A DNA stretch of 64,000 bases from positions 1 through 64,000 of the forward strand of contig MWST01000011.1 in assembly GCA_002050235.1 (NCBI GenBank). Direction: 5' to 3'. The translations under genes were made by a program, and so were the position numbers. The stretch comes from Polyangiaceae bacterium UTPRO1. GTDB lineage: Bacteria > Desulfobacterota > Binatia > UTPRO1. The notes under the pieces were generated by a model, which worked only from the letters and a program-made list of their open reading frames with translations, was not told the origin of the DNA and did no database searches. Shown here piece by piece: positions 1 through 64,000 of this stretch. How positions within the stretch are numbered: the first letter of the stretch is position 1; every line of letters begins with the position of its first letter.

Positions 1-65
1 CGATGCCCATCGGCTGGACGGGACCCGGCGCGACAACCGGACTCCTTCACAGGCTCCGAGGTCCG
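1..65. repeat. Direct repeat copy R1 (partner 9018..9082)
   Basis: About 59 of 65 bases match 9018..9082 without gaps. It may continue left of the window edge. The two copies enclose the SBBP gene and the DUF1566 triplication, so they could mark the edges of a duplicated or mobile segment. No terminal inverted repeats or recombinase were recognised. Confidence 0.75.
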
Positions 66-93
66 TGGTCGGTGTTTCGGCACTGCAGCATAG

Positions 94-231
94 CGGACCT
101 GGGGCGTGGCCTATCGCCTCTCCCACGAGGCGTGCGTCTTCCTCGATTGTACCGACGGCGTCGACCGCGGCCTCTACGGCCGGATCGCGATCGAGGTCGT
201 GACCGACGAGCGCGTCGCGACCTGCCGCTAG
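94..231 (+). pseudogene. C-terminal fragment of an unidentified protein
   Basis: An open frame with strong G/C-ending codon use encodes RTWGVAYRLSHEACVFLDCT and continues through GLYGRIAIEVV to a TAG at 229. The frame is closed upstream by a TAG at 91, just after repeat R1, so only about 45 residues remain. The composition looks like the tail of a folded secreted or extracytoplasmic protein with several cysteines. The likeliest reading is a gene cut by the rearrangement that placed R1 beside it. A short genuine gene starting at the GTG at 106 is possible. The family is not recognised. Its stop codon overlaps the stop of the convergent SBBP gene. Confidence 0.4.
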
Positions 232-3200
232 TCCAGGGTGACGTTGGCGATGGCGAGAATCTCGCGCAACCGCGGCAGCTCGTTCTCGAGCATCTGGTCG
301 ACGCGGCACGCGTGGCGGCGCGCGACGCAATCGGCGAGCGCGGCGAGCGAGCCGAGCGGCGGGGCTTCGAGCGCGGCGCATTCGCCGGCGGCGGCGTCGA
401 AGCCGAGGCCGGCGACGGCATTCGCGTCCGTGACCGTGAGCGGCGCCTTGCCGCAGCCTTTGCCGACCGCGGCCGCGAGCTTCGACGCGGCGCCGCTGCC
501 CGTCGCGGTGAGCTTGGCGACGAGCTTCGCGCAGGCCGCGCTCGCCTTCGCACGGCACTTGGCGTCGGCGGGCTTCACCTGGACGCAGGTCATGACCGCG
601 GCGGCGCACTTCTGGAAGGTCTTCATGCGCGCGCTCGCCAGCTTGGCGGCGGCCTTGGTGATCGCCTTCTGGCATTTGACGGCGGCTTTGGCGGCGGCGC
701 CGAGGTGCGCCCCGGCGCCGTCGGCGGGCGCGCCGAGGCACGGGAGCTCGCTCGCGGGATTGCGCCCCGCGAGCATCAGCAGCTCGGCGGCGCGCGGCAC
801 CTGGCTGCCGACGAGGTTCTCGGCCCGGCACGCGTGCTCGGCGAGCACGCAGCTCGCGACGTCGGCGACGGTCGTGAGCGCGGCGACGCCGCGGTCGGCG
901 CAGGCGCCCGTCTCGGATCCGTAGCCGAGCCCGGCCGCGTTCTTCAGGTCGTCGATCGTGAGCGGGGCCGTGGAGCACGCCTTCTGGATGCCGGCGGCGA
1001 GCTTCGTGTTCTCGCCGGGGAACTTGCCGAGCTCCTTCCCGCACGTCGCGGTCGCCTTCGCGGTGCACGCCGCGTCGCCCGGCTTCTGCTGTGCGCACGC
1101 GAAGGCGGCGAGGAGACACTTCTGGAGGTGCTTCTGCCGCGACCCGGCAGCTTTGGCGCCGGCCTTCGCGAGCGCCTTCGTGCACTTCGCGATCGCCTTT
1201 CCGGCCGCTGCCGACCCGAGCCCCTGCTCGGTGCCGTCGGCGCGCGGCGCGCAGTCGGAGTCCTTGCGGTCGACGGCGCCGTCGAAGTCGTTGTCGATGC
1301 AGTCGTCGCAGACCTCGGGCGCGGGCGTGAGGGTCGGCATCGGTGTCGGCGTGGCGGGCGGCTCGCCGTTGCGCGCCTCGGTGAGCTCGCCGAAGACGGC
1401 GAGGCCGCCGACGGGCACGCGGTCGACGCCGACCGGTCCGGTGAACTGATGGACGATCGACGCGTTCGCGACGTCGAAGGCGTACACCGCTCCCGGCGTG
1501 ACGTTGCCGATGCCCTCGCTCGCGCTCCAGAGCGTCTGGCCGTCGGGGTCGCGGCTCACGACGAAGAGGCTCGCCGCGGGCACCGCGGTGTAGGTCTTGG
1601 TCACGGTGCCGCTGGCGTTCACGCGCACCACGTCGCCGTTGGCGACGAAGGCGCCGTCGGCGAGCGCCCGGACGCCGTAGTCGCGGATGCCGTCGGCGTC
1701 GATGAACAGGTCGGCGCCCTGCGTGCGCGTGACGAGGTCGTACGTCGCGACGTCCTCGGTGTTCGAGGTGTAGAGGAGCGTCCGTTGGTCGGCGGCGAGG
1801 TCGATCCACATCGACCCGGTCGCGTGGACGAAGACGTCGTGGGGTGTGCCGGGCGTGCCGTTCGAGGCGTAGACCAGCACGTCGTTGGCGCCTTGGATCG
1901 TGCCGATGAACAACGTGTCGGCGGCGTCGAACACCAGCGACTGCGGTGCGGCATTGATGCCGCTCGCGAAGGTGCCGACGAGGCCGCCCGTCGCGTCGAA
2001 CTCGAAGATCGCGTTCTGCACGCGGTCGGCGACGAAGAGGTGGCCCGTCGAGTCGAAGGCGATGCCGGCGGGATACGTGCCGCCCGCGACGCTTCCCGAC
2101 GGCAGCGGGAGGGCCCGCACGAACGTGCCGGACGGCGTGTACTCGCGCACCTCGCCGAAGTCGACGGCGGACACGAAGACGTTGCCGGTGGTGTAGGCGA
2201 GGGCGGGCGGCGCCGTGCCGGCGATCTTCGCGATGAAGGCGTCGGCGTTGAAGTCGCCGCTTCCGTGCGTCGCTTGCGCGGCGTTCTTCACCGGAAAGTC
2301 GTTCGACGTCGTCTCGCCCGTGACGTAGGCGTTGCCGTTCGCGTCGACCGCAATCGCGCGGCCGATCTCGCCGCGCGTACCGCCGAGGTAGGTCGAGTAG
2401 ACGAGCGAGTTGCCGGCCGCCGCGATCTCGGCGACGATCGCCGCGGCGTTGTTCCCGCCCCGCCGGTTCTGGAGCGGGAGTCCGTTCTTCACCGGAAAGT
2501 CGTTGCCGTCGGTGCGACCGGTCACGTAGACGTTGCGGTTCGCGTCGAGCGCGATGCCGTTCACCTCGTCGGCGCCGCCGTTGCTGCTGCCGCCGAGGAA
2601 CGCGAGGAAGTCGACGCTCGTCCCGGCGGCGGCGATCTTCACGACGTAGCCGTCGGCGCCCCCGCGGAAGCTCGCGTTCGGCGCCGGCAGCGCGCCCGTC
2701 GCGGGCGTCGTGCCGAGAAAGTTGCTCGAGACGGTCTTGCCGCCGACGTAGGCGTTGCCGTCGCCGTCGACCGCGATCGCGTTGCCGTCGTCGACGTCGC
2801 CGCTGCCGCTGAGATACGTCGAGTAGACGAGCGCGTTGCCGGCGGCGTTCACCTTGGTGACGAAGCCGTCGGAGAAGCCGCGGAGCCCGTTGTTCGGTGC
2901 GGGCAGACCGCTCGCGACCGGGAAGTCCGACGACTGCGTGCGCCCGGTGACGTAGGCCTCGCCGCTTCGCACCGCAACCCCGAGTGCTTTTTCGGCGCTG
3001 CTACCGCCGAGGTAGAGCGAGTACACGAGCGAGCTGCCGTTCGTCGCGAGCTTGCTCACGAAGGCGTCGGTCAGGCCGTGCATGACGTTGTTGGCGAGGG
3101 TCCCCGCGACGGGGAAATCGTCGGAGAAGGTCTCGCCGACCACGTAGGCGTTTCGCGAGTCGTCGACCGCGATGGCGTTCGCCCGCTCGTTGGCGGCCGA

Positions 3201-4349
3201 GCCGCCGAGGAACGTCGAGTAGACGAGCGCGTTTCCCGCGGCGTTCAGCTTGGTCACGAAGCCGTCGGTGTTCTGGAGCGCGTTGTTCGGTGCCGGGAGC
3301 GGGTTCGCCGTCGGAAAGTCGACGGAGTCGGTCTCGCCCGCGACGTAGGCGCTGCCCTGGTCGTCGACGGCGATGCCGTTCCCGCCGTCGCTGCCGCTGC
3401 CGCCGAGGTAGGTCGAGTAGACGAGCGCCCCGTTCGCATCGAGCTTCGTCACGAACGCGTCTTGCGACCCCTGGAGCGCGTCGTTCGGATCAGTAAGTCC
3501 GCCGAGCGTCGGGAACGTCGCGGAGGTCGTCGTGCCGGTGACGTAGGCGTTGCCGTTCGCGTCGACCGCGATCGCGCGGCCGGCGTTGTTGCTGGGACCG
3601 CCGAGGTAGGTCGCGTAGCCGAGCACGGGGTCGATCACGAGCGGCTGCGTCGGATCGTGCGGGCCGAGCGCGAAGCGGACGCGCTGCTCGCCGTCGGCCG
3701 CGCCGCCCAAGACGAAGGCTGCGGCGACCGGCCGCCGCACGCCGTCGATCGTCTGGTGTGCGCTCGGCTTCCGCTGCACGAGGTCGCCGTCCGGCGTGTG
3801 CAGGACGAGCGTCCCGTCGTCGGCGATCGTCACGCGCTCCGCGCCGCGGAAGCCGAGCGTGATCGTCGCGGGGTCGACGCCCGGGGCCACGATCAGGTCG
3901 TACTCGAGCGCCTCGTCGGTACCGTAGAAGACCGCGTCGACGCCGGGGTAGACGCCGGCGCAGCGGACGCGGCCGAAGAGCGGCACGTCGGTGCGCCAGC
4001 GCGACGGGTCGGCGCCGAGGAGGTAGTTGGCGCGCCCCGCGAGCGGCATCTCGCCCGTCAGCATCGGATCCGGCGCACCGCCGACGAAGCGCATGCCGAC
4101 GCGCGCGTCGGCCGTCGCCGCGCGTGCGCGGTGCAGCCGCACCACGACCTCGTCGGGCCGCACGAAGAGTGCGTACTCGGGCCCGCGCGCCACGAAGGGA
4201 ACCCGCGCGTCGACCTGGCCGCGATTCGCCTCGAAGGCGAGCGGCAGGCGGAGCGCGGTCGTCGTTCGGTGCGGCGACGTCGCGTGTGCGACGGTCGCGA
4301 GCAACGCGAGGAGCAACGAGCCGAGGAGCCGAAGCGACGGAACGACCAT
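228..4349 (-). CDS. Secreted SBBP beta-propeller protein with Cys-rich helical C-terminus
   Basis: 1373 residues. The start at 4349 is preceded by GGAGG at good spacing and opens a signal peptide (MVVPSLRLLGSLLLALLATV, ending near AHA); an upstream in-frame ATG would lose this. Residues about 25-220 match the N-terminal domain usual in SBBP proteins ('EANRGQVDARV'). Seven SBBP repeats follow, of the type LVYSTYLGG...GNAYVTGET...DFPV, then an NHL-like stretch. After a Thr/Pro linker (TPTPMPTLTPAP) comes a 'CDDCIDNDFDGAVD' metal-binding-like motif. The last roughly 250 residues are two Ala/Lys/Cys-rich helical modules (KCTKALAKAGAK, HLQKCLLAAFACAQQKPGDA). These resemble the N-terminal modules of the nearby DUF1566 proteins. 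It is probably exported and surface-associated; ligand unknown. No transmembrane anchor or LPXTG motif is visible. Confidence 0.88.
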   Translation of the reverse strand: MVVPSLRLLGSLLLALLATVAHATSPHRTTTALRLPLAFEANRGQVDARVPFVARGPEYALFVRPDEVVVRLHRARAATADARVGMRFVGGAPDPMLTGEMPLAGRANYLLGADPSRWRTDVPLFGRVRCAGVYPGVDAVFYGTDEALEYDLIVAPGVDPATITLGFRGAERVTIADDGTLVLHTPDGDLVQRKPSAHQTIDGVRRPVAAAFVLGGAADGEQRVRFALGPHDPTQPLVIDPVLGYATYLGGPSNNAGRAIAVDANGNAYVTGTTTSATFPTLGGLTDPNDALQGSQDAFVTKLDANGALVYSTYLGGSGSDGGNGIAVDDQGSAYVAGETDSVDFPTANPLPAPNNALQNTDGFVTKLNAAGNALVYSTFLGGSAANERANAIAVDDSRNAYVVGETFSDDFPVAGTLANNVMHGLTDAFVSKLATNGSSLVYSLYLGGSSAEKALGVAVRSGEAYVTGRTQSSDFPVASGLPAPNNGLRGFSDGFVTKVNAAGNALVYSTYLSGSGDVDDGNAIAVDGDGNAYVGGKTVSSNFLGTTPATGALPAPNASFRGGADGYVVKIAAAGTSVDFLAFLGGSSNGGADEVNGIALDANRNVYVTGRTDGNDFPVKNGLPLQNRRGGNNAAAIVAEIAAAGNSLVYSTYLGGTRGEIGRAIAVDANGNAYVTGETTSNDFPVKNAAQATHGSGDFNADAFIAKIAGTAPPALAYTTGNVFVSAVDFGEVREYTPSGTFVRALPLPSGSVAGGTYPAGIAFDSTGHLFVADRVQNAIFEFDATGGLVGTFASGINAAPQSLVFDAADTLFIGTIQGANDVLVYASNGTPGTPHDVFVHATGSMWIDLAADQRTLLYTSNTEDVATYDLVTRTQGADLFIDADGIRDYGVRALADGAFVANGDVVRVNASGTVTKTYTAVPAASLFVVSRDPDGQTLWSASEGIGNVTPGAVYAFDVANASIVHQFTGPVGVDRVPVGGLAVFGELTEARNGEPPATPTPMPTLTPAPEVCDDCIDNDFDGAVDRKDSDCAPRADGTEQGLGSAAAGKAIAKCTKALAKAGAKAAGSRQKHLQKCLLAAFACAQQKPGDAACTAKATATCGKELGKFPGENTKLAAGIQKACSTAPLTIDDLKNAAGLGYGSETGACADRGVAALTTVADVASCVLAEHACRAENLVGSQVPRAAELLMLAGRNPASELPCLGAPADGAGAHLGAAAKAAVKCQKAITKAAAKLASARMKTFQKCAAAVMTCVQVKPADAKCRAKASAACAKLVAKLTATGSGAASKLAAAVGKGCGKAPLTVTDANAVAGLGFDAAAGECAALEAPPLGSLAALADCVARRHACRVDQMLENELPRLREILAIANVTLD

Positions 4350-4617
4350 GCTGACCTCCGAGCGTGAGGTCGCTCTAGCAGGGTTCGGCGCGCCGCGTCC
4401 ACGCGAGTGGGCGGAGCGGAGGTGGAAACGCAGCGATCTCCGCACCCAAAACCGCCGCTCCACATCGCGCCGCACTGGATCGAGGCCGTCCATAACCGAC
4501 AACGCCGTCACTCAGCCACCGCCATGCTGAGTCCGGTCGACTGCGAGGACCGCTTCGACAACCGCCGCGCAGCGGCATAACTCAGGTGCCTGCGCGACCG
4601 GAGCAAGACCAGACCCG
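4350..4617. promoter_or_regulatory. Divergent intergenic region between the SBBP gene and DUF1566 copy 1
   Basis: About 270 bases separate the minus-strand SBBP start from the conserved leader of the plus-strand DUF1566 gene. Promoters for both directions should lie here. The SBBP Shine-Dalgarno lies just inside this stretch. I see no clear -35/-10 pair and no palindromic operator. Confidence 0.4.
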
Positions 4618-4774
4618 GTTGCTCCGGAATGGCGCAGGCGGCGCCCTTCTGGATGAACCGCAACGGCCCTGGTGTCCGCGACACGGGAAAATCCTTCGTC
4701 CGCTGCGCCCACGTGTGCTAGTCGGCGTGCGTTCCCGGCCACATCGGCCAGCATCCGAAAGGGGGATCTGTTCC
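4618..4774 (+). promoter_or_regulatory. Conserved 5' leader 1 with long hairpin
   Basis: The stem arms are 4618-4636 and 4642-4660 around the loop AGGCG. The pairing is imperfect but the same design recurs in the other two leaders. Downstream, AATCCTTC near 4690 can pair only weakly with the ribosome binding site at 4758-4770, because the site reads GGGGGATCT instead of GGAGGATCT. Sequence conservation right up to the ATG in all three copies suggests a transcribed, functional leader. No known riboswitch class was matched. Confidence 0.45.
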
Positions 4775-5707
4775 ATGGCGTTTCGTCCGCTTACGATCGC
4801 ACTCGTTCTCGCTGCCGCGCTCGGCGCCGCGGCTTCCATCGCCGGCGCTGCCGCCACGCCCGAGCAGAAGTGCCGGGCCGCCAAGAACAAGACCGCCGGC
4901 CAGTACGCCGCCTGCCGCCAGAACGCGGAGGCGAAGCTCGCAACCGGCGGCGATGTATCGAAGTACGCAGTCGCCATCGGCAAGTGCGCCAGCAACTTTG
5001 CAAAGGCCTGGCAGAAGGCGAGCGCCAAGGCTGCCGCGAAGGGAGCCACGTGCTTCGAAGCACCGCTTGCGGCCGGCGATTTCCAGACGGTTATCGATGC
5101 GGCTACGACCAGCGTCGCGACCGCACTCGCCGGCGGCGGTCTCGCGCCGCCCAGTGCCCGGCTGCTCAAGACAGGTCAGACGACGAGCTACGGCCCCGGC
5201 AGTGACGGTGATTTCCGGAAGGGCTTCGGGCGCTACTTTACCGACAACGGCGATGGCACGATCACCGACAACGTGACCGGCCTCATGTGGGAGAAGAAGA
5301 GCGACGACGGTTCCATCCACGACAAGGACAACACCTACACCTGGGGCATGGATACGAGTCCGTACACGATGGACGGGACCATGGTGACGGAGTTCCTGGC
5401 AGCGCTGAACACTGGCAGCGGCTTCGCAGGGCACACCGATTGGCGGATCCCGAACATAAACGAGCTGCAGAGCCTCGTCGACTACGAAAACTGGAACCCG
5501 ACGGTGGACCCTGCTTTCAATACGACCTGTTCGGAAGGCTGCACAGTGACGACGTGTAGTTGTACGCAGTCGAGCCTCTACTGGTCGTCCACTACGTACC
5601 AGTTCAGTCCCGACTTCGCGTGGTTCGTGTCCTTCTTCGACGGCGACGTGAGCCCGAACGGCAAGGGCTACGACAACTACGTTCGCGCCGTGCGCGGCGG
5701 CTCATGA
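4775..5707 (+). CDS. Secreted DUF1566/Lcl-domain protein, copy 1
   Basis: 310 residues. A signal peptide (MAFRPLTIALVLAAALGAAA) is followed by an Ala/Lys-rich helical module with cysteines at 33, 48, 71 and 93. A DUF1566 (Lcl_C, C-type-lectin-like) domain runs from about residue 135 to the end, with the hallmarks GDGTITDNVTGLMWEKK, HTDWRIPNINEL, YWSSTT and YVRAVRGGS. A Cys cluster (252, 256, 261, 263) lies just before the variable stretch at residues 267-300. The start was chosen for the signal peptide and the purine-rich site at 4758. DUF1566 domains are extracellular binding modules; the ligand is unknown. Against copy 2 the C-terminal stretch differs almost only at codon positions 1 and 2 (see findings). 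The remains of an Avd-like ORF follow 21 bases downstream. Confidence 0.9.
   Translation: MAFRPLTIALVLAAALGAAASIAGAAATPEQKCRAAKNKTAGQYAACRQNAEAKLATGGDVSKYAVAIGKCASNFAKAWQKASAKAAAKGATCFEAPLAAGDFQTVIDAATTSVATALAGGGLAPPSARLLKTGQTTSYGPGSDGDFRKGFGRYFTDNGDGTITDNVTGLMWEKKSDDGSIHDKDNTYTWGMDTSPYTMDGTMVTEFLAALNTGSGFAGHTDWRIPNINELQSLVDYENWNPTVDPAFNTTCSEGCTVTTCSCTQSSLYWSSTTYQFSPDFAWFVSFFDGDVSPNGKGYDNYVRAVRGGS
5573..5674 (+). other. Candidate DGR variable region 1 (VR1)
   Basis: 34 codons between CAG-TCG and AAC-TAC-GTT. Against the same stretch of copy 2 (7136..7237), 16 codons differ by 27 nucleotides, and only one of these is at a third position. Flanking codons are identical on the left. The right flank, GCCGTGCGCGGCGGCTC, is nearly pure G/C, as expected of an initiation-of-mutagenic-homing site. 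The pattern is seen directly; the mechanism is inferred. Confidence 0.55.
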
Positions 5708-5728
5708 TCGGTCATTGGAGCAACGGCC

Positions 5729-5950
5729 ATGGCGCAGGGCGAGCATCTGCCGATCTACAAGGCTGCGTACGACGTCTGCCTGTACGTCGAGCAACTCGTC
5801 CGGAAGTTGTCGCGCTTCCACGAGTAGGCCACCGGCCAGGATCTCCGTGAGAGCGCCCGCGAGGTGCCGAAGCTGATCGTGCGCGCCGACAGCCGGCGCG
5901 AGAAGCGCGCCGTGCTCTTCCAGATCCGCGAGGAGGTCGAGGCACTCTAA
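5729..5950 (+). pseudogene. Avd/S23-like four-helix-bundle ORF, interrupted (unit 1)
   Basis: The frame begins ATGGCGCAGGGCGAGCATCT and would encode a 73-residue homologue of the intact ORF at 7292. An in-frame TAG at 5825 replaces the Tyr codon of the intact copy, giving RKLSRFHE-stop. The rest (GQDLRESAREVPKLIVRADS, then EKRAVLFQIREEVEAL) is otherwise readable to the TAA at 5948. The ribosome binding site GGAG is retained. It therefore makes at most a 32-residue peptide. Confidence 0.7.
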
Positions 5951-6160
5951 GGTCCTGCCGCGTCTCTGAGGGAGCTTGGCGCCCGCACCTGTCGGCGCGC
6001 GGTGCGCTCGACGAGCGCGGACGCACGGTGGCCCTTACCGCGCGCGCTCCGACAAGCAGTAGAGCTCCCGCCGATCGCTACTCGTTGGGACTCTTACCCG
6101 TTGTAACCCGCGGCGCTGCCTCCGCGACGGAGCCCGGGGCAGCGGGGCTCGGACAGACCC
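5951..6160 (+). other. Spacer with decayed Avd tail, shared between units 1 and 2
   Basis: This spacer is clearly homologous to 7514..7731. Its first bases, read with single-base frame corrections, would extend the Avd-like protein (EALKVLLRL then KELGA), so a longer ancestral Avd was probably shortened before duplication. The rest is GC-rich with no convincing ORF and no copy of the variable region, so no template repeat is seen here. Confidence 0.4.
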
Positions 6161-6319
6161 GGTTGCACCGGAAGGGCACAGGCGGTGCCCTTTCGGTGCA
6201 ACCGCAAACGCCCTGGTGTCCGCGATACGTGAAGATCCTTCTTCCGATGCGCCTGCGCGTGATAGTCGGCGTGCGTTCCCGGCCATATCGGCCAGCATCC
6301 GAAAGGAGGATCTACCCCC
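6161..6319 (+). promoter_or_regulatory. Conserved 5' leader 2: 19-bp hairpin and anti-Shine-Dalgarno
   Basis: Arms 6161-6179 and 6185-6203 pair at 18 of 19 positions, plus one G-U, around the loop AGGCG. The segment AGATCCTTCTT (6233-6243) is complementary over 11 pairs, one of them wobble, to AAAGGAGGATCT (6302-6313), which contains the ribosome binding site of the gene at 6320. A hairpin followed by a sequestering pairing fits a translational switch or thermosensor. No T-tract follows the hairpin, so it is not a typical intrinsic terminator. Confidence 0.5.
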
Positions 6320-7270
6320 ATGCTGTTTCGTCCGCTTACGACCGTCCTCGCTCTAGCCGCTGCGCTCGGCGCCGCGGCCTCCATCGCCGGCGCTGCCGCC
6401 ACGCCCCAGCAGAAGTGCCAGGCCGCCAAGAACAAGACCGCCGGCCAGTACGCCGCCTGCCGCCAGAACGCGGAGGCGAAGCTCGCAACCGGCGGTGACA
6501 CGACGAAGTACGCGGTAGCTATCGGCAAGTGCGCAAGCAAGTTCACGAAAGCCTGGCAGAAGGCGAGCGCCAAGGCCGCCGCGAAGGGAGCCACGTGCTT
6601 CGAAGCACCGCTTGCAGCCGACGATTTCCAGACGGTGATCGACGCAGCTACGACCAACGTCGCAACCGCACTCGCCGGCGATGGCTTCACCGGATGCACT
6701 GATACTGGTGGCACTGGTGGCGGGCTGCTGAAGAGCGGCCAGACGACGAGCTACGGTCCCGGCAGCGACGGTGATCTCCGGAAGGGCGTCGCGCGCTCCT
6801 ACACCGACAACGGCGACGGCACGATCACCGACAACGTGACCGGCCTCATGTGGGAGAAGAAGAGCGACGACGGTTCCATTCACGACAAGGACAACATGTA
6901 CGCCTGGGGCACGGCGTCGCCCCCGTACACGATGAACGGGACCATGGTGACGACGTTCCTGGCAGCGCTGAACGCTGGCGGCGGCTTCGCAGGGCACACC
7001 GATTGGCGGATCCCGAATCGATTCGAACTCGAAAGTCTGTTGGATTTGGAGAACGTGAACCCGGCGGTGAACTCTGTTTTCAATACGAGCTGTACGGGCG
7101 GCTGCACGGTGACGACGTGTAGTTGTACGCAGTCGTTCAGCTACTGGTCGTCCACTACGTACCAGAACCTTCCCGACCTTGCGTGGTACGTGACCTTCAA
7201 CTTCGGCATCGTGAACGGGACCGGCAAGAGCAGCCTCAACTACGTTCGTGCCGTGCGCGGCGGCTCATAA
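6320..7270 (+). CDS. Secreted DUF1566/Lcl-domain protein, copy 2
   Basis: 316 residues. Signal peptide (MLFRPLTTVLALAAALGAAA), four-Cys helical module, a short inserted linker (GCTDTGGTGGG) absent from the other copies, then the DUF1566 domain ending YVRAVRGGS. The start is supported by GGAGGATCT ten bases upstream. The mid-domain segment NRFELESLLDLENVNPAV differs from copies 1 and 3 with ordinary third-position changes. The C-terminal segment after YWSSTTYQ differs from copy 1 almost only at codon positions 1 and 2. It is followed by the only intact Avd-like ORF, 21 bases downstream, and is probably co-transcribed with it. It is likely an exported binding protein; the ligand is unknown. Confidence 0.9.
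   Translation: MLFRPLTTVLALAAALGAAASIAGAAATPQQKCQAAKNKTAGQYAACRQNAEAKLATGGDTTKYAVAIGKCASKFTKAWQKASAKAAAKGATCFEAPLAADDFQTVIDAATTNVATALAGDGFTGCTDTGGTGGGLLKSGQTTSYGPGSDGDLRKGVARSYTDNGDGTITDNVTGLMWEKKSDDGSIHDKDNMYAWGTASPPYTMNGTMVTTFLAALNAGGGFAGHTDWRIPNRFELESLLDLENVNPAVNSVFNTSCTGGCTVTTCSCTQSFSYWSSTTYQNLPDLAWYVTFNFGIVNGTGKSSLNYVRAVRGGS
7136..7237 (+). other. Candidate DGR variable region 2 (VR2)
   Basis: 34 codons between CAG-TCG and AAC-TAC-GTT, aligned without gaps to VR1. The remaining AAC, AGC, ACC and TTC codons are what substitution of AAC-type template codons would give. Conserved framework codons (TGG, TCG, TCC, GCG, GGC, AAG) are unchanged. Confidence 0.55.
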
Positions 7271-7291
7271 TCGATCATTGGAGCAACGGTC

Positions 7292-7513
7292 ATGGCGCAC
7301 ACCGAGCACCTGCCGATCTACAAGGCCGCGTACGGCTTCTGCCTGTACGTCGAGCAACTCGTCCGGAAGTTGCCGCGCTACCACGAGTACGCCGCCGGCC
7401 AGAATCTCCGTGAGAGCGCCCGCGCGGTGCTGAAGCTGATCGTGCGCGCCAACAGCCGGCGCGAGAAGCGCGCGGTGCTCTTCCGGATCCGCGAGGAGGT
7501 CGAGGCGCTCTGA
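7292..7513 (+). CDS. Avd/S23-like four-helix-bundle protein (short)
   Basis: 73 residues starting MAHTEHLPIYKAAYGFCLYV, with LVRKLPRYHEYAAGQNLRES and a C-terminal RREKRAVLFRIREEVEAL. The pattern LPIYK...LVRKLP...LRESA...REKR is that of the 23S-rRNA-intervening-sequence protein / Avd family. Avd is the accessory protein that binds the reverse transcriptase in DGRs. Typical Avd proteins are about 110-125 residues, so the last helix or helices are missing; a TGA follows directly, and the downstream bases can be read as a decayed continuation. GGAG lies nine bases before the ATG. It follows the DUF1566 gene by 21 bases. It could instead be a standalone S23-type protein. Function in this truncated form is doubtful. 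Confidence 0.65.
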   Translation: MAHTEHLPIYKAAYGFCLYVEQLVRKLPRYHEYAAGQNLRESARAVLKLIVRANSRREKRAVLFRIREEVEAL

Positions 7514-7731
7514 GGCACTCTAAGGTCCTGCTGCGTCTCTGAAGGAGTTTGGCGCCCGCACCTGTCGGCGCGGTGCGCTCTACGTGCGGGGACGCGCGGT
7601 GGCCCTTACCGCGCGTGCTCCGACAAGCAACAGAGCCTCCGCCGATCGCTACTCGTTGGGACTCTTACCCGTCGTCACCCGAGGCGCTGCTCCCGCGACG
7701 GAGTCCGGGGCAGCGCGGCTCGGGTAGACCC
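7514..7731 (+). other. Spacer between units 2 and 3
   Basis: Homologous to 5951..6160. It begins with the decayed Avd continuation, preceded by a small local duplication (GAGGCGCTC then GAGGCACTC). No variable-region copy and no other convincing coding sequence is seen. Confidence 0.4.
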
Positions 7732-7890
7732 GGTTGCTCCAGAAGGGCGCAGGCGGCGCCCTTCCGGCGGGACCGCAACCGCCATGGTGTCCGCGACGCG
7801 GGAAGATCCTTCGTCCGCTGTGCCTGCGTGTGCTAGTCGGCGTGCGTTCCCGGCCACATCGGCCAGCATCCGAAAAGGAGGATCTGTCCC
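7732..7890 (+). promoter_or_regulatory. Conserved 5' leader 3 with hairpin and anti-Shine-Dalgarno
   Basis: Arms 7732-7750 and 7756-7774 enclose the same AGGCG loop. AGATCCTTC (7804-7812) pairs over nine bases, one of them wobble, with GGAGGATCT (7877-7885), the ribosome binding site of the gene at 7891. The design matches leader 2 despite several base changes. Confidence 0.5.
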
Positions 7891-8823
7891 ATGCTGTTTC
7901 GTCCGCTTACGACCGTCCTCGCTCTAGCCGCCGCTCTCGGCGCCGCGGCCTCCATCGTCGGAGCTGCCGCCACGCCCGAGCAGAAGTGCCGGGCCGCCAA
8001 GAACAGGACCGCCGGCCAGTACGCCGCCTGCCGCCAGAACGCCGAGGCACGACTCGCAACCGGCGGCGATGTATCGAAGTACGCCGTTGCCATCGGCAAG
8101 TGCGCGAACAACTTTGCAAAGGCCTGGCAGAAGGCGAGCGCCAAGGCCGCCGCGAAGGGAGCCTCGTGCTTCGAAGCACCGCTTGCGGCCAGCGATTTCC
8201 AGACGGTGATCGACGCGGCTACGACCAGCGTCGCGACCGCCCTCGCCGGCGACGGTCTCGCCCCTCCTTCTAACGGGCTGCTGAAGACCGGTCAGACGAC
8301 GAGCTACGGCCCCGGCAGTGACGGCGATCTCCAGAAAGGTACCGCGCGCTCCTACACCGACAACGGCGACGGCACGATCACCGATAACGTGACCGGACTC
8401 ATGTGGGAGAAGAAGAGCGACGACGGTTCCATCCACGACAAGGACAACAAGTACACCTGGGGCATGCTGTCGAGTCCGTACACGATGAACGGGACCATGG
8501 TGACGGAATTCCTGGCAGCGCTGAACAGCGACGACGGCTTCGCCGGGTACACCGATTGGCGGATCCCGAACATAAACGAGCTGCAGAGCCTCGTCGACCA
8601 CGAGAAGTTGGGCCCGGCGGTGAACCCTGCTTTCTATATGGATTGTACGGGAGGCTGCACGGTGACGACGTGTAGCTGTACGCAGGGGGGCGACTACTGG
8701 TCGTCCACTACATCGCAGAACATAATTGGCGCCGCGCGGAACGTGAGCTTCTCGGCCGGTTACGAGTCCTTTAAGGGCAAGAGCGAGCCCCTCTACGTTC
8801 GTGCCGTGCGCGGCGGCTCGTGA
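7891..8823 (+). CDS. Secreted DUF1566/Lcl-domain protein, copy 3
   Basis: 310 residues with the same architecture: signal peptide MLFRPLTTVLALAAALGAAA, helical module with four cysteines, DUF1566 domain ending YVRAVRGGS. The mid-domain NINELQSLVD matches copy 1. The C-terminal stretch (GGDYWSSTTSQNIIGAARNV) differs from both others, including at third codon positions, so it came from another template or has drifted longer. AGGAGGATCT precedes the start. The Avd-like ORF expected downstream is missing because homology stops at 8838. Confidence 0.9.
   Translation: MLFRPLTTVLALAAALGAAASIVGAAATPEQKCRAAKNRTAGQYAACRQNAEARLATGGDVSKYAVAIGKCANNFAKAWQKASAKAAAKGASCFEAPLAASDFQTVIDAATTSVATALAGDGLAPPSNGLLKTGQTTSYGPGSDGDLQKGTARSYTDNGDGTITDNVTGLMWEKKSDDGSIHDKDNKYTWGMLSSPYTMNGTMVTEFLAALNSDDGFAGYTDWRIPNINELQSLVDHEKLGPAVNPAFYMDCTGGCTVTTCSCTQGGDYWSSTTSQNIIGAARNVSFSAGYESFKGKSEPLYVRAVRGGS
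8689..8790 (+). other. Candidate DGR variable region 3 (VR3)
   Basis: 34 codons aligned without gaps to VR1 and VR2. Against VR2 I count about 29 differences at codon positions 1 and 2 and 10 at position 3. The bias is present but weaker than between VR1 and VR2. Confidence 0.35.
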
Positions 8824-8838
8824 TCGATCATTGGAGCA

Positions 8839-9017
8839 TTTGAAGGTTTGGTCTGGCCTTGCCCCGGATCGGCAGACACCTCGGATGTGGGCGTAAGTCC
8901 ACGAGGAGGGTGTTCCGATGGGGAAGAAGGTGGAGAGGGCACGGGCGAGCCGGCGGCCACGGCGATCGTTCCCGCCAGTGGCCGCTTCACCACGGCGGAT
9001 CATGACCGCATTGACTG
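8839..9017 (+). mobile_element. Possible IS end remnant truncating DUF1566 unit 3
   Basis: Homology to the other units ends at 8838. The next bases (TGGTCTGGCCTTGCCCCGGA, then CGGCAGACACC) resemble the outer end of an IS3-type element. An ATG at 8918 with GAGGAGGG in front opens MGKKVERARASRRPRRSFPP, which has the flavour of a transposase OrfA start, but the frame runs only 52 codons into repeat R2 (stop at 9074). No matching right end or transposase body was found. This is a weak call, based on position and end-like sequence only. Confidence 0.3.
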
Positions 9018-9082
9018 CGATGCCCATCGGCCGGACAGGAACCGGCGCGACAACCGGATTCCTTCACAGGCTCTGAGGCCCG
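9018..9082. repeat. Direct repeat copy R2 (partner 1..65)
   Basis: About 59 of 65 bases match 1..65. It lies immediately after the IS-like remnant and before the hypothetical gene at 9148. The rest of the 8824-9147 gap holds nothing further that I recognise. Confidence 0.75.
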
Positions 9083-9147
9083 GCTCCGGTCGTTCGCGGA
9101 TGCCCGGACGCCTGCGGGCAGCGGCTGCGAAGCCGCGTCCGCCGGCG

Positions 9148-9426
9148 CTACGCGTGCCCCGCCGCTTCCAAGTCCACCAGGCAGTACTCCGGGGTGAGCT
9201 CCAGGTACTCGGCGCGGGCCACCAGCCCGTCGAGCCGCCGGTAGACGAGACCTTCGGCGACCTGTCCCCGAGGATTACGGAAGCGGCGGCGGCTCGGCGG
9301 CTCGGCAACGATCCAGATCTCCGTCCCGTTGTGCTCGGGCGCAACGCGCCAGGCGCCGTAGTCACCGGCGCGGACGCGGGCTTTGCGGAGGAGGGTGGGC
9401 TGCAGCTTGGCGCGTGCGTCCAGCAT
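9148..9426 (-). CDS. Hypothetical protein, about 92 residues
   Basis: The frame has strong G/C-ending codons and reads MLDARAKLQPTLLRKARVRA, then GDYGAWRVAPEHNGTEIWIV and LVYRRLDGLVARAEYLEL, ending LVDLEAAGHA. The composition is that of a small soluble protein. The start at 9426 is the first ATG after a less coding-like lead; an in-frame ATG at 9474 exists and no clear ribosome binding site decides between them. No family was recognised. It is divergent from the oxidoreductase gene at 9571. Confidence 0.5.
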   Translation of the reverse strand: MLDARAKLQPTLLRKARVRAGDYGAWRVAPEHNGTEIWIVAEPPSRRRFRNPRGQVAEGLVYRRLDGLVARAEYLELTPEYCLVDLEAAGHA

Positions 9427-9570
9427 GGGCGTCGCGAAGATGCATGACCGATGCCATGGCCGAGCGGTAGGCAAATCGAGGGTTTTTGGCTAGGCGAGAC
9501 AGGAGGGGCCGGCAAGAAACTGTCGCGCCCCCGATCCTTTTGCCGGCGGTGCGATCCGCAGGAGGCGGCG

Positions 9571-10539
9571 GTGGCGTTCGGGGTCGGTATCATCGGGACA
9601 GGCAAGCACGGGGCCCGCTATCTCGAGCACGTGGCCGACGTGCCGGGGCTGCGGACGGCGGCGATCGCGCGCCGCGATCGGGCGGTAGGCGAGCGGCAGG
9701 CGGCTGCCGTCGGGGCCCGCTACTACCCCGAGGCCGCAGCGCTCGTGGAGGACCCTGCGGTCGACATCGTCGTCCTCGCGGTGCCGCCGACCCTGAACGT
9801 CCGCCTGGCGACGGCAGCGGCGCGCGCCGGGAAGGCGATCCTGATCGAGAAGCCGCTGGCACCGACGGTCGCCGAGTGCCGCGAGATCGCCGAGGAGGCG
9901 ACGCGTGCCGGCGTCACGGCGATGGTTGCGCACACGCTCCGCTTCAATGCGGTAGTGCGAGTGCTGCGCGAGGCGCTGCCGTCGCTCGGATCGCTCCACG
10001 CCGCCGTGCTGAGTCAGCGCTTCGAGCCGTCTCGGCTGGACTGGCTCGATCGTCGCGTCGAGTCGGGCGGCGGTATGATCCTGCACACGGGCGTCCATGG
10101 CTTCGATCTGCTCCGGTTCCTGACCGGTCGCGAGGCCGTGCGGGTGACCGCGTCGGCGCGGCGGGTCGTGACCCGGGACACCGAGGACAACTTCACGGCG
10201 ACCATCGAGCTCGACGACGGAATCCTGGCGCAGGTCTCGGGATCGCGCGCCACCGCCGGGCGTAGCGGCGCCATCGAGATCGCGGGGCGGGAAGGGCAGC
10301 TCGTCGGCGATCACGTGCACGGGGTCGCGGCGCAGCTCGTCGGCACGACGCGAAGCGCGCTCGCGGTCGGGGCGCCGGTGATGACCGTCGCGGCGGCGCT
10401 CGCGGAGCTGGCGGCGGCGCTCGCGGCTCGGCGCGCTCCGGCGATTACGCTCGCCGACGGTGCCAAGTCGGTCGCCATCGCCGAGGCGTGTTATCGCTCG
10501 ATCGCGAGCGGTCGCAGCGAAGCCGTGGCGCGCTGGTAA
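9571..10539 (+). CDS. Gfo/Idh/MocA-family oxidoreductase
   Basis: 322 residues. The start is the GTG at 9571, six bases after AGGAGG; upstream in-frame codons are not protein-like. The N-terminus FGVGIIGTGKHGARYLEHV is a Rossmann NAD(P)-binding motif. VDIVVLAVPPTLNV and AILIEKPLAPTVAE carry the EKP signature of the family, with the catalytic Lys. The C-terminal half (GGGMILHTGVHGFDLLRFLT) has the His-containing substrate-domain motif. Family members oxidise or reduce sugars and inositols; the substrate is not predictable here. The following methyltransferase start lies 78 bases downstream. Confidence 0.88.
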   Translation: MAFGVGIIGTGKHGARYLEHVADVPGLRTAAIARRDRAVGERQAAAVGARYYPEAAALVEDPAVDIVVLAVPPTLNVRLATAAARAGKAILIEKPLAPTVAECREIAEEATRAGVTAMVAHTLRFNAVVRVLREALPSLGSLHAAVLSQRFEPSRLDWLDRRVESGGGMILHTGVHGFDLLRFLTGREAVRVTASARRVVTRDTEDNFTATIELDDGILAQVSGSRATAGRSGAIEIAGREGQLVGDHVHGVAAQLVGTTRSALAVGAPVMTVAAALAELAAALAARRAPAITLADGAKSVAIAEACYRSIASGRSEAVARW

Positions 10540-10616
10540 CGGTCGTTGCCGCGACCGCGACGGCGGCAGCAGGCGGCGCCGTTGCGTCGCCGCAGCGGGA
10601 TTCGTATGCGCTCCCC

Positions 10617-11303
10617 ATGCACTCCGTCATCGCCGATCCGCGCGTGGCCGCGGCCCTCGAGCGGCTCTACGCCGCCGCCAAGGGCGACCGCTGGGTGTTC
10701 CTGCGCGCCGCGCCGGCGGCGCTCTGGTCGCTGCTCCGCGGCGGATCGATGCTCGACGGAGTCTTGCCGTACTTGCAGGACGCGTACATCCCGATCACTC
10801 CGGAGCAGGGCGATTTCCTCTATCTGACGGCGCGCCTCATCGACGCGCGCACGATCGTCGAGTTCGGCACCTCGTTCGGGATCTCGGCGCTGTACCTGGC
10901 GGCGGCGGCGCGCGCCAACGGCGGGCGCTTCATCGGCAGTGAGCGCGAGTCCGGCAAGCTCTCGGCCGCGCGCGCCAACATCGCCGCCGCCGGACTCGCC
11001 GGCGTCGCCGAGGTCCGCGAGGGTGACGCCATGGCGACGTTCGCGGAGCTGCCGGCGCCGATCGACTTCGTGCTGCTCGACGGCTGGAAGGACCTCTATC
11101 TGCCGATGCTGCGCCTCCTGGCGCCGAAGCTCCGTGCCGGAGCGGCCGTGTTCGCCGACAACGTCTTCACCTTCCCGAAGGAGCTCGCGGCGTACGTCGC
11201 CTTCGTGCGCGATCCGGTGAACGGCTTCGCATCGATGACGCTGCCGCTCGGACACGGACTCGAGTACTCGGTGCGGCTCGCTCCGGTCACGATTCGCGCG
11301 TGA
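10617..11303 (+). CDS. Class I SAM-dependent O-methyltransferase
   Basis: 228 residues. The SAM-binding motif is TIVEFGTSFGISALYLAAAA, followed by FIGSERE and FVLLDGWKDLYLPMLRLLAP (metal/catalytic loop of the catechol/caffeoyl-CoA O-methyltransferase type) and VFADNV. The ATG at 10617 was preferred over an upstream start because the intervening residues (TAAAGGAVASPQ) are not conserved-looking. There is no strong ribosome binding site, and coupling to the oxidoreductase upstream is likely. It probably methylates a small hydroxylated compound. The last 17 bases overlap the convergent gene. Confidence 0.82.
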   Translation: MHSVIADPRVAAALERLYAAAKGDRWVFLRAAPAALWSLLRGGSMLDGVLPYLQDAYIPITPEQGDFLYLTARLIDARTIVEFGTSFGISALYLAAAARANGGRFIGSERESGKLSAARANIAAAGLAGVAEVREGDAMATFAELPAPIDFVLLDGWKDLYLPMLRLLAPKLRAGAAVFADNVFTFPKELAAYVAFVRDPVNGFASMTLPLGHGLEYSVRLAPVTIRA

Positions 11304-12954
11304 CCGTCCCGGCGCTGCCGTCGAGGACGAGGCGCTCGCCGTCGCGGAGACGTCGGGTAGCGTCGGCGACGCCGACCAGGGCCGGAATGCCGAGCTCTCG
11401 GGCGACTATGGCGCCGTGCGAGAGAATGCCGCCGGCTTCGAGCACGAGCCCGGCGGCGCGTTCGAGTATCGACGTCCACCCGGGGTCGGTGTAGACGGCG
11501 ACGAGGACATCGCCGGCAGCGATGCGCGCGAAGTCCCGCGGATCGCGGACTATGCGCGCCGGACCGGAACAGCAGCCGGGTGCGCCGACCTCGCCGGAGA
11601 GGATGCGGGCGTCGGGCGCGGGCGCGGGCGGCGGCTCGCCGTCGAGCGTCTCGGGCGGCGGCGACAGGGCGTTGCGTGCCGCCGCTTCGCGCCTCGCCAC
11701 GATCCGAGCCGCGAGCGGCGCCGGGTCGTCGAGCGCGTCCACGAGCTCCTCGACGTCGAGCCAGAAGACGTCGTCGGCCGTCGCCAGCCGTTCGCGAGCG
11801 ACGAGGATGTCCCCGAGGGCCAGGACCACCTGGCGCAGCCGCGCCAGGAAGAAGTCGGCGTGGTAGCGCATGTTCTCGCGCAGCGCGTAGTAGCGCTGCG
11901 CGTAGCCGAGGAGGCGGCCGAAGGCGGCGCGCCGGACGACGCCGACCGGACCGCTCCCGAATGCCGCCATGATCCGGGCGGTCGCCGCTTGCCGGCGGCG
12001 GGCGAGCGCGGCGCGGTCGAGCGTCGCGTCCATGCCGGCGGCGAGCGCCAACTCGACCACCATCGCCGGTGACTCGCTCCACGTCGGACACGAAAGATCG
12101 CGGCCGGTCAGGCGGTGGCCGTGCAGATCGAGGAAGCGTCGGAAAGCCGCCGCCGCCGCGCCGCCATCGTCGCCGAGGAGCAGGGCGGCTGCCCTCTCGA
12201 GGTCGTGCGCGCCGACCGCGGCGCCGAGTCGCGGCTCGGCGCGCACGAGGCGGGCAAGCGTGTGCAGATCGTAGTGCGCTTCCAAGGAAGCGACCGCGGG
12301 CAGGCCGATGGTGAGCGCTGCGTACTCGTCGGGCAGGCCGGGTGCCCAACGGCGCGCTAGCCCGTGGACGAGGTGGAAAAAGACATAGGCGAAGACCATG
12401 CCCCAGCTCACTACGTCGAGGAAGCGACCGAGCCGCTCGGCGACGTGGACGAGCTCGTCGCGGAGGTCGCGTAGGGCAGGTTCGGCGCCGAACGGACCTC
12501 GGCTTCGAAATCCCCGCCGGACCTCGATGCACTCGCGGTCGAAGGCCGCGGCGCGCGCCCACGGCGCCCAGGCCGGTTCGTTCCGCCAAGCGCGCTCGGC
12601 GATCGCGAGGGCTCGAAGACCGCTCCGCATCGACGACGCTCCCGGGCCGAGGCCCGAGCGGACGACGTCGGGAAGGAGCGCTAGCAGACCGTCGCTGCGG
12701 AGCCCGGGCGGCAAGAGACGGATCGTCTCGGCGATCAGCGTCGCGTTCACGTAGACGTGGCTGCCGTAGCGCCGCAGCACCGGCATCGCGGCCAGGGCGT
12801 CGAGCCCGGCGGCGATCAGGGGGCGCCGTACCATGTGTTCGGCCATCGGCTCGGCCAACAACGAATAGGTGAGCGGCGTCACCGGTCCGCTCCACAGCTC
12901 GCTTGCGACGCGCCGCGTCCAAAGGGGCGTCTCGGAGGGAGAGGTGATTGACAC
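11287..12954 (-). CDS. PEP-utilising swivel-domain protein lacking an ATP-grasp domain
   Basis: 555 residues. The C-terminus carries the phospho-histidine swivel domain: VAVYTDPGWTSILERAAGLV and GGILSHGAIVARELGIPALV, with the His in LSHGAIVARE. This is the domain of PEP synthase, pyruvate phosphate dikinase and rifampicin phosphotransferase. The large N- and central part (LWSGPVTPLTYSLLAEPM, YVNATLIAETIRLLP, HRLTGRDLSCPTWSE) resembles the middle region of rifampicin phosphotransferase-like proteins. No ATP-grasp domain is present here or next door. It may accept phosphate from a partner or be a degenerate family member. It is divergent from the TetR gene, whose putative operator lies upstream of its start. 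Confidence 0.75.
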   Translation of the reverse strand: MSITSPSETPLWTRRVASELWSGPVTPLTYSLLAEPMAEHMVRRPLIAAGLDALAAMPVLRRYGSHVYVNATLIAETIRLLPPGLRSDGLLALLPDVVRSGLGPGASSMRSGLRALAIAERAWRNEPAWAPWARAAAFDRECIEVRRGFRSRGPFGAEPALRDLRDELVHVAERLGRFLDVVSWGMVFAYVFFHLVHGLARRWAPGLPDEYAALTIGLPAVASLEAHYDLHTLARLVRAEPRLGAAVGAHDLERAAALLLGDDGGAAAAAFRRFLDLHGHRLTGRDLSCPTWSESPAMVVELALAAGMDATLDRAALARRRQAATARIMAAFGSGPVGVVRRAAFGRLLGYAQRYYALRENMRYHADFFLARLRQVVLALGDILVARERLATADDVFWLDVEELVDALDDPAPLAARIVARREAAARNALSPPPETLDGEPPPAPAPDARILSGEVGAPGCCSGPARIVRDPRDFARIAAGDVLVAVYTDPGWTSILERAAGLVLEAGGILSHGAIVARELGIPALVGVADATRRLRDGERLVLDGSAGTVTRES

Positions 12955-12975
12955 TACAGGCTCACCCGCCTATTT

Positions 12976-12991
12976 CTGAACCAAGATTCAG
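12976..12991. promoter_or_regulatory. Candidate TetR operator
   Basis: The inverted repeat CTGAA-CCAAGA-TTCAG sits in the 62-base divergent gap between the swivel-domain gene and the TetR gene. A further TTCTGAA half-site follows at 12992. Placement between a regulator and a divergent gene is typical of autoregulation. Binding is inferred. Confidence 0.45.
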
Positions 12992-13016
12992 TTCTGAAGC
13001 CAAGCTCACGTAACTC

Positions 13017-13646
13017 ATGTCCACTCGTATATCGACGGCTGCGAAGCTCCAAGACCCGAACCGTCAGGACCGACGTCGGGCGGAGACCCGCGGCCGGCTC
13101 CTCGCCGCTGCCAAGCGCCTCCTCGCGACCAACGGCTTCCATGGAACGAAGATCGCCGACATCGCCGCCGCCGCCGACGTCGGCACCGGCACCTTCTATC
13201 TGTACTTCTCCACCAAAGACGCGCTCTTCGCCGACCTCGTTCGCGAGACCGCGCTCGCTGCCAGGGAGGCGATGGACGCCGCCAAGGCCGCGCACGTCGA
13301 TCCTCGCCGGCGTGCCCGGGTCGGAGGGGAGACTTTTTTCCGCTTCGCTGCCGAGAACCGCGACGTCTTCAAGATCCTTTTCGGGCACAGCGCGCAATTC
13401 GACGAGCTCCTCCGCGAGGTCCATCAGCCCTTCATCGCCGACATCGAGGCGGACTTCGCAGCCGGCGTCGCGGCCGGCGTCTTCCGCGATCTTCCCCCGG
13501 CGTTCGCCGCCCAGGCGATCGTCGGCATGCTGACACAAGTCACGTCGTGGTGGATCGACCGCCAGGACGTCTCCATCGAAGAAATCTCATCCATGACGCA
13601 CCGCCTGCTCACCCAGGGCACCGCGGTGCAAGGAGAACAACCATGA
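13017..13646 (+). CDS. TetR-family transcriptional regulator
   Basis: 209 residues. The N-terminal helix-turn-helix is complete: TRGRLLAAAKRLLATNGFHG, then TKIADIAAAADVGTGTFYLY and FSTKDALFADL. The C-terminal ligand domain is generic. The gene runs directly into the diiron gene with an ATGA overlap, so the two are one operon. It likely represses its own operon and perhaps the divergent swivel-domain gene through the repeat at 12976. Its inducer is probably a fatty or hydrocarbon compound, judging from the WS/DGAT gene downstream; that is inference. Confidence 0.88.
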   Translation: MSTRISTAAKLQDPNRQDRRRAETRGRLLAAAKRLLATNGFHGTKIADIAAAADVGTGTFYLYFSTKDALFADLVRETALAAREAMDAAKAAHVDPRRRARVGGETFFRFAAENRDVFKILFGHSAQFDELLREVHQPFIADIEADFAAGVAAGVFRDLPPAFAAQAIVGMLTQVTSWWIDRQDVSIEEISSMTHRLLTQGTAVQGEQP

Positions 13647-14641
13647 CCGAGCCCGCCGTCGCCGTACGGAACCTCGACACCGTCGAGGACTTCACCGAAC
13701 GCCTCTCGACCACCTTCGACACTTGCTACACCTGGTCCTACGACACGTTCAAAGCCGGCCTGCGCAACCTCTACGAGAAAGCCAAGCAGAGCCAATGGGA
13801 CCAGGCGACCGCGCTCGACTGGTCGATCGACGTCGACCCCGAGGCCGAGAACGTTCCCGACATGAACAACCCGCTCTTCGGGACCCGCCTTTGGAGCAAG
13901 TTCACCGAGCCCGAGATCCGGAAGTTCCGCCGCGAGCAGCTCTCCTGGAGCCTCTCGCAGTTCCTCCACGGCGAGCAGGGCGCGCTGCTCGCGACTGCAC
14001 AGATCGTCGACGCGGTGCCGTGGATCGACGCCAAGTACTACGCGGCGACGCAGGTGATGGACGAGGCGCGCCACGTCGAGACCTACGACCACTACCTCCG
14101 CGACAAGGTCAAGAAGGAATACCCGATCAACCCGCACCTGAAGACGCTGCTCGATCAGATACTCACCGACTCGCGCTGGGACATGAAATACCTCGGCATG
14201 CAGATCCTGGTGGAGGGTCTGGCGATGGCGGCCTTCGGACTCATGGAGAAGTTCTCGAACGAACCGCTGCTGAAGACCCTCACCCAGTACGTCATGCGCG
14301 ACGAATCACGCCACGTCGCCTTCGGCGTCCTTTCGCTCGAGGGCGTGTACAAGGACATGAACGAGCGCGAGCTGCGCGAGCGCGAAGAGTTCACGTACGA
14401 GGGTTGCCGGCTCATGCGCGACCGCCTCTATGCGGTCGAGGTGTGGCAAGAGATGGGACTGCCGATCCGGGAAACGCACGAGATCGTGATGCAATCCGAG
14501 GTCATGCGCGAGTTCCAGAAGATGCTGTTCTCGAAGGTGGTGCCGAACTGCAAACGGCTCGGGCTCTTGACGCCGTGGGTGCGCGAGCGGTTCCACGAGC
14601 TCGACATCCTGAAGTTCGAGCACGAAGAAGCGAGCGCCTGA
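13643..14641 (+). CDS. Ferritin-like (R2-type) diiron protein
   Basis: 332 residues. The start overlaps the TetR stop and follows AGGAGA. Two Glu...EXXH sets are visible: E111 with EARH (141-144), and E191 with ESRH (221-224). This is the ligand pattern of dinuclear-iron oxygenases, oxidases and ribonucleotide-reductase R2-like proteins. The sequence HGEQGALLATAQIVDAVPWI and the length fit the uncharacterised ferritin-like group often annotated in actinobacterial and proteobacterial lipid loci. An O2-dependent oxidation of a fatty substrate is plausible. No partner reductase or ferredoxin is adjacent. The WS/DGAT gene starts 46 bases later. Confidence 0.85.
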   Translation: MTEPAVAVRNLDTVEDFTERLSTTFDTCYTWSYDTFKAGLRNLYEKAKQSQWDQATALDWSIDVDPEAENVPDMNNPLFGTRLWSKFTEPEIRKFRREQLSWSLSQFLHGEQGALLATAQIVDAVPWIDAKYYAATQVMDEARHVETYDHYLRDKVKKEYPINPHLKTLLDQILTDSRWDMKYLGMQILVEGLAMAAFGLMEKFSNEPLLKTLTQYVMRDESRHVAFGVLSLEGVYKDMNERELREREEFTYEGCRLMRDRLYAVEVWQEMGLPIRETHEIVMQSEVMREFQKMLFSKVVPNCKRLGLLTPWVRERFHELDILKFEHEEASA

Positions 14642-14687
14642 CGGTCGGGCGCGGCGGGCTGCTCGGGCGGCTCGCGGGGACGGTACC

Positions 14688-16133
14688 GTGACGATCGAGC
14701 GATTGCGGGGAATCGATGCGGCGTTTCTCTATCTGGAGACGCCGAGCCAGCACATGCACGTCACGGCGACCATGCTGTTCGAGCCGGCGCCGCTGCACTT
14801 GCCCGGCGGCGCTGCGCCCGACGCGGCGATGGTCGCGGCGGTCATGGCGGATCGCCTGGCGCACCGGCTCGCGGCCGACCCGAGCTTCCGCCGGCGGCTG
14901 GCAGCGGCGCCGCTGGCGATGACCCACCCCGCGTGGGTCGATGCCGCCGACTTCGACGTCGACGACCACGTGCGGCTGGTGACCTTGCCGGTACCGGGCT
15001 CGCGCGAGCAACTCCGCGAGGAGGTAGGCCGCATCGCGCAGGTGCCGCTCGACCGCCGGCGGCCGCTCTGGGAACTGACGGCGATCGCCGGTGTCGAAGG
15101 CGGGCTCGTCGCCGTCGTCTTGAAGGTGCATCACGCGATGGTCGACGGTGTCTCCGGAGTCGAGCTCTTCGCGCGCCTGTTCGTCGACGCCTGCCTGCAA
15201 GAACCGAAGGGAGCGCCGCCGGTGGCGGTACCGTCGCCGTTCGCGCTCGTTGCGTCGGCGGGAGTCGCGGCGCTGACACTCCCCGGTCGCGTGTATCGAA
15301 CCGTGACCCGCACGCTCGGTGTGCTCGGGCCGGCCGTGCGTGCCGCACTCGGCAGCGTCGCCGCACCGGCGCCGACGCTGCCTTTCTCGGCGCCACGGAC
15401 CGCGCTCAATCGCGCGCTCACGGCCGAGCGCCGGGTGGCGTTCGGCCGCGTGCCGCTCGCCGACATCAAGGAGGTGAAGACGGCGTTCGCGGTCACCGTC
15501 AACGACGTCGTCCTCGGCGCCTGCGCACTCGCGCTCGGCGAGTACCTCCGGGAGAAGGGCGAGGATCCGCAGCAACCGCTCGTCGCCAGCGTGCCGGTCT
15601 CGGAGCACGGCGCCGACGACGCCGCGGCGCCGAACCGCGTGTCGGTGATGTTCGTCGGCTTGCCGGTGCACCTCCGCGAGGCCGGCGAGGTGCTGTGCTT
15701 CGTGCACGCGGGCGCTGCCGGCGCCAAGCGACTCCACGGCGCGCTCGGTAGGGCGATGCTCGCCGAATGGGCCGAACTCGCGCCCCCGGCGATCCTCACG
15801 GCGGCCGCGGGCCTGTATTCGCGCTGGCAACTCGCCGATCGCCTGCCGCCGCCGCACAGCGTAGTGATCTCGAACGTTCCCGGTCCGCCGTTCACGCTGA
15901 CGACGGAGGAAGCGCGACTCGTCGCCGCCTATCCGATCGGCCCGGTGCTCGAGGGCGCGGGCATCAACATCAGTGTCCTCAGCTACGTCGACACGGTGCA
16001 CGTGGGGCTGGTCACGTGTCCGCGGACGGTGCCCGATCCCGCCGAGCTCGCTCGCGGGATCGAGCGCGCGGTTGCCGCCATGCTCGACGCCGCGCGCCGC
16101 CTCGGGACTGCGCCCGAGGCGGCGCGGGCATGA
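14688..16133 (+). CDS. Wax ester synthase / diacylglycerol acyltransferase (WS/DGAT)
   Basis: 481 residues, the usual family length. The catalytic motif HHAMVDG is at residues 148-154. Other family blocks present are ERLRGIDAAFLYLETPSQHM at the N-terminus, VTVNDVVLGACALAL, PNRVSVMF and SNVPGPPF. The enzyme transfers acyl groups from acyl-CoA to fatty alcohols or diacylglycerol, making storage wax esters or triacylglycerol at the membrane. It lies in one direction with the TetR and diiron genes, suggesting a fatty-acid or hydrocarbon modification and storage unit. Confidence 0.92.
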   Translation: MTIERLRGIDAAFLYLETPSQHMHVTATMLFEPAPLHLPGGAAPDAAMVAAVMADRLAHRLAADPSFRRRLAAAPLAMTHPAWVDAADFDVDDHVRLVTLPVPGSREQLREEVGRIAQVPLDRRRPLWELTAIAGVEGGLVAVVLKVHHAMVDGVSGVELFARLFVDACLQEPKGAPPVAVPSPFALVASAGVAALTLPGRVYRTVTRTLGVLGPAVRAALGSVAAPAPTLPFSAPRTALNRALTAERRVAFGRVPLADIKEVKTAFAVTVNDVVLGACALALGEYLREKGEDPQQPLVASVPVSEHGADDAAAPNRVSVMFVGLPVHLREAGEVLCFVHAGAAGAKRLHGALGRAMLAEWAELAPPAILTAAAGLYSRWQLADRLPPPHSVVISNVPGPPFTLTTEEARLVAAYPIGPVLEGAGINISVLSYVDTVHVGLVTCPRTVPDPAELARGIERAVAAMLDAARRLGTAPEAARA

Positions 16134-16169
16134 AGCTCGCGGCACCGACGACCTGCGATTCCGCGCGTC

Positions 16170-16379
16170 CTAGTCTTCGTACTTGAACGATACCTTCAGC
16201 TTGGCGCGGTAGAGCGCGACCTTGCCGTCCTCTACCGTCATGTCGAGCTGGGCGACCTCGGCGATGCGCAGGTCGCGCAGGGTCTTCGCCGCGCGCTCGA
16301 CGGCGATCTTCGCCGCTTTTTCCCAGGAGTCGCTGCTGGTGCCGACCAGCTCGATGATCTTGTACACGCTGTCCGCCAT
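16170..16379 (-). CDS. Dodecin family flavin-binding protein
   Basis: 69 residues: MADSVYKIIELVGTSSDSWE, the AVERAAKTLRDLRIAEV helix and a final LYRAKLKVSFKYED strand. The beta-alpha-beta-beta layout and length match dodecins, which form 12-mers that store riboflavin/FMN. A strong AAGGAGGT precedes the start. It is probably monocistronic. Several flavin enzymes in this window may explain its presence. Confidence 0.92.
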   Translation of the reverse strand: MADSVYKIIELVGTSSDSWEKAAKIAVERAAKTLRDLRIAEVAQLDMTVEDGKVALYRAKLKVSFKYED

Positions 16380-16454
16380 GGGACACCTCCTTCTGACGAG
16401 ATGCCCGGAGACTAGTCGTGGCGGCCGCAGAACGAAACCCCGCCGAGGGTCGGG

Positions 16455-17228
16455 CTAGCCTCCGCGCCGGCAGACGATCAGGATCTCGTCGGCGCGCGCG
16501 AGATCGACGAGCCCATGCCGGAGGGCGAGCTTGCGCTCGAAGCGCAGCGCCAGCGGCATGAAAACGTGGTTGTACCACCAGATCGCAACGCCGCGGCGGT
16601 GGACCAGATGCCACATGCCGTAGTCGACGAGCCGCGACGACTTCGGCTGCATCGAGTGCTCGGCGGTCCGCTCGACGACGAGCCCGTGCGCGGCCAGCAG
16701 CGCCAGGAGATGTTCGGGCTCGTAGCGCCGGCAGTGCCCGACGAGCTCGTCGAGCGTGGTCCAACGATCGGGGTGGAGCGGTATGGACAAGAGGATCGTC
16801 GCGCCCGGCGCCGCGACCCGGGCGAGCTCGGCGAGGGCGCGGTCGTCGTCGTCGACGTGCTCGACGATGTCGAGCGCGGCGACGAGCGCGAAGTGCCGGT
16901 CGGGAAAGGGGAGGGCGGTTATCGAGCCGCGCACCGCGTGGCCTCCGTGCCGCCGCAGGCAGGCGACCGCGGGAGGGCTGATGTCGACGAAGGACGTACC
17001 CGCGATCGGGAGCCGCGGGCGCAGCCCCGGGGCGACCTCGAGCCGCTCTGCCGCCCCGGCCGCGAGATCGCGGACGAGCGGCCAGGTGTTGAAGCGGTCG
17101 GGTCCGATCAAGCGTGCTTCGCGCCAGAGATCGTCGAAGAAGCGCTGGTTGGTGGCGCGGAGCCCTTGGCCGCTGCGCGCGTGCGCCGGCGGCGTTGCGG
17201 TCACGCGCTCCTCGGTGTCCGGCCGCAC
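16455..17228 (-). CDS. Class I SAM-dependent methyltransferase
   Basis: About 257 residues. It lacks the textbook glycine-rich motif I at first sight (LPIAGTSFVDISPPAVACLR) but has motif II/III-like ALVAALDIVEHVDDDDRALA and the post-motif AAPGATILLSIPLHPDRW of ubiquinone/menaquinone-type (Methyltransf_11) enzymes. The GTG at 17228 lies 10 bases after the stop of the upstream dehydrogenase; a GTG at 17204 with GAGGAG in front is an alternative. It is probably translated with the nucleotide-sugar dehydrogenase and may modify a glycan or glycolipid. Confidence 0.75.
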   Translation of the reverse strand: MRPDTEERVTATPPAHARSGQGLRATNQRFFDDLWREARLIGPDRFNTWPLVRDLAAGAAERLEVAPGLRPRLPIAGTSFVDISPPAVACLRRHGGHAVRGSITALPFPDRHFALVAALDIVEHVDDDDRALAELARVAAPGATILLSIPLHPDRWTTLDELVGHCRRYEPEHLLALLAAHGLVVERTAEHSMQPKSSRLVDYGMWHLVHRRGVAIWWYNHVFMPLALRFERKLALRHGLVDLARADEILIVCRRGG

Positions 17229-17238
17229 GCGCTCGCCG

Positions 17239-18882
17239 CTACGCCGACTCGCGCACTTCCTTCTTGAGGCGCTGGATGTGACCGCGACCGAGCCCCTTCA
17301 CCTCGCACCCGAGCTCGAAGAGGCGGCGGATCTTCGCGTCGTCGAGGATGCCGAAGCAGTCGACGACGGCTACGGGTCCGCCCGCCATCTTCACCAGCTC
17401 CTCGGGTTCGAGGGCGAGATAGGGTTCGTGCGGGACGGCCAGCACGACGGCCTCCACGCCCTTCAGCGTCGCACCGAGATCGGAGTGTATGCGCAGATCC
17501 TTCAGGTGGTCTTGGTTGCGGAAGAAGCGCGACAACGAGTGGCCGGGCGCAGGGTAGTCGTCCTGCGCTTCGAACTCCCACCAGTGCTCGACGTAGGGAT
17601 CGTGGACGCGCACGTCGGCGCCCATCTCGGTGAGCCGCCGCACGACCACCTCCGAGCCCGAATAGCGCGTGTCGCCGACGTCCTGGCGGTAGCTCGCACC
17701 GAGGAGCGCGACCTCGGCGCCGGCGATGTAGCGGCCCATGTTGCGGAGCGCGTCGCGGGTCAAGGTCGCGACGTGGAGGCCGCGGGTGTCGTTGATGTCG
17801 ATGGCGGCGGTGCTCATCTTGAAGACCTGATCGCCGTCGTCGAAGCCGAGGATGTGCTTGTAGGCCCAGTAGCCGAGGCCGCCGTCCTTGGGCAGGCAAT
17901 AGCCGCCGATGCCGGGGCCCGGGAAGATCATGTTGCTGTGGGTCGGGCGCACCTTGATCGCCTTGATGACCTTCACGAGATCGACGCCGTTGCGCTCCGA
18001 GAAGAGGCTCCACTCGTTGAGGAACGCGAGGATGGTGGCGCGGTACGAGTTCTCGACGATCTTGGCGGTCTCCGACTCGATCGGCCGGTCCATGACCGTG
18101 AGCGGAAACTTCTCGGTGTTCAGCACCTCGTTCAAGAACCTGACGACACGCTCGCGGGCCTCGGCGTTGACGCCGCTGCAGACACGCCAGAAGTCGCGGA
18201 TGCTCGCCACGTACTCGCGGCCCGGCATGACGCGTTCGTAGCTGTGGGCGAGCAGCGGCTCGCTCGCTATGCCGCGCGCCGCGAACGCTTTCAGGAGGAT
18301 CGGCATGGCCACGAACTCGGTCGTGCCCGGGGCGACGGTCGTTTCTATGAGCGTGAGGCAGTGCGGCCGGATCTTCTCGCCGATCGTCTTGATCGTGGCC
18401 TCGAGGGCCGCCATCTCGACCTCGCCAGTGCGCATCTGCCCGAGGTCGTGCTTCGAGTAGTCGCACTGCACGTCGACGACGACGCAGTCGGCGAGGGCGA
18501 GGCAGTCGGAATTGAAGGTGGCGGTGAGCGTCTTCTTGTCGCGGACACAGCGGCGGATCATCGGATCCACCTCGGGGTCTTCCGCCTTCACGGGCGACTC
18601 GCCGCGGTTCAGGAGCGGGATCTTCCAGTAGCTCCGTGAGCTCGGACGCTGGCAGCCGATGACGAACTTGCTCGGCTTCCCGGTCTTCTTGTCGACCGTG
18701 TCGGCGACGATCGCCGCCATCACGGCGCCGACGAAGCCGACGCCCATGACGACGACGACTTCCTTGCCCTCGGTCCGGGCGGCCTTGGCGAGGCTTTCGA
18801 GCCGCTTCATCTCGGCGGCATATTCCTCGCGCGTCGGGAGGGGGAACGCTTCTCCAGCGGGACTCACCGACTTCTCGATCAT
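17239..18882 (-). CDS. UDP-glucose/GDP-mannose dehydrogenase family protein
   Basis: 547 residues, longer than the usual 430-450. After about 40 extra N-terminal residues comes the NAD-binding VVVMGVGFVGAVMAAIV. The catalytic cysteine is C329 in GPGIGGYCLPKD. The C-terminal domain is present (GAEVALLGASYRQDVGDTRY, then VRVHDPYVEHWWEF). Such enzymes oxidise the C6 hydroxyl of a nucleotide sugar to a uronate for surface polysaccharides. CAGGAG precedes the start by about eight bases. The following methyltransferase is close enough for one transcript. Confidence 0.88.
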   Translation of the reverse strand: MIEKSVSPAGEAFPLPTREEYAAEMKRLESLAKAARTEGKEVVVVMGVGFVGAVMAAIVADTVDKKTGKPSKFVIGCQRPSSRSYWKIPLLNRGESPVKAEDPEVDPMIRRCVRDKKTLTATFNSDCLALADCVVVDVQCDYSKHDLGQMRTGEVEMAALEATIKTIGEKIRPHCLTLIETTVAPGTTEFVAMPILLKAFAARGIASEPLLAHSYERVMPGREYVASIRDFWRVCSGVNAEARERVVRFLNEVLNTEKFPLTVMDRPIESETAKIVENSYRATILAFLNEWSLFSERNGVDLVKVIKAIKVRPTHSNMIFPGPGIGGYCLPKDGGLGYWAYKHILGFDDGDQVFKMSTAAIDINDTRGLHVATLTRDALRNMGRYIAGAEVALLGASYRQDVGDTRYSGSEVVVRRLTEMGADVRVHDPYVEHWWEFEAQDDYPAPGHSLSRFFRNQDHLKDLRIHSDLGATLKGVEAVVLAVPHEPYLALEPEELVKMAGGPVAVVDCFGILDDAKIRRLFELGCEVKGLGRGHIQRLKKEVRESA

Positions 18883-19211
18883 CGATCTATCTCCTGGGGG
18901 ATTGGGTGCGTCGTTTTGGCGCAGATGGAGCCGAGACTCCTAACACCGTTGGCAAAGCGTCCTCAATGGTAGCTGCCTCCAGTTGCATCGTCAGCGCCCG
19001 ATTTTTTCGAGCGTGAGGCCTTGCCCGACGGGGGCCGACGATCTCGTCGCCGTCCGCCCACGGTTCGTCGGGCGCGCGGCCGGCTTCCGGCAAGGCCGCC
19101 CGAGTCGCCCGCACGCCGAGAGAAGCCGGCCAGTCCGTAACCGCAGCGACTACCGGTTGAACCGAAGCAGTATCGCCTGCTTCGCTTGCGCACCGGGAGG
19201 AGGCGGCGCTA
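18883..19211. other. Intergenic region upstream of the nucleotide-sugar dehydrogenase
   Basis: About 330 bases between two minus-strand genes. The half next to 18882 should hold the dehydrogenase promoter; the ribosome binding site is at its edge. I see no ORF with coding character, no strong hairpin and no known regulatory motif. Confidence 0.4.
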
Positions 19212-19661
19212 CTAGCCGGCGTCCTCTGCGAGCGGGTCGGTCGCTAACGCTCCGCCCACCGCCGGCGGTGCCATCGGTGCTGCCGGGGCGGATGCGCCGG
19301 TCGGCGGCGGTGCCGCTGCGGGAGCCCTGGTGCCGAGCAACCGCTGGTCGAGGACGCGGGTGTCGATCTCCTTCATGTTCGGGCCGCAGAGCTCGTCGGC
19401 TCCGGACACGAAGTGGTCGAGGAATTCACGGTAGTCCGTTGCCATCTTGCCCAGCAGCTCGGCGCTCTTCCCGAAGTGGTGCTTGGTCTGGTCGCGGTAG
19501 CGCATGAGCTCGGAGCGCGCCGCGACGAGATCGGCCTCGAACTTGGCGGCGCGCTTCGCGGCGGTGCCGCGAGTGCGTTCGTAGAGAACGCCGAGGAATG
19601 CCCCGACGATGGTGCTCGGAATCAGGATCAGCCAGGGGGAAAGCAGGGTGTCCACGGCCAT
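19212..19661 (-). CDS. YhcB/DUF1043-like membrane-anchored coiled-coil protein
   Basis: 149 residues. One N-terminal transmembrane segment (LLSPWLILIPSTIVGAFLGV) is followed by a helical region (KRAAKFEADLVAARSELMRY, HHFGKSAELLGKMATDYREF) matching DUF1043/YhcB (ZapG), and then an Ala/Pro-rich tail. E. coli YhcB is an inner-membrane protein linked to cell division and envelope biogenesis. The start at 19661 has GAGGAGG directly upstream; longer readings are not protein-like. Confidence 0.78.
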   Translation of the reverse strand: MAVDTLLSPWLILIPSTIVGAFLGVLYERTRGTAAKRAAKFEADLVAARSELMRYRDQTKHHFGKSAELLGKMATDYREFLDHFVSGADELCGPNMKEIDTRVLDQRLLGTRAPAAAPPPTGASAPAAPMAPPAVGGALATDPLAEDAG

Positions 19662-19788
19662 GCCTCCTCTCCAGTCGCGGCGGCAGAAATACAACGCGCA
19701 GCGAGGAACGCAACCGCGCCCCGGGCCCACCGCCGATCCGCCGCCGCTCGTAGCCCTATCGGGGCGTCGGGAACGCCGCCGCGTTCGT

Positions 19789-20541
19789 TCAGCGACGCTC
19801 TTGAAGCTTGGCGAGCAGGCGCAGGATCTCCAGGTACAGCCAGACGAGCGTGACCAGGAGCCCGAAGGCGCCGTACCACTCCATGTACTTGGGCGCGCCG
19901 CGCTCGGCACCGTGCTCGATGAAGTCGAAGTCGAGGACGAGGTTCAGCGCCGCGACGCCGACTACCAGCACGCTGAAGACGATCCCGGCGGTGCCGCTCG
20001 AACGGACCATCGGCATGCCGGCGCCGAACCAGCTCATCGCCAAGTCGATCAGGTAGACGAGCGCTATGCCTCCGGTCGCCGCGAAGACGCCGAGCTTGAA
20101 GTTCTCCGTCGCTCGCACGAGACCCGAGCGGTAGGCGAGGAGGAGGGCGCCGAGCGTGCCGAAGGTGAGGAACACCGCCTGACTCACGAGCCCGGGAAAG
20201 CGTGCGTCGAAGGCCACCGAGATGCCCCCGAGCGCCAGGCCTTCGAGGGCCGCGTACATGGGTGTCGTCGTGCCGGCCCACTCCTTCTTGAAGATCGTCA
20301 CCGCGGCGAGCAGGAGGCCGCCGAAGACGCCGACCATCGTGAACAGCGGGATGCGGGGATCGGCGACGCCGAGGTTCCAGGTGTAGGACGCCGCGACCAT
20401 CAGGATGAGGAGCGCGAAGCCGGTCTTGTTGACGGTGCCCTGGATGGTCATGACCTCGTCGCCGAGTCCGGCGCGGGTGTCGCGAAAGACCGCGTCGGTG
20501 AGGGCGGGGTTGCTCGAGCGCATCGCGATGGAGTTGGCCAT
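19789..20541 (-). CDS. Bax inhibitor-1 / YccA family membrane protein
   Basis: 250 residues with about seven transmembrane helices: TGFALLILMVAASYTWNLGV, LFTMVGVFGGLLLAAVTIF, ALGGISVAF and GIVFSVLVVGVAALNLVL. The motif LNLVLDFDFIEHGAERG is characteristic of the YccA/Bax-inhibitor branch common in actinobacteria and proteobacteria. Family proteins are proton- or ion-leak channels and interact with membrane proteases; the role here is unknown. The gene lies 127 bases upstream of the YhcB-like gene on the same strand. Confidence 0.88.
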   Translation of the reverse strand: MANSIAMRSSNPALTDAVFRDTRAGLGDEVMTIQGTVNKTGFALLILMVAASYTWNLGVADPRIPLFTMVGVFGGLLLAAVTIFKKEWAGTTTPMYAALEGLALGGISVAFDARFPGLVSQAVFLTFGTLGALLLAYRSGLVRATENFKLGVFAATGGIALVYLIDLAMSWFGAGMPMVRSSGTAGIVFSVLVVGVAALNLVLDFDFIEHGAERGAPKYMEWYGAFGLLVTLVWLYLEILRLLAKLQERR

Positions 20542-20588
20542 GGCCGCTGTCTAGCACGATACCGCCGGAAGCGTGTAGCTCACGGGAG

Positions 20589-21299
20589 ATGGCGCCCGCG
20601 ACATCCTCGCCGCTGGGTCTCGCCGCCCGGGCGACGCTCGGAGCCCTGCTGCAGCCGGCGCTCCTCGCCGTGTTCCTCCTCTACCCGCCGGGGACCCTGG
20701 CCTGGCGGGCGGCCTGGGTGCTGGTCGCCGTGTCCTTCGTCGCGGCGAGTGCGAGCATGCTGGCGCTCGCGCGCACGCAGCGGGCGCTCCTCATCGAACG
20801 CCTGCGGCCGCCGCTGCAACGCGGGCAGCCGGGCGCCGACAAGATTCTCGTGCTGAGCTTCGCCGCGGCCTTCTTCGGTGCCATCCGTTTCGTCCCCTAC
20901 GACGTGTTCATGCTCCATTGGCTGCCGCCTCCGGGGCCAGTAGCAGCCGGGCTCGGGCTTGCGCTGGTGTCGGCGGGCTGGGGGCTCGTCGCGGCGGCGA
21001 TGCACGCCAACGCTTTCGCCGTGCCGGCCGTGAAAGCGCAGCGCGAGCGCGGGCAGCGCGTCGTCGACCGCGGTCCGTACGCGGTGGTCCGGCACCCGAT
21101 GTACGCCGGCGCCGCGGCGCTCCTCGTCGGCACGCCGCTCTGGCTGGGGTCGACGGCGGGCGTGCTCGTAGCGCTCGTGCCGATTGCGCTCCTGGCACTC
21201 CGTATCGCTCTCGAGGAGCGCTTCCTGCGCCGCGAACTGCCCGGCTACGAGGCCTACGCGGCGCGCGTGCGGGCGCGGCTCGTGCCCGGGGTGTGGTGA
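20589..21299 (+). CDS. ICMT/PEMT-like membrane methyltransferase
   Basis: 236 residues with four to five hydrophobic segments. The C-terminal SAM site is typical of the isoprenylcysteine carboxyl methyltransferase / phospholipid methyltransferase fold: VVDRGPYAVVRHPMYAGAAA and LEERFLRRELPGYEAYAARV. Bacterial members methylate membrane-embedded lipids or remain uncharacterised. It is transcribed away from the Bax-inhibitor-like gene and converges on the epimerase. Confidence 0.82.
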   Translation: MAPATSSPLGLAARATLGALLQPALLAVFLLYPPGTLAWRAAWVLVAVSFVAASASMLALARTQRALLIERLRPPLQRGQPGADKILVLSFAAAFFGAIRFVPYDVFMLHWLPPPGPVAAGLGLALVSAGWGLVAAAMHANAFAVPAVKAQRERGQRVVDRGPYAVVRHPMYAGAAALLVGTPLWLGSTAGVLVALVPIALLALRIALEERFLRRELPGYEAYAARVRARLVPGVW

Positions 21300-21311
21300 G
21301 GCGTCCGCTCG

Positions 21312-21346
21312 CGGGGTGCCGCGCGAACAACCGGCGCTGCGGCTAC
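21312..21346. repeat. 35-bp direct repeat, copy 1
   Basis: Begins CGGGGTGCCGCGCGAACAAC and matches 21387..21421 at 34 of 35 bases, with a 75-base period. It sits just after the methyltransferase stop, in the convergent gap. Function is unknown; it may be a REP-like element. Confidence 0.7.
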
Positions 21347-21386
21347 CCCCGGAACGGAGCGAACCGCCGGCTCTCGTGCTTGCGCA

Positions 21387-21421
21387 CGGGGTGCCGCGCG
21401 AACAACCGGCGCTGGGGCTAC
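21387..21421. repeat. 35-bp direct repeat, copy 2
   Basis: Second copy of the repeat at 21312. Its last bases overlap the 3' end of the epimerase gene. Confidence 0.7.
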
Positions 21422-22410
21422 GTTGTCGGCCCCGGAGTGCCGGGTACGATGCCGCTGGCTCGTGCCCAGGCCTCGATCCGTCGCATGCCCTCCGCGAGAT
21501 CGACGGCCGGGCTGTAGCCGAGCCGGGCGCGAGCCTTCGCGATCGAGTAGCCGCCGCGGCGCGCGACGTAGCGGGCCGCGGCCGGCGTCACGTCGGAGTC
21601 GCCGAGCAGGCGCCCGAGGGTCGCCGCGAGCGCTACTACGAGCGCCGTCGGGGCGACCGGCACGCTCGCCTTGCCGAGCATGCGCGCGTAGTGGCCGAAG
21701 AAGACGTTCGCCGTGATGGTGTCACCGCCGGTCACCGTAAAGATATGCCCGGCGGCCTCCGGTGCGCCGCCCGCACGCACGATCCCGTCCACCAGGTCGT
21801 CGACGAATACCGGCGAGAGGTGGCCCTGGCCCATCGCCGGGAGGACCATGCGTCCGGCTGCGATCGTACGCAGCGGCGACAGCGTCCAGAAGTGAGAGTC
21901 GGGGCCGTAGACGTCGCCGGGTCGCACGATGGTGCAGGGAACCTCGCCCGCGGCGTGGGCTTGGAGGACGAGCTGTTCGCTGGCGATCTTCGTATCGACG
22001 TACGGCACGCCGTTCGGCCGCAGCGGATACCGTTCGTCGACCCCGTCGGGGTAGTCGAAGCCGAAGGCGACGATCGAGGAGAGGTGCACGAGCCGGCCGA
22101 CGCCGGCGGCGGCGGCGGCATCGAGCACGTGGCGCGTCGCCAGGCAGTTGGCGCGCCAGAACGCCGCCTCGTCGCTGCCCATGCCGACGAGCGCCGCCGT
22201 GTGGACGACGAGATCGGCGCCCGCGAATGCCCGCTGCCAGTCGCCGGGCGCGGTGAGGTCGCCTGCCAGCACTGCGAGAGCCGGTTCGGCGCGGAGATCG
22301 ACGCCGGTCACGCGGACGCCGGCGGCGCGGTAGTGCGCGGCCAGGCGTCGGCCGATGAAGCCGAGGGCGCCGGTGATGCAGACGTGACGGGGCGAGCTCG
22401 CAGGGGTCAT
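21418..22410 (-). CDS. NAD-dependent epimerase/dehydratase (extended SDR)
   Basis: About 330 residues. CITGALGFIGRRLAAHYRAA gives the GxxGxxG nucleotide site, LVHLSSIVAFG the catalytic Ser region, and YVDTKIASE the YxxxK pair. TIVRPGDVYGPDS and FVDDLVDGIVRA are typical of sugar- or sterol-type extended SDRs. The ATG at 22410 is chosen; a GTG at 22434 is an alternative. No neighbouring glycan genes specify the substrate. 3-beta-hydroxysteroid-dehydrogenase-like activity is equally possible. Confidence 0.82.
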   Translation of the reverse strand: MTPASSPRHVCITGALGFIGRRLAAHYRAAGVRVTGVDLRAEPALAVLAGDLTAPGDWQRAFAGADLVVHTAALVGMGSDEAAFWRANCLATRHVLDAAAAAGVGRLVHLSSIVAFGFDYPDGVDERYPLRPNGVPYVDTKIASEQLVLQAHAAGEVPCTIVRPGDVYGPDSHFWTLSPLRTIAAGRMVLPAMGQGHLSPVFVDDLVDGIVRAGGAPEAAGHIFTVTGGDTITANVFFGHYARMLGKASVPVAPTALVVALAATLGRLLGDSDVTPAAARYVARRGGYSIAKARARLGYSPAVDLAEGMRRIEAWARASGIVPGTPGPTT

Positions 22411-22744
22411 GGTAGCGCTTTTCTCTCGGCCCACGCATGTAGCAGAATCGGCGCGAGCCTGTCACAGGGCCGACGCTCCCGGACCGCCGCGCCAGCCCGT
22501 CCCGGTAGGGAGCCGGCGCCGCGAGCGGCGCCGGCTCGCAGCGATCGTTGCGCCGGTGCGAAGCGCTGCCGGCGAGAAGCGGTTGTACTGTCGACCGTCG
22601 GCTGCTAGTGCGGCCTGCCACCGACTGTCCGGTGCGCTCTTTCGCTTCCGTACTCAGCGACGCTTCATCGGTGTTCCGACGCGCGTGGATTCGCCACGCG
22701 GGCCGCGAGCCCCGCGACTCCGCAACCCAGTTAGAGGAGCCGCT
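22411..22744. promoter_or_regulatory. Divergent region between the epimerase and RRM genes, with a perfect hairpin
   Basis: The gap holds a perfect 13-bp inverted repeat (arms 22510-22522 and 22525-22537, GAGCCGGCGCCGC with its complement). No T-tract follows. The remaining 200 bases before the RRM start form a long GC-rich leader without coding character. Promoters for both genes must lie here, but none is recognisable. Confidence 0.45.
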
Positions 22745-23041
22745 ATGGGACGGAAGCTCTACGTAGGCAACCTCGGATTCGACGTCACTAACCAGGAGCT
22801 GCAGGACACGTTCGCCGAGGTCGGCGCCATCGAATCGGTGGCCGTCATAACCGAGCGCGACACCGGAAGGAGCCGCGGCTTCGCCTTCGTCGAGATGGCG
22901 TCGAACGCCGATGCCCAGAAGGCGATCCGGGAGCTCGACGGGCGTGAGATCAAAGGCCGCGCCATCCGCGTCAGTGAGGCCCAGGAGCGTCAAGGCGGCG
23001 GTGGCCGTCGCGGACCCGGCGGCGGCGGACGTCGCTGGTAA
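22745..23041 (+). CDS. RNA-binding protein with a single RRM domain
   Basis: 98 residues. RNP2 is KLYVGNL (residues 4-10) and RNP1 is SRGFAFVEM. The tail is Gly/Arg-rich (GGGGRRGPGGGGRRW). This is the layout of bacterial Rbp proteins, small RNA chaperones often induced by cold or stress. The start has GAGGAG six bases upstream. It is probably monocistronic, and the long GC-rich leader may allow its own regulation, which is inference. Confidence 0.92.
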   Translation: MGRKLYVGNLGFDVTNQELQDTFAEVGAIESVAVITERDTGRSRGFAFVEMASNADAQKAIRELDGREIKGRAIRVSEAQERQGGGGRRGPGGGGRRW

Positions 23042-23321
23042 TAGCGCATCGAGGCTCCGGCCACTGCCGCCGCTACGCAGATCGCGCTCCGACACGCCCG
23101 CAGGCGCCGCCTCCGCAGCGCCTGGTCGTCGTGTCCGAGCCCGCGCTCGCGGACGCGCGCGGACGGCGTCGAGGACTGCGGTGCCGTCGTGCGGGTCACC
23201 GGCGGCGGTCGTTGCCGGACGCGCCGCGGGCGCTGCGATCGGGTGCCCGGGCTCGGCTGCGTCCCGGGTGGAACGCGCCGGGAGGCTGGGCTATGCATCC
23301 GCACTTTCGAAGGAGGCTCGC

Positions 23322-23876
23322 ATGACTCATCCGCGGTGGCGATCGGTCGTGGCGGTGGTGGTGATGGCGGGAGGAGTTGCCGGCTGTGCGGCAGGAGCGA
23401 AGAAGGTCGCGCCGAGCTCCGAGGCCGTCAAGGCGAGCGGCGCCGTGGTCGCGGCGGCGGCGGCGGACGCCATTCCGCCGTACGTGGCGACGACACCCAA
23501 GGCGATCAAGTGGGCGCCGTTCGTTCCCGGCGGTCCGGGGGTGCAGGCAGCCGTGCTTTCGGGCGATCCTGACAAGGCGGGACCTTTCGTGCTCCGCATC
23601 AAGAGCCCGGCGGGCGCCAAGATGGCGCCGCACTGGCATGCCGCCGACGCTCACGTGACCGTGGTCTCGGGGACGCTCGCGATCGGCTTGGGCGACGTCT
23701 TCGACGCCAAGAAGTTGGCGCTGCTGCCCGCCGGATCGTACGTGCTCCTGCCGCGCGACGTGCGCCACTTCGCTCAGAGCAAGACCGCGACGGTTCTCCA
23801 GGTGCACGGCACGGGGCCGCTACAGACGAACTTCGTGAATCCGGCGGACGATCCGCGGAAGAAGACGACGCCGTGA
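23322..23876 (+). CDS. Cupin-domain lipoprotein
   Basis: 184 residues. An N-terminal signal peptide ends in a lipobox (VVMAGGVAGC), so the protein is probably lipid-anchored outside the cytoplasm. The cupin core has MAPHWHAADAHVTVVSGTLA (motif 1, with His residues for metal) and SYVLLPRDVRHFAQSK (motif 2). It resembles periplasmic cupins of the ChrR type. AAGGAGG precedes the start. The 280-base gap upstream holds nothing I recognise. Confidence 0.82.
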   Translation: MTHPRWRSVVAVVVMAGGVAGCAAGAKKVAPSSEAVKASGAVVAAAAADAIPPYVATTPKAIKWAPFVPGGPGVQAAVLSGDPDKAGPFVLRIKSPAGAKMAPHWHAADAHVTVVSGTLAIGLGDVFDAKKLALLPAGSYVLLPRDVRHFAQSKTATVLQVHGTGPLQTNFVNPADDPRKKTTP

Positions 23877-23936
23877 CGTCGGTGCGCTCGCGGCGTGGGT
23901 ACCGGGCCACCGGCGTCGGTTGGTAGGGAGCCCAGC

Positions 23937-24518
23937 GTGTCCATCGCCGTCGCCGTCCGCAAGGGGACCACGATAGCCGTCGCCGCCGACTCGCAAGAGA
24001 ACTTCGGCGACCGCAAGGTCGTGGGCTCGAACCACCGCGCCACCAAGATCATGACGCTCGGCGGCTCCGAGCTCGCGATGACGGGCTGGGGCGTCTACGA
24101 CAACGTCTTCCAGGACTACCTGGCTTCGCGCCCGGCACCGCGCTTCGCGAGCGAGCGCCAGATCTTCACGTTCTTCGTGCGGCTCTGGAAGGATCTCCGC
24201 CGGCGCTACTCGTTCGTCGAGGACCAGGTCGCCGAGGAGGAGCGCTCGCCCTTCGCCGACCTCGACTCCTCGTTCCTGATCGCGAACAAGCACGGCATCT
24301 TCCACGTCTCCGGCGACATGAGCGTGATGGCCTTCCGGGAGTACTACGCGATCGGCTCGGGCGCTTCGTACGCGCTCGGTGCGCTGCACGCACTCTATCC
24401 GACCGAGCGCGATGCGACGGCCCTCGCCCGCCGCGCCTGCGAGGCGGCGATCGCCTTCGACGTGTACTGCGGCGGCGATATCGACGTGCGGCGAATTGCC
24501 TCGATCGGCCGCCGCTGA
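23937..24518 (+). CDS. Ntn-hydrolase, proteasome beta/HslV-like
   Basis: 193 residues from a GTG start with GGGAG in front. The N-terminus reads (M)SIAVAVRKGTTIAVAADSQE, then GDRKVVGSNHRATKIMTLGG. This parallels the HslV/proteasome pattern of an N-terminal strand, a GGDGQ-like Asp loop and a conserved basic segment. If Met is removed, Ser would be the N-terminal nucleophile in place of the usual Thr. GDMSVMAFREYYAIGSGASY matches the glycine-rich core near the C-terminus. No ATPase partner is adjacent. It may be an Anbu-like or stand-alone peptidase; the family call is moderate. Confidence 0.6.
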   Translation: MSIAVAVRKGTTIAVAADSQENFGDRKVVGSNHRATKIMTLGGSELAMTGWGVYDNVFQDYLASRPAPRFASERQIFTFFVRLWKDLRRRYSFVEDQVAEEERSPFADLDSSFLIANKHGIFHVSGDMSVMAFREYYAIGSGASYALGALHALYPTERDATALARRACEAAIAFDVYCGGDIDVRRIASIGRR

Positions 24519-24590
24519 GCCGCGCGTGACGGCGCGCCATGGCGGCTGCGGTATCGAGACGGTTGCGGCGTTCGTGCTAACCACGTCTCC

Positions 24591-25922
24591 ATGACGCGAG
24601 TCGCCGGATGGGGGGGAGTACCCGCCGTCGACGCCTGTGAACGTGTCGGTGAGGCGCTTTCCGAGGTGTGCCGCCCCGCAAGCCTGACGCGCGGGCTCGG
24701 CCGCTCGTACGGCGACGCGTCGCTGCCGGCGCAAGCCGGTGCGACCGTCGCGTCGACGCGGCTCGGCGACTGCGTCCTCTTGTTCGATCGCGAGAAGGGC
24801 GTGCTGCGCGCCGAAGCGGGCTTTCGTCTGTCGCAGCTCGATGCGCTGACCCGCCCGGCCGGGTGGGTGAGCCCGGTCGTGCCCGGAACGCACCACGTGA
24901 CGCTCGGCGGCATGGTCGCTGCCGACATCCACGGCAAGAACCATCACGTCGCAGGTTGTTTCGGCGCCCACGTGCGCAGTCTGCTGATTCAGGTCGCCGA
25001 CGGCCGCGAGCTCGAGATCGGGCCCGATCGCGAGCCCGAGTTGTTCGCGGCGACGCTCGGCGGGATGGGTCTCACCGGTCACATCCTCGAGGTCGAAGTG
25101 GCGCTGCTCGCGATCGCCCGCCCGTGGCTGGTGATCGAGGTCGAGCCGGCCCCGGATCTCCTCGCGCTCGTCGCCGCGCTCCGTACGGCGAGCCGCGCTT
25201 GGCCGTACACGGTCGCCTGGGCGGATGCGTTGGCGCGGGGAGCGAGGCTCGGGCGCGGCATCGTCATCAAGGGGCGGTGGGCGGAGCCCGGCGAGGCCCC
25301 GGCGGCGTCGCCGGTCCGCTCGTGCGTCGATTCGCGGCTCGCCGTGCCCTTCGACCTGCCGAGCTGGGTTCTCGCGCCGACGAGCATCCGCATCTTCGAC
25401 GCGATCTTCTACCGCGCCCACTGCTGGACTGCCGGCCGGCGCGTCGTCCATCCGGACCGGTTCTTCCACACGCTCGACAGCATCCGCGACTGGAACCGCA
25501 TGTACGGCAAGCGCGGGTTCGTCCAGCATCAGAGCGTGTTGCCGGCCGCAGCGGGCGACGAGTACATGGTCCGCTACTTCGAGACCATCGTTCGCCACTC
25601 CGGCGCGTCCTTCCTGACGGTCGTGAAGGACTGCGGCGCCGAAGGCCGCGGCCTCTTGTCCTTTCCGCGACCGGGAGTCTCGATCGCCCTCGACCTGCCG
25701 ATGCGGGGTGCCGCGACCCAGGCGCTCGTCGACGCGCTGAATCGCCTCGTGCTCGAGACCGGCGGACGGATCTACCTTGCCAAGGACGCGCTCACTCGGC
25801 GCGAGCATTTCCTCGCCATGGAGCCGCGCCTCGCGGCGTTCGACGCGGTCCGGCGTGCGTGGGATCCCGAGCGCCGCCTGCGCTCGGCGCTCTCGGTGCG
25901 CCTCTTCGGGGACGCCGCGTGA
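24591..25922 (+). CDS. FAD-linked oxidase, DprE1-like
   Basis: 443 residues. FAD-binding motifs of the vanillyl-alcohol-oxidase family match decaprenylphosphoryl-ribose 2'-epimerase subunit DprE1: RGLGRSYGDASLPAQAG, TLGGMVAADIHGKNHHVAGC and ATLGGMGLTGHI. The C-terminal substrate domain contains GLLSFPRPGVSIALDLPM. DprE1 oxidises decaprenylphosphoryl-ribose at C2' and DprE2 reduces it to the arabinose form. The DprE2-like SDR directly follows with a GTGA overlap, which supports the assignment. Whether the polyprenyl-sugar here is arabinose is unproven. Confidence 0.85.
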   Translation: MTRVAGWGGVPAVDACERVGEALSEVCRPASLTRGLGRSYGDASLPAQAGATVASTRLGDCVLLFDREKGVLRAEAGFRLSQLDALTRPAGWVSPVVPGTHHVTLGGMVAADIHGKNHHVAGCFGAHVRSLLIQVADGRELEIGPDREPELFAATLGGMGLTGHILEVEVALLAIARPWLVIEVEPAPDLLALVAALRTASRAWPYTVAWADALARGARLGRGIVIKGRWAEPGEAPAASPVRSCVDSRLAVPFDLPSWVLAPTSIRIFDAIFYRAHCWTAGRRVVHPDRFFHTLDSIRDWNRMYGKRGFVQHQSVLPAAAGDEYMVRYFETIVRHSGASFLTVVKDCGAEGRGLLSFPRPGVSIALDLPMRGAATQALVDALNRLVLETGGRIYLAKDALTRREHFLAMEPRLAAFDAVRRAWDPERRLRSALSVRLFGDAA

Positions 25923-26653
25923 AGGTCGCGTTCCTCGGGGCCACCGGCGGCATGGGGCGGAGTCTCGCACGCCTCTGCGCGCAGCGCGGCGACGCGATCG
26001 CGCTCCTCGGGCGCGATCCGGAAGCGCTGGCACGCTCGGCGGCCGATCTGCGGGTGCTCGGGGCTCCCCGCGTCGTCGGCCTAGCCTGCGATCTCGCGAA
26101 TCCAGCGGGCTTCGCTCCGGCGTTGGATGCGGCCGTCACCGCGCTCGGCGGGCTCGACACGGTCGTCCTGAGCGCGGCGGATTGCGCGCGGCCCGCCGAC
26201 CTCGACGCCGACCCGGCGCGTGGCGCGCGTCTCGCGGCGCTCAACTTCACGCACAGCATCGCTTTCCTCGAAGCAGCGCGCGCTCGTCTCCTCGCGCGCG
26301 GCGGCGGTACGCTCTGCGTCTTTTCGTCGGTGGCCGGGGACCGGGCGCGGAAGGCTACCGGGATCTACGGCGCGACCAAGGCTGGGCTGTCGCACTACGC
26401 CGAGTCTCTCGACCTGCGCGATCGGCCGCGCGGGCTGCGCGTCGTGCTCGTGAAGCCGGGCTTCGTACGCACCGCGATGACCGCCGATCTGCCGGCGCCG
26501 CCCTTCGCGGGCGAGCCGGATGCGGTCGCGCGTCGGGTGTTGACGGCGATCGACCGAGGGTGGCCCGTCGTCTATGCCCCGCCCATCTGGCGCCTCGTCA
26601 TGTTGGCCATCCGCGCCCTGCCGCGCTCCGTGATGAGGCGCACGGAGTTCTGA
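25919..26653 (+). CDS. Short-chain dehydrogenase, DprE2-like
   Basis: 244 residues from a GTG overlapping the DprE1-like stop. VAFLGATGGMGRSLARLCA is the cofactor site, FSSVAGDRARKATGIYGATK holds the catalytic Ser and YxxxK, and VLVKPGFVRTAMTADLP is the SDR post-catalytic loop. The end (APPIWRLVMLAIRALPRSVM) has a hydrophobic segment, as in DprE2, that suits membrane lipid substrates. Translational coupling to the DprE1-like gene indicates a two-enzyme epimerase. Confidence 0.85.
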   Translation: MKVAFLGATGGMGRSLARLCAQRGDAIALLGRDPEALARSAADLRVLGAPRVVGLACDLANPAGFAPALDAAVTALGGLDTVVLSAADCARPADLDADPARGARLAALNFTHSIAFLEAARARLLARGGGTLCVFSSVAGDRARKATGIYGATKAGLSHYAESLDLRDRPRGLRVVLVKPGFVRTAMTADLPAPPFAGEPDAVARRVLTAIDRGWPVVYAPPIWRLVMLAIRALPRSVMRRTEF

Positions 26654-26708
26654 TGGCCGAATCGCGGTGCCAGCGGCGCACGCCCGACTGCTGGCGGCCC
26701 GGAGGAGA

Positions 26709-28013
26709 ATGAGCCACTCTGGCCGCGTGGACGCTACGCCGGCGCAGGAGTCGCGAGAGCGCGGCCCGATCGTCGGCCGGCTCGACGCGGTGACTCTCCT
26801 CCTGGCCGTGGGATTCGTCGCGGCGGTCGTCTCGCGGCGGCCGAGCACGCTCGCGAACGCGCAGTTCTGGGCGGAGGACGGGGCGCTCTTCTACGTCCAG
26901 GCGCGCGAGCTCGGGTTCCCCGCGGCGCTCGGCGTTCCCTACGCCGGCTATCTGCTCACCATGCCGCGGCTGGTCGCCAGCCTGTCGCCGTTCCTGCCGC
27001 TCGCCAAGGTGCCGCTGATGTTCAACCTCGTGGCGGTGCTCACCCAGGCCCTGCCGGCGATCTACCTGGCGAGCTCCCGCATGCGCAGGCTCGGGCCGCG
27101 GCCCCTGCGCATCCTCCTCGGCCTGCTCTACGTGGGGGTTCCGAACGTCGCGACGGTGCAGGGCAATCTCTGCAACGCCCAATGGCACCTCGCCATCCTG
27201 AGCTTCCTTATAGTCGTCGCGGCGCCGCCGCGGTCGGCATGGGCCGCCGCCTTCGACGTGACGGCCTTGAGCCTCGGCGCGCTGACGGGGCCTTTCGCGC
27301 TCTTCCTCCTGCCGATCGCGGCCGCCGTCGCCTGGGTGCGCCGCGATCGTTGGGCGATGGTGCGCGCCGGGATCCTGCTCCTCGGAGCGGCAGTGCTGCC
27401 GTTCACGCTCGCGGCGAGTGCGCGACCGCAATCGATCGGCGGCCTCGGCGCCAGCATGTCCGGGTTCTGCCGGCTCTTCGCTTTCCAGGTGGTCGGTCCG
27501 ACGTTCCGCGGCATCAACACCAGCGTCCACTACCTGCATCCCCCCTGGAAGATGCCGCTCGTCAGCTACGCTGTGACCGGAGTCGCATTCGCGGCACTGG
27601 TCCACGTGTTCCGGCGGGGTGGTCTCGAAGTGCGGTGCTTCCTCGTGTTCGCTGCGCTCATGCTGGCGGCGGCGCTCGCCAATCCGGCCGCGAGCTCGGT
27701 CGAGCCGCAGTGGGTGGTGTTGCAACGCCCGGGATCGCCGCCGCGCTATTGGTTCATCCCGGAGCTCGCCATCACCGCCGCGGTAGTGAGCTTCGCCTGC
27801 ACCGCGTCGCGCGCCCCGTCGCGCCTCTGCGGTGCGGCGCTCGTCGGCGTCATGCTCGTGGCCGACCTCGCGTACTGGCGCTTGCCGGATCTTCCCAACC
27901 GCGGCTTCGCCCGCTACGTAGCCGCGTTCGAGGCGCTGCCCGTCGGCGCCCGGATGCGGATCGCGATTCCACCGAACTGGACGTTCGCGATCACGAAGAC
28001 CGTCCGCGACTAG
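26709..28013 (+). CDS. Polytopic membrane protein, GT-C-like
   Basis: 434 residues with about nine transmembrane helices. Early in the chain, after the first helix, is FWAEDGALFYVQARELGFPA, an acidic extracytoplasmic loop of the type that binds polyprenyl-phosphate sugars in GT-C glycosyltransferases. Later helices include LLLAVGFVAAVV and ALFLLPIAAAVAWV. GGAGGAG lies directly before the ATG. Its position after a DprE1/DprE2-like pair suggests use of the polyprenyl-pentose product, but no named family was recognised. Confidence 0.7.
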   Translation: MSHSGRVDATPAQESRERGPIVGRLDAVTLLLAVGFVAAVVSRRPSTLANAQFWAEDGALFYVQARELGFPAALGVPYAGYLLTMPRLVASLSPFLPLAKVPLMFNLVAVLTQALPAIYLASSRMRRLGPRPLRILLGLLYVGVPNVATVQGNLCNAQWHLAILSFLIVVAAPPRSAWAAAFDVTALSLGALTGPFALFLLPIAAAVAWVRRDRWAMVRAGILLLGAAVLPFTLAASARPQSIGGLGASMSGFCRLFAFQVVGPTFRGINTSVHYLHPPWKMPLVSYAVTGVAFAALVHVFRRGGLEVRCFLVFAALMLAAALANPAASSVEPQWVVLQRPGSPPRYWFIPELAITAAVVSFACTASRAPSRLCGAALVGVMLVADLAYWRLPDLPNRGFARYVAAFEALPVGARMRIAIPPNWTFAITKTVRD

Positions 28014-28020
28014 CGTTGTC

Positions 28021-29682
28021 ATGAGCGACGCGCGCGCGCATGCAGGCGAGCCGCGGCACCCCGCCCCGGTGTCGCGGGCGTCGGGCAAGGCGTCACCGGC
28101 GCTCGTTGTCGTGGTCGCGAGCTGCGGTGGCCTCGGGCTCGCGACATGGCTTCAGGCTGCCGGGTCTCCCGGACTGCCGGGCACGCCGTTCTCGCTGGCC
28201 TCCTGCGCGAGCTTCGCCATCTGCGTGCTCGCGACGACGGCCACTGTGTCGCTGCGCTGGGTCCGCTGGCACTTCCTCCTCCGCCACTACACCCTCCAGC
28301 TCGCCACCCGCGACAGCTTCGCCGCCTACCTCGCAACCCTGCCGGCGCTGGTGACGCCGCTCTGCGTCGGCGAGATCCTGCGCCTTCCTTTGATGCGCAA
28401 GCGCTTCCCGATAGTGGCGGCGCATCTAGTCCGGATCTGGCTCATCGAGCGGATCCTCGACATCGGCGTGCTCTGCGGCGCCCTCCTCGCGACCATGTCG
28501 CACCGGGGCGGCGTCCTCTTCGGGGTCGCCTTCACGGCTGCAGCGCTGGCGTTCTTCCGCCGCGAGCCGGGACGTCGGCGCCGGAGCACGACACCGTGGG
28601 CCGCGGCAGCGGCGATCGTGATCACGATCGCCGCATGGGGCCTGCTGCTCGCCGCCTTGGCGCTGACGTTCCGCATGCTGTCGACGCCGCTCGTCTTCGC
28701 TGCCGTCCTCCGCGCGTTCGCCGAGCGGACGCTGCTCGGCGGCGCCGGCGGGTTTCCTATCGGAGCGCTCGCCGCCGGCTCGCCCACGCTCGCAGCGTTC
28801 GCCTACGCCGGCGTTCCTGCCGCGGCCGCCGCGCCGGCCCTCGCCGCCTATCGCGCCGGTACCGCCTGGTTCGCCGTGCTCTTCGGCCTAGCGGCGACCG
28901 TCGTCTTCCGCCGTCGTCTGATCCGTCTCGTGCGCGGGGAGGCCGGCGCGCACTTCGACGACATCGCCGTCGAGTACGAGGAGGAGATTCCCCTCCACGT
29001 GCGCCGTCGGCTCCTCGGCAGGAAGGTCGGGATCATCGACGAGACGCTCGCCGCCCGCGGTGTGCCGCGCGCGGGGCGCGGTCTCGACCTCGGGTGCGGG
29101 CAGGGATGGTACCTCGCCGAGATGTGCGCCCGCGGATACACCGTCGACGGCAGCGACTACTCGGCCGGCCAGCTCTCGCGGGTGCGCCCCGAGATCGCCG
29201 CCTGCCGCCGCCGCCTCGTCCGCGCCGACGCCCGGGCGCTGCCGTTCGCGGACGGCAGCTACGACTTCGTCTACGGCATCAACGCCATCCACCATCTGCT
29301 GTCGGAGGATGCCCAGCAGCGCGCGCTCCGCGAGATCGTGCGCGTGCTCCGGCCCGGCGGCGCGTTCCTCCTGCACGAGATCAACACGAACAATCCCGTG
29401 TTCCGCGGCTACATGGGCTACGTCTTTCCGCTGCTCAAGAAGATCGATCAGGGCAACGAGCTGTGGATCGTTCCCGACGCGCTTCCCGACGTTCCGGGGG
29501 CGCGCTGGGCGGAGGAGACCCGGTACTTCACGTTCCTTCCGGACTTCGTCTCCGCGCCGCTGCTGCGGGTGCTCGCGCCGCTCGAGCGCACGCTCGAGCG
29601 CTCGCGTCTGCGGAGATTCAGCGCTCACTACCAGGCTTGTCTCGTGAAAGATCCTGAAGCAGGCGCGGTGGCGCCGCGATAG
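28021..29682 (+). CDS. Fusion: LPG-synthase-type membrane domain + SAM methyltransferase
   Basis: 553 residues. Residues about 25-305 contain seven to eight transmembrane helices with LGEILR/VGEILRLPLMRKRF and AFAERTLLGGAGGFPIG, the signature of the lysylphosphatidylglycerol-synthase transmembrane / UPF0104 flippase-like family. From about residue 320 (DDIAVEYEEEIPLHVRRRLL) follows a complete class I methyltransferase: RGLDLGCGQGWYLAEMCARG, FADGSYDFVYGINAIHHLLS and VLRPGGAFLLHEIN. The two are in one frame without interruption. The pair could flip and methylate a lipid-linked sugar. It starts seven bases after the upstream stop. Confidence 0.82.
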   Translation: MSDARAHAGEPRHPAPVSRASGKASPALVVVVASCGGLGLATWLQAAGSPGLPGTPFSLASCASFAICVLATTATVSLRWVRWHFLLRHYTLQLATRDSFAAYLATLPALVTPLCVGEILRLPLMRKRFPIVAAHLVRIWLIERILDIGVLCGALLATMSHRGGVLFGVAFTAAALAFFRREPGRRRRSTTPWAAAAAIVITIAAWGLLLAALALTFRMLSTPLVFAAVLRAFAERTLLGGAGGFPIGALAAGSPTLAAFAYAGVPAAAAAPALAAYRAGTAWFAVLFGLAATVVFRRRLIRLVRGEAGAHFDDIAVEYEEEIPLHVRRRLLGRKVGIIDETLAARGVPRAGRGLDLGCGQGWYLAEMCARGYTVDGSDYSAGQLSRVRPEIAACRRRLVRADARALPFADGSYDFVYGINAIHHLLSEDAQQRALREIVRVLRPGGAFLLHEINTNNPVFRGYMGYVFPLLKKIDQGNELWIVPDALPDVPGARWAEETRYFTFLPDFVSAPLLRVLAPLERTLERSRLRRFSAHYQACLVKDPEAGAVAPR

Positions 29683-29756
29683 CGGCGCGAGGTTGCGGCT
29701 GCGCCTGACATCCGGACAAACTGGCGAAACCGCCGCGAACTGGATACGAAGGCCCG

Positions 29757-30806
29757 ATGCGATCCCCTCGTGACTTCTTCAAGCCCCTGGCCCTCGGCGC
29801 ACCCGAGCCGGTACGTGAGATCCCCATCAAGCCGTCGCGGATGATCCACTTCTTCGATCCGTCGAACCCGAAGATGCTGGCCAAGGTGCCGGAGCTGGCG
29901 CTCCAGGCCGACATCCTGCTCGGGAACCTGGAAGACGCGATCCCGGCGGACCGCAAGGTCGCAGCGCGCGAAGGCCTGGTCACCATCGGCCGCGAGGTCG
30001 ACTTCGCGGGTACGCCGCTCTGGACGCGCGTCAACTCGCTCGACTCGCCGTGGTGCCTCGACGACATCTCGGCTCTCGTCGCCGGCATCGGCGACAAGCT
30101 CGAGGTGATGCTGATCCCTAAGGTCGAGGGCGCCTGGGACATCCACTACGTAGACCGCCTGCTCGCACAGCTCGAGGCGAAGCATAGGGTGCAGAAGCCG
30201 ATCCTGATCCACGCCATCCTCGAGACCGCGCTCGGCGTCGCCAACGTCGAGGAGATCTGCGCGGCGAGCCCGCGCATGCAGGGCGTGAGCTTCGGACCCG
30301 CGGACCTGGCAGCGTCGCGGCGCATGAAGACGACGCGCGTCGGCGGCGGCCACCCCGCGTACCTCGTCCGCAGCGACCCTGATCCGAAACGCCCCGATGC
30401 CCCGCGCCCGACCGCGCAGCAGGATCCGTGGCACTACTCGATCGCGCGCATGGTCGACGCGTGTGCCGCGACCGGGGCGCTGCCGTTCTACGGCCCGTTC
30501 GGCGATATCTCCGACCCGCTCGGCTGCGAGGACCAGTTCCGCGCCGCGTTCCTCCTCGGCTGCGTCGGCGCCTGGTCGCTGCATCCGAGCCAGATCGCGA
30601 TCGCCAAGAAGGTCTTCAGCCCGCCGCCCGCCGAGGTGGCGTTCGCAAAGAAGGTGCTGGAGGCGATGCCCGACGGCCGCGGCGTCATGATGCTCGACGG
30701 CAAGATGCAGGACGACGCGACGTGGAAGCAGTGCAAGGTGATGGTGAACCTCGCCAAGATGCTGGCCGAGAAGGACCCGGAGCTGCAGGCGGCGTACGGG
30801 TTCTAG
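29757..30806 (+). CDS. CitE/HpcH-family lyase, malyl-CoA lyase-like
   Basis: 349 residues. Motifs of the CitE TIM barrel: [20 protein letters not shown] (metal-binding Asp), [14 protein letters not shown] (RVN), [31 protein letters not shown] (Glu ligand) and [13 protein letters not shown]. The length and a C-terminal extension ([20 protein letters not shown]) are like malyl-CoA/beta-methylmalyl-CoA lyases rather than true CitE (about 290). These cleave or form malyl-CoA-type esters in C1/C2 assimilation or methylaspartate routes. The FAH gene follows 18 bases later. Confidence 0.84.
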
Positions 30807-30824
30807 TGCGCGCGTGACGACGCC

Positions 30825-31682
<858 letters not shown>

Positions 31683-31804
31683 CGCCGAGGCGTGGGTTGC
31701 TCGCCGGCGTCTGCCGCCTGCGCGTGCGGCGACCGGATCCGAGCGGTGGCGACATCGGCCGGGCGGGTTGATTGACCCCGGCTCGTGTGCGAGCCGTGCT
31801 GCCC

Positions 31805-32659
31805 ATGGAACGACTCGAGGCCGCGGGACCGAACGCCGAGCAGATCACCTACTGGAACGAGCAGGGCGGTCCCAAGTGGGTCGAGTTCCAGGAGCAGCTC
31901 GACCATCACCTGGCTCCTTTCGGCCGCGTGGTCATGGACCGCCTCGCAGTCTCGGCAGGAGAGCACGTGCTCGATGTCGGCTGCGGCTGCGGCGAGACGA
32001 CGCTGGAGCTGGCGCGCCGTGTCGGCCCGACGGGTTCGGTGCTCGGCGTCGACATCTCGTCGGTGATGCTGGCGCGCGCCCGCGAACGCGCGCGCGACGT
32101 CCGCAACATCCAGTTCCGGATCGTCGATGCGCAGACGCACGCGTTCGCGGCAGCCAGCTTCGACGCGATCTTCTCGCGCTTCGGCGTCATGTTCTTCGAG
32201 AGCCCGACGGCGGCGTTCGCGAACCTGCACCGGGCGCTGAAGCCGGGCGGGAGGCTCGGCTTCCATTGCTGGAAATCGTTCCCGGAGAACCCCTTCATGG
32301 CAGTGCCGTTCTTCGCGGCCCTACAGCACGTGCCGCCGCCGCCGGCGCCGCCGCCGCACGCCCCCGGTCCGTTCGCTCTCGCCGATCCCGATCGGGTGCG
32401 CGGCATCCTGGTCGCAGCCGGCTTCGCCGAGATCGATTTCGAGTCGCGCACCGATCCGATGGACGTCGGGGCGACGCTCGACGAGGCCACTGACTATGCG
32501 ATCCAGATGGGGCCGGCGTCGATCGCTCTTCGCGACGCCGGCGCCGAGACGGTTGCGAAGGTGCGCGCCAGCATCCGCGAGGCTCTCCGCGAGCATCGGA
32601 CACCCGGCGGCGTACGCCTCGGCACGTCGTCGTGGATCGTCACCGCGCGCCGCCTATGA
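31805..32659 (+). CDS. Class I SAM-dependent methyltransferase (UbiE/ArsM-like)
   Basis: 284 residues from the ATG at 31805; a TTG at 31772 is a less likely start. EHVLDVGCGCGETTLELARR is motif I, SVLGVDISSVMLARARERA motif Post-I, FDAIFSRFGVMFFE motif II and LKPGGRLGFHCWKSFPENPF motif III. PNAEQITYWNEQGGPKWVEF at the N-terminus is common in a subfamily of unknown substrate. The next gene begins shortly after its stop. Confidence 0.85.
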   Translation: MERLEAAGPNAEQITYWNEQGGPKWVEFQEQLDHHLAPFGRVVMDRLAVSAGEHVLDVGCGCGETTLELARRVGPTGSVLGVDISSVMLARARERARDVRNIQFRIVDAQTHAFAAASFDAIFSRFGVMFFESPTAAFANLHRALKPGGRLGFHCWKSFPENPFMAVPFFAALQHVPPPPAPPPHAPGPFALADPDRVRGILVAAGFAEIDFESRTDPMDVGATLDEATDYAIQMGPASIALRDAGAETVAKVRASIREALREHRTPGGVRLGTSSWIVTARRL

Positions 32660-32682
32660 GTCGCGACCCCGGAGGAGAGCTC

Positions 32683-33615
32683 ATGGATCGCATCGACACC
32701 AGGGTCACCCGCCTCCTCGGCGTCCGCTACCCGATCGTGCAGGCGCCGATGGGCTGGATCGCCCGCGCCCGGCTCGCCTCGGCAGTCTCCAACGCCGGCG
32801 GCCTCGGCATCATCGAGACCTCCTCGGGCGAGCTCGACGCCGTCCGCGACGAGATCCGCAAGATGCGCGATCTCACCGACCAGCCCTTCGGCGTCAACAT
32901 CGCGCAGCTCTTCGTGCGCGATCCGTCGATCGTCGAGTTCGTGGTGGCCGAAGGCGTGCGCTTCGTCACGACCTCGGCCGGCGACCCGCGCCAGTACACC
33001 CAGCGGCTGAAGGACGCGGGGCTCACCGTGTTCCACGTCGTGCCGTCGCTCGCCGCGGCGCTGAAGGCGGTCGCGGCCGGCGTCGACGGCCTCGTGGTCG
33101 AAGGCGGCGAGGGCGGGGGCTTCAAGAACCCGTTCGACGTGGCGACGATGGTGCTCCTGCCCTTGGTCTGCTCGAAGGTGGACGTGCCCGTGATCGCGGC
33201 GGGCGGCATCTGTGACGGCTCGACGATGGCGGCCGCCTTCGCGCTCGGCGCCGAGGGCGTGCAGATGGGGACGCGCATGGTGTCGGCGGCGGAGTCGCCG
33301 GTGCACGAGAACTGGAAGCAGGCGATCGTCGCCGCGGCCGAGACCGACACCGTGTTCCTCAACCGCTTCAGCCGGCCGGGGCTGCGGGCGCTGCGGACGC
33401 AGAAGACGACGGCGCTAGAGCGCGAGCCGCACGTCGGCTTCGAGGTCTTCGCGCGCGTCCGGGATCTCTACTTCGGCGGCGACATGGAGGCGTCGATCGC
33501 GCTCTCCGGTCAGGTCGCCGGACGCATAGACGAGGTGAAGCCGGTCGCCGACATCATCGCGGAGACGATAGCGGGATTCCGGGCGACCGCGGCGCGGCTG
33601 GCGGCGTTCGCCTGA
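32683..33615 (+). CDS. Nitronate monooxygenase-like FMN protein
   Basis: 310 residues. The start has GGAGGAG seven bases upstream. TIM-barrel FMN motifs: GVRYPIVQAPMGWIARARLA, SNAGGLGIIE, AGVDGLVVEGGEGGGFKNPF, PVIAAGGICDGSTMAAAFAL and GAEGVQMGTRMV. In classical nitronate monooxygenases and FabK the loop reads EAGGH with a catalytic His; here Phe follows the triple glycine (EGGGFKNP), as in a mycobacterial-type subgroup. The activity may therefore differ from nitroalkane oxidation. Confidence 0.82.
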   Translation: MDRIDTRVTRLLGVRYPIVQAPMGWIARARLASAVSNAGGLGIIETSSGELDAVRDEIRKMRDLTDQPFGVNIAQLFVRDPSIVEFVVAEGVRFVTTSAGDPRQYTQRLKDAGLTVFHVVPSLAAALKAVAAGVDGLVVEGGEGGGFKNPFDVATMVLLPLVCSKVDVPVIAAGGICDGSTMAAAFALGAEGVQMGTRMVSAAESPVHENWKQAIVAAAETDTVFLNRFSRPGLRALRTQKTTALEREPHVGFEVFARVRDLYFGGDMEASIALSGQVAGRIDEVKPVADIIAETIAGFRATAARLAAFA

Positions 33616-33819
33616 GGGCCCGGGATCGGTTGCTCGGCCTGGCAATGGGCCGAGCAACAGCGCATCGCGAGGGCGGCGGCAGGCGCATTTCCGGAAGCCG
33701 CGTCCGGCGCCTGGGCCTCGGCGTCGATCGCCTGCGGAACCTCGGAGCCGGCGCCCATACGGGCGGGCGTCCCGATCGCTGCCGGCGAGCAACGACCGCG
33801 GCATCGACGTCGGCGTGGC

Positions 33820-34302
33820 TCAGGTAGCGGGGGCGGTGGTGGCGCGGGCGCAGGCCCAACCTGCGGGCATCCTGCCCTCGGCCAGCCACGCGACGAGCTC
33901 GGTCGCAAGCCCGGGCGGCAGGTCGGGATCCATGCCGCTGTAGATGACCGGTTCCTCCTTGCCGTTGTGCTGGTCGAGCGCCGCCAGCAGGCTTCGCGCC
34001 TGCGAGGCGACCGCCGCTGCATCGCCGGCCTCGATCCGGGCATCGAGCGCCGTCATGTCGCCCCACATCTCGCCGTGCTCGCGCAGCATCACGAAGATCG
34101 CCGCCGCGAGCCTGCCGCCGCGCAGAGGCGGGAACAGCCGGGCTTCTTCGAGATAGATGTGGCGGCGCAGGAGGGAGAGCGCCCCCCGGAGCGGTCCGAA
34201 ATCGGGGTGTCCGTCCGCGATCGAGCTCAGGGTGGCTGCGATGCCCTGATCGATGCTGCGATGTTCTTGTTCGAGCGCGAGCCCGAGCGTCTGGTCCGTC
34301 AT
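33820..34302 (-). CDS. Hemerythrin HHE-domain protein
   Basis: 160 residues. The diiron ligands of a hemerythrin-like four-helix bundle are visible in EQEHRSIDQGI, LRRHIYLEEARLFPPL, LREHGEMWGDMTAL and LLAALDQHNGKEEPVIY. AAGGAG precedes the ATG. Such proteins bind O2, NO or iron in the cytoplasm and often serve stress sensing. It is divergent from the small monooxygenase-like gene at 34485. The C-terminal tail (ACARATTAPAT) looks unstructured. Confidence 0.85.
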   Translation of the reverse strand: MTDQTLGLALEQEHRSIDQGIAATLSSIADGHPDFGPLRGALSLLRRHIYLEEARLFPPLRGGRLAAAIFVMLREHGEMWGDMTALDARIEAGDAAAVASQARSLLAALDQHNGKEEPVIYSGMDPDLPPGLATELVAWLAEGRMPAGWACARATTAPAT

Positions 34303-34484
34303 GTGCACTCCTTTCGATCGACTGCAGCGTGTGGATGCTGCCGCCGCGATCCTGGTCCTGGCGCGGCGATCTCCTTGGACATCGGACGTTCCCTCCTGTA
34401 TTGCCCTGGCGACGAGCAAACGTAAGGCCCGGCCGCCCTGGCGAGCAGGAACTCCGGCCGACACCCGCTGATTGGAGGTCCCGC

Positions 34485-34796
34485 ATGCGTTGCCTTGCCA
34501 TCGTGCGTTTCCCTACTCCTGCCGGTCTGACCGACGCCGCGCTTCACGCCGTGCTCAGCGAGAGCGTGCCGCGCTACCAGGGGATACCCGGCCTGCACCG
34601 CAAGTACTTCGTGGGCAACGACGCGTTCAGCAGCGGCGTCTACGAGTGGGAGTCGCGGGCCACGGCCGAAGCGTTCTACGACGACGCCTGGCGCCAGCGC
34701 CTGAGTGCTATCTACGGCGCGGTTCCGCAGGTCGAGTTCTTCGATCTGCACGCGGTCGTCGACAACGACGCGCACACTCTCCGCATCGACAGGTAG
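34485..34796 (+). CDS. Small ferredoxin-fold (monooxygenase-like) protein
   Basis: 103 residues: MRCLAIVRFPTPAGLTDAAL, VPRYQGIPGLHRKYFVGNDA, YEWESRATAEAFYDDAWRQR, then PQVEFFDLHAVVDND. The pattern of an N-terminal strand, 'PGL..KYF' and 'W.S...A..F' is that of dimeric alpha/beta-barrel proteins of the YdhR/ABM type. GGAGG precedes the start. It lies 7 bases before the LLM oxidoreductase, so the two are likely translated together. Confidence 0.7.
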   Translation: MRCLAIVRFPTPAGLTDAALHAVLSESVPRYQGIPGLHRKYFVGNDAFSSGVYEWESRATAEAFYDDAWRQRLSAIYGAVPQVEFFDLHAVVDNDAHTLRIDR

Positions 34797-34803
34797 GGGC
34801 AGC

Positions 34804-35886
34804 ATGCAGTTCGGCGTCGGCGTCAGCACGCACATCGCCAACTGGGACATCGTCCGCTACGCCGAGGAGCTCGGCTACGATCGGGCCTGGCTGGGCGATT
34901 CGCAGATGATCTGGTCGGATTGCTACGCCACCCTGGCGCTCGTTGCCCAGAACACCAAGCGCATCAAGATCGGCACCGGGGTCGCGATCGCCGGCACGCG
35001 GATCGCGCCCGTGACCGCGCACTCGATCGCCAGCATCAACGTGCTGGCGCCGGGCCGCGTGTTCCTGGGCCTCGGCACCGGGCACACCGCCATGCGCGTG
35101 ATGGGCCAAGATCCGGTGCGTGTCGGCGAGCTCCGGGACTACCTGCGCGTCGTGCGCGCCCTGCTCGACGGCAAGGCGGTCGAATACAGCTATCGGGGCC
35201 GAACGCGTGAAATCGAGCTCGGGCACCGGTCGCGGCGTTTCGTGAATCTCGACCAACGGATCCCCATCTACGTTGCGGCTAACGGTCCGAGAGTGCTGGC
35301 AATGGCCGGCGAGCTTGCCGACGGCTGGATGACGGTGGGCGGCGAGCCCGAGGTCGCCGGTCCCAAGCTCGCGTGCATCGCCGAGGGGGCCCGCCAGAGC
35401 GGACGCACGCTGCCTGCGGATTTCCACACGGCATTCATCACCACGAGCTGCGTGCTGCGGCCGGACGACAAGCTCACCGACCCGCGCGTCGTCGACGAGA
35501 CCGGCGCCTGGATCGCCGCCGAGCTGCACTTCGTCTACGAGCTGTGGAAGGACATGGGCCGCAACGACGCCATGGTTCCGCCTCATTTCCAGGGAATCTG
35601 GCCGCAGTACCTGGAGCATGTCGCGTCGATGAGCCTCCCGGAGGACAAGCGATTCCGGCAGATCCACGACGGACACCTGGTCTATCTGCAGCCGGCGGAG
35701 CGCCGCTTCATCACCTCCGAGGCGATTCGATCGAGTGCGCTGGTCGGCACGCCCGACGAGCTCATCGAGCGCGTGCGCCGGTTCGAGGCCGGCGGTATCA
35801 AGGAGGTGACGCTCTGGCCACCCATGGACTGCGAGCGCAAGGTACTGCGTGATTTCGCAGAATACGTGATGCCGGCCTTCCGCTGA
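34804..35886 (+). CDS. LLM-class flavin/F420-dependent oxidoreductase
   Basis: 360 residues. The luciferase-like TIM barrel starts MQFGVGVSTHIANWDIVRYA, with YDRAWLGDSQMIWSDCYATL, IKIGTGVAIAGTRIAPVTAH and GRVFLGLGTGHTAMRVMG. The C-terminal PIYVAANGPRVLAMAGELAD and VGTPDELIERVRRFEAGGI are typical of the F420-dependent 5,10-methylenetetrahydromethanopterin-reductase-like branch. Cofactor choice (FMN or F420) cannot be decided from sequence alone. Coupling to the small ABM-like gene suggests one oxidative pathway. Confidence 0.86.
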   Translation: MQFGVGVSTHIANWDIVRYAEELGYDRAWLGDSQMIWSDCYATLALVAQNTKRIKIGTGVAIAGTRIAPVTAHSIASINVLAPGRVFLGLGTGHTAMRVMGQDPVRVGELRDYLRVVRALLDGKAVEYSYRGRTREIELGHRSRRFVNLDQRIPIYVAANGPRVLAMAGELADGWMTVGGEPEVAGPKLACIAEGARQSGRTLPADFHTAFITTSCVLRPDDKLTDPRVVDETGAWIAAELHFVYELWKDMGRNDAMVPPHFQGIWPQYLEHVASMSLPEDKRFRQIHDGHLVYLQPAERRFITSEAIRSSALVGTPDELIERVRRFEAGGIKEVTLWPPMDCERKVLRDFAEYVMPAFR

Positions 35887-35931
35887 CGGGACGGGCGGCA
35901 GGGACCGCTGAGCGTGGTAGCGGGAGGATCC

Positions 35932-37098
35932 GTGAAGGCATTGCGCTCCCGTGCAACGGTGGAGGCAGCGCGGCGACGGGGCGACATCGTGATCGAGCGG
36001 TCCCGGGACGGCACGCTCCTCGTTCGCCTCGCGGGGGCGTGGACGCTCGCCACCGGTGTGCCGCCGGCGGCCGACCTCGAACGGGCTCTCGCCGAGAGCC
36101 CGCGGCCGACCCGCCTCGTTTTCGACCTCGCCGGGCTCGGCCCGTGGGACAGCGGCCTCGTGAGCTTCATCATCCGTGCCGGTGAGCTCGCGGCGAAGCG
36201 CGAGGTCCAGCTCGACGAGGCGACCATCCCTCCGGGGATCCGGCGCCTCCTCGCGCTCGCACGCCGGGTGCCGGGCGCCCAGCCGCGCCACGTCGAGCGG
36301 CCGTCGTCGTGGCTCGCACGCGTCGGGCTCGGTGCGCTCGCAGTCTGGAGCGAGACGCGCTCCATGCTCGCCTTTCTCGGCGAGGCGACGCTCGCGTTCG
36401 GACGCTTGCTGCGCGGGCAGGCGCGCTTTCGGGCGCGCGACTTCTGGCTGCTCGTGCAACAGGCGGGCGCCGATGCGCTGCCGATAGTCACCCTCATCAG
36501 CTTCCTCGTCGGCACGATCTTCGCATTCGTGGGCGCCGTGCAGCTCGAGCGCTTCGGGGCGACCATCTACGTCGCCGATCTCGTCGGCATCGCGATCGTA
36601 CGCGAGATGGGCGCGGTCATGACCGCGATCGTCATGGCCGGTCGTACCGGCGCCGCCTACGCGGCGCAGCTCGGCACCATGAAGGTGACACAAGAGGTCG
36701 ATGCGCTCACGACCATGGGCTTCTCGGCGCTCGACTTTCTCGTGCTGCCCCGCATGCTGGCGCTCTGCATCATGATGCCGCTCCTCTGCCTCTACGCCGA
36801 CGCTCTCGGCGTCCTCGGCGGCGCCCTCATCGGGATCGGCATGCTGCGCCTGCCGCCCGTCACCTACTTCAACCAGACATTCAACGCGGTCGCGCTCTCC
36901 GATCTCGGCGGCGGCGTGCTCAAGGCGTCGGTGTACGGCGTCCTGGTCGCGATCGCCGGTTGCCTGCGCGGCCTCCAGTCCGGGAGCAGCTCGTCGGCGG
37001 TCGGCGACGCGGCGACTTCGGCGGTCGTGACCGGCATCGTGGCGATCATCGTCGCCTGCGGGCTCTTCGCCGTCGTCTTCTACATCCTCGGTATATGA
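35932..37098 (+). CDS. mlaE: MlaE-family ABC permease with N-terminal STAS domain
   Basis: 388 residues. The GTG at 35932 has GGGAGGATCC in front. Residues about 10-115 form a STAS-like domain (TRLVFDLAGLGPWDSGLVSF), which in E. coli is the separate MlaB protein. The permease part has five hydrophobic segments and the MlaE signatures ALPIVTLISFLVGTIFAFVG, VREMGAVMTAIVMAGRTGAA and GTMKVTQEVDALTTMG. It forms the membrane core of a phospholipid or sterol transporter with the next three genes. The ATPase start overlaps its stop. Confidence 0.92.
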   Translation: MKALRSRATVEAARRRGDIVIERSRDGTLLVRLAGAWTLATGVPPAADLERALAESPRPTRLVFDLAGLGPWDSGLVSFIIRAGELAAKREVQLDEATIPPGIRRLLALARRVPGAQPRHVERPSSWLARVGLGALAVWSETRSMLAFLGEATLAFGRLLRGQARFRARDFWLLVQQAGADALPIVTLISFLVGTIFAFVGAVQLERFGATIYVADLVGIAIVREMGAVMTAIVMAGRTGAAYAAQLGTMKVTQEVDALTTMGFSALDFLVLPRMLALCIMMPLLCLYADALGVLGGALIGIGMLRLPPVTYFNQTFNAVALSDLGGGVLKASVYGVLVAIAGCLRGLQSGSSSSAVGDAATSAVVTGIVAIIVACGLFAVVFYILGI

Positions 37099-37895
37099 TC
37101 ATGGCCGCGTCCGCCGGCGCCCACATCACCGTCGAGGATCTGACGATCGCCTACGGCGACAGGGTCATCATGCGCGACCTCGATTTCACCGTGGACCACG
37201 GCGCCGTGTTCGTGATCATGGGCGCGAGCGGCTCGGGCAAGAGCACGCTGCTGCGCAACATGATCGGCCTGAACGAGCCCACCCGGGGCGACGTGCGCTA
37301 CGACGGCCGGAGCTTCACGCACGCCGACGAGGCGACGCGGCAGCGGATGCTCCAGCGTTTCGGGGTCATGTACCAGGGCGGCGCGCTCTTCAGCTCGATG
37401 ACGCTCGCCGAGAACGTCGGCCTCCCCCTCGGCGAGTATACCGATCTCAGCGAAGCCGAGATCCGCGAGGTGGCGGCGCTCAAGCTCGCGCTCGTCGGCT
37501 TGAAGGGCTTCGAGGACTTCTTCCCGGCCGAGATCAGCGGCGGCATGTGGAAGCGCGCCGGCATCGCGCGCGCCATGGCGCTCGACCCGGACATCCTCTT
37601 CTTCGACGAACCGTCGGCGGGCCTCGACCCGATCAGCTCGCGCCAGCTCGACGATCTGATTCTGGAGTTGCGGGAGAGCCTCGGAACGACCATCGTCGTC
37701 GTGACGCACGAACTCCCGAGCATCTTCACGATCGCCACCGACAGCGTCTTTCTCGACATCGAGACCAAGACGATCATCGCCCAGGGATCGCCGCACGACA
37801 TGCTGGCGCGCTCGGACACCGACCCCAAGGTGCGCCGGTTCCTGACGCGCGGCGAGGAAGGGGTCCGGGGAGAGGAGGGCGTGCAGCGTGGGTAG
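37095..37895 (+). CDS. mlaF: MlaF-type ABC transporter ATPase
   Basis: 266 residues. Walker A is GASGSGKST (43-51), the signature ISGGMWKRAGIARAMALDPD and Walker B ILFFDEPSAGLDP. The switch His is in VVVTHELPSIF. The QGGALFSSMTLAENVGLPL block is typical of MlaF/Mkl-type lipid importers. Its start overlaps the permease stop by ATGA, and the substrate-binding MlaD gene starts within its last codons. Confidence 0.94.
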   Translation: MIMAASAGAHITVEDLTIAYGDRVIMRDLDFTVDHGAVFVIMGASGSGKSTLLRNMIGLNEPTRGDVRYDGRSFTHADEATRQRMLQRFGVMYQGGALFSSMTLAENVGLPLGEYTDLSEAEIREVAALKLALVGLKGFEDFFPAEISGGMWKRAGIARAMALDPDILFFDEPSAGLDPISSRQLDDLILELRESLGTTIVVVTHELPSIFTIATDSVFLDIETKTIIAQGSPHDMLARSDTDPKVRRFLTRGEEGVRGEEGVQRG

Positions 37896-38829
37896 GAAAG
37901 CTAATCCCGTCGTCATCGGCGCTTTCGTGGTCGGAGCGGTCGTGCTCGCGGTCGTCGGCATCGTCGTGTTCGGATCGGGCAGATTCTTGTCCGACACCAC
38001 GCCCTTCGTCCTGTACTTCACCGGCTCGGTCGATGGCCTGAGCGTCGGCTCGCCGGTGAAGTTCAAGGGCGTCGAGATCGGCTCCGTCACCAAGATCCAG
38101 CTCGATCTCGGCGAGGAGGCGCGCATCCCGGTGTGGATCGAGATCGACAACCGGAAGATCGTCGCCCACGGCGTCGACCGGATGCCGAGCGATGTGGCGC
38201 GCCTCAAGGCCGCGATCGATCGTGGTCTCCGCGCGCAGCTGAACTCGCAGAGCATCGTCACCGGACTCCTGTTCGTGCAGCTCGACTACCACCCCGACAT
38301 GCCGGCGGTTCTGGTGGCGCCGCCGGAGGCCGGCCTCAACGAGATCCCGACCATACCGACGACGCTCGAACAGGCGCAGCGAACGGCGACCGAGATCATC
38401 GCCGACCTGCGGCAGATCGACTTCGAAGGTCTGGTCAAGGCGCTGCGGACGGCGGTCGACGGCGTCAGCGCGACCGTGAACGCCCCGGGGCTGCAGGGGG
38501 CGCTACAGTCGCTGCCGGAGACGTTCGCCGAGCTGAACCGGACCCTCGCGAGCGTGCAGCGGCTGGCGACCAACCTCGATCAGCGGAGCGGACCGCTGCT
38601 CGCGACGCTGAACCAGGCCTCGGAGCGGACGGCGCTCGCCGTCGAGCAGGCGCGGGTCACGCTCCAGAGCGTCCAGGGCCTCGCCGACGCCGGTTCGCCG
38701 CTCGCGGGACAGCTCGTCGGCGTGCTCGAAGAGCTCCGCGGCACCGCACGCTCGATCCGACTTCTAGCCGATTACGTCGAACGGAACCCGAGTGCTCTGG
38801 TGTGGGGGCGGGAGGGAGAGGGGCAATGA
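37888..38829 (+). CDS. mlaD: MlaD/Mce-family lipid-binding protein
   Basis: 313 residues from a GTG inside the ATPase end. One N-terminal membrane anchor (VVIGAFVVGAVVLAVVGIVV) is followed by the Mce domain: FTGSVDGLSVGSPVKFKGVE, IGSVTKI, and SQSIVTGLLFVQLDY. A long helical C-terminus (ATEIIADLRQIDFEGLVKAL and onwards) resembles PqiB/Mce proteins that span the periplasm. It delivers lipid to or from the MlaE/MlaF complex. Confidence 0.92.
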   Translation: MGRKANPVVIGAFVVGAVVLAVVGIVVFGSGRFLSDTTPFVLYFTGSVDGLSVGSPVKFKGVEIGSVTKIQLDLGEEARIPVWIEIDNRKIVAHGVDRMPSDVARLKAAIDRGLRAQLNSQSIVTGLLFVQLDYHPDMPAVLVAPPEAGLNEIPTIPTTLEQAQRTATEIIADLRQIDFEGLVKALRTAVDGVSATVNAPGLQGALQSLPETFAELNRTLASVQRLATNLDQRSGPLLATLNQASERTALAVEQARVTLQSVQGLADAGSPLAGQLVGVLEELRGTARSIRLLADYVERNPSALVWGREGEGQ

Positions 38830-39530
38830 GCAACGAGCTGGCAGCGCAGGGAAGCGACTGGGGGGGCAGCGAGTCGGGAGCGTGCGGCCGCTGGCGGGCG
38901 CGTGCGACCGGCATCGCTACGGCGGTCGCGGTCGCGGCGATCACCGCCGCGGTCAGCGGCTGTGCGCTGCTGGCGCCGCGCCAGAACCCATCCCGCTTCT
39001 ATACGCTATCCGCGCGTGTGCCGGCGGCGGTTCCGGTCGGCGGCGTCACGCCGCTCAGCGTGGTGGTCGGGCCGGTGACGATGCCCGCCTATCTCGACCG
39101 TAACGAGATCGCCGTGCGTGTGAATCCGAGCGAGCTCAGGTACGCGTTCGCCGAGCGCTGGGCCGAGCCGCTCGTCCAGAACACTACCAGCGTCCTCGTC
39201 GAGGACCTCGGAAATGCGCTGGCGAGCGATCGGGTCGCGTCGGCTACCACCGCGTCGACTGCGACGCCCGACTTCTGGGTGGAGGTGGTCGTCGTGCGCT
39301 TCGAGCCGGGCGTCGATGCGAGCGCGCACCTCACCGCACGTTGGGCCGTCCGTGACACGGGACGCAAGATCCTCCGCGTTCGGCAGTCGCAGCACTCCGC
39401 CCGGGCGCCGGTCGCGACCACCGAGGGCGGCGTCGAAGCGATGAGCGCCGCGCTCGGTGATCTGGCGACGGAGATCGCGGGCGTGTTGAGGGAGCTCGCG
39501 GCGGAGCTCAGCCGCCGAGAGCTCCCTTGA
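38826..39530 (+). CDS. PqiC/DUF330-type transport-associated lipoprotein
   Basis: 234 residues with an ATGA overlap to the MlaD gene. The signal region ends in a lipobox (AAVSGC), so this is probably an outer-membrane lipoprotein. It has SRFYTLSARV, SVVVGPVTMPAYLDRNEIAV, RYAFAERWAEPLVQNTTSVL, and a DUF330 core ending VRQSQHSARAPVA. PqiC-type proteins dock Mce tunnels at the outer membrane. The last 23 bases overlap the convergent small gene. Confidence 0.88.
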   Translation: MSNELAAQGSDWGGSESGACGRWRARATGIATAVAVAAITAAVSGCALLAPRQNPSRFYTLSARVPAAVPVGGVTPLSVVVGPVTMPAYLDRNEIAVRVNPSELRYAFAERWAEPLVQNTTSVLVEDLGNALASDRVASATTASTATPDFWVEVVVVRFEPGVDASAHLTARWAVRDTGRKILRVRQSQHSARAPVATTEGGVEAMSAALGDLATEIAGVLRELAAELSRRELP

Positions 39531-39792
39531 TCGCTTTCAGCGTTTCGAGGTTCTTCTGGAGACCGTCGACTTGGCTCTGCATGTCGGTGATCGCGGTGCC
39601 GAGCTTCGCGGCCTGTCCGACCACGCCGCTGCCGCCGGCCGCTTCTTTCATCACCGCACCGCCGACGGCGCCGCCGAGCGTATTCATGTCGGCGACCGCG
39701 CGCCGTTCGCTGATCGTGCCGCAGAGATAGCCGGTTCCGAAGACTGCGAGGATCGCGCCGACCTGCATGCCGCGCCGCAATGTGTTCGTCAT
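39508..39792 (-). CDS. Small membrane/secreted protein of unknown function
   Basis: 94 residues. The N-terminal hydrophobic segment (MQVGAILAVFGTGYLCGTIS) is an uncleaved anchor or signal. It is followed by a Gly/Ala-rich stretch (TLGGAVGGAVMKEAAGGSGV) and a C-terminal helix (MQSQVDGLQKNLETLKAIKG). GGAGG precedes the ATG. No family was recognised. It converges on the lipoprotein gene with overlapping ends. Confidence 0.7.
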   Translation of the reverse strand: MTNTLRRGMQVGAILAVFGTGYLCGTISERRAVADMNTLGGAVGGAVMKEAAGGSGVVGQAAKLGTAITDMQSQVDGLQKNLETLKAIKGALGG

Positions 39793-39963
39793 GACGGTGT
39801 CCTCCGTGCTTGGTGGGCGAGGTGATGCTGCACATCGTGCGACCGCCCGCTGTCGCGCGATGATCCGGTGGTAGCGACGGTGACGCGGCGGTGCAACCCG
39901 AGGGGCCATATGCCGCCGTTGACGTGTGCGGACGATCGGAGCATTGTGCCGGCGGGAGGGCGC

Positions 39964-40353
39964 ATGACCAGCCGACAGGAATCCTCGCCGCGATCACTCG
40001 ACGCTCCGCTGCTCTCGTTCGATCTGCGAGCGGAGCTGACGCGGCTGAAGGTCGAGCCGACGTGGAAAACGGCTCACCGCAACGCCGTGACGCTCGTCAA
40101 GACGGCCGGCCTGCGAGTGGTGCTGATTGCCATGCACGCGGACACGGCTATCCCCGGCCACGTAGCGGACGGTCCGATTGCCGTGCAGGTCGTAGACGGG
40201 CGGCTTCGCTTCGATGCCGGGAACGACAAGATTCCCATGGAGAGCGGTCAGATGGTGACCCTGCAGCCGCAGATCCCGCACAGCCTGACGGCCGTGAGCG
40301 AGTGCGCGTTCCTGCTTACGATCGGCGGCGAGCTCAAGCATCCCGCGGAGTGA
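39964..40353 (+). CDS. Small cupin-fold protein
   Basis: 129 residues. LRVVLIAMHADTAIPGHVAD, GPIAVQVVDGRLRFDAG and SGQMVTLQPQIPHSLTAVSE give a single cupin barrel with His residues in both motifs. GGGAGG precedes the start. It is likely a cytoplasmic metal-binding cupin without a clear substrate. It resembles small stress-associated cupins encoded near redox regulators. Confidence 0.8.
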   Translation: MTSRQESSPRSLDAPLLSFDLRAELTRLKVEPTWKTAHRNAVTLVKTAGLRVVLIAMHADTAIPGHVADGPIAVQVVDGRLRFDAGNDKIPMESGQMVTLQPQIPHSLTAVSECAFLLTIGGELKHPAE

Positions 40354-40459
40354 AGAAGGCGGATAGCTTGGCCGCGTGCGGCCCGGCGCGCCGGTTCCGA
40401 CGGCGCTGCGGGCGTACGCCGTCGTTGCCTGGCGGGACACATCGGGATATCGACGTACG

Positions 40460-40861
40460 ATGAACAGCGCTCGCGACATCTATGTAACGCGGCAGGATTT
40501 CGACCGCTTGAGCCGACTCCTCGAGATCCACGGCCACGAAAGGTACGGTGCGCTCGAAGAGGAGCTGGGGCGGGCTCGTATCGTGGACTCGGCGGCCATT
40601 CCCGCCGACGTGGTCACCATGAATTCCCGCGTGCGCTTTCAAGACGAGTCCGGCGAGGAGTTGGAGATCACGCTGGTCTATCCGCAGGACGCCGACGTCG
40701 ACCAGGGCAAGGTGTCGGTGCTGGCGCCGGTCGGGAGCGCGCTGCTCGGCCTCTCCGTCGGCCAGTCGATCGAGTGGCCGATGCCCAAGAACGAGCGGCG
40801 GCGACTGCGGGTGGCGGCAGTCACGTACCAGCCGGAAGCCTCCGGAGACGTGAATCTCTAA
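40460..40861 (+). CDS. rnk: Rnk-like GreA/GreB C-terminal domain protein
   Basis: 133 residues. IYVTRQDFDRLSRLLEIHG, ALEEELGRARIVDSAAIPAD and VVTMNSRVRFQDESGEELEI, then VDQGKVSVLAPVGSALLGLS match the regulator of nucleoside diphosphate kinase (Rnk). It has the FKBP-like GreA C-terminal domain and a short N-terminal coiled coil without the acidic Gre tip. Such proteins bind RNA polymerase. It is followed closely by the DUF481 gene. Confidence 0.9.
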   Translation: MNSARDIYVTRQDFDRLSRLLEIHGHERYGALEEELGRARIVDSAAIPADVVTMNSRVRFQDESGEELEITLVYPQDADVDQGKVSVLAPVGSALLGLSVGQSIEWPMPKNERRRLRVAAVTYQPEASGDVNL

Positions 40862-40879
40862 ATCGAGGAAGTTGTTTCC

Positions 40880-41884
40880 GTGAGCCGCTTCCTGCCTCTG
40901 GCCGTCGCTGTACTGGCGCTCTGGGTGCCCCGCTCGGTCGCCGCTGCCGATCAGATCGAGCTCAAGAACGGCGATCGTCTCACCGGTACCGTCGTCAAGT
41001 ACACTGGAGAGACCCTAGTCTTTACGACTCCCTATGCGAAGGAGATTCCGATTGCCTGGGCCGAGGTCAAGGCGCTCACGACCGATTCGCCGTACTGGGT
41101 CAAGCTGGCCACCGGCGAGTATGTATCGGGCCGCTTCGTAGCGCGCGGCGACGGCGTCCACCTCGAATCCGAGAAGGTCGAAAGTCCGGCGCCGGTGGCG
41201 CTCGCGGACGTGCTCACCATCGGTATACCGCCGGGTGCCCGTTGGAGCGCCGACGTCAAGGCCTCGGTGAACGGCTCGCAGGGTAACACCGAGACCTTCG
41301 CACTCGGTGTCGCCGCCGAGGTGGTGCGCGAGACCGACGACGACCGCCTGCGCCTCGGCGGGACGGTCGCTCGGGCATCCCAGGACAGCAAGGACACCGT
41401 CAAGTCGACGCGCGGCTACGGGTACTACGACTACCACCTCGGCGAGCATTGGGATCTGGGGGGGCTCGTCACGCTCGAGTACGACCACTTCAAGGACATC
41501 GATCTGCGCACCGTAGTGGGCGGCGGCCCGGGTTATCGCTTCATCGACACCAAGGCCATGTTGTTCAAGGTGCGTGCCGGCCTGGCGTACGTGAACGAGA
41601 ACTTCCGCGAGGCCGAGGATCGCGACTACGTGACCGCCGTCGTCGGCGACGAGTTCCGCTGGAAGATCTCGGAAACCCAGTCGTTCTACCAGCTCCTCGA
41701 CGTGTACCCGAGCTTCGAGAACGGGAAGGATGTGTTCCTGCACGCCGAGGTGGGATTGCGCCAGGCGCTCATGTCCCGGTTGTTCGTGGAGCTCTCGCTC
41801 ATCGACGATTTCGACAACGAACCGGCCGCCGGTCGCAAGAAGAACGACGTCCAGTACCTGGTATCGCTCGGCTACAAGCTCTAG
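40880..41884 (+). CDS. DUF481 outer-membrane beta-barrel protein
   Basis: 334 residues from a GTG with GAGGAA upstream. Signal peptide (FLPLAVAVLALWVPRSVAAA), an Sm-like N-terminal segment (DQIELKNGDRLTGTVVKYTG, EIPIAWAEVKAL), then a DUF481 barrel (VKASVNGSQGNTETFALGVA, YGYYDYHLGEHWDLGGLVTL, SLGYKL at the end). This is the YdiY-like salt-induced outer-membrane family. The TAG stop lies inside the CTAG target duplication of the IS5 element, so insertion did not change the protein. Confidence 0.88.
   Translation: MSRFLPLAVAVLALWVPRSVAAADQIELKNGDRLTGTVVKYTGETLVFTTPYAKEIPIAWAEVKALTTDSPYWVKLATGEYVSGRFVARGDGVHLESEKVESPAPVALADVLTIGIPPGARWSADVKASVNGSQGNTETFALGVAAEVVRETDDDRLRLGGTVARASQDSKDTVKSTRGYGYYDYHLGEHWDLGGLVTLEYDHFKDIDLRTVVGGGPGYRFIDTKAMLFKVRAGLAYVNENFREAEDRDYVTAVVGDEFRWKISETQSFYQLLDVYPSFENGKDVFLHAEVGLRQALMSRLFVELSLIDDFDNEPAAGRKKNDVQYLVSLGYKL
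41881..41884. repeat. Target-site duplication, left copy
   Basis: CTAG immediately before the left IS end, repeated at 43048-43051. Four-base CTAR/YTAR targets are usual for IS5-group elements. Confidence 0.85.
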
Positions 41885-43047
41885 GGAAGCTCTGCAAAAG
41901 TGAGCATGACGGTGCGTTCGGTTGGGGAGAGCATAGGCGGACGACTCAGCAGCGGTAGTAGTGGGTCGCGCGGGAGCACTGCGATCGCGCAGCCGTGGCG
42001 TCTGGGCGCGTCGCAGCGCGCATCACGCTGGCCTCGGCAGCAGATGTTTGCGCATCAGGTACAGGTTGGCGAGGGCGAAGGCGGCAAAGGCGCGGACTTC
42101 GTTCTTCGCGAGGCCGCGGTAACGGACCTTCGTGAAGCGCCAGAGTCGCTTCACGACGTGGAAGGCGTGTTCGCCCCGCGCGCGGATGCGCGACCGAGCG
42201 CGGTTGATGGCGCGCCACCGCTGCGAGATCGGCGCGGCTGGTCGGCCGCGGCGATTGACCCGGTAGCGTACGCCGGCCGCTTCGAACTCGGCTTGATGCG
42301 CCCGGCTCCAGTACGCCCGATCTCCGTACAGCACGCGCTCGTCCCCGTGGAGCAGTTCGGGCAGCTGCGTGATGTCCGCGGTCGCTGCATCGGTGGTCGT
42401 GAGGCTGTGCACGACGCCGCGCCGATCCGTGCCGACGTGCAGCTTCATCCCGAAGTGCCACGCGTTGCCTTTGCGCGTCTGCTTCATTTCGGGATCGCGG
42501 GTCTGGGTCGCATTCTTGGTCGAGCTCGGCGCTGCAATGATCGTCGCGTCCACGATCGTCCCGGCCTTCAACAGCAGCCGCTTCTCGGTGAGCAGCGCCT
42601 TGACCGCCGCAAAGATCGCCGCGGTCAGCCGGTGCGTTTCCAACAGTCGGCGAAACCGCAGGATCGTCGATTCGTCCGGCACCGCATCGACGCCCAACTC
42701 CACATGGGCGAAGCGCCGCATCGCTTCGCTGTCGTAGAGCGCATCTTCGGCCTGCGGATCGGCGAGATCGAACCACTGCTGCAAAAAGTAGATGCGCAGC
42801 ATCGTCTCCAGCTCCATCGGCGGCCGGCCGTTGCCTCGCTTCGGATAGTGCGGGGCGATCAGGGCCACCAAGCGCGTCCACGGAATGACGGCATCCATCT
42901 CGGCCAGAAACCGCTCGCGCCGGGTGACCTTCCCCTTCTGCGCCCAGGCCATCGCCGCGAACGTCGGTTGCTCACCCATCACCACACCCCCTCACACGTC
43001 GATCGCACTTCGCTCTACCTCACTCGATCGGCTTTTGCAGAGCTTCC
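41885..43047 (-). mobile_element. Complete IS5-family insertion sequence (1163 bp)
   Basis: The ends are 16-bp perfect inverted repeats, GGAAGCTCTGCAAAAG at the left and its complement at the right end (43032-43047), flanked by CTAG duplications. The outer bases resemble those of IS5 itself (GGAAGGTGCG...). A single transposase gene fills most of the element. Intact ends, target duplication and open reading frame indicate a fairly recent, possibly active insertion. Confidence 0.95.
42023..42979 (-). CDS. IS5-family transposase
   Basis: 318 residues. N-terminal DNA-binding domain (RGNGRPPMELETMLRIYFLQ, ALYDSEAMRRFAHVEL) and DDE catalytic domain: first Asp in TIVDATIIAAPSSTKN, second in VLYGDRAYWSRAH, Glu in RARGEHAFHVVKRLWRF with YRGLAKNEVRAFAAFALANL. 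The length and motifs are those of the IS5 group. The ATG at 42979 with GAGGGGG upstream is chosen over the two GTG codons before it. Confidence 0.95.
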   Translation of the reverse strand: MGEQPTFAAMAWAQKGKVTRRERFLAEMDAVIPWTRLVALIAPHYPKRGNGRPPMELETMLRIYFLQQWFDLADPQAEDALYDSEAMRRFAHVELGVDAVPDESTILRFRRLLETHRLTAAIFAAVKALLTEKRLLLKAGTIVDATIIAAPSSTKNATQTRDPEMKQTRKGNAWHFGMKLHVGTDRRGVVHSLTTTDAATADITQLPELLHGDERVLYGDRAYWSRAHQAEFEAAGVRYRVNRRGRPAAPISQRWRAINRARSRIRARGEHAFHVVKRLWRFTKVRYRGLAKNEVRAFAAFALANLYLMRKHLLPRPA

Positions 43048-43051
43048 CTAG
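43048..43051. repeat. Target-site duplication, right copy
   Basis: CTAG following the right IS end, identical to 41881-41884. Confidence 0.85.
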
Positions 43052-43082
43052 CGGGCTGCGGCGGCGCGGATTCCTGGCACGC

Positions 43083-43814
43083 CTAGTTGGGCCGGATCGC
43101 GGCGAGGTCGGGCGGGCAGCTCTTGCCTGGTTGGCCCGGGCACGAACGTATGGCGAGACTGGCGTCGATCTCGGCGGGATCGGCTTTGAGCTTCGCGAGT
43201 GCCGCCTCGGCCTTGGCGATCTTGTCGGCGCGGCCGCTTGCCTTCGCGAGCTCACGGGCCTGGGAGGCTAGGGCGACGGCGTCGGCGCGGCTGCCGCGGG
43301 CGGCGTAGATCTCCGCGAGAGTCAAGCGCGCGCTGATGCAGCTCGGATCCTCACGCAGCACGCGTTCGAGGATGTCTTCGCCTTTGGCGGCATCGCCGCC
43401 GAGAAGTGTCGGCAAGCGCACGAGCAGTACGCCCTTGGACGAGAGAGCGTCGAGATGGTTGGGGTCGAGCTCCAGGGTTCGATCGAGCTCCCGCATCATT
43501 TTACGAAAGCCGAAGAGGGAAGTGATTTTCTCGCCGTCGATGCGCAGCATCTCGCCGAGATTGCAGAAGACGGCGAAGTGCGCGGCAGCGCTCTGCGCAT
43601 CGAGCGTAACCGCCTCTTCGCCCAGCGCTTGGCCGCGCTCGAAATGGGCGACGCGCTGATCGCGCGCTGGTGCCATCTGACCGAGCTCGCATTCCCGCAG
43701 TGCGGAGTCGGCGAGATCGGTGGCGGAGGCTGCGCGCGCGTGCCCTACGGCAGCGGGGAGGAGGAAGCCGAGGGCCATAACGCCAGCGCCGAAGAGCGCG
43801 AACGACGTACGCAT
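43083..43814 (-). CDS. Secreted TPR-repeat protein
   Basis: 243 residues. Signal peptide (TSFALFGAGVMALGFLLPAA, ending near GHARA), then helical repeats of TPR type: GQALGEEAVTLDAQSAAAHF, ELDRTLELDPNHLDALSSKG, DILERVLREDPSCISARLTL and AEIYAARGSRADAVALASQA. Two Cys residues (RSCPGQPGKSC) close the chain. It is a scaffold or assembly factor in the periplasm, partner unknown. It follows the PAP2 gene on the same strand with a 19-base gap. Confidence 0.82.
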   Translation of the reverse strand: MRTSFALFGAGVMALGFLLPAAVGHARAASATDLADSALRECELGQMAPARDQRVAHFERGQALGEEAVTLDAQSAAAHFAVFCNLGEMLRIDGEKITSLFGFRKMMRELDRTLELDPNHLDALSSKGVLLVRLPTLLGGDAAKGEDILERVLREDPSCISARLTLAEIYAARGSRADAVALASQARELAKASGRADKIAKAEAALAKLKADPAEIDASLAIRSCPGQPGKSCPPDLAAIRPN

Positions 43815-43833
43815 CGTGGATCCTCTGCGCGTA

Positions 43834-45306
43834 TCAGTGTGCGGGAGGTACCACAAGCCGCGATCGGACCTGGCCGCGAGTGACGCCCGCTCGCTCGCCC
43901 GGAGCTGCGAACGCCACGCGCCGGAGCGGAGCCGGAGTCCGGTGCGGTACGGCCGGCCTGACACACGGCGCGGCGGCAGCTCCGGGCTCGGCAGCGGCGC
44001 TGGTCGCGTCGTCGACGGCCTCCGCGCTGCGGGGTAGCACAGCATGCGCGTACGTCCGAGCGTGCCCGTCCGCGCCGGGTCCTGATGCGCTCGAGGATGC
44101 GAGCGCCGGTCGCTCGACGACGAGCCTGGCCGAGTGCAGTGCGAGGGCAGACGGGAGGCAGCCGGGCGGCGCCTGCAGCGTCACGCGGTTGGTTCCCCGT
44201 TTGAGCGCCAGGGCGGGTGCGTCCACGGAGTACCAATGCGGGCCGCAGCGGAGCGCGAGGTCGACGCTGCGGCCGCCGTTTGCGGAAAGCCGGAGCGTGC
44301 GGCAAGGGCCGCGCGTCTCGTCGCAGCTCGCCGCCGCCACGATCTCGAGATCGTCCGGAATGGCCGCTGGGCTCCGCAGGGTCACGCTCCACGTCGCCGG
44401 CGCCTCGGCGAGGGGGCCGGCGGCGGACGCGACGTCCCGAGCCGGATCCCAGAACGCGACCACCGTGCGCGGCCGGTTGATCGCCGACGGCAAGACCAGA
44501 CGCGCCGACGGCACGTACAGGAAGAAGGCATAGGCGACGGCGCCGGCAACGGCGATCGACAGGCCGCGACGGGGCGTCGACCACCAGCGCTCCGCGGCGG
44601 CCATCCAGCCGATCGCAAGGAGGATCGAGGGCGCGAGATCGCTCGGCCAATGACTTCCGTGGAGGACGCGCGCGATCGACTGGGCGGCGACTGCGAGCAC
44701 GACGGCGGTACGCGCGCCGTGCCGCCAGCCGCGCGGCAGCGCGGCGGCAAGCTGCCACGCAGCGACGGCGGCGAGTGCCGTGTTCATCACATGTCCGCTC
44801 GGGAGGCTGTTGCCGGTGGTGAGGTCGGGAAGCGAGGACGGTCGCAGGCGTTCGACAGCCGTCTTCAGGAGCTCGCCGGCGAAGGCGCCGCAGAGGACGC
44901 ACAGGCCGAGGGGGCCGACGTCGCGGGTACAGCGCGGCTCGCTCGCGACGGCGCCGCACACGACTGCGGCGATGACTCCACGCGCACCCATGTCGAGTGC
45001 GGCGGCGATTCGATGCAGCGTGGTCGGCGACCAGGCCTGGAGATGGGCGGCGACCAGGAGATCGAGGCCGAGGCTCGGCGGGCTCGTCGCGACCACGATG
45101 GTCGCGGTAGCGGCGGCGAGCCAGACGAGAGGTGCGCCTCCGACCGGACTCGAAGCCGCAAGCTCGCGCACGCGAACCGGAAAGCAATACCGGCGCCACG
45201 AAAGACCGAGGCCGGCCGCATGTCGACGCCGCTCGATCCTGCAAAGTCCGGCGATAGCCGCCGTCGACCGTGCAAGCGGCTGCAGGCCGACGCACTGGAT
45301 CCGCAT
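43834..45306 (-). CDS. PAP2-superfamily membrane phosphatase
   Basis: 490 residues. The three phosphatase motifs are LLKTAVERLRPSS (KxxxxxxRP), NSLPSGHVMNTALA (PSGH) and SIARVLHGSHWPSDLAPS (RxxxxxHxxxD). About six transmembrane segments surround them (LLAIGWMAAAE, AVAGAVAYAFFLYVPSARLV). After about residue 275 a soluble beta-rich domain follows (CRTLRLSANGGRSVDLALRC, LALKRGTNRVTLQAPPG). The last 100 residues are Ala/Arg-rich and low in complexity. It likely dephosphorylates polyprenyl or phosphatidate lipids. Confidence 0.8.
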   Translation of the reverse strand: MRIQCVGLQPLARSTAAIAGLCRIERRRHAAGLGLSWRRYCFPVRVRELAASSPVGGAPLVWLAAATATIVVATSPPSLGLDLLVAAHLQAWSPTTLHRIAAALDMGARGVIAAVVCGAVASEPRCTRDVGPLGLCVLCGAFAGELLKTAVERLRPSSLPDLTTGNSLPSGHVMNTALAAVAAWQLAAALPRGWRHGARTAVVLAVAAQSIARVLHGSHWPSDLAPSILLAIGWMAAAERWWSTPRRGLSIAVAGAVAYAFFLYVPSARLVLPSAINRPRTVVAFWDPARDVASAAGPLAEAPATWSVTLRSPAAIPDDLEIVAAASCDETRGPCRTLRLSANGGRSVDLALRCGPHWYSVDAPALALKRGTNRVTLQAPPGCLPSALALHSARLVVERPALASSSASGPGADGHARTYAHAVLPRSAEAVDDATSAAAEPGAAAAPCVRPAVPHRTPAPLRRVAFAAPGERAGVTRGQVRSRLVVPPAH

Positions 45307-45353
45307 CGCGTCGCCGATGGACGATCGATTCCCGCGTGTGTAGAAGCGTCGCC

Positions 45354-46070
45354 ATGCGAATGGGGGTGGCGGTGGTCTTCGCGGTAGTGGGCGTAGGATC
45401 CATAGCGGCGCCGGCTTGCGGCGGTGAGCGGGCGTTCGCGAGCTGCAGCGTCGGCACCAGCGAGCGTCTCGCGTTCATCGAGGATCGGCTGGAAGCGCGC
45501 CGTCCCTACGCCAGCTACTGGTGGATGGGATGGACCGGTTTCTACGGTCTCGGCGCTGCAGTCCAGGCCGGGCGGGCAGCTGCCGAGGACGACGACAGCA
45601 AGCAGGCGGACTTCGTGGTGAGCGCCGTGAAGGCGTCGTTCGGGGTCGCTCGTCTCCTGGTCTGGCCGCCGTCCGCCAAAGCCGGCGCGGCCGCCATGCG
45701 CGTCGTGGATCCGCGCGACGAGTCGGCGTGCCGCGAGCGCCTGCGGATCGGCGAGGAGCTGCTGCGCCGCAATGCTCGCGAGAGCGCGGCGCGCTGGGAT
45801 TGGAAACGCCACGCCGCCAATGTCGGCATCAATGTCGCCGGCGGGCTGATCGTCGCCGAGGGGTGGGATGATCCGAGCCGCGGCTGGCGCTCGGCCGGGA
45901 TCGGCATCGCCGTCGGCGAAGCCTTCACGTTGTCGCACCCATGGAAGGCCCCCGCCGACCTGGTCGAGTACGAAGATCGCTTCGGAGAGGTTGCGGCGCC
46001 GGCGCCGACCGACGTGAGCTTCGAGCTCGCACCGCAGCTCGGCGGCGTCGCTCTCGCCGTGCGGTTCTGA
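45354..46070 (+). CDS. Hypothetical exported protein
   Basis: 238 residues. N-terminal signal (MGVAVVFAVVGVGSIAAPAC), then RAFASCSVGTSERLAFIEDR, LEARRPYASYWWMGWTGFYG and, further on, RWDWKRHAANVGINVAGGLI. Two moderately hydrophobic helices lie in the middle, and the end is beta-like (VSFELAPQLGGVALAVRF). No family was recognised. It is divergent from the PAP2 gene; the ATG at 45354 is the best start for the signal peptide. Confidence 0.65.
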   Translation: MRMGVAVVFAVVGVGSIAAPACGGERAFASCSVGTSERLAFIEDRLEARRPYASYWWMGWTGFYGLGAAVQAGRAAAEDDDSKQADFVVSAVKASFGVARLLVWPPSAKAGAAAMRVVDPRDESACRERLRIGEELLRRNARESAARWDWKRHAANVGINVAGGLIVAEGWDDPSRGWRSAGIGIAVGEAFTLSHPWKAPADLVEYEDRFGEVAAPAPTDVSFELAPQLGGVALAVRF

Positions 46071-46097
46071 GCGCGGCGCCGGCCCCGCATCCAGCGG

Positions 46098-47063
46098 CTA
46101 GAGTGCTAGCGCCCGGCGGGCGGCGGCCGTCGGCGACATCTCGCCTGCGGCGACGGCGGCCTCCAGCTCGCCGAGCAGCGCCCGCACCTCGGGGCGCGCG
46201 AGGAAGCGCGCCTTGATCCCCTCGTCGACGACGTCCCAGAACCAGCCGCGCTGCTGTTCGCGCCGCTTCGCTGCGAGCTCGCCCGTCGCGGTGAGCCGGG
46301 CGCGGTGATCCTGGATGATGGCCCAGATGCCGTCCATGCCGCGCCTCTCGACGGCGCTCACCGTGACCACGGGCGGCGTCCAGGTCGGAGTCGTGTGGCG
46401 GAAGAGCTTCATGGCGGCGAGGTAGTGCGCAGCGGCCTGCTTAGCGCGAGCCAGGTTGTCGCCGTCGGCCTTGTTTATCGCCAGCGCGTCGGCAATCTCG
46501 ATGATGCCCTTCTTGATGCCCTGCAGCTCGTCACCGGCTCCGGCGAGCATCAACACGAGGAAGAAATCGACCATGTCGTTGACGGCGATTTCGCTCTGTC
46601 CGACGCCGACGGTCTCGACGATCACGACGTCGTAGCCGGCGGCTTCGCAGATGAGCATCGCCTCGCGCGTGTGCCTGGCGACGCCGCCGAGAGCGCCGCC
46701 CGACGGGCTCGGACGGATGAAGGCCGCAGGTGCGGCGGCGAGCTGCGCCATGCGGGTCTTGTCACCGAGGATGCTGCCGCCGGTGCGGGCGCTCGACGGG
46801 TCGATCGCCAGGACTGCGAGGCGCTTCCCTTGCTGGATCAGATAGAGGCCGAAAGCCTCGATGAAGGTGCTCTTGCCGACGCCGGGAACCCCGGTGATTC
46901 CCACCCGGATCGCCGTTCCGGTTCGCGGCAGCAACCGTTCGAGGAGCAGCTGCGCGGCATCCTGGTGATCGGCGCGAGTGCTCTCGATCAGCGTGATCGC
47001 CTTCGCGAGCATGCGGCGATTGCCGGTGAGCACGCCGTCGACGAGCGGTGCGATGTCGGTCAT
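46098..47063 (-). CDS. meaB: MeaB/ArgK-family GTPase
   Basis: 321 residues. The P-loop GVPGVGKST is at 58-66, and LAIDPSSARTGGSILGDKTR and DVVIVETVGVGQSEIAVNDM (G3-type) follow. FFLVLMLAGAGDELQGIKKG and ALAINKADGDN (NKAD, G4) complete the G-domain, with a C-terminal helical dimerisation region. MeaB proteins protect and reload B12 in methylmalonyl-CoA or related acyl-CoA mutases. No mutase subunit is in the window. Its start overlaps the stop of the GT39 gene by ATGA, an unusual pairing. Confidence 0.94.
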   Translation of the reverse strand: MTDIAPLVDGVLTGNRRMLAKAITLIESTRADHQDAAQLLLERLLPRTGTAIRVGITGVPGVGKSTFIEAFGLYLIQQGKRLAVLAIDPSSARTGGSILGDKTRMAQLAAAPAAFIRPSPSGGALGGVARHTREAMLICEAAGYDVVIVETVGVGQSEIAVNDMVDFFLVLMLAGAGDELQGIKKGIIEIADALAINKADGDNLARAKQAAAHYLAAMKLFRHTTPTWTPPVVTVSAVERRGMDGIWAIIQDHRARLTATGELAAKRREQQRGWFWDVVDEGIKARFLARPEVRALLGELEAAVAAGEMSPTAAARRALAL

Positions 47064-48538
47064 CGGATAGCGTCCGGACTGGGCGCCGACGAGCGCGGCC
47101 TGAGGCAGAGAATGCGGATGCCGCGGACATCGATGCCGGGGCAGCTTTCGTAGGCGCGGACGAGCGCGGCTTGCAACTCGCCGTCGGGGTCGGTGAGCCA
47201 GGCGCGTCCGACGAGGAAGAAGGCGCGCGGGCGATTGCGGAACGGAAACGCCGCGACTGTCTCCGGGAGGTGCGCCCTGTCGACGAGTCCGCGCTGTTCC
47301 GGGTAGCGCCGGAACTTCCGGTTCGGCCAGGTGAAGCGCGCGAGCACCTCCATCTCGTCGGAGGTGACGAGGATCTCCTCGTCCGCCGGGACGTTGGCGT
47401 CGAGCCAGGCGCCGGCGGCGCGGAGATCTTCGCGGCCGTGGGCCGTGTCTTCGAGGTGCAGATAGGTCGCCGAGCCCATGACGACCAGCAGAGCCACGGT
47501 CGCGATTCCCCGCCAGCTCCGGTCGAGGACCATGCCGGCGCCGGTCACGATCACGACCGGCACCACCGCGGCGGCGCAATACCGCGGATGTATACCGACG
47601 CCGGCGGCAAGCCGGTAGGCAAAGGGCGCCAGCACTGCCGCTGCGAAGCTCGCGAGCAGCAGGACCTGGCCTTCACGAGTTGTCGTCCGGAACCCCGCAA
47701 CGGCGACGATCACGACCGCCGGCAGTGTAGCGAGGGCGATCGGGAGGTACGGAAGGGCGGCGCGCGAGCCGCCGAGGGCGTGCAGGGTCTCCGAGGTCGG
47801 CATCAAGGTGTAGCCGGAAAGCAACGACCAGACGATGCCCGGTACCGCCGTGATGCCGAAGGCGTAGCGGGCCCCGAATATGCCCGAGGCGCGGCCGGCT
47901 GCGGTGAGCACGGCCGCCGCGTTCAGAGCGCCGGCGACGAGGCCGGCGGGAAGCCAGGCGCGGAGCGGCTGCGGGCGCAGCAGCAACAGGGCCAGGCCGG
48001 TGCCGGCGAGGAAGAAGATGGCGTAGTAGTGGGTGGCGACCATCAGGAAGGTGGCCAGCACCCACCAGAACCCGAGATGTGAGGACCGACCGGCGAGGAA
48101 ACGGGCGAGGAGCAGCAGGTTGACGGCGGCGAGCGCGGCGAGGAGGGCGTACGGTCGCGCGTCCTGCGCGTGCTGGATCAGGAACGGCGACAGGGCTGCG
48201 ACCCAGGCGGTCATGCGGGCCGCGCGCGAGCCGGCGACGAGGCGGGCTGTGGCGGCTGCTAGCGGGATGCAGGCGAGCGACGCGAGCAGTCCGGGGATGC
48301 GCAGCGACCACGTCGACCAGCCGCCGACCGCAGTCCACGCTTTCGCGAGCGCGTAGTAGAGAGGGGCCTGGTTGTCGCGCATCGCGGCGCCGACGAAGTC
48401 GCCCCAGGGCACGCGCAGCAGCTCGAACGTGTACATCTCGTCGAACCAGAAGGGCGCTGCGCCGAGGTTCACGAGTCGCAGCGCCAACCCCGCCACGACG
48501 GCAGCAATGACCCAAGGATCACGTCGGCGGGTTCCCAC
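47060..48538 (-). CDS. GT39-type membrane glycosyltransferase
   Basis: 492 residues with about eleven transmembrane helices. The acidic loop after the first helix, NLGAAPFWFDEMYTFELLRV, and RDNQAPLYYALAKAWTAVGG are the hallmark of ArnT/PMT-like (PF13231) enzymes that use polyprenyl-phosphate sugars. LIQHAQDARPYALLAALAAV is the second family block. A soluble C-terminal part (WLDANVPADEEILVTSDEME) lies outside the membrane. It starts at a GTG; acceptor unknown. Confidence 0.86.
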   Translation of the reverse strand: MGTRRRDPWVIAAVVAGLALRLVNLGAAPFWFDEMYTFELLRVPWGDFVGAAMRDNQAPLYYALAKAWTAVGGWSTWSLRIPGLLASLACIPLAAATARLVAGSRAARMTAWVAALSPFLIQHAQDARPYALLAALAAVNLLLLARFLAGRSSHLGFWWVLATFLMVATHYYAIFFLAGTGLALLLLRPQPLRAWLPAGLVAGALNAAAVLTAAGRASGIFGARYAFGITAVPGIVWSLLSGYTLMPTSETLHALGGSRAALPYLPIALATLPAVVIVAVAGFRTTTREGQVLLLASFAAAVLAPFAYRLAAGVGIHPRYCAAAVVPVVIVTGAGMVLDRSWRGIATVALLVVMGSATYLHLEDTAHGREDLRAAGAWLDANVPADEEILVTSDEMEVLARFTWPNRKFRRYPEQRGLVDRAHLPETVAAFPFRNRPRAFFLVGRAWLTDPDGELQAALVRAYESCPGIDVRGIRILCLRPRSSAPSPDAIR

Positions 48539-49028
48539 GCGTGCGCTTTACAATATGCGAGGAGCCGCCTGCCCGCTACGTGCGGAGTGGCCGCAGAGGC
48601 GATGGCGCTCGGCTCTGCCGGACCGCCGTCGATCGCTCGAGTCGGTCCGCGCTTGCCGTCCGGCGTCGGCCTCGCGCTCGCGGGGTTTTTTGCATCTGAG
48701 CCCGGGCGCGTTCATGCGCCGCCGCGCGGCCCCGCATGCATACCACCGTCGGTAGCGTCCGAGGCGTCGCAGCCGAGTCCGCGAGTCCCGCCGCCGCTGC
48801 GCCTCGATCGGCGCCCGCTCTCGCCCGAGCAAAAACGGTGTATGGGCCGTGCGCGTCCGCAAACCGTGCAAACTCGACCGATCGAAACGCCAGGAATCTA
48901 CACAGATTTCCGGAGACTCCGCTGGCATATGACTTGCTGCCTAGGCGGATCGGCTCGTATTCCCCGCGCAGCCATCGTGCAGCCGTCTCTCTACCTATTC
49001 GACGCCCGTTCTCTGGAAGGAGCTCCCC
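48539..49028. promoter_or_regulatory. Divergent intergenic region before the DUF4215 protein
   Basis: About 490 bases between the GT39 gene and the large secreted protein. It must contain both promoters. The A/T-richer patch around 48900-48960 (GGAATCTACACAGATTTCC contains an imperfect palindrome, GGAAnC...GATTTCC) is the best candidate control area. I could not match a known riboswitch. Confidence 0.35.
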
Positions 49029-52658
<3,630 letters not shown>

Positions 52659-53549
52659 CACGGGCTCGCGGGCCCCTCTCCGCGCGTGCGGAGAGGGGCC
52701 CGCGCCTGAGAGCGCGATCGTCGGTGATCTCGGCGGCCGGGTTCCACTGTGCGAGCCTCGTGCGGGATCGACGACGAAGCTGGCGCGTACTCGAGGAGCG
52801 CCGCCACGAGCCGCGGCTGGAGCGGATCCGCCGTCGTGATGATCGCTTCAGGATTACGGTACACGCAGCGGTGGCGCGAGGCCTCGGCGTGAAGGTCCAG
52901 GCGCGGAAGCGGTATCTGCGGCCGCATGCATCCGATGCGAGCAGCGTTATCCGGCCGGTGTCGAGCATGGTCTCCCCGCCGGTTGAAGGGTGCCGGACGC
53001 GCTGTAGGTCATTTCTCACGAGCATGACCCAGGGTTCCGAGACCGGGTGAGCTCACAGCACGATCGGGCTCGACCTGCACCCCCCGTACGCATGGGCACC
53101 CGCGTACGCCGGGTGGCGCAGCACGTGGAAGAGCATGCCGCGATGCGGACGGTGCTACACGCTCACGGCGACTTGGCAGTGTTCCTGCTTCGCGAGCACC
53201 CCGCGGTGCTGACTGGCGACACCGACCGAATGCTGGCCTTTCTTCGTAATGCCGGTGTCGAGGGCGACCCGGGCGGCCCAGGGGACGTGACGCTCCATCT
53301 GTGCGAGCGCCTAGTCGCGACCGACGCTTTGTACCGCGTCTCTGCGTCCCACGGGTCCTTCGCTGCGCAGCGGTGCACCGACTGATCCGCCTTTGCCGCT
53401 CCCGTGCGCGCCATGAGGTACAGTGTTGATTCCGGCACAGTAGCACTAGGGTCGAGCCCACGAGGGCGTAAAGCTCCCATTGCGCGGTCGGTGCTCTTCG
53501 CCCTCGAACCCTTCCGCTCGTGCGGTCGCCGCAGCCGGCTGCTAGGGCT
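52659..53549. other. Long intergenic region with no confident gene
   Basis: Between two convergent giant genes. It starts with the 17-bp hairpin listed separately. A plus-strand frame at 53047-53385 (112 codons, containing MRTVLHAHGDLAVFLLREHP) has mediocre codon character and no ribosome binding site; other frames are worse. The sequence may hold decayed coding material. I cannot assign a function. Confidence 0.4.
52667..52704. terminator. Perfect 17-bp hairpin after the DUF4215 gene
   Basis: Arms 52667-52683 and 52688-52704 (CGCGGGCCCCTCTCCGC and its exact complement) around the loop GCGT, nine bases after the stop codon. There is no T-tract on either side, so it may block 3' exonucleases or act as a T-less terminator in this GC-rich genome. 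Confidence 0.65.
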
Positions 53550-56500
53550 TCACGGGTAGGTTTCTAGCAGCTGGTTCTTTTTCCCGAGCTTCCAGGCGCT
53601 CGGATACTGCGACCAGAGCCCGCGTACGGCCCATTCGTCGCCGCCGATTCGGATGCGGGTCTGCATGTCGCGGACCGAGCGATCGGCGTCGCCGTAGGCC
53701 TTGAGCTTGAACTGGTAGTAGCCGACGCAGGCGCCGCTGCCGGGGCATGGTTGGTCGTCACTGCAGGGGCGGCCGTCGTTCGGGCCGCCGGCGCAGCGCC
53801 GCGGCGCCATCTTCGACTGGATCTTCACCTGGTAGAGTCCGCCGTGAGTCTTCGCGAGCGGGTCGCGGAAGCGCCAGCGCAGCGGATTTCCGACCGGGAT
53901 GCCGTTTTGCAGCGACTGGCGGAACACCACGCTCGCCGGACTCACCTGGCTGCATGCCGATCCGGAGGATAGCGCTGCGCATTCGGCGTCGCTGCCGCAG
54001 AGCACGCTCGCGTCGTGCGAGCACGCTCGGTCGGTGCATTTCGATCCCGGCGAGACCGCTTCGCACTGGTCGTCGGTAGAGCACGCCTCGGTGGGATTCA
54101 GCGAGCATAGCCGGCGCGAAATCTCGAGCTCGAAGGGCGAGCCGTCGGGGTTCACGTCGATGTCGGTTATGAGGCGCGCATGTACTTGCACGACGTCGTC
54201 TTTACCGCTCGTCGGCTTGTCGAAGAGCTGGATGCGGGCCGGATCGTCACACATCGGTCGCAGACAGCTGTTGAGGCAGCCGTCGAGCGGCTTTTGCGGC
54301 TTGTCGATACGGCACCCGGAAACATCGTTTCCGTCGTCGCAACTCTCCCCTTGGTCGCTCTGGACCAAGCCGTCGCCGCAGTACGTGCAGTCGGTCCGGC
54401 AGAGGTTGCCGGCGATCGGCGACGTCGGCGAGCCGGGCGGGTCGCACGTCTCGGGGAAGACGACGACGCCGTCGCCGCATACCGGCGTTGCGGTCGGCGT
54501 CGGTGTCGGCGTGAGCGTCGGGGTCGGCGTCGCCGTCACCGTCGGAGTCGCTGTCGCGGTCAGCGTCGGAGTCGCCGTGAGCGTAGCCGTCGGGGTCGGC
54601 GTCGCCGTGCGTGTCGCAGTCGCGGTCGCGGTGGCTGTAGGCGTCGCCGTGACCGTGACCGTGGCCGTGGCCGTCGGCGTCGCCGTGGCGGTCGGCGTCG
54701 CCGTCCGGGTCGAGGTAGGCGTCACCGTCGGTTGGATGCGGTAGCCGAAGTCGGCGTCGAGGTTGCATTGCCCGCCGGCGAGAGTGATCGCCTTCGGGTC
54801 GTTGGCGGTCGTGAGGACGTAGCCTGGCGGTACCGAAGCATCGACGACGTCGACGATGTAATTGCCGGCCGCGAGTCCGTAGAAGCGGTAGACGCCGCCG
54901 GCGCTCGTCGTCTGCGTGGCGATGACGCCCTCGCCGCCGTCGATGACGCCGTTACCGTTGGCGTCACGATGGAGATTCAGTTGCACGGACGGGATGCCGG
55001 TCTCGGGGCCGCCATCCTGGACGGCATCGCCGTCGAGGTCGTACCAGACGAAGTCGCCGATGCAGCCGAAGATGGTAGTGGTGTCCCGGCACGGAATCGT
55101 CAGCCCGATCGCGCTCACCGAGCAGACGTTCACGATCTCGGTCGTACCTGGAGTCAGGTTCGGAAAGGTGTCGATCGTCACTCTGAAGGTGACCTCGTAG
55201 GTGCCGCCGACCGGGAGCGGATTCACGGCATCGAGGACCTTGCCGGCGCCATCGAGAGGAAACGGCGTGCCGACGCCGTCGTCGGGGATCGGCGTCACGA
55301 CGTTCGCCGCGTTCTTGAAGTAAGTGCTGTTCGGTACGTAGGTCGTGTCGACCGGCAACGTGTCCTGCACCTTCACGTTCGCGACCGGCGCCCGGCTGAT
55401 GTTGCTGACGACGATCGTGTACTCCAGCACGTCGCCGGGGCTCACGAAGCCATCGCCGTCCACGTCGGTGAAGAGGACGCCGTTCTTGCCTGCGGAGTAG
55501 AGCGGCAGCGGCGGGATGCTGGTGCCGGCGTCGAGGCCCGGGGCGCCGGCCGACGCCGTGAGCGGATCCTGACCCCAGGCGGCAGCGAGCGTCACGCCGT
55601 TGGTGAGGGTGTAGACGAGCATGCCCGTCTGATTGCGGTCGTTCAGGTCGTAGATCTTGGCGCGTTCGAGCTCCTTCAGGGTGAGCGCGACGTCGTATCG
55701 GTTGTTGTTGGGATCGGTGAGCGGCCCGGTCGCGGGGTCGGCGTCGTAGTCGACGTACACGGTGATCGGCGTGTCGCCGTTGCCGACCGGCGTCACCCAC
55801 ACCGGGTTGCCGTTCTCGTTCGGCTTGGTCTGCGAGGTCGGATCGCGGCCGATCCCGAGGCCGACCAGGACCTGCGGCGTGAGCGCGTTTTCCGGGACCA
55901 GGGTGAAGCTCCAGTCCCAGGCCTGGTTCTTGGCGGCGTCCGGGCTGGTCGAGTTGGTGGTGGAGAACGCCGTGAAGGGTGAGGCGGCGGTGAAGCGAGC
56001 GCCGTAGCCGTCGGGGATCACCTGCGGCAGATAGCCGCCGGCGGCACCGCCGGGAACCGAGAGCGGCGTCGTGACCAGGTTCCCGCCGCCGTCGCGGGTG
56101 GTGTACTGGACCGTGAGCGGGGTTGCGCCGGGGTTGTAGAGCCATACGGTCGTGCCGGCTCCGCTCTCGTTCTGCGCCACTTCCGCGGTCGACACCGGCG
56201 TGTACAGCGCGTTCGACCAGCGAGTCGTCGGCAGGAGCTGTGAATCGCGGCTCTCGTAGGTGGAGCCGACGTCGCCCGTCAGCATATGGACCTGGACCGG
56301 GCGGTCCGACACGACGTGGCCGCCGACGTTGACGCCGCCGTTCACGAAGTGGCTTTCGCCCTCGGCGAGATTCACCGTCGTCTCGAAGGAGCCGTTCGCG
56401 TCGGCATCGATCTGGACCGTGGCGCCGCCTTCGCCCGCCTGGATCGCCAGACTCGTGTACTCGAACATCTGATGATCGACGGCGTCCGGAATGTTCTGTC

Positions 56501-57110
56501 CCACGGGCGCGCGGTAGTCGGTGCCCCAGTAGGACGTGTCGTAGACCTCGACCGAACCGGAGAGGAGCGTGCCGGAGCCCGCCGCCCATGCGGTATGCGT
56601 TACGGCGACGTTGCGGGTGGCGGCGATCTTGTCACGGCCGTCGAAATCGATGGCGCTCAGGTTCGCCGTATTGACGTCGTTGTTGAGGACGATGACGGTG
56701 CCGGCGTTGATGACGTCGGACGGTATGCCGGGCGGGAAGCCGTTGGCCGGGTTGCCGTCACCCCAGATCTGGGTGCCGCCGAGGTTGCCCGGCGAGCTGT
56801 AAATATTGGTCGGGTTCGCGATGTCGGCGTCGTAGCCGTTCTCCCACTGATCGTAGTAGATGATGGTTCCGTTGGCGGCTGCGGCGATCGAGATGTAGGT
56901 CGTGATCGGAGTGGTCGGCCCGCTGCTGGCGATGGCCTGGAGTCCCGCGAGGAGCTGGTCCTCCGGAAACGGATTGTAGAATAGCTGCACCGGCGTTGGA
57001 TTGGCCGCGGCGGCGAGACGGGCGCCGGTGACGACGATCAGTGCTGCGGCAATGACCGAGGCACGACGAGCGGACGTACGGCGACGCCAAAGAACGCAGG
57101 GTAGAGACAT
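53550..57110 (-). CDS. Very large secreted protein with DUF11/SdrD-B-like domains and Cys-rich C-terminus
   Basis: 1186 residues; GAGGAGGAGG precedes the start. After an N-terminal export segment ([20 protein letters not shown]) come about 500 residues of beta-rich sequence with [19 protein letters not shown] and DNPTGMLVY-like blocks. A DUF11 repeat ([40 protein letters not shown]) and one SdrD B-like domain ([37 protein letters not shown]) follow. Then an 80-residue Thr/Ala/Pro linker, and a Cys-rich C-terminus with DUF4215-like pieces ([28 protein letters not shown]). It is presumably an extracellular structural or adhesive protein. Confidence 0.9.
54486..54732 (-). repeat. Low-complexity Thr-Pro/Thr-Ala linker coding repeat
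   Basis: GTCGGCGT-like hexamer repeats on the plus strand encode [16 protein letters not shown]-type sequence on the minus strand. The protein linker separates the SdrD-B-like domain from the Cys-rich tail. Such tracts are prone to slippage and length change. Confidence 0.85.
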
Positions 57111-57490
57111 GCCTCCTCCTCGAGGGCGGGGTGAATGAATGGGATCGGCACGGAGAAGAAGCGCCCCGCGTCTACCATCGACCGCTGTTCGAGCACAAGA
57201 GAAAGCAGTGTATGACGCGGCAGGTCGTTGCGGGCGCTGCCGCCGACCCGCTGGCGCCTGCGTCGACGAGCCGGCGGCGGCGAGGCCGGTCGCGGCGCGC
57301 GCGGCTCGCGCTTGAGGCCGGCGGCGGCTCGCGCTAGGGAAGCCCGGTACGGATCGCTCCCGCCTGCGACCCGCGACGCCAGGTGCGATCGACCGCGGCG
57401 CGGGCCGCCGGTGCGCATCCCGTCCATGCAGAGCTTCACTCGTCGAGTGCGTTCATCCGCTCACATGTCGCTTCACGCTGCGAGGTACCC
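57111..57490. promoter_or_regulatory. Divergent region between the giant secreted protein and acyl-CoA ligase genes
   Basis: About 380 bases. It holds the ribosome binding sites of both genes at its edges and a less GC-rich patch near 57130-57220 (AAGAGAAAGCAGTGTATGAC) where minus-strand promoters could lie. No operator-like palindrome or ORF with coding character was seen. Confidence 0.35.
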
Positions 57491-59242
57491 ATGACGACCG
57501 AGAGCCCCAATCTCCCCGCCGGCTTCCCCGCCATGTCGATCGCGGAGGCGCATCGCCGCATGACCGCTCCAGGGTCGATGCTCGAGGTGGAGGAGCGCGA
57601 GATCCGCGGCGCCCCCATCAAGGTATGGAAGAACGCGCCGCCGACCCTCGCCGAGGTCTTCGCGATGAGTCAGTTCTTCGCGGATCGGACCTTCCTCGTG
57701 AACGACGACGAGCGCGTGACCTTCGATGCCCATCGCCGTGCCGTCGCCAGTTTCGCCGCGCGCCTCACCGCCGACGGCATCAGGAAGGGTGACCGCGTCG
57801 CGATCATCATGCGCAACCTGCCGGAGTGGAGCGTCGTCTTCTGGGCGGCGGCGCTCACCGGTGCGATCGTGACGCCGCTCAACGCCTGGTGGACCGGTCC
57901 GGAGCTGGAGTACGGCCTCAAGGACTCGGGCACCAAGATCGTGATCGCCGACGCCGAGCGCTGGGAGCGCCTTCGCGAGCATGCCGACGACTGCCGCGAC
58001 CTCGAGAAGGTCTACGTCGGTCGTTCCACGGAGCAGGACATCGCCGATCCGCGCGTGCACAAGCTTGAGGAGGTGATCGGGTCGCCGAACACCTGGGCCG
58101 CGATCGCGCAGGTCGATCTTCCGAACGTGGCGCTCGCCGCCGACGACGATGCTGCCATCTTCTATACCTCGGGTACGACCGGGAAGCCGAAGGGCGCGGT
58201 TATCACCCACCGCAACATCATCTCGAACGTGTTCAATGCGCTCGCCGCGCAGACGCGGGCGTTCCTGCGCCGCGGCGAGACGCCGCCGCAGCCGAATCCG
58301 TTGGCGGCGCAGAAAGCGGTGCTCATCTCGGTCCCCTTCTTCCACGCGACGGGGTGCTTCGCGATCATGGTGCCGGCGCTCCTCGCCGGCATGAAGCTCG
58401 TCATGATGCGGCGCTGGAACGTCGATCGGGCGCTCGAGATCATCGAGCGCGAGCGCATCACCACGGCGGGCGGCGTGCCGACCATCGCCTGGCAGATCAT
58501 CGAGCACCCGCGCTTCGACGACTTCGATCTGTCGTCGCTGGAGAGCATCGCCTACGGCGGCGCGCCTTCGGCGCCCGAGCTGGTGCGCCGCTTGAAGGAG
58601 CGCTTCCCGAAGCTCCAGCCCGGCCAGGGGTGGGGCATGACCGAGACGTCGGCTACGGCCACCAGCAACACCGGCGAGGACTACGAGCGCAAGCCGTCGA
58701 GCTGCGGCGTGCCGTCGCCGACCGGGGAGGTGCGCATCGTCGGCGCCGACGGCGCCGACGTTCCCGTTGGCGAGGTCGGCGAGCTCTGGTACCGCGGTCC
58801 GATCGTCGCGCGCGGGTACTGGAACAATCCGCAGGCGACGGCCGAGACCTTCGTCGATGGTTGGGTGAAGACGGGGGACCTGGCGCGCGTCGACGAGGAG
58901 GGCTTCGTCTACATCGTCGATCGCGCCAAGGACATGCTCATCCGCGGCGGCGAGAACATCTACTGCGTCGAGGTCGAGAACGCGCTCTACGACCATCCCG
59001 CGGTGATGGATGCCGCGGTGGTCGGCATCCCGCACCGTATCCTCGGCGAGGAGCCGGCCGCCGTCGTCCATCTGAAGGACGGCGCCGCGGCCAGCGAGGA
59101 GGAGCTGCGGCACTTCGTCGCCCAGAAGCTTGCGGCGTTCAAGGTGCCGGTAAAGATCCTGTTCCTCTCCGAGACGCTGCCGCGCAACGCCAACGGCAAG
59201 ATCTTGAAGGAGGACCTGAAGAAGCTCTTCGCCGGGCAATGA
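57491..59242 (+). CDS. Class I acyl-CoA synthetase (AMP-forming)
   Basis: 583 residues. GAGG lies seven bases before the ATG. The AMP-binding motif is IFYTSGTTGKPKGAVITHRN (P-loop), followed by ISVPFFHATGCFAIMVPALL, GGAPSAPELVRR, GWGMTETSAT (A5), GWVKTGDLARVDEEGFVYIV (hinge Asp) and the catalytic Lys region RNANGKILKEDLKKL. It activates a fatty or aromatic carboxylate to its CoA thioester through an adenylate. It may supply the wax-ester/TAG machinery, though it is not adjacent. Confidence 0.93.
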   Translation: MTTESPNLPAGFPAMSIAEAHRRMTAPGSMLEVEEREIRGAPIKVWKNAPPTLAEVFAMSQFFADRTFLVNDDERVTFDAHRRAVASFAARLTADGIRKGDRVAIIMRNLPEWSVVFWAAALTGAIVTPLNAWWTGPELEYGLKDSGTKIVIADAERWERLREHADDCRDLEKVYVGRSTEQDIADPRVHKLEEVIGSPNTWAAIAQVDLPNVALAADDDAAIFYTSGTTGKPKGAVITHRNIISNVFNALAAQTRAFLRRGETPPQPNPLAAQKAVLISVPFFHATGCFAIMVPALLAGMKLVMMRRWNVDRALEIIERERITTAGGVPTIAWQIIEHPRFDDFDLSSLESIAYGGAPSAPELVRRLKERFPKLQPGQGWGMTETSATATSNTGEDYERKPSSCGVPSPTGEVRIVGADGADVPVGEVGELWYRGPIVARGYWNNPQATAETFVDGWVKTGDLARVDEEGFVYIVDRAKDMLIRGGENIYCVEVENALYDHPAVMDAAVVGIPHRILGEEPAAVVHLKDGAAASEEELRHFVAQKLAAFKVPVKILFLSETLPRNANGKILKEDLKKLFAGQ

Positions 59243-59299
59243 TCGTTCCGGTTGCGGCGGCATAGCGCGCCGCGCGCCCAGCGGCTATAGCGGCGTTCC

Positions 59300-60499
59300 A
59301 TGACCGCATCCGTCCTCGCCGGCGTCGCGATGGCGCCCCGTGACCCCATCCTCGGCATCACCGAGGCCTTCAACGCCGACGATCGCGCCGCCAAAGTGAA
59401 CCTCGGCGTCGGGGTCTACTACGACGAGAGCGGCCGCATCCCGCTTCTCGAGTGCGTGCGTCGCGCCGAGGAGCGGCTCGTCGCGGCGCCGCGCCCTCGC
59501 GGCTATCTCCCGATCGACGGCATGCCTGCCTACGACCTGGCGGTGCGGGAGCTCGTCTTCGGTGCCGATCACCCGGCCGTCGTGGAAGGGCGCGTGCTCA
59601 CCGTGCAGACGCTCGGCGGCACCGGCGGTCTCAAAGTGGGCGCCGACTTCCTGCGGCGCTTCGCGCCGCGCGCCCGCGTCTGGATCAGCGAGCCGAGCTG
59701 GGAGAACCACCGGGCGCTCTTCGAGAGCGCCGGCTTCACCGTCTCGACCTATCCGTACTACGACGCTGCGACCAAGGGGCTGCGCTTCGCAGCGATGCTC
59801 GAGGGCTTGCGTGCGGTCCCGGCGGGCGATGTCGTCGTGCTGCACGCGTGCTGCCACAATCCGACGGGTGTGGATCTCTCGCCCGCGCAATGGGCGCAGG
59901 TGCGCGAGGTCGTCCAGGCGCGCGAGCTCGTCGCTTTCCTCGACCTGGCGTACCAGGGCTTCGCCGAAGGCGTCGACGCCGATGCGGCCGCCGTGCGCGC
60001 GTTCGCGGCGGCGCTGCATCCGGTCTTCGTCGCGAGCTCCTTCTCCAAGTCGTTTTCGCTCTACGGCGAGCGCGTCGGCGCGCTCAGCCTCGTCGCCGGC
60101 AGCGCCGACGAGGGAGCGCGAGCGTTGAGCCAGTTGAAGCGAATCGTGCGCACCAACTATTCCAATCCGCCGACCCACGGCGGGCAGGTGGTGGCGACGG
60201 TGCTGAACGATGCCGAGCTCCGCCGCCTGTGGGGGGAGGAGCTCGCCGGGATGCGCGAGCGTATCCGCCGGATGCGCGAGAAGCTGGCGGCGCTGCTCGC
60301 GGCGAAGAAGCCCGGAACCGATTTCGGATTCATCACGCGGCAGCGCGGGATGTTCTCGTACTCGGGGCTGACGCAGGACCAGGTGGCGGCGCTGCGCGAG
60401 CGTTTTGCGATCTACGCCGTCGACTCCGGCCGCATCTGCGTCGCGGCGCTGAACGAGCGCAACATCGAGGCCGTCGCCAGCGCCGTCGCCGCGGTCTGA
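59300..60499 (+). CDS. Aromatic/aspartate aminotransferase (class I)
   Basis: 399 residues, family length. [59 protein letters not shown] and [10 protein letters not shown] are AspC/TyrB blocks. The PLP lysine is in [30 protein letters not shown] and [13 protein letters not shown] complete the substrate pocket. It transfers amino groups between aromatic or acidic amino acids and 2-oxoglutarate. The Msr gene starts two bases after its stop. Confidence 0.93.
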
Positions 60500-60501
60500 A
60501 G

Positions 60502-61671
60502 GTGCGCGTTCGGCGCCCGCTGCGGCCCGGCGCACGACTGCGAACCGCCTCGTGGCGGCCGCCCGCGTGGCTGCTGGTCCTCGTACTCGCCGCGCCGCTC
60601 TCGGCGGACGTCGTGGCGATGCCGGCGCGAGCGGTGCTACCTATGATCGAGGAGGGCACGATCATGCCGAGCAAGCGCTACGAAAAGCCGGCCGCCGCCG
60701 AGATCGCCGGCCGCTTGACGCCGCTGCAGTACGAGGTCACGCAGAAGGCGGCGACCGAACCGCCCTTCCGCAACGAGTTCTGGAACCACCACGAGCCGGG
60801 TCTCTACGTCGATGTCGTGACCGGCGAACCGCTCTTCAGCTCCGTGGACAAATTCGACTCGGGGACCGGCTGGCCGAGCTTTACGCGCCCCGTCGATCCG
60901 GAGCGGGTCGTCGAACACGACGATACGAGCCACGGCATGCGGCGCGTCGAGGTGCGCTCCCGAACCGGGTCGTCGCATCTCGGCCACGTCTTCGCCGACG
61001 GTCCGGCGCCGACTGGCGTGCGCTATTGCATCAACTCGGCAGCGCTGCGCTTCGTTCCGGCGGCACGGCTCGCCGCCGAAGGCTACGGCGAGTACGCGGC
61101 GCTCTTCGCCGAGGCCGCGTCCGGACCCGCCGCGACGCCGAGCGGTGGTGCGGGCGGCGATGCGAGCGCCGGCTGCGCCGCGACCCTCGAGACCGCGCTT
61201 CTCGCCGGCGGCTGCTTCTGGGGGATGGAGGATCTCCTGCGCCAGATCCCCGGGGTGCTCGATACGGAAGCCGTCTATACCGGCGGCACGCTTCCGAACC
61301 CGACGTACGAGGATCTGCGCACCGGCACTTCGGGGCACGCCGAAGCCGTCCAGGTGGTCTTCGATCCGCAGCGGCTTTCGTACTCCGACCTCCTCGAAAA
61401 ATGGTTCTTCCGCATGCACGATCCGACGACCAGGGACCGCCAGGGCAACGACGTCGGCTCGCAGTATCGCTCGGCGATCTTCGTGACCTCACCGGCCCAG
61501 CGGCAGATCGCCGAGCAAGTGAAGGCGCGGGTCGACGCCGCGGGCAGGTGGCCGCGTCCGATCGTGACCGAGATCGTCGCCGCCGGCCCGGTCTGGCGTG
61601 CCGAGGAGCATCATCAGGACTACTTGCGGAAGCATCCCGGAGGATACACCTGCCACTACATGCGCGAGTGA
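60502..61671 (+). CDS. Bifunctional methionine sulfoxide reductase MsrB-MsrA, exported
   Basis: 389 residues from a GTG right after the aminotransferase stop. The first about 45 residues look like a signal peptide ([20 protein letters not shown]). MsrB domain: [26 protein letters not shown] and the catalytic Cys in [11 protein letters not shown]; the zinc CxxC pairs are absent. MsrA domain: catalytic [36 protein letters not shown] and a C-terminal Cys ([10 protein letters not shown]). The B-then-A order is the reverse of Neisseria PilB. It probably repairs oxidised extracytoplasmic proteins. A start near 60663 without a signal peptide is an alternative. Confidence 0.88.
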
Positions 61672-61835
61672 GGCGGTCGCGGCGGTCCTCGTGACCGGCG
61701 CTTGCCGGCCGCACTCGCGTCGAATCGCTGCGGCGGTCGCTGGCCTCCCGACGAACCGTCGGGAACGCGCCTTGGGCGGTGAGATTTCCGGCGCGGGGGC
61801 TCGTCTGTAGAACGCGCGCGTGGCAGGGTCGGTCG

Positions 61836-62249
61836 ATGCCCGACTACACCCTCTTCGGCGACGAACACGTGCGGCAGTACGAGGCGACCGGCGGCAAGGT
61901 CGGCCACGATTGGAACGGGGCGAGCTGTCTCGTCCTGCGCGTCAAAGGGCGCAAGAGCGGTCGGCTGCGGAAGCTGCCGCTCATCTACGGGAAGGACGGC
62001 GACGACTACGTCCTGATCGCATCCAAAGGCGGCTACCCGCAAAACCCGGGATGGTACGAGAATCTGGTCGCCAACCCGCAGTGCGAGATCCAGGTATGGG
62101 ATCGGGTGATTCCGGTCACCGCGCGCACCGGGACCGCGGCGGACAAGAAGCGCGTCTGGCCGGCGATGACGCAGCAGTGGCCGAGCTACGACGACTACCA
62201 AGCGGGGACGGCGCGCGATATTCCGGTCGTGCTGCTGCGGCCGCGCTGA
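61836..62249 (+). CDS. Deazaflavin (F420)-dependent nitroreductase-like protein
   Basis: 137 residues. The split-barrel motif VLRVKGRKSGRLRKLPLIYG, then DDYVLIASKGGYPQNPGWYE and NLVANPQCEIQVWDRVIPVT, is the diagnostic pattern of the Ddn family in mycobacteria, with the KGG...P.W..NL F420-binding part. Some members use FMN instead. Together with the LLM oxidoreductase it hints at F420 use. Confidence 0.88.
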   Translation: MPDYTLFGDEHVRQYEATGGKVGHDWNGASCLVLRVKGRKSGRLRKLPLIYGKDGDDYVLIASKGGYPQNPGWYENLVANPQCEIQVWDRVIPVTARTGTAADKKRVWPAMTQQWPSYDDYQAGTARDIPVVLLRPR

Positions 62250-62306
62250 TCTGCCGCCGGCACGAGCCGGCAGCGGTCGGCGCCAGGTTCCGGCTGCCGC
62301 CCGCCG

Positions 62307-63092
62307 TCATGCCTCGGCGCGCATGGCGGCGAGGTTGGCTTCGATCCGATCGCGAATGCGCGCGACGAGGGCGCGGTGATCCTCGCCGGGGGTGCGGGCG
62401 ATCGGGTCGTCGATGCGGACGCGCACCCGCACGCCGAAAGGGATCGGCCAGAAGTTTCGCTGCATGAGGCGCCACGATCTCTCGATCGTGACCGGCACGA
62501 TCGGCGTCGCCGGCGCCGACGCCAAGAGCGCCAGCGTCCCGCGCGGCTTGAACGTCTTCAGCTCGCCGCGCCGCGCCCGCGTCCCCTCGGGAAAGATCAC
62601 CGCCGAGACTCCGCGCCGCTCGACGCGCCGGCCGAGCTCGGTGATCGCCTCCGTCGCCTGCTCGGCGTCGTCGCGGTCGATCAGACAGTTGCCGCCGTGC
62701 CGCAGGTTGTAGGAGACGCTCGGGATGCGGCGCGCGAGCTCGCGCTTCGAGACGAACTTCGGAAAGTTAGTGAAGAAGAGGTGCAGCAGGAGCGCGATGT
62801 CGAACATGCTCTGGTGGTTCGACACGATCAGGTAGGACGCGTGCGATCGGACGTGCGGTGAGCGCTCGATTGCGAGCCGCAGACCGGTGATCCGGAACGC
62901 TTCGACGAGCGCGGTGCCGAGGCAGGCGACGATCCAGTCGTGGGGGCGTTTGCCGAGCGCCTTCGCGATCCACTGGAGCGGCTCGAACACCAGGAGGATC
63001 ACGCCGAAGACGACCGCGAAGACGATCGTCATCGGCCAGTCGAGTAAGCGGGTCATCGGGCGCGGAACGTGCAGGAATCCCGCGCGTGACAC
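62307..63092 (-). CDS. 1-acyl-sn-glycerol-3-phosphate acyltransferase-like (PlsC family)
   Basis: About 261 residues from a GTG; an in-frame ATG at 63056 is the alternative and no ribosome binding site decides. One N-terminal membrane segment (MTIVFAVVFGVILLVFEPLQ). Motif 1 is VSNHQSMFDIALLL (HX4D), motif 3 FPEGTRARRGELKTFKPRGT, and motif 4 TPIVPVTI. It acylates lysophosphatidate or a similar lipid, relevant to membrane and triacylglycerol synthesis. Confidence 0.92.
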   Translation of the reverse strand: MSRAGFLHVPRPMTRLLDWPMTIVFAVVFGVILLVFEPLQWIAKALGKRPHDWIVACLGTALVEAFRITGLRLAIERSPHVRSHASYLIVSNHQSMFDIALLLHLFFTNFPKFVSKRELARRIPSVSYNLRHGGNCLIDRDDAEQATEAITELGRRVERRGVSAVIFPEGTRARRGELKTFKPRGTLALLASAPATPIVPVTIERSWRLMQRNFWPIPFGVRVRVRIDDPIARTPGEDHRALVARIRDRIEANLAAMRAEA

Positions 63093-63160
63093 AAGCCGCG
63101 CCGGTACGCCGGAGCGGAGCGGCGACCTGGAAGTGCGGTGGCTCGCGACGGCGGAGCGGG

Positions 63161-63781
63161 TCAGCGCTCGAAGCTCTGCACGACCGGCGGCGTGCCGAAC
63201 ACGCCGCCCTCGATCACGAGTCTGTCGGTCCCCTGGCCGCCGTTCAGCGCCACCCTGCCGGCGAATCTACCGTTCACGAAAGCGACATCGTCGTCGCCGC
63301 CCTTGGCGAAGAAGCGCAGCTTGCCGCCGTAGCTCGTCGCCGTGATGGCGACGACATCGTTACCGTCGCCGGTATCGATGCTGGCCTTGCCGGCGGTGCT
63401 AACGTTCTCGATGGTGAGCGTATCGTCGCCGACGCCGGTGGCGACGCGCAGGAAGCCGGGGATCGCGAGATCCCGCACCGCGACGGTGTCGGTGCCGATG
63501 TTGGTCTCGATGGCGACGTTTCTTGCGCCCGCGACCGTGCGGGCGAACGTGAACGGTACGCCGTCGCGGGTGCGCGTGACGCTGACCGCGATCTTGCCGT
63601 CGCCCTCGCCGGCGACGCTGACCGCGCAATCGCCGCCGCGGCAGCGCACGCGGAGCGTCGGGCCCTTCAAGCGGATGCGGATGGTCGTAGTGTGCGGCTC
63701 GGCGTCGCCGGCTGCGGCGACGAAGGGTGCGAAGAGCACGACGGCGGCGGCGAGGAGAGCGGGCAGCGACGAGGGGCGCAT
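63161..63781 (-). CDS. Secreted beta-roll-like repeat protein
   Basis: 206 residues. Signal peptide (LPALLAAAVVLFAPFVAAAG) from the ATG at 63781. The chain contains repeats such as RVATGVGDDTLTIENVSTAG, KASIDTGDGNDVVAITATSY and KGGDDDVAFVNGRFAGRVAL. These GxGxD-type turns resemble calcium-binding RTX/parallel beta-roll repeats in a diverged form. It is probably extracellular and calcium-binding; no enzymatic domain is seen. Confidence 0.75.
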   Translation of the reverse strand: MRPSSLPALLAAAVVLFAPFVAAAGDAEPHTTTIRIRLKGPTLRVRCRGGDCAVSVAGEGDGKIAVSVTRTRDGVPFTFARTVAGARNVAIETNIGTDTVAVRDLAIPGFLRVATGVGDDTLTIENVSTAGKASIDTGDGNDVVAITATSYGGKLRFFAKGGDDDVAFVNGRFAGRVALNGGQGTDRLVIEGGVFGTPPVVQSFER

Positions 63782-63923
63782 CCCGGACGATCTGTCAGCC
63801 GGACACTTTCCGCGCAAGTGGAAATTTGCGGGGCGCTACGATCGGGCGACGCAACCGCTCGCTGTCTATGGCATTGCGAAGGCGTCGGCGTGGCGAAAGC
63901 CCGCGCCGCGCGTCCGCCGGGGC

Positions 63924-64000
63924 TCAGGCTGCCGTCGCCGGGTTGCGGATGGTGACCGGGCACTGCAGCCGTACGCAGGTGCCGCGGCCCGGACTCGAGG
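63924..64000 (-). CDS. C-terminal end of a protein, possibly a sensor histidine kinase (partial)
   Basis: Twenty-four residues before a TGA: SSPGRGTCVRLQCPVTIRNP and ATAA. The string 'PGRGTCVRL' resembles the last strand of a histidine-kinase ATPase domain (PGxGTxVRxxLP). The gene continues beyond the right edge. The evidence is short, so the function is tentative. Confidence 0.4.
   Translation of the reverse strand, partial: SSPGRGTCVRLQCPVTIRNPATAA

Follow-up and report, generated by a model that had tools for sequence, protein, structure and literature searches.

The tandem DUF1566 genes of Polyangiaceae bacterium UTPRO1 raise the question of how one short coding segment can differ strongly between neighbouring gene copies while its third codon positions stay almost constant. 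The window analyzed here is a stretch of 64,000 nucleotides (positions 1 to 64,000 of MWST01000011.1) and represents contig C1; the draft genome amounts to 3.8 Mb in 45 contigs and is 89% complete. When bp 5573..5674 of gene 1 are compared with bp 7136..7237 of gene 2, 16 codons differ by 27 substitutions, distributed 13/13/1 over the three codon positions, exactly as counted in the initial annotation; nearly all of the changed sites alter the amino acid. Third-base changes are common elsewhere, as had also been observed: outside of the variable repeat (VR), the two genes differ at 28/28/50 first, second and third positions (Fisher p = 7e-6 for the segment against the rest of the genes). Fourfold sites differ at 21/121 positions outside of the VR and at 1/20 inside it, the latter figure being based on few sites. 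The explanation originally offered was that these are satellite or relic targets of a diversity-generating retroelement (DGR). Based on the results described below, the three genes are very probably remote DGR targets, written from a cassette carried on another contig of the same genome.

The tandem array of Lcl_C genes

The array occupies bp 4610..8838 of the window (all features on the forward strand) and consists of units of approximately 1.55 kb, each containing a target gene and an avd fragment; bp 4610-7285 match bp 6154-8838 with 84.5% identity. Gene 1 (4775..5707) encodes a secreted protein with a C-terminal Lcl_C (DUF1566) domain (PF07603 at 5255-5695, E-value: 1.9e-30), the N-terminus of which appears by eye to be signal peptide-like. 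Gene 2 (6320..7270) and gene 3 (7891..8823) encode secreted proteins of the same type (PF07603 E-values: 3.1e-27 and, at 8371-8811, 2.2e-26). In gene 2, Lcl_C spans residues 167-313 of 316, so that the VR lies at the 3' end of the gene. The three VRs are located at 5564..5706 (VR1), 7127..7268 (VR2) and 8680..8822 (VR3). The extent of the segment first recognized was underestimated, as the true repeat is about 143 nt in length. The G/C-only stretch reported to follow the region exists, but is only about 10 nt long (GCGCGGCGGC). A search for hairpins behind the VR found no clear DNA hairpin; a short palindrome (TGATCGATCA) is present in some copies along with the 10-nt G/C run.

A broken avd copy follows each of the first two genes. 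In the copy behind gene 1 (5729..5968), which is 92.5% identical to the avd gene of contig C24 over 240 nt, codon 33 is an in-frame stop. Behind gene 2 (7292..7541, 92.4% identity to the C24 gene), an 11-nt insertion cuts the open reading frame short at 73 aa, and this 73-aa product retains a match to bAvd (E-value: 1.8e-4). Because both copies are approximately 92% like C24 avd, the duplicated unit was target plus avd, with the spare avd copies having decayed.

Both spacers of the array contain inverted repeats with 20-nt arms that are 5 nt apart (6160-6204, 95% complementary, and 7731-7775, 80% complementary), which are either terminator-like or a piece of a repeated element. Upstream of gene 1, the adjoining gene on the opposite strand (231-4511) encodes a 1427-aa protein with a DUF7948 domain and six SBBP beta-propeller repeats.

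The cassette on contig C24 and its template

The initial annotation was correct in stating that the window holds neither a reverse transcriptase (RT) nor a template repeat (TR). A search of the whole genome for a DGR-type RT and for a template that matches the segment with adenine at the variable sites recovered both of these on contig C24. On a single strand, the start of this contig carries an Lcl_C target represented by its 3' end (24..275), Avd (358..762), an adenine-rich TR (936..1078) and RT (1172..2749). The RT search of the draft genome gave a single match (C24:1388-2005); a further RT could be missing from the assembly, and C24 itself starts inside its target gene. The 525-aa RT has as its best solved relative 8ub7, the BPP-1 DGR enzyme (E-value: 9.3e-41), matches PHROG 1423 (3e-96) and contains the DGR-like motif LPIGNLTSQ. 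The C24 Avd protein exceeds the cut-off for bAvd (E-value: 1e-15), matches phrog_3206 ("Avd protein of DGR", 9e-29) and gives an E-value of 3.7e-17 with DivGenRetAVD, which is under that model's own cut-off. Only distant relatives of the RT were found in a scan of named genomes (all from other groups) and on viral contigs (27-40% identity). The predicted structures of the RT (mean pLDDT 46) and of the gene 2 product (mean pLDDT 39) are too poor for a fold search.

The TR, which lies between Avd and RT (C24:936-1078), is 84-86% identical to the VRs of the C24 target, gene 1 (85%) and gene 2. AAC and AAT together account for 15 of its 46 codons, and its adenines are distributed 20/23/0 over codon positions one, two and three. 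The lack of third-position adenines in the TR explains the frozen third bases of the segment.

Template and VRs were compared over 138 nt, comprising 43 adenines and 95 other sites. VR1 differs from the TR at 21/43 adenines and 1/95 other sites (Fisher p = 6e-12), VR2 at 17/43 and 4/95 (Fisher p = 4e-7) and VR3 at 22/43 and 18/95 (p = 1.6e-4). This bias persists when only codon positions one and two are considered (p = 5.7e-8, 2.3e-5 and 3.8e-4 for genes 1, 2 and 3, respectively), and all three other bases occur in the VRs at TR adenine sites. The C24 target differs from the TR at 20 adenines and at none of the other sites. For the remaining loci, changes at adenines and elsewhere number 18 and 4 (C43a), 12 and 9 (C12) and 22 and 22 (C29). 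The VRs of the window are remote from the cassette and show adenine-specific differences to its TR. With Avd, TR and RT in the genome and TR-VR differences concentrated on TR adenines, the DGR reading put forward at the outset is upheld.

A search of the genome with the TR, excluding the TR itself, identified eight places: the C24 VR, the three VRs of the window, two on C43, one on C12 and one on C29. Similarity to the TR is only 69% for the C29 place and for the second of the genes on C43. Three contigs begin or end within target genes (C8:32-415, C12:1-272 and C24:1-272), which leaves room for error in the count of targets; the breaks probably arose during assembly because the copies are so similar.

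Rewriting, relics and other explanations

At 94/95 and 91/95 non-adenine sites, respectively, genes 1 and 2 agree with the present TR, so that they were probably rewritten recently. Gene 3, with 18 non-adenine changes beside its adenine bias, is an older or drifting target; judging from this one genome, it may have drifted or may last have been written by a different version of the template. These patterns bear on the possibility that all three genes are relics, diversified while each unit stood in or beside a cassette and no longer reached by the C24 system, such that their VRs are fossils. Neither avd copy of the array is intact, gene 3 has many non-adenine differences and one relative (G050) holds a decayed cassette with a TR-like relic, all of which would be expected of relics. 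VR1, on the other hand, is nearly identical to the present TR outside of its adenines while genes 1 and 2 have diverged at fourfold sites outside of the VR, and it therefore looks to have been rewritten after duplication. We consider it likely, from the sequences of this one genome, that this applies to the VRs of both genes 1 and 2. A relic origin for the set is thus unlikely: of the two terms first proposed, "satellite" is appropriate, while "relic" does not suit genes 1 and 2 and fits gene 3 at most.

Two explanations that dispense with mutagenic copying can be given very little weight. Shuffling of the segment by gene conversion among paralogues would be compatible with the conserved VR frame common to several of them, but conversion makes no new bases at template adenines, where the VRs show all three alternatives; the match to the TR rules it out, and we regard it as highly improbable. 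Plain positive selection on a ligand-binding surface would agree with the amino acid-changing nature of nearly all changed sites. As a sole cause it is also ruled out by the TR match and is hardly credible, given that the changes track the adenines of a separate template even within codon positions one and two (p = 5.7e-8 for gene 1) and that RT, Avd and TR are present in the genome. Selection may still act on the variants that a DGR generates.

The favoured reading, that the array is written from C24, suggests the following mechanism. The single C24 cassette would yield TR RNA, which Avd and RT would copy while placing random bases opposite template adenines; the cDNA would then replace the 3' ends of target genes, both on C24 itself (in cis) and, as the sequence comparisons suggest, in genes 1-3 (in trans). 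A TR rich in AAC-type codons and lacking third-position adenines would confine changes to codon positions one and two, and such codons could not turn into stops. The array would have arisen by tandem duplication of the target-avd unit, followed by decay of the extra avd copies; rewriting of the VRs in genes 1 and 2 would be recent or still ongoing. The products are predicted to be secreted, diversified binding proteins.

Relatives and known systems

We searched 58 genomes, mostly of the same class, for the RT, and found full-length versions (55-62% identity) in six besides that of UTPRO1, one of these from the same genus. All six cassettes have the order target, Avd, TR, RT, with VR changes mostly at TR adenines (e.g. 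21/21 and 23/24). Many genomes of the class carry Lcl_C genes without this RT, so a DGR cannot be deduced from the Lcl_C domain by itself. TR searches of the six relatives and one more genome of the genus gave one to three places each, counting the TR itself, although some places will have been missed as the query for several relatives was another relative's TR. Compared with the one or two places in most relatives with the RT, the eight in UTPRO1 are an unusually large target set for one genome. In G050, a decayed second cassette (G050:C3:64000-70000) comprises the start of avd, a TR-like relic and the ends of RT with the middle missing; the TR-like relic has kept most adenines (8/40 changed, compared to 22/102 other sites).

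Residues 428-503 of the C24 RT show weak likeness to MutS domain I (MutS_I, E-value: 0.003), and a match was found in five of six aligned RTs (best E-value: 1.8e-5, among the relatives). A Phe/Tyr-x-Glu-like motif (RFVEL and variants) is retained in this tail and resembles the MutS mismatch motif. In the RT of G035:C48, an in-frame TAG is located at about codon 416, directly before the tail. We had considered the tail as a new feature, but dropped this as MSL (PF01624, MutS domain I) is already recorded as a DGR accessory (PMC10053308). In both cases a MutS_I-like domain is tied to a DGR; in C24, it forms the C-terminal part of the RT itself. We tentatively raise the possibility that six to eight secreted lectin-like proteins, encoded at dispersed loci, are all written in trans by one cassette and that the MutS_I-like tail of the RT may assist in retaining or positioning mismatched cDNA during homing.

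More generally, a third-base freeze noticed in the bare sequence can be used to predict a mutation system whose enzyme is encoded at another place in the genome. The targets form a gradient from fresh to drifting, which should be useful for determining for how long remote targets can still be written, as should the array for asking what becomes of hitch-hiking avd copies.

In the DGR of Bordetella phage BPP-1, the gene order is Mtd target, Avd, TR, RT. The UTPRO1 system shares this order, a homologous RT, adenine-specific TR-to-VR changes and the 3'-terminal position of the VR within its target. In contrast to that phage system, it is found on bacterial contigs with a DUF1566 lectin-like target, its RT has a MutS_I-like tail and several targets lie away from the cassette. 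DUF1566, which has a CLec fold (PMC6642488), is reported as the most frequent DGR target domain (PMC6642488 and PMC4159848, the latter for human microbiomes), and DUF1566 targets with multiple VRs are known from, for example, Stenotrophomonas sp. SKA14 (PMC6642488). Systems of the SKA14 type resemble that of UTPRO1 in having DUF1566 targets and several VRs per system, while UTPRO1 differs in having three targets in a tandem array off the cassette contig, accompanied by broken avd copies. Variable proteins encoded far from the RT have been described in cyanobacteria (PMC7517822), Treponema denticola (PMC4891356) and Thiohalocapsa PB-PSB1 (PMC10907252), all of which differ from UTPRO1 in lineage, RT and target N-terminal domain. 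In PB-PSB1, loci were duplicated and redundant DGR parts decayed (PMC10907252), so that it shares with UTPRO1 remote targets, locus duplication and the decay of spare DGR parts. Since precedents exist for DUF1566 targets, for targets remote from the cassette and for a MutS-like DGR accessory, the UTPRO1 machine is of a known type and is itself well stocked with targets.
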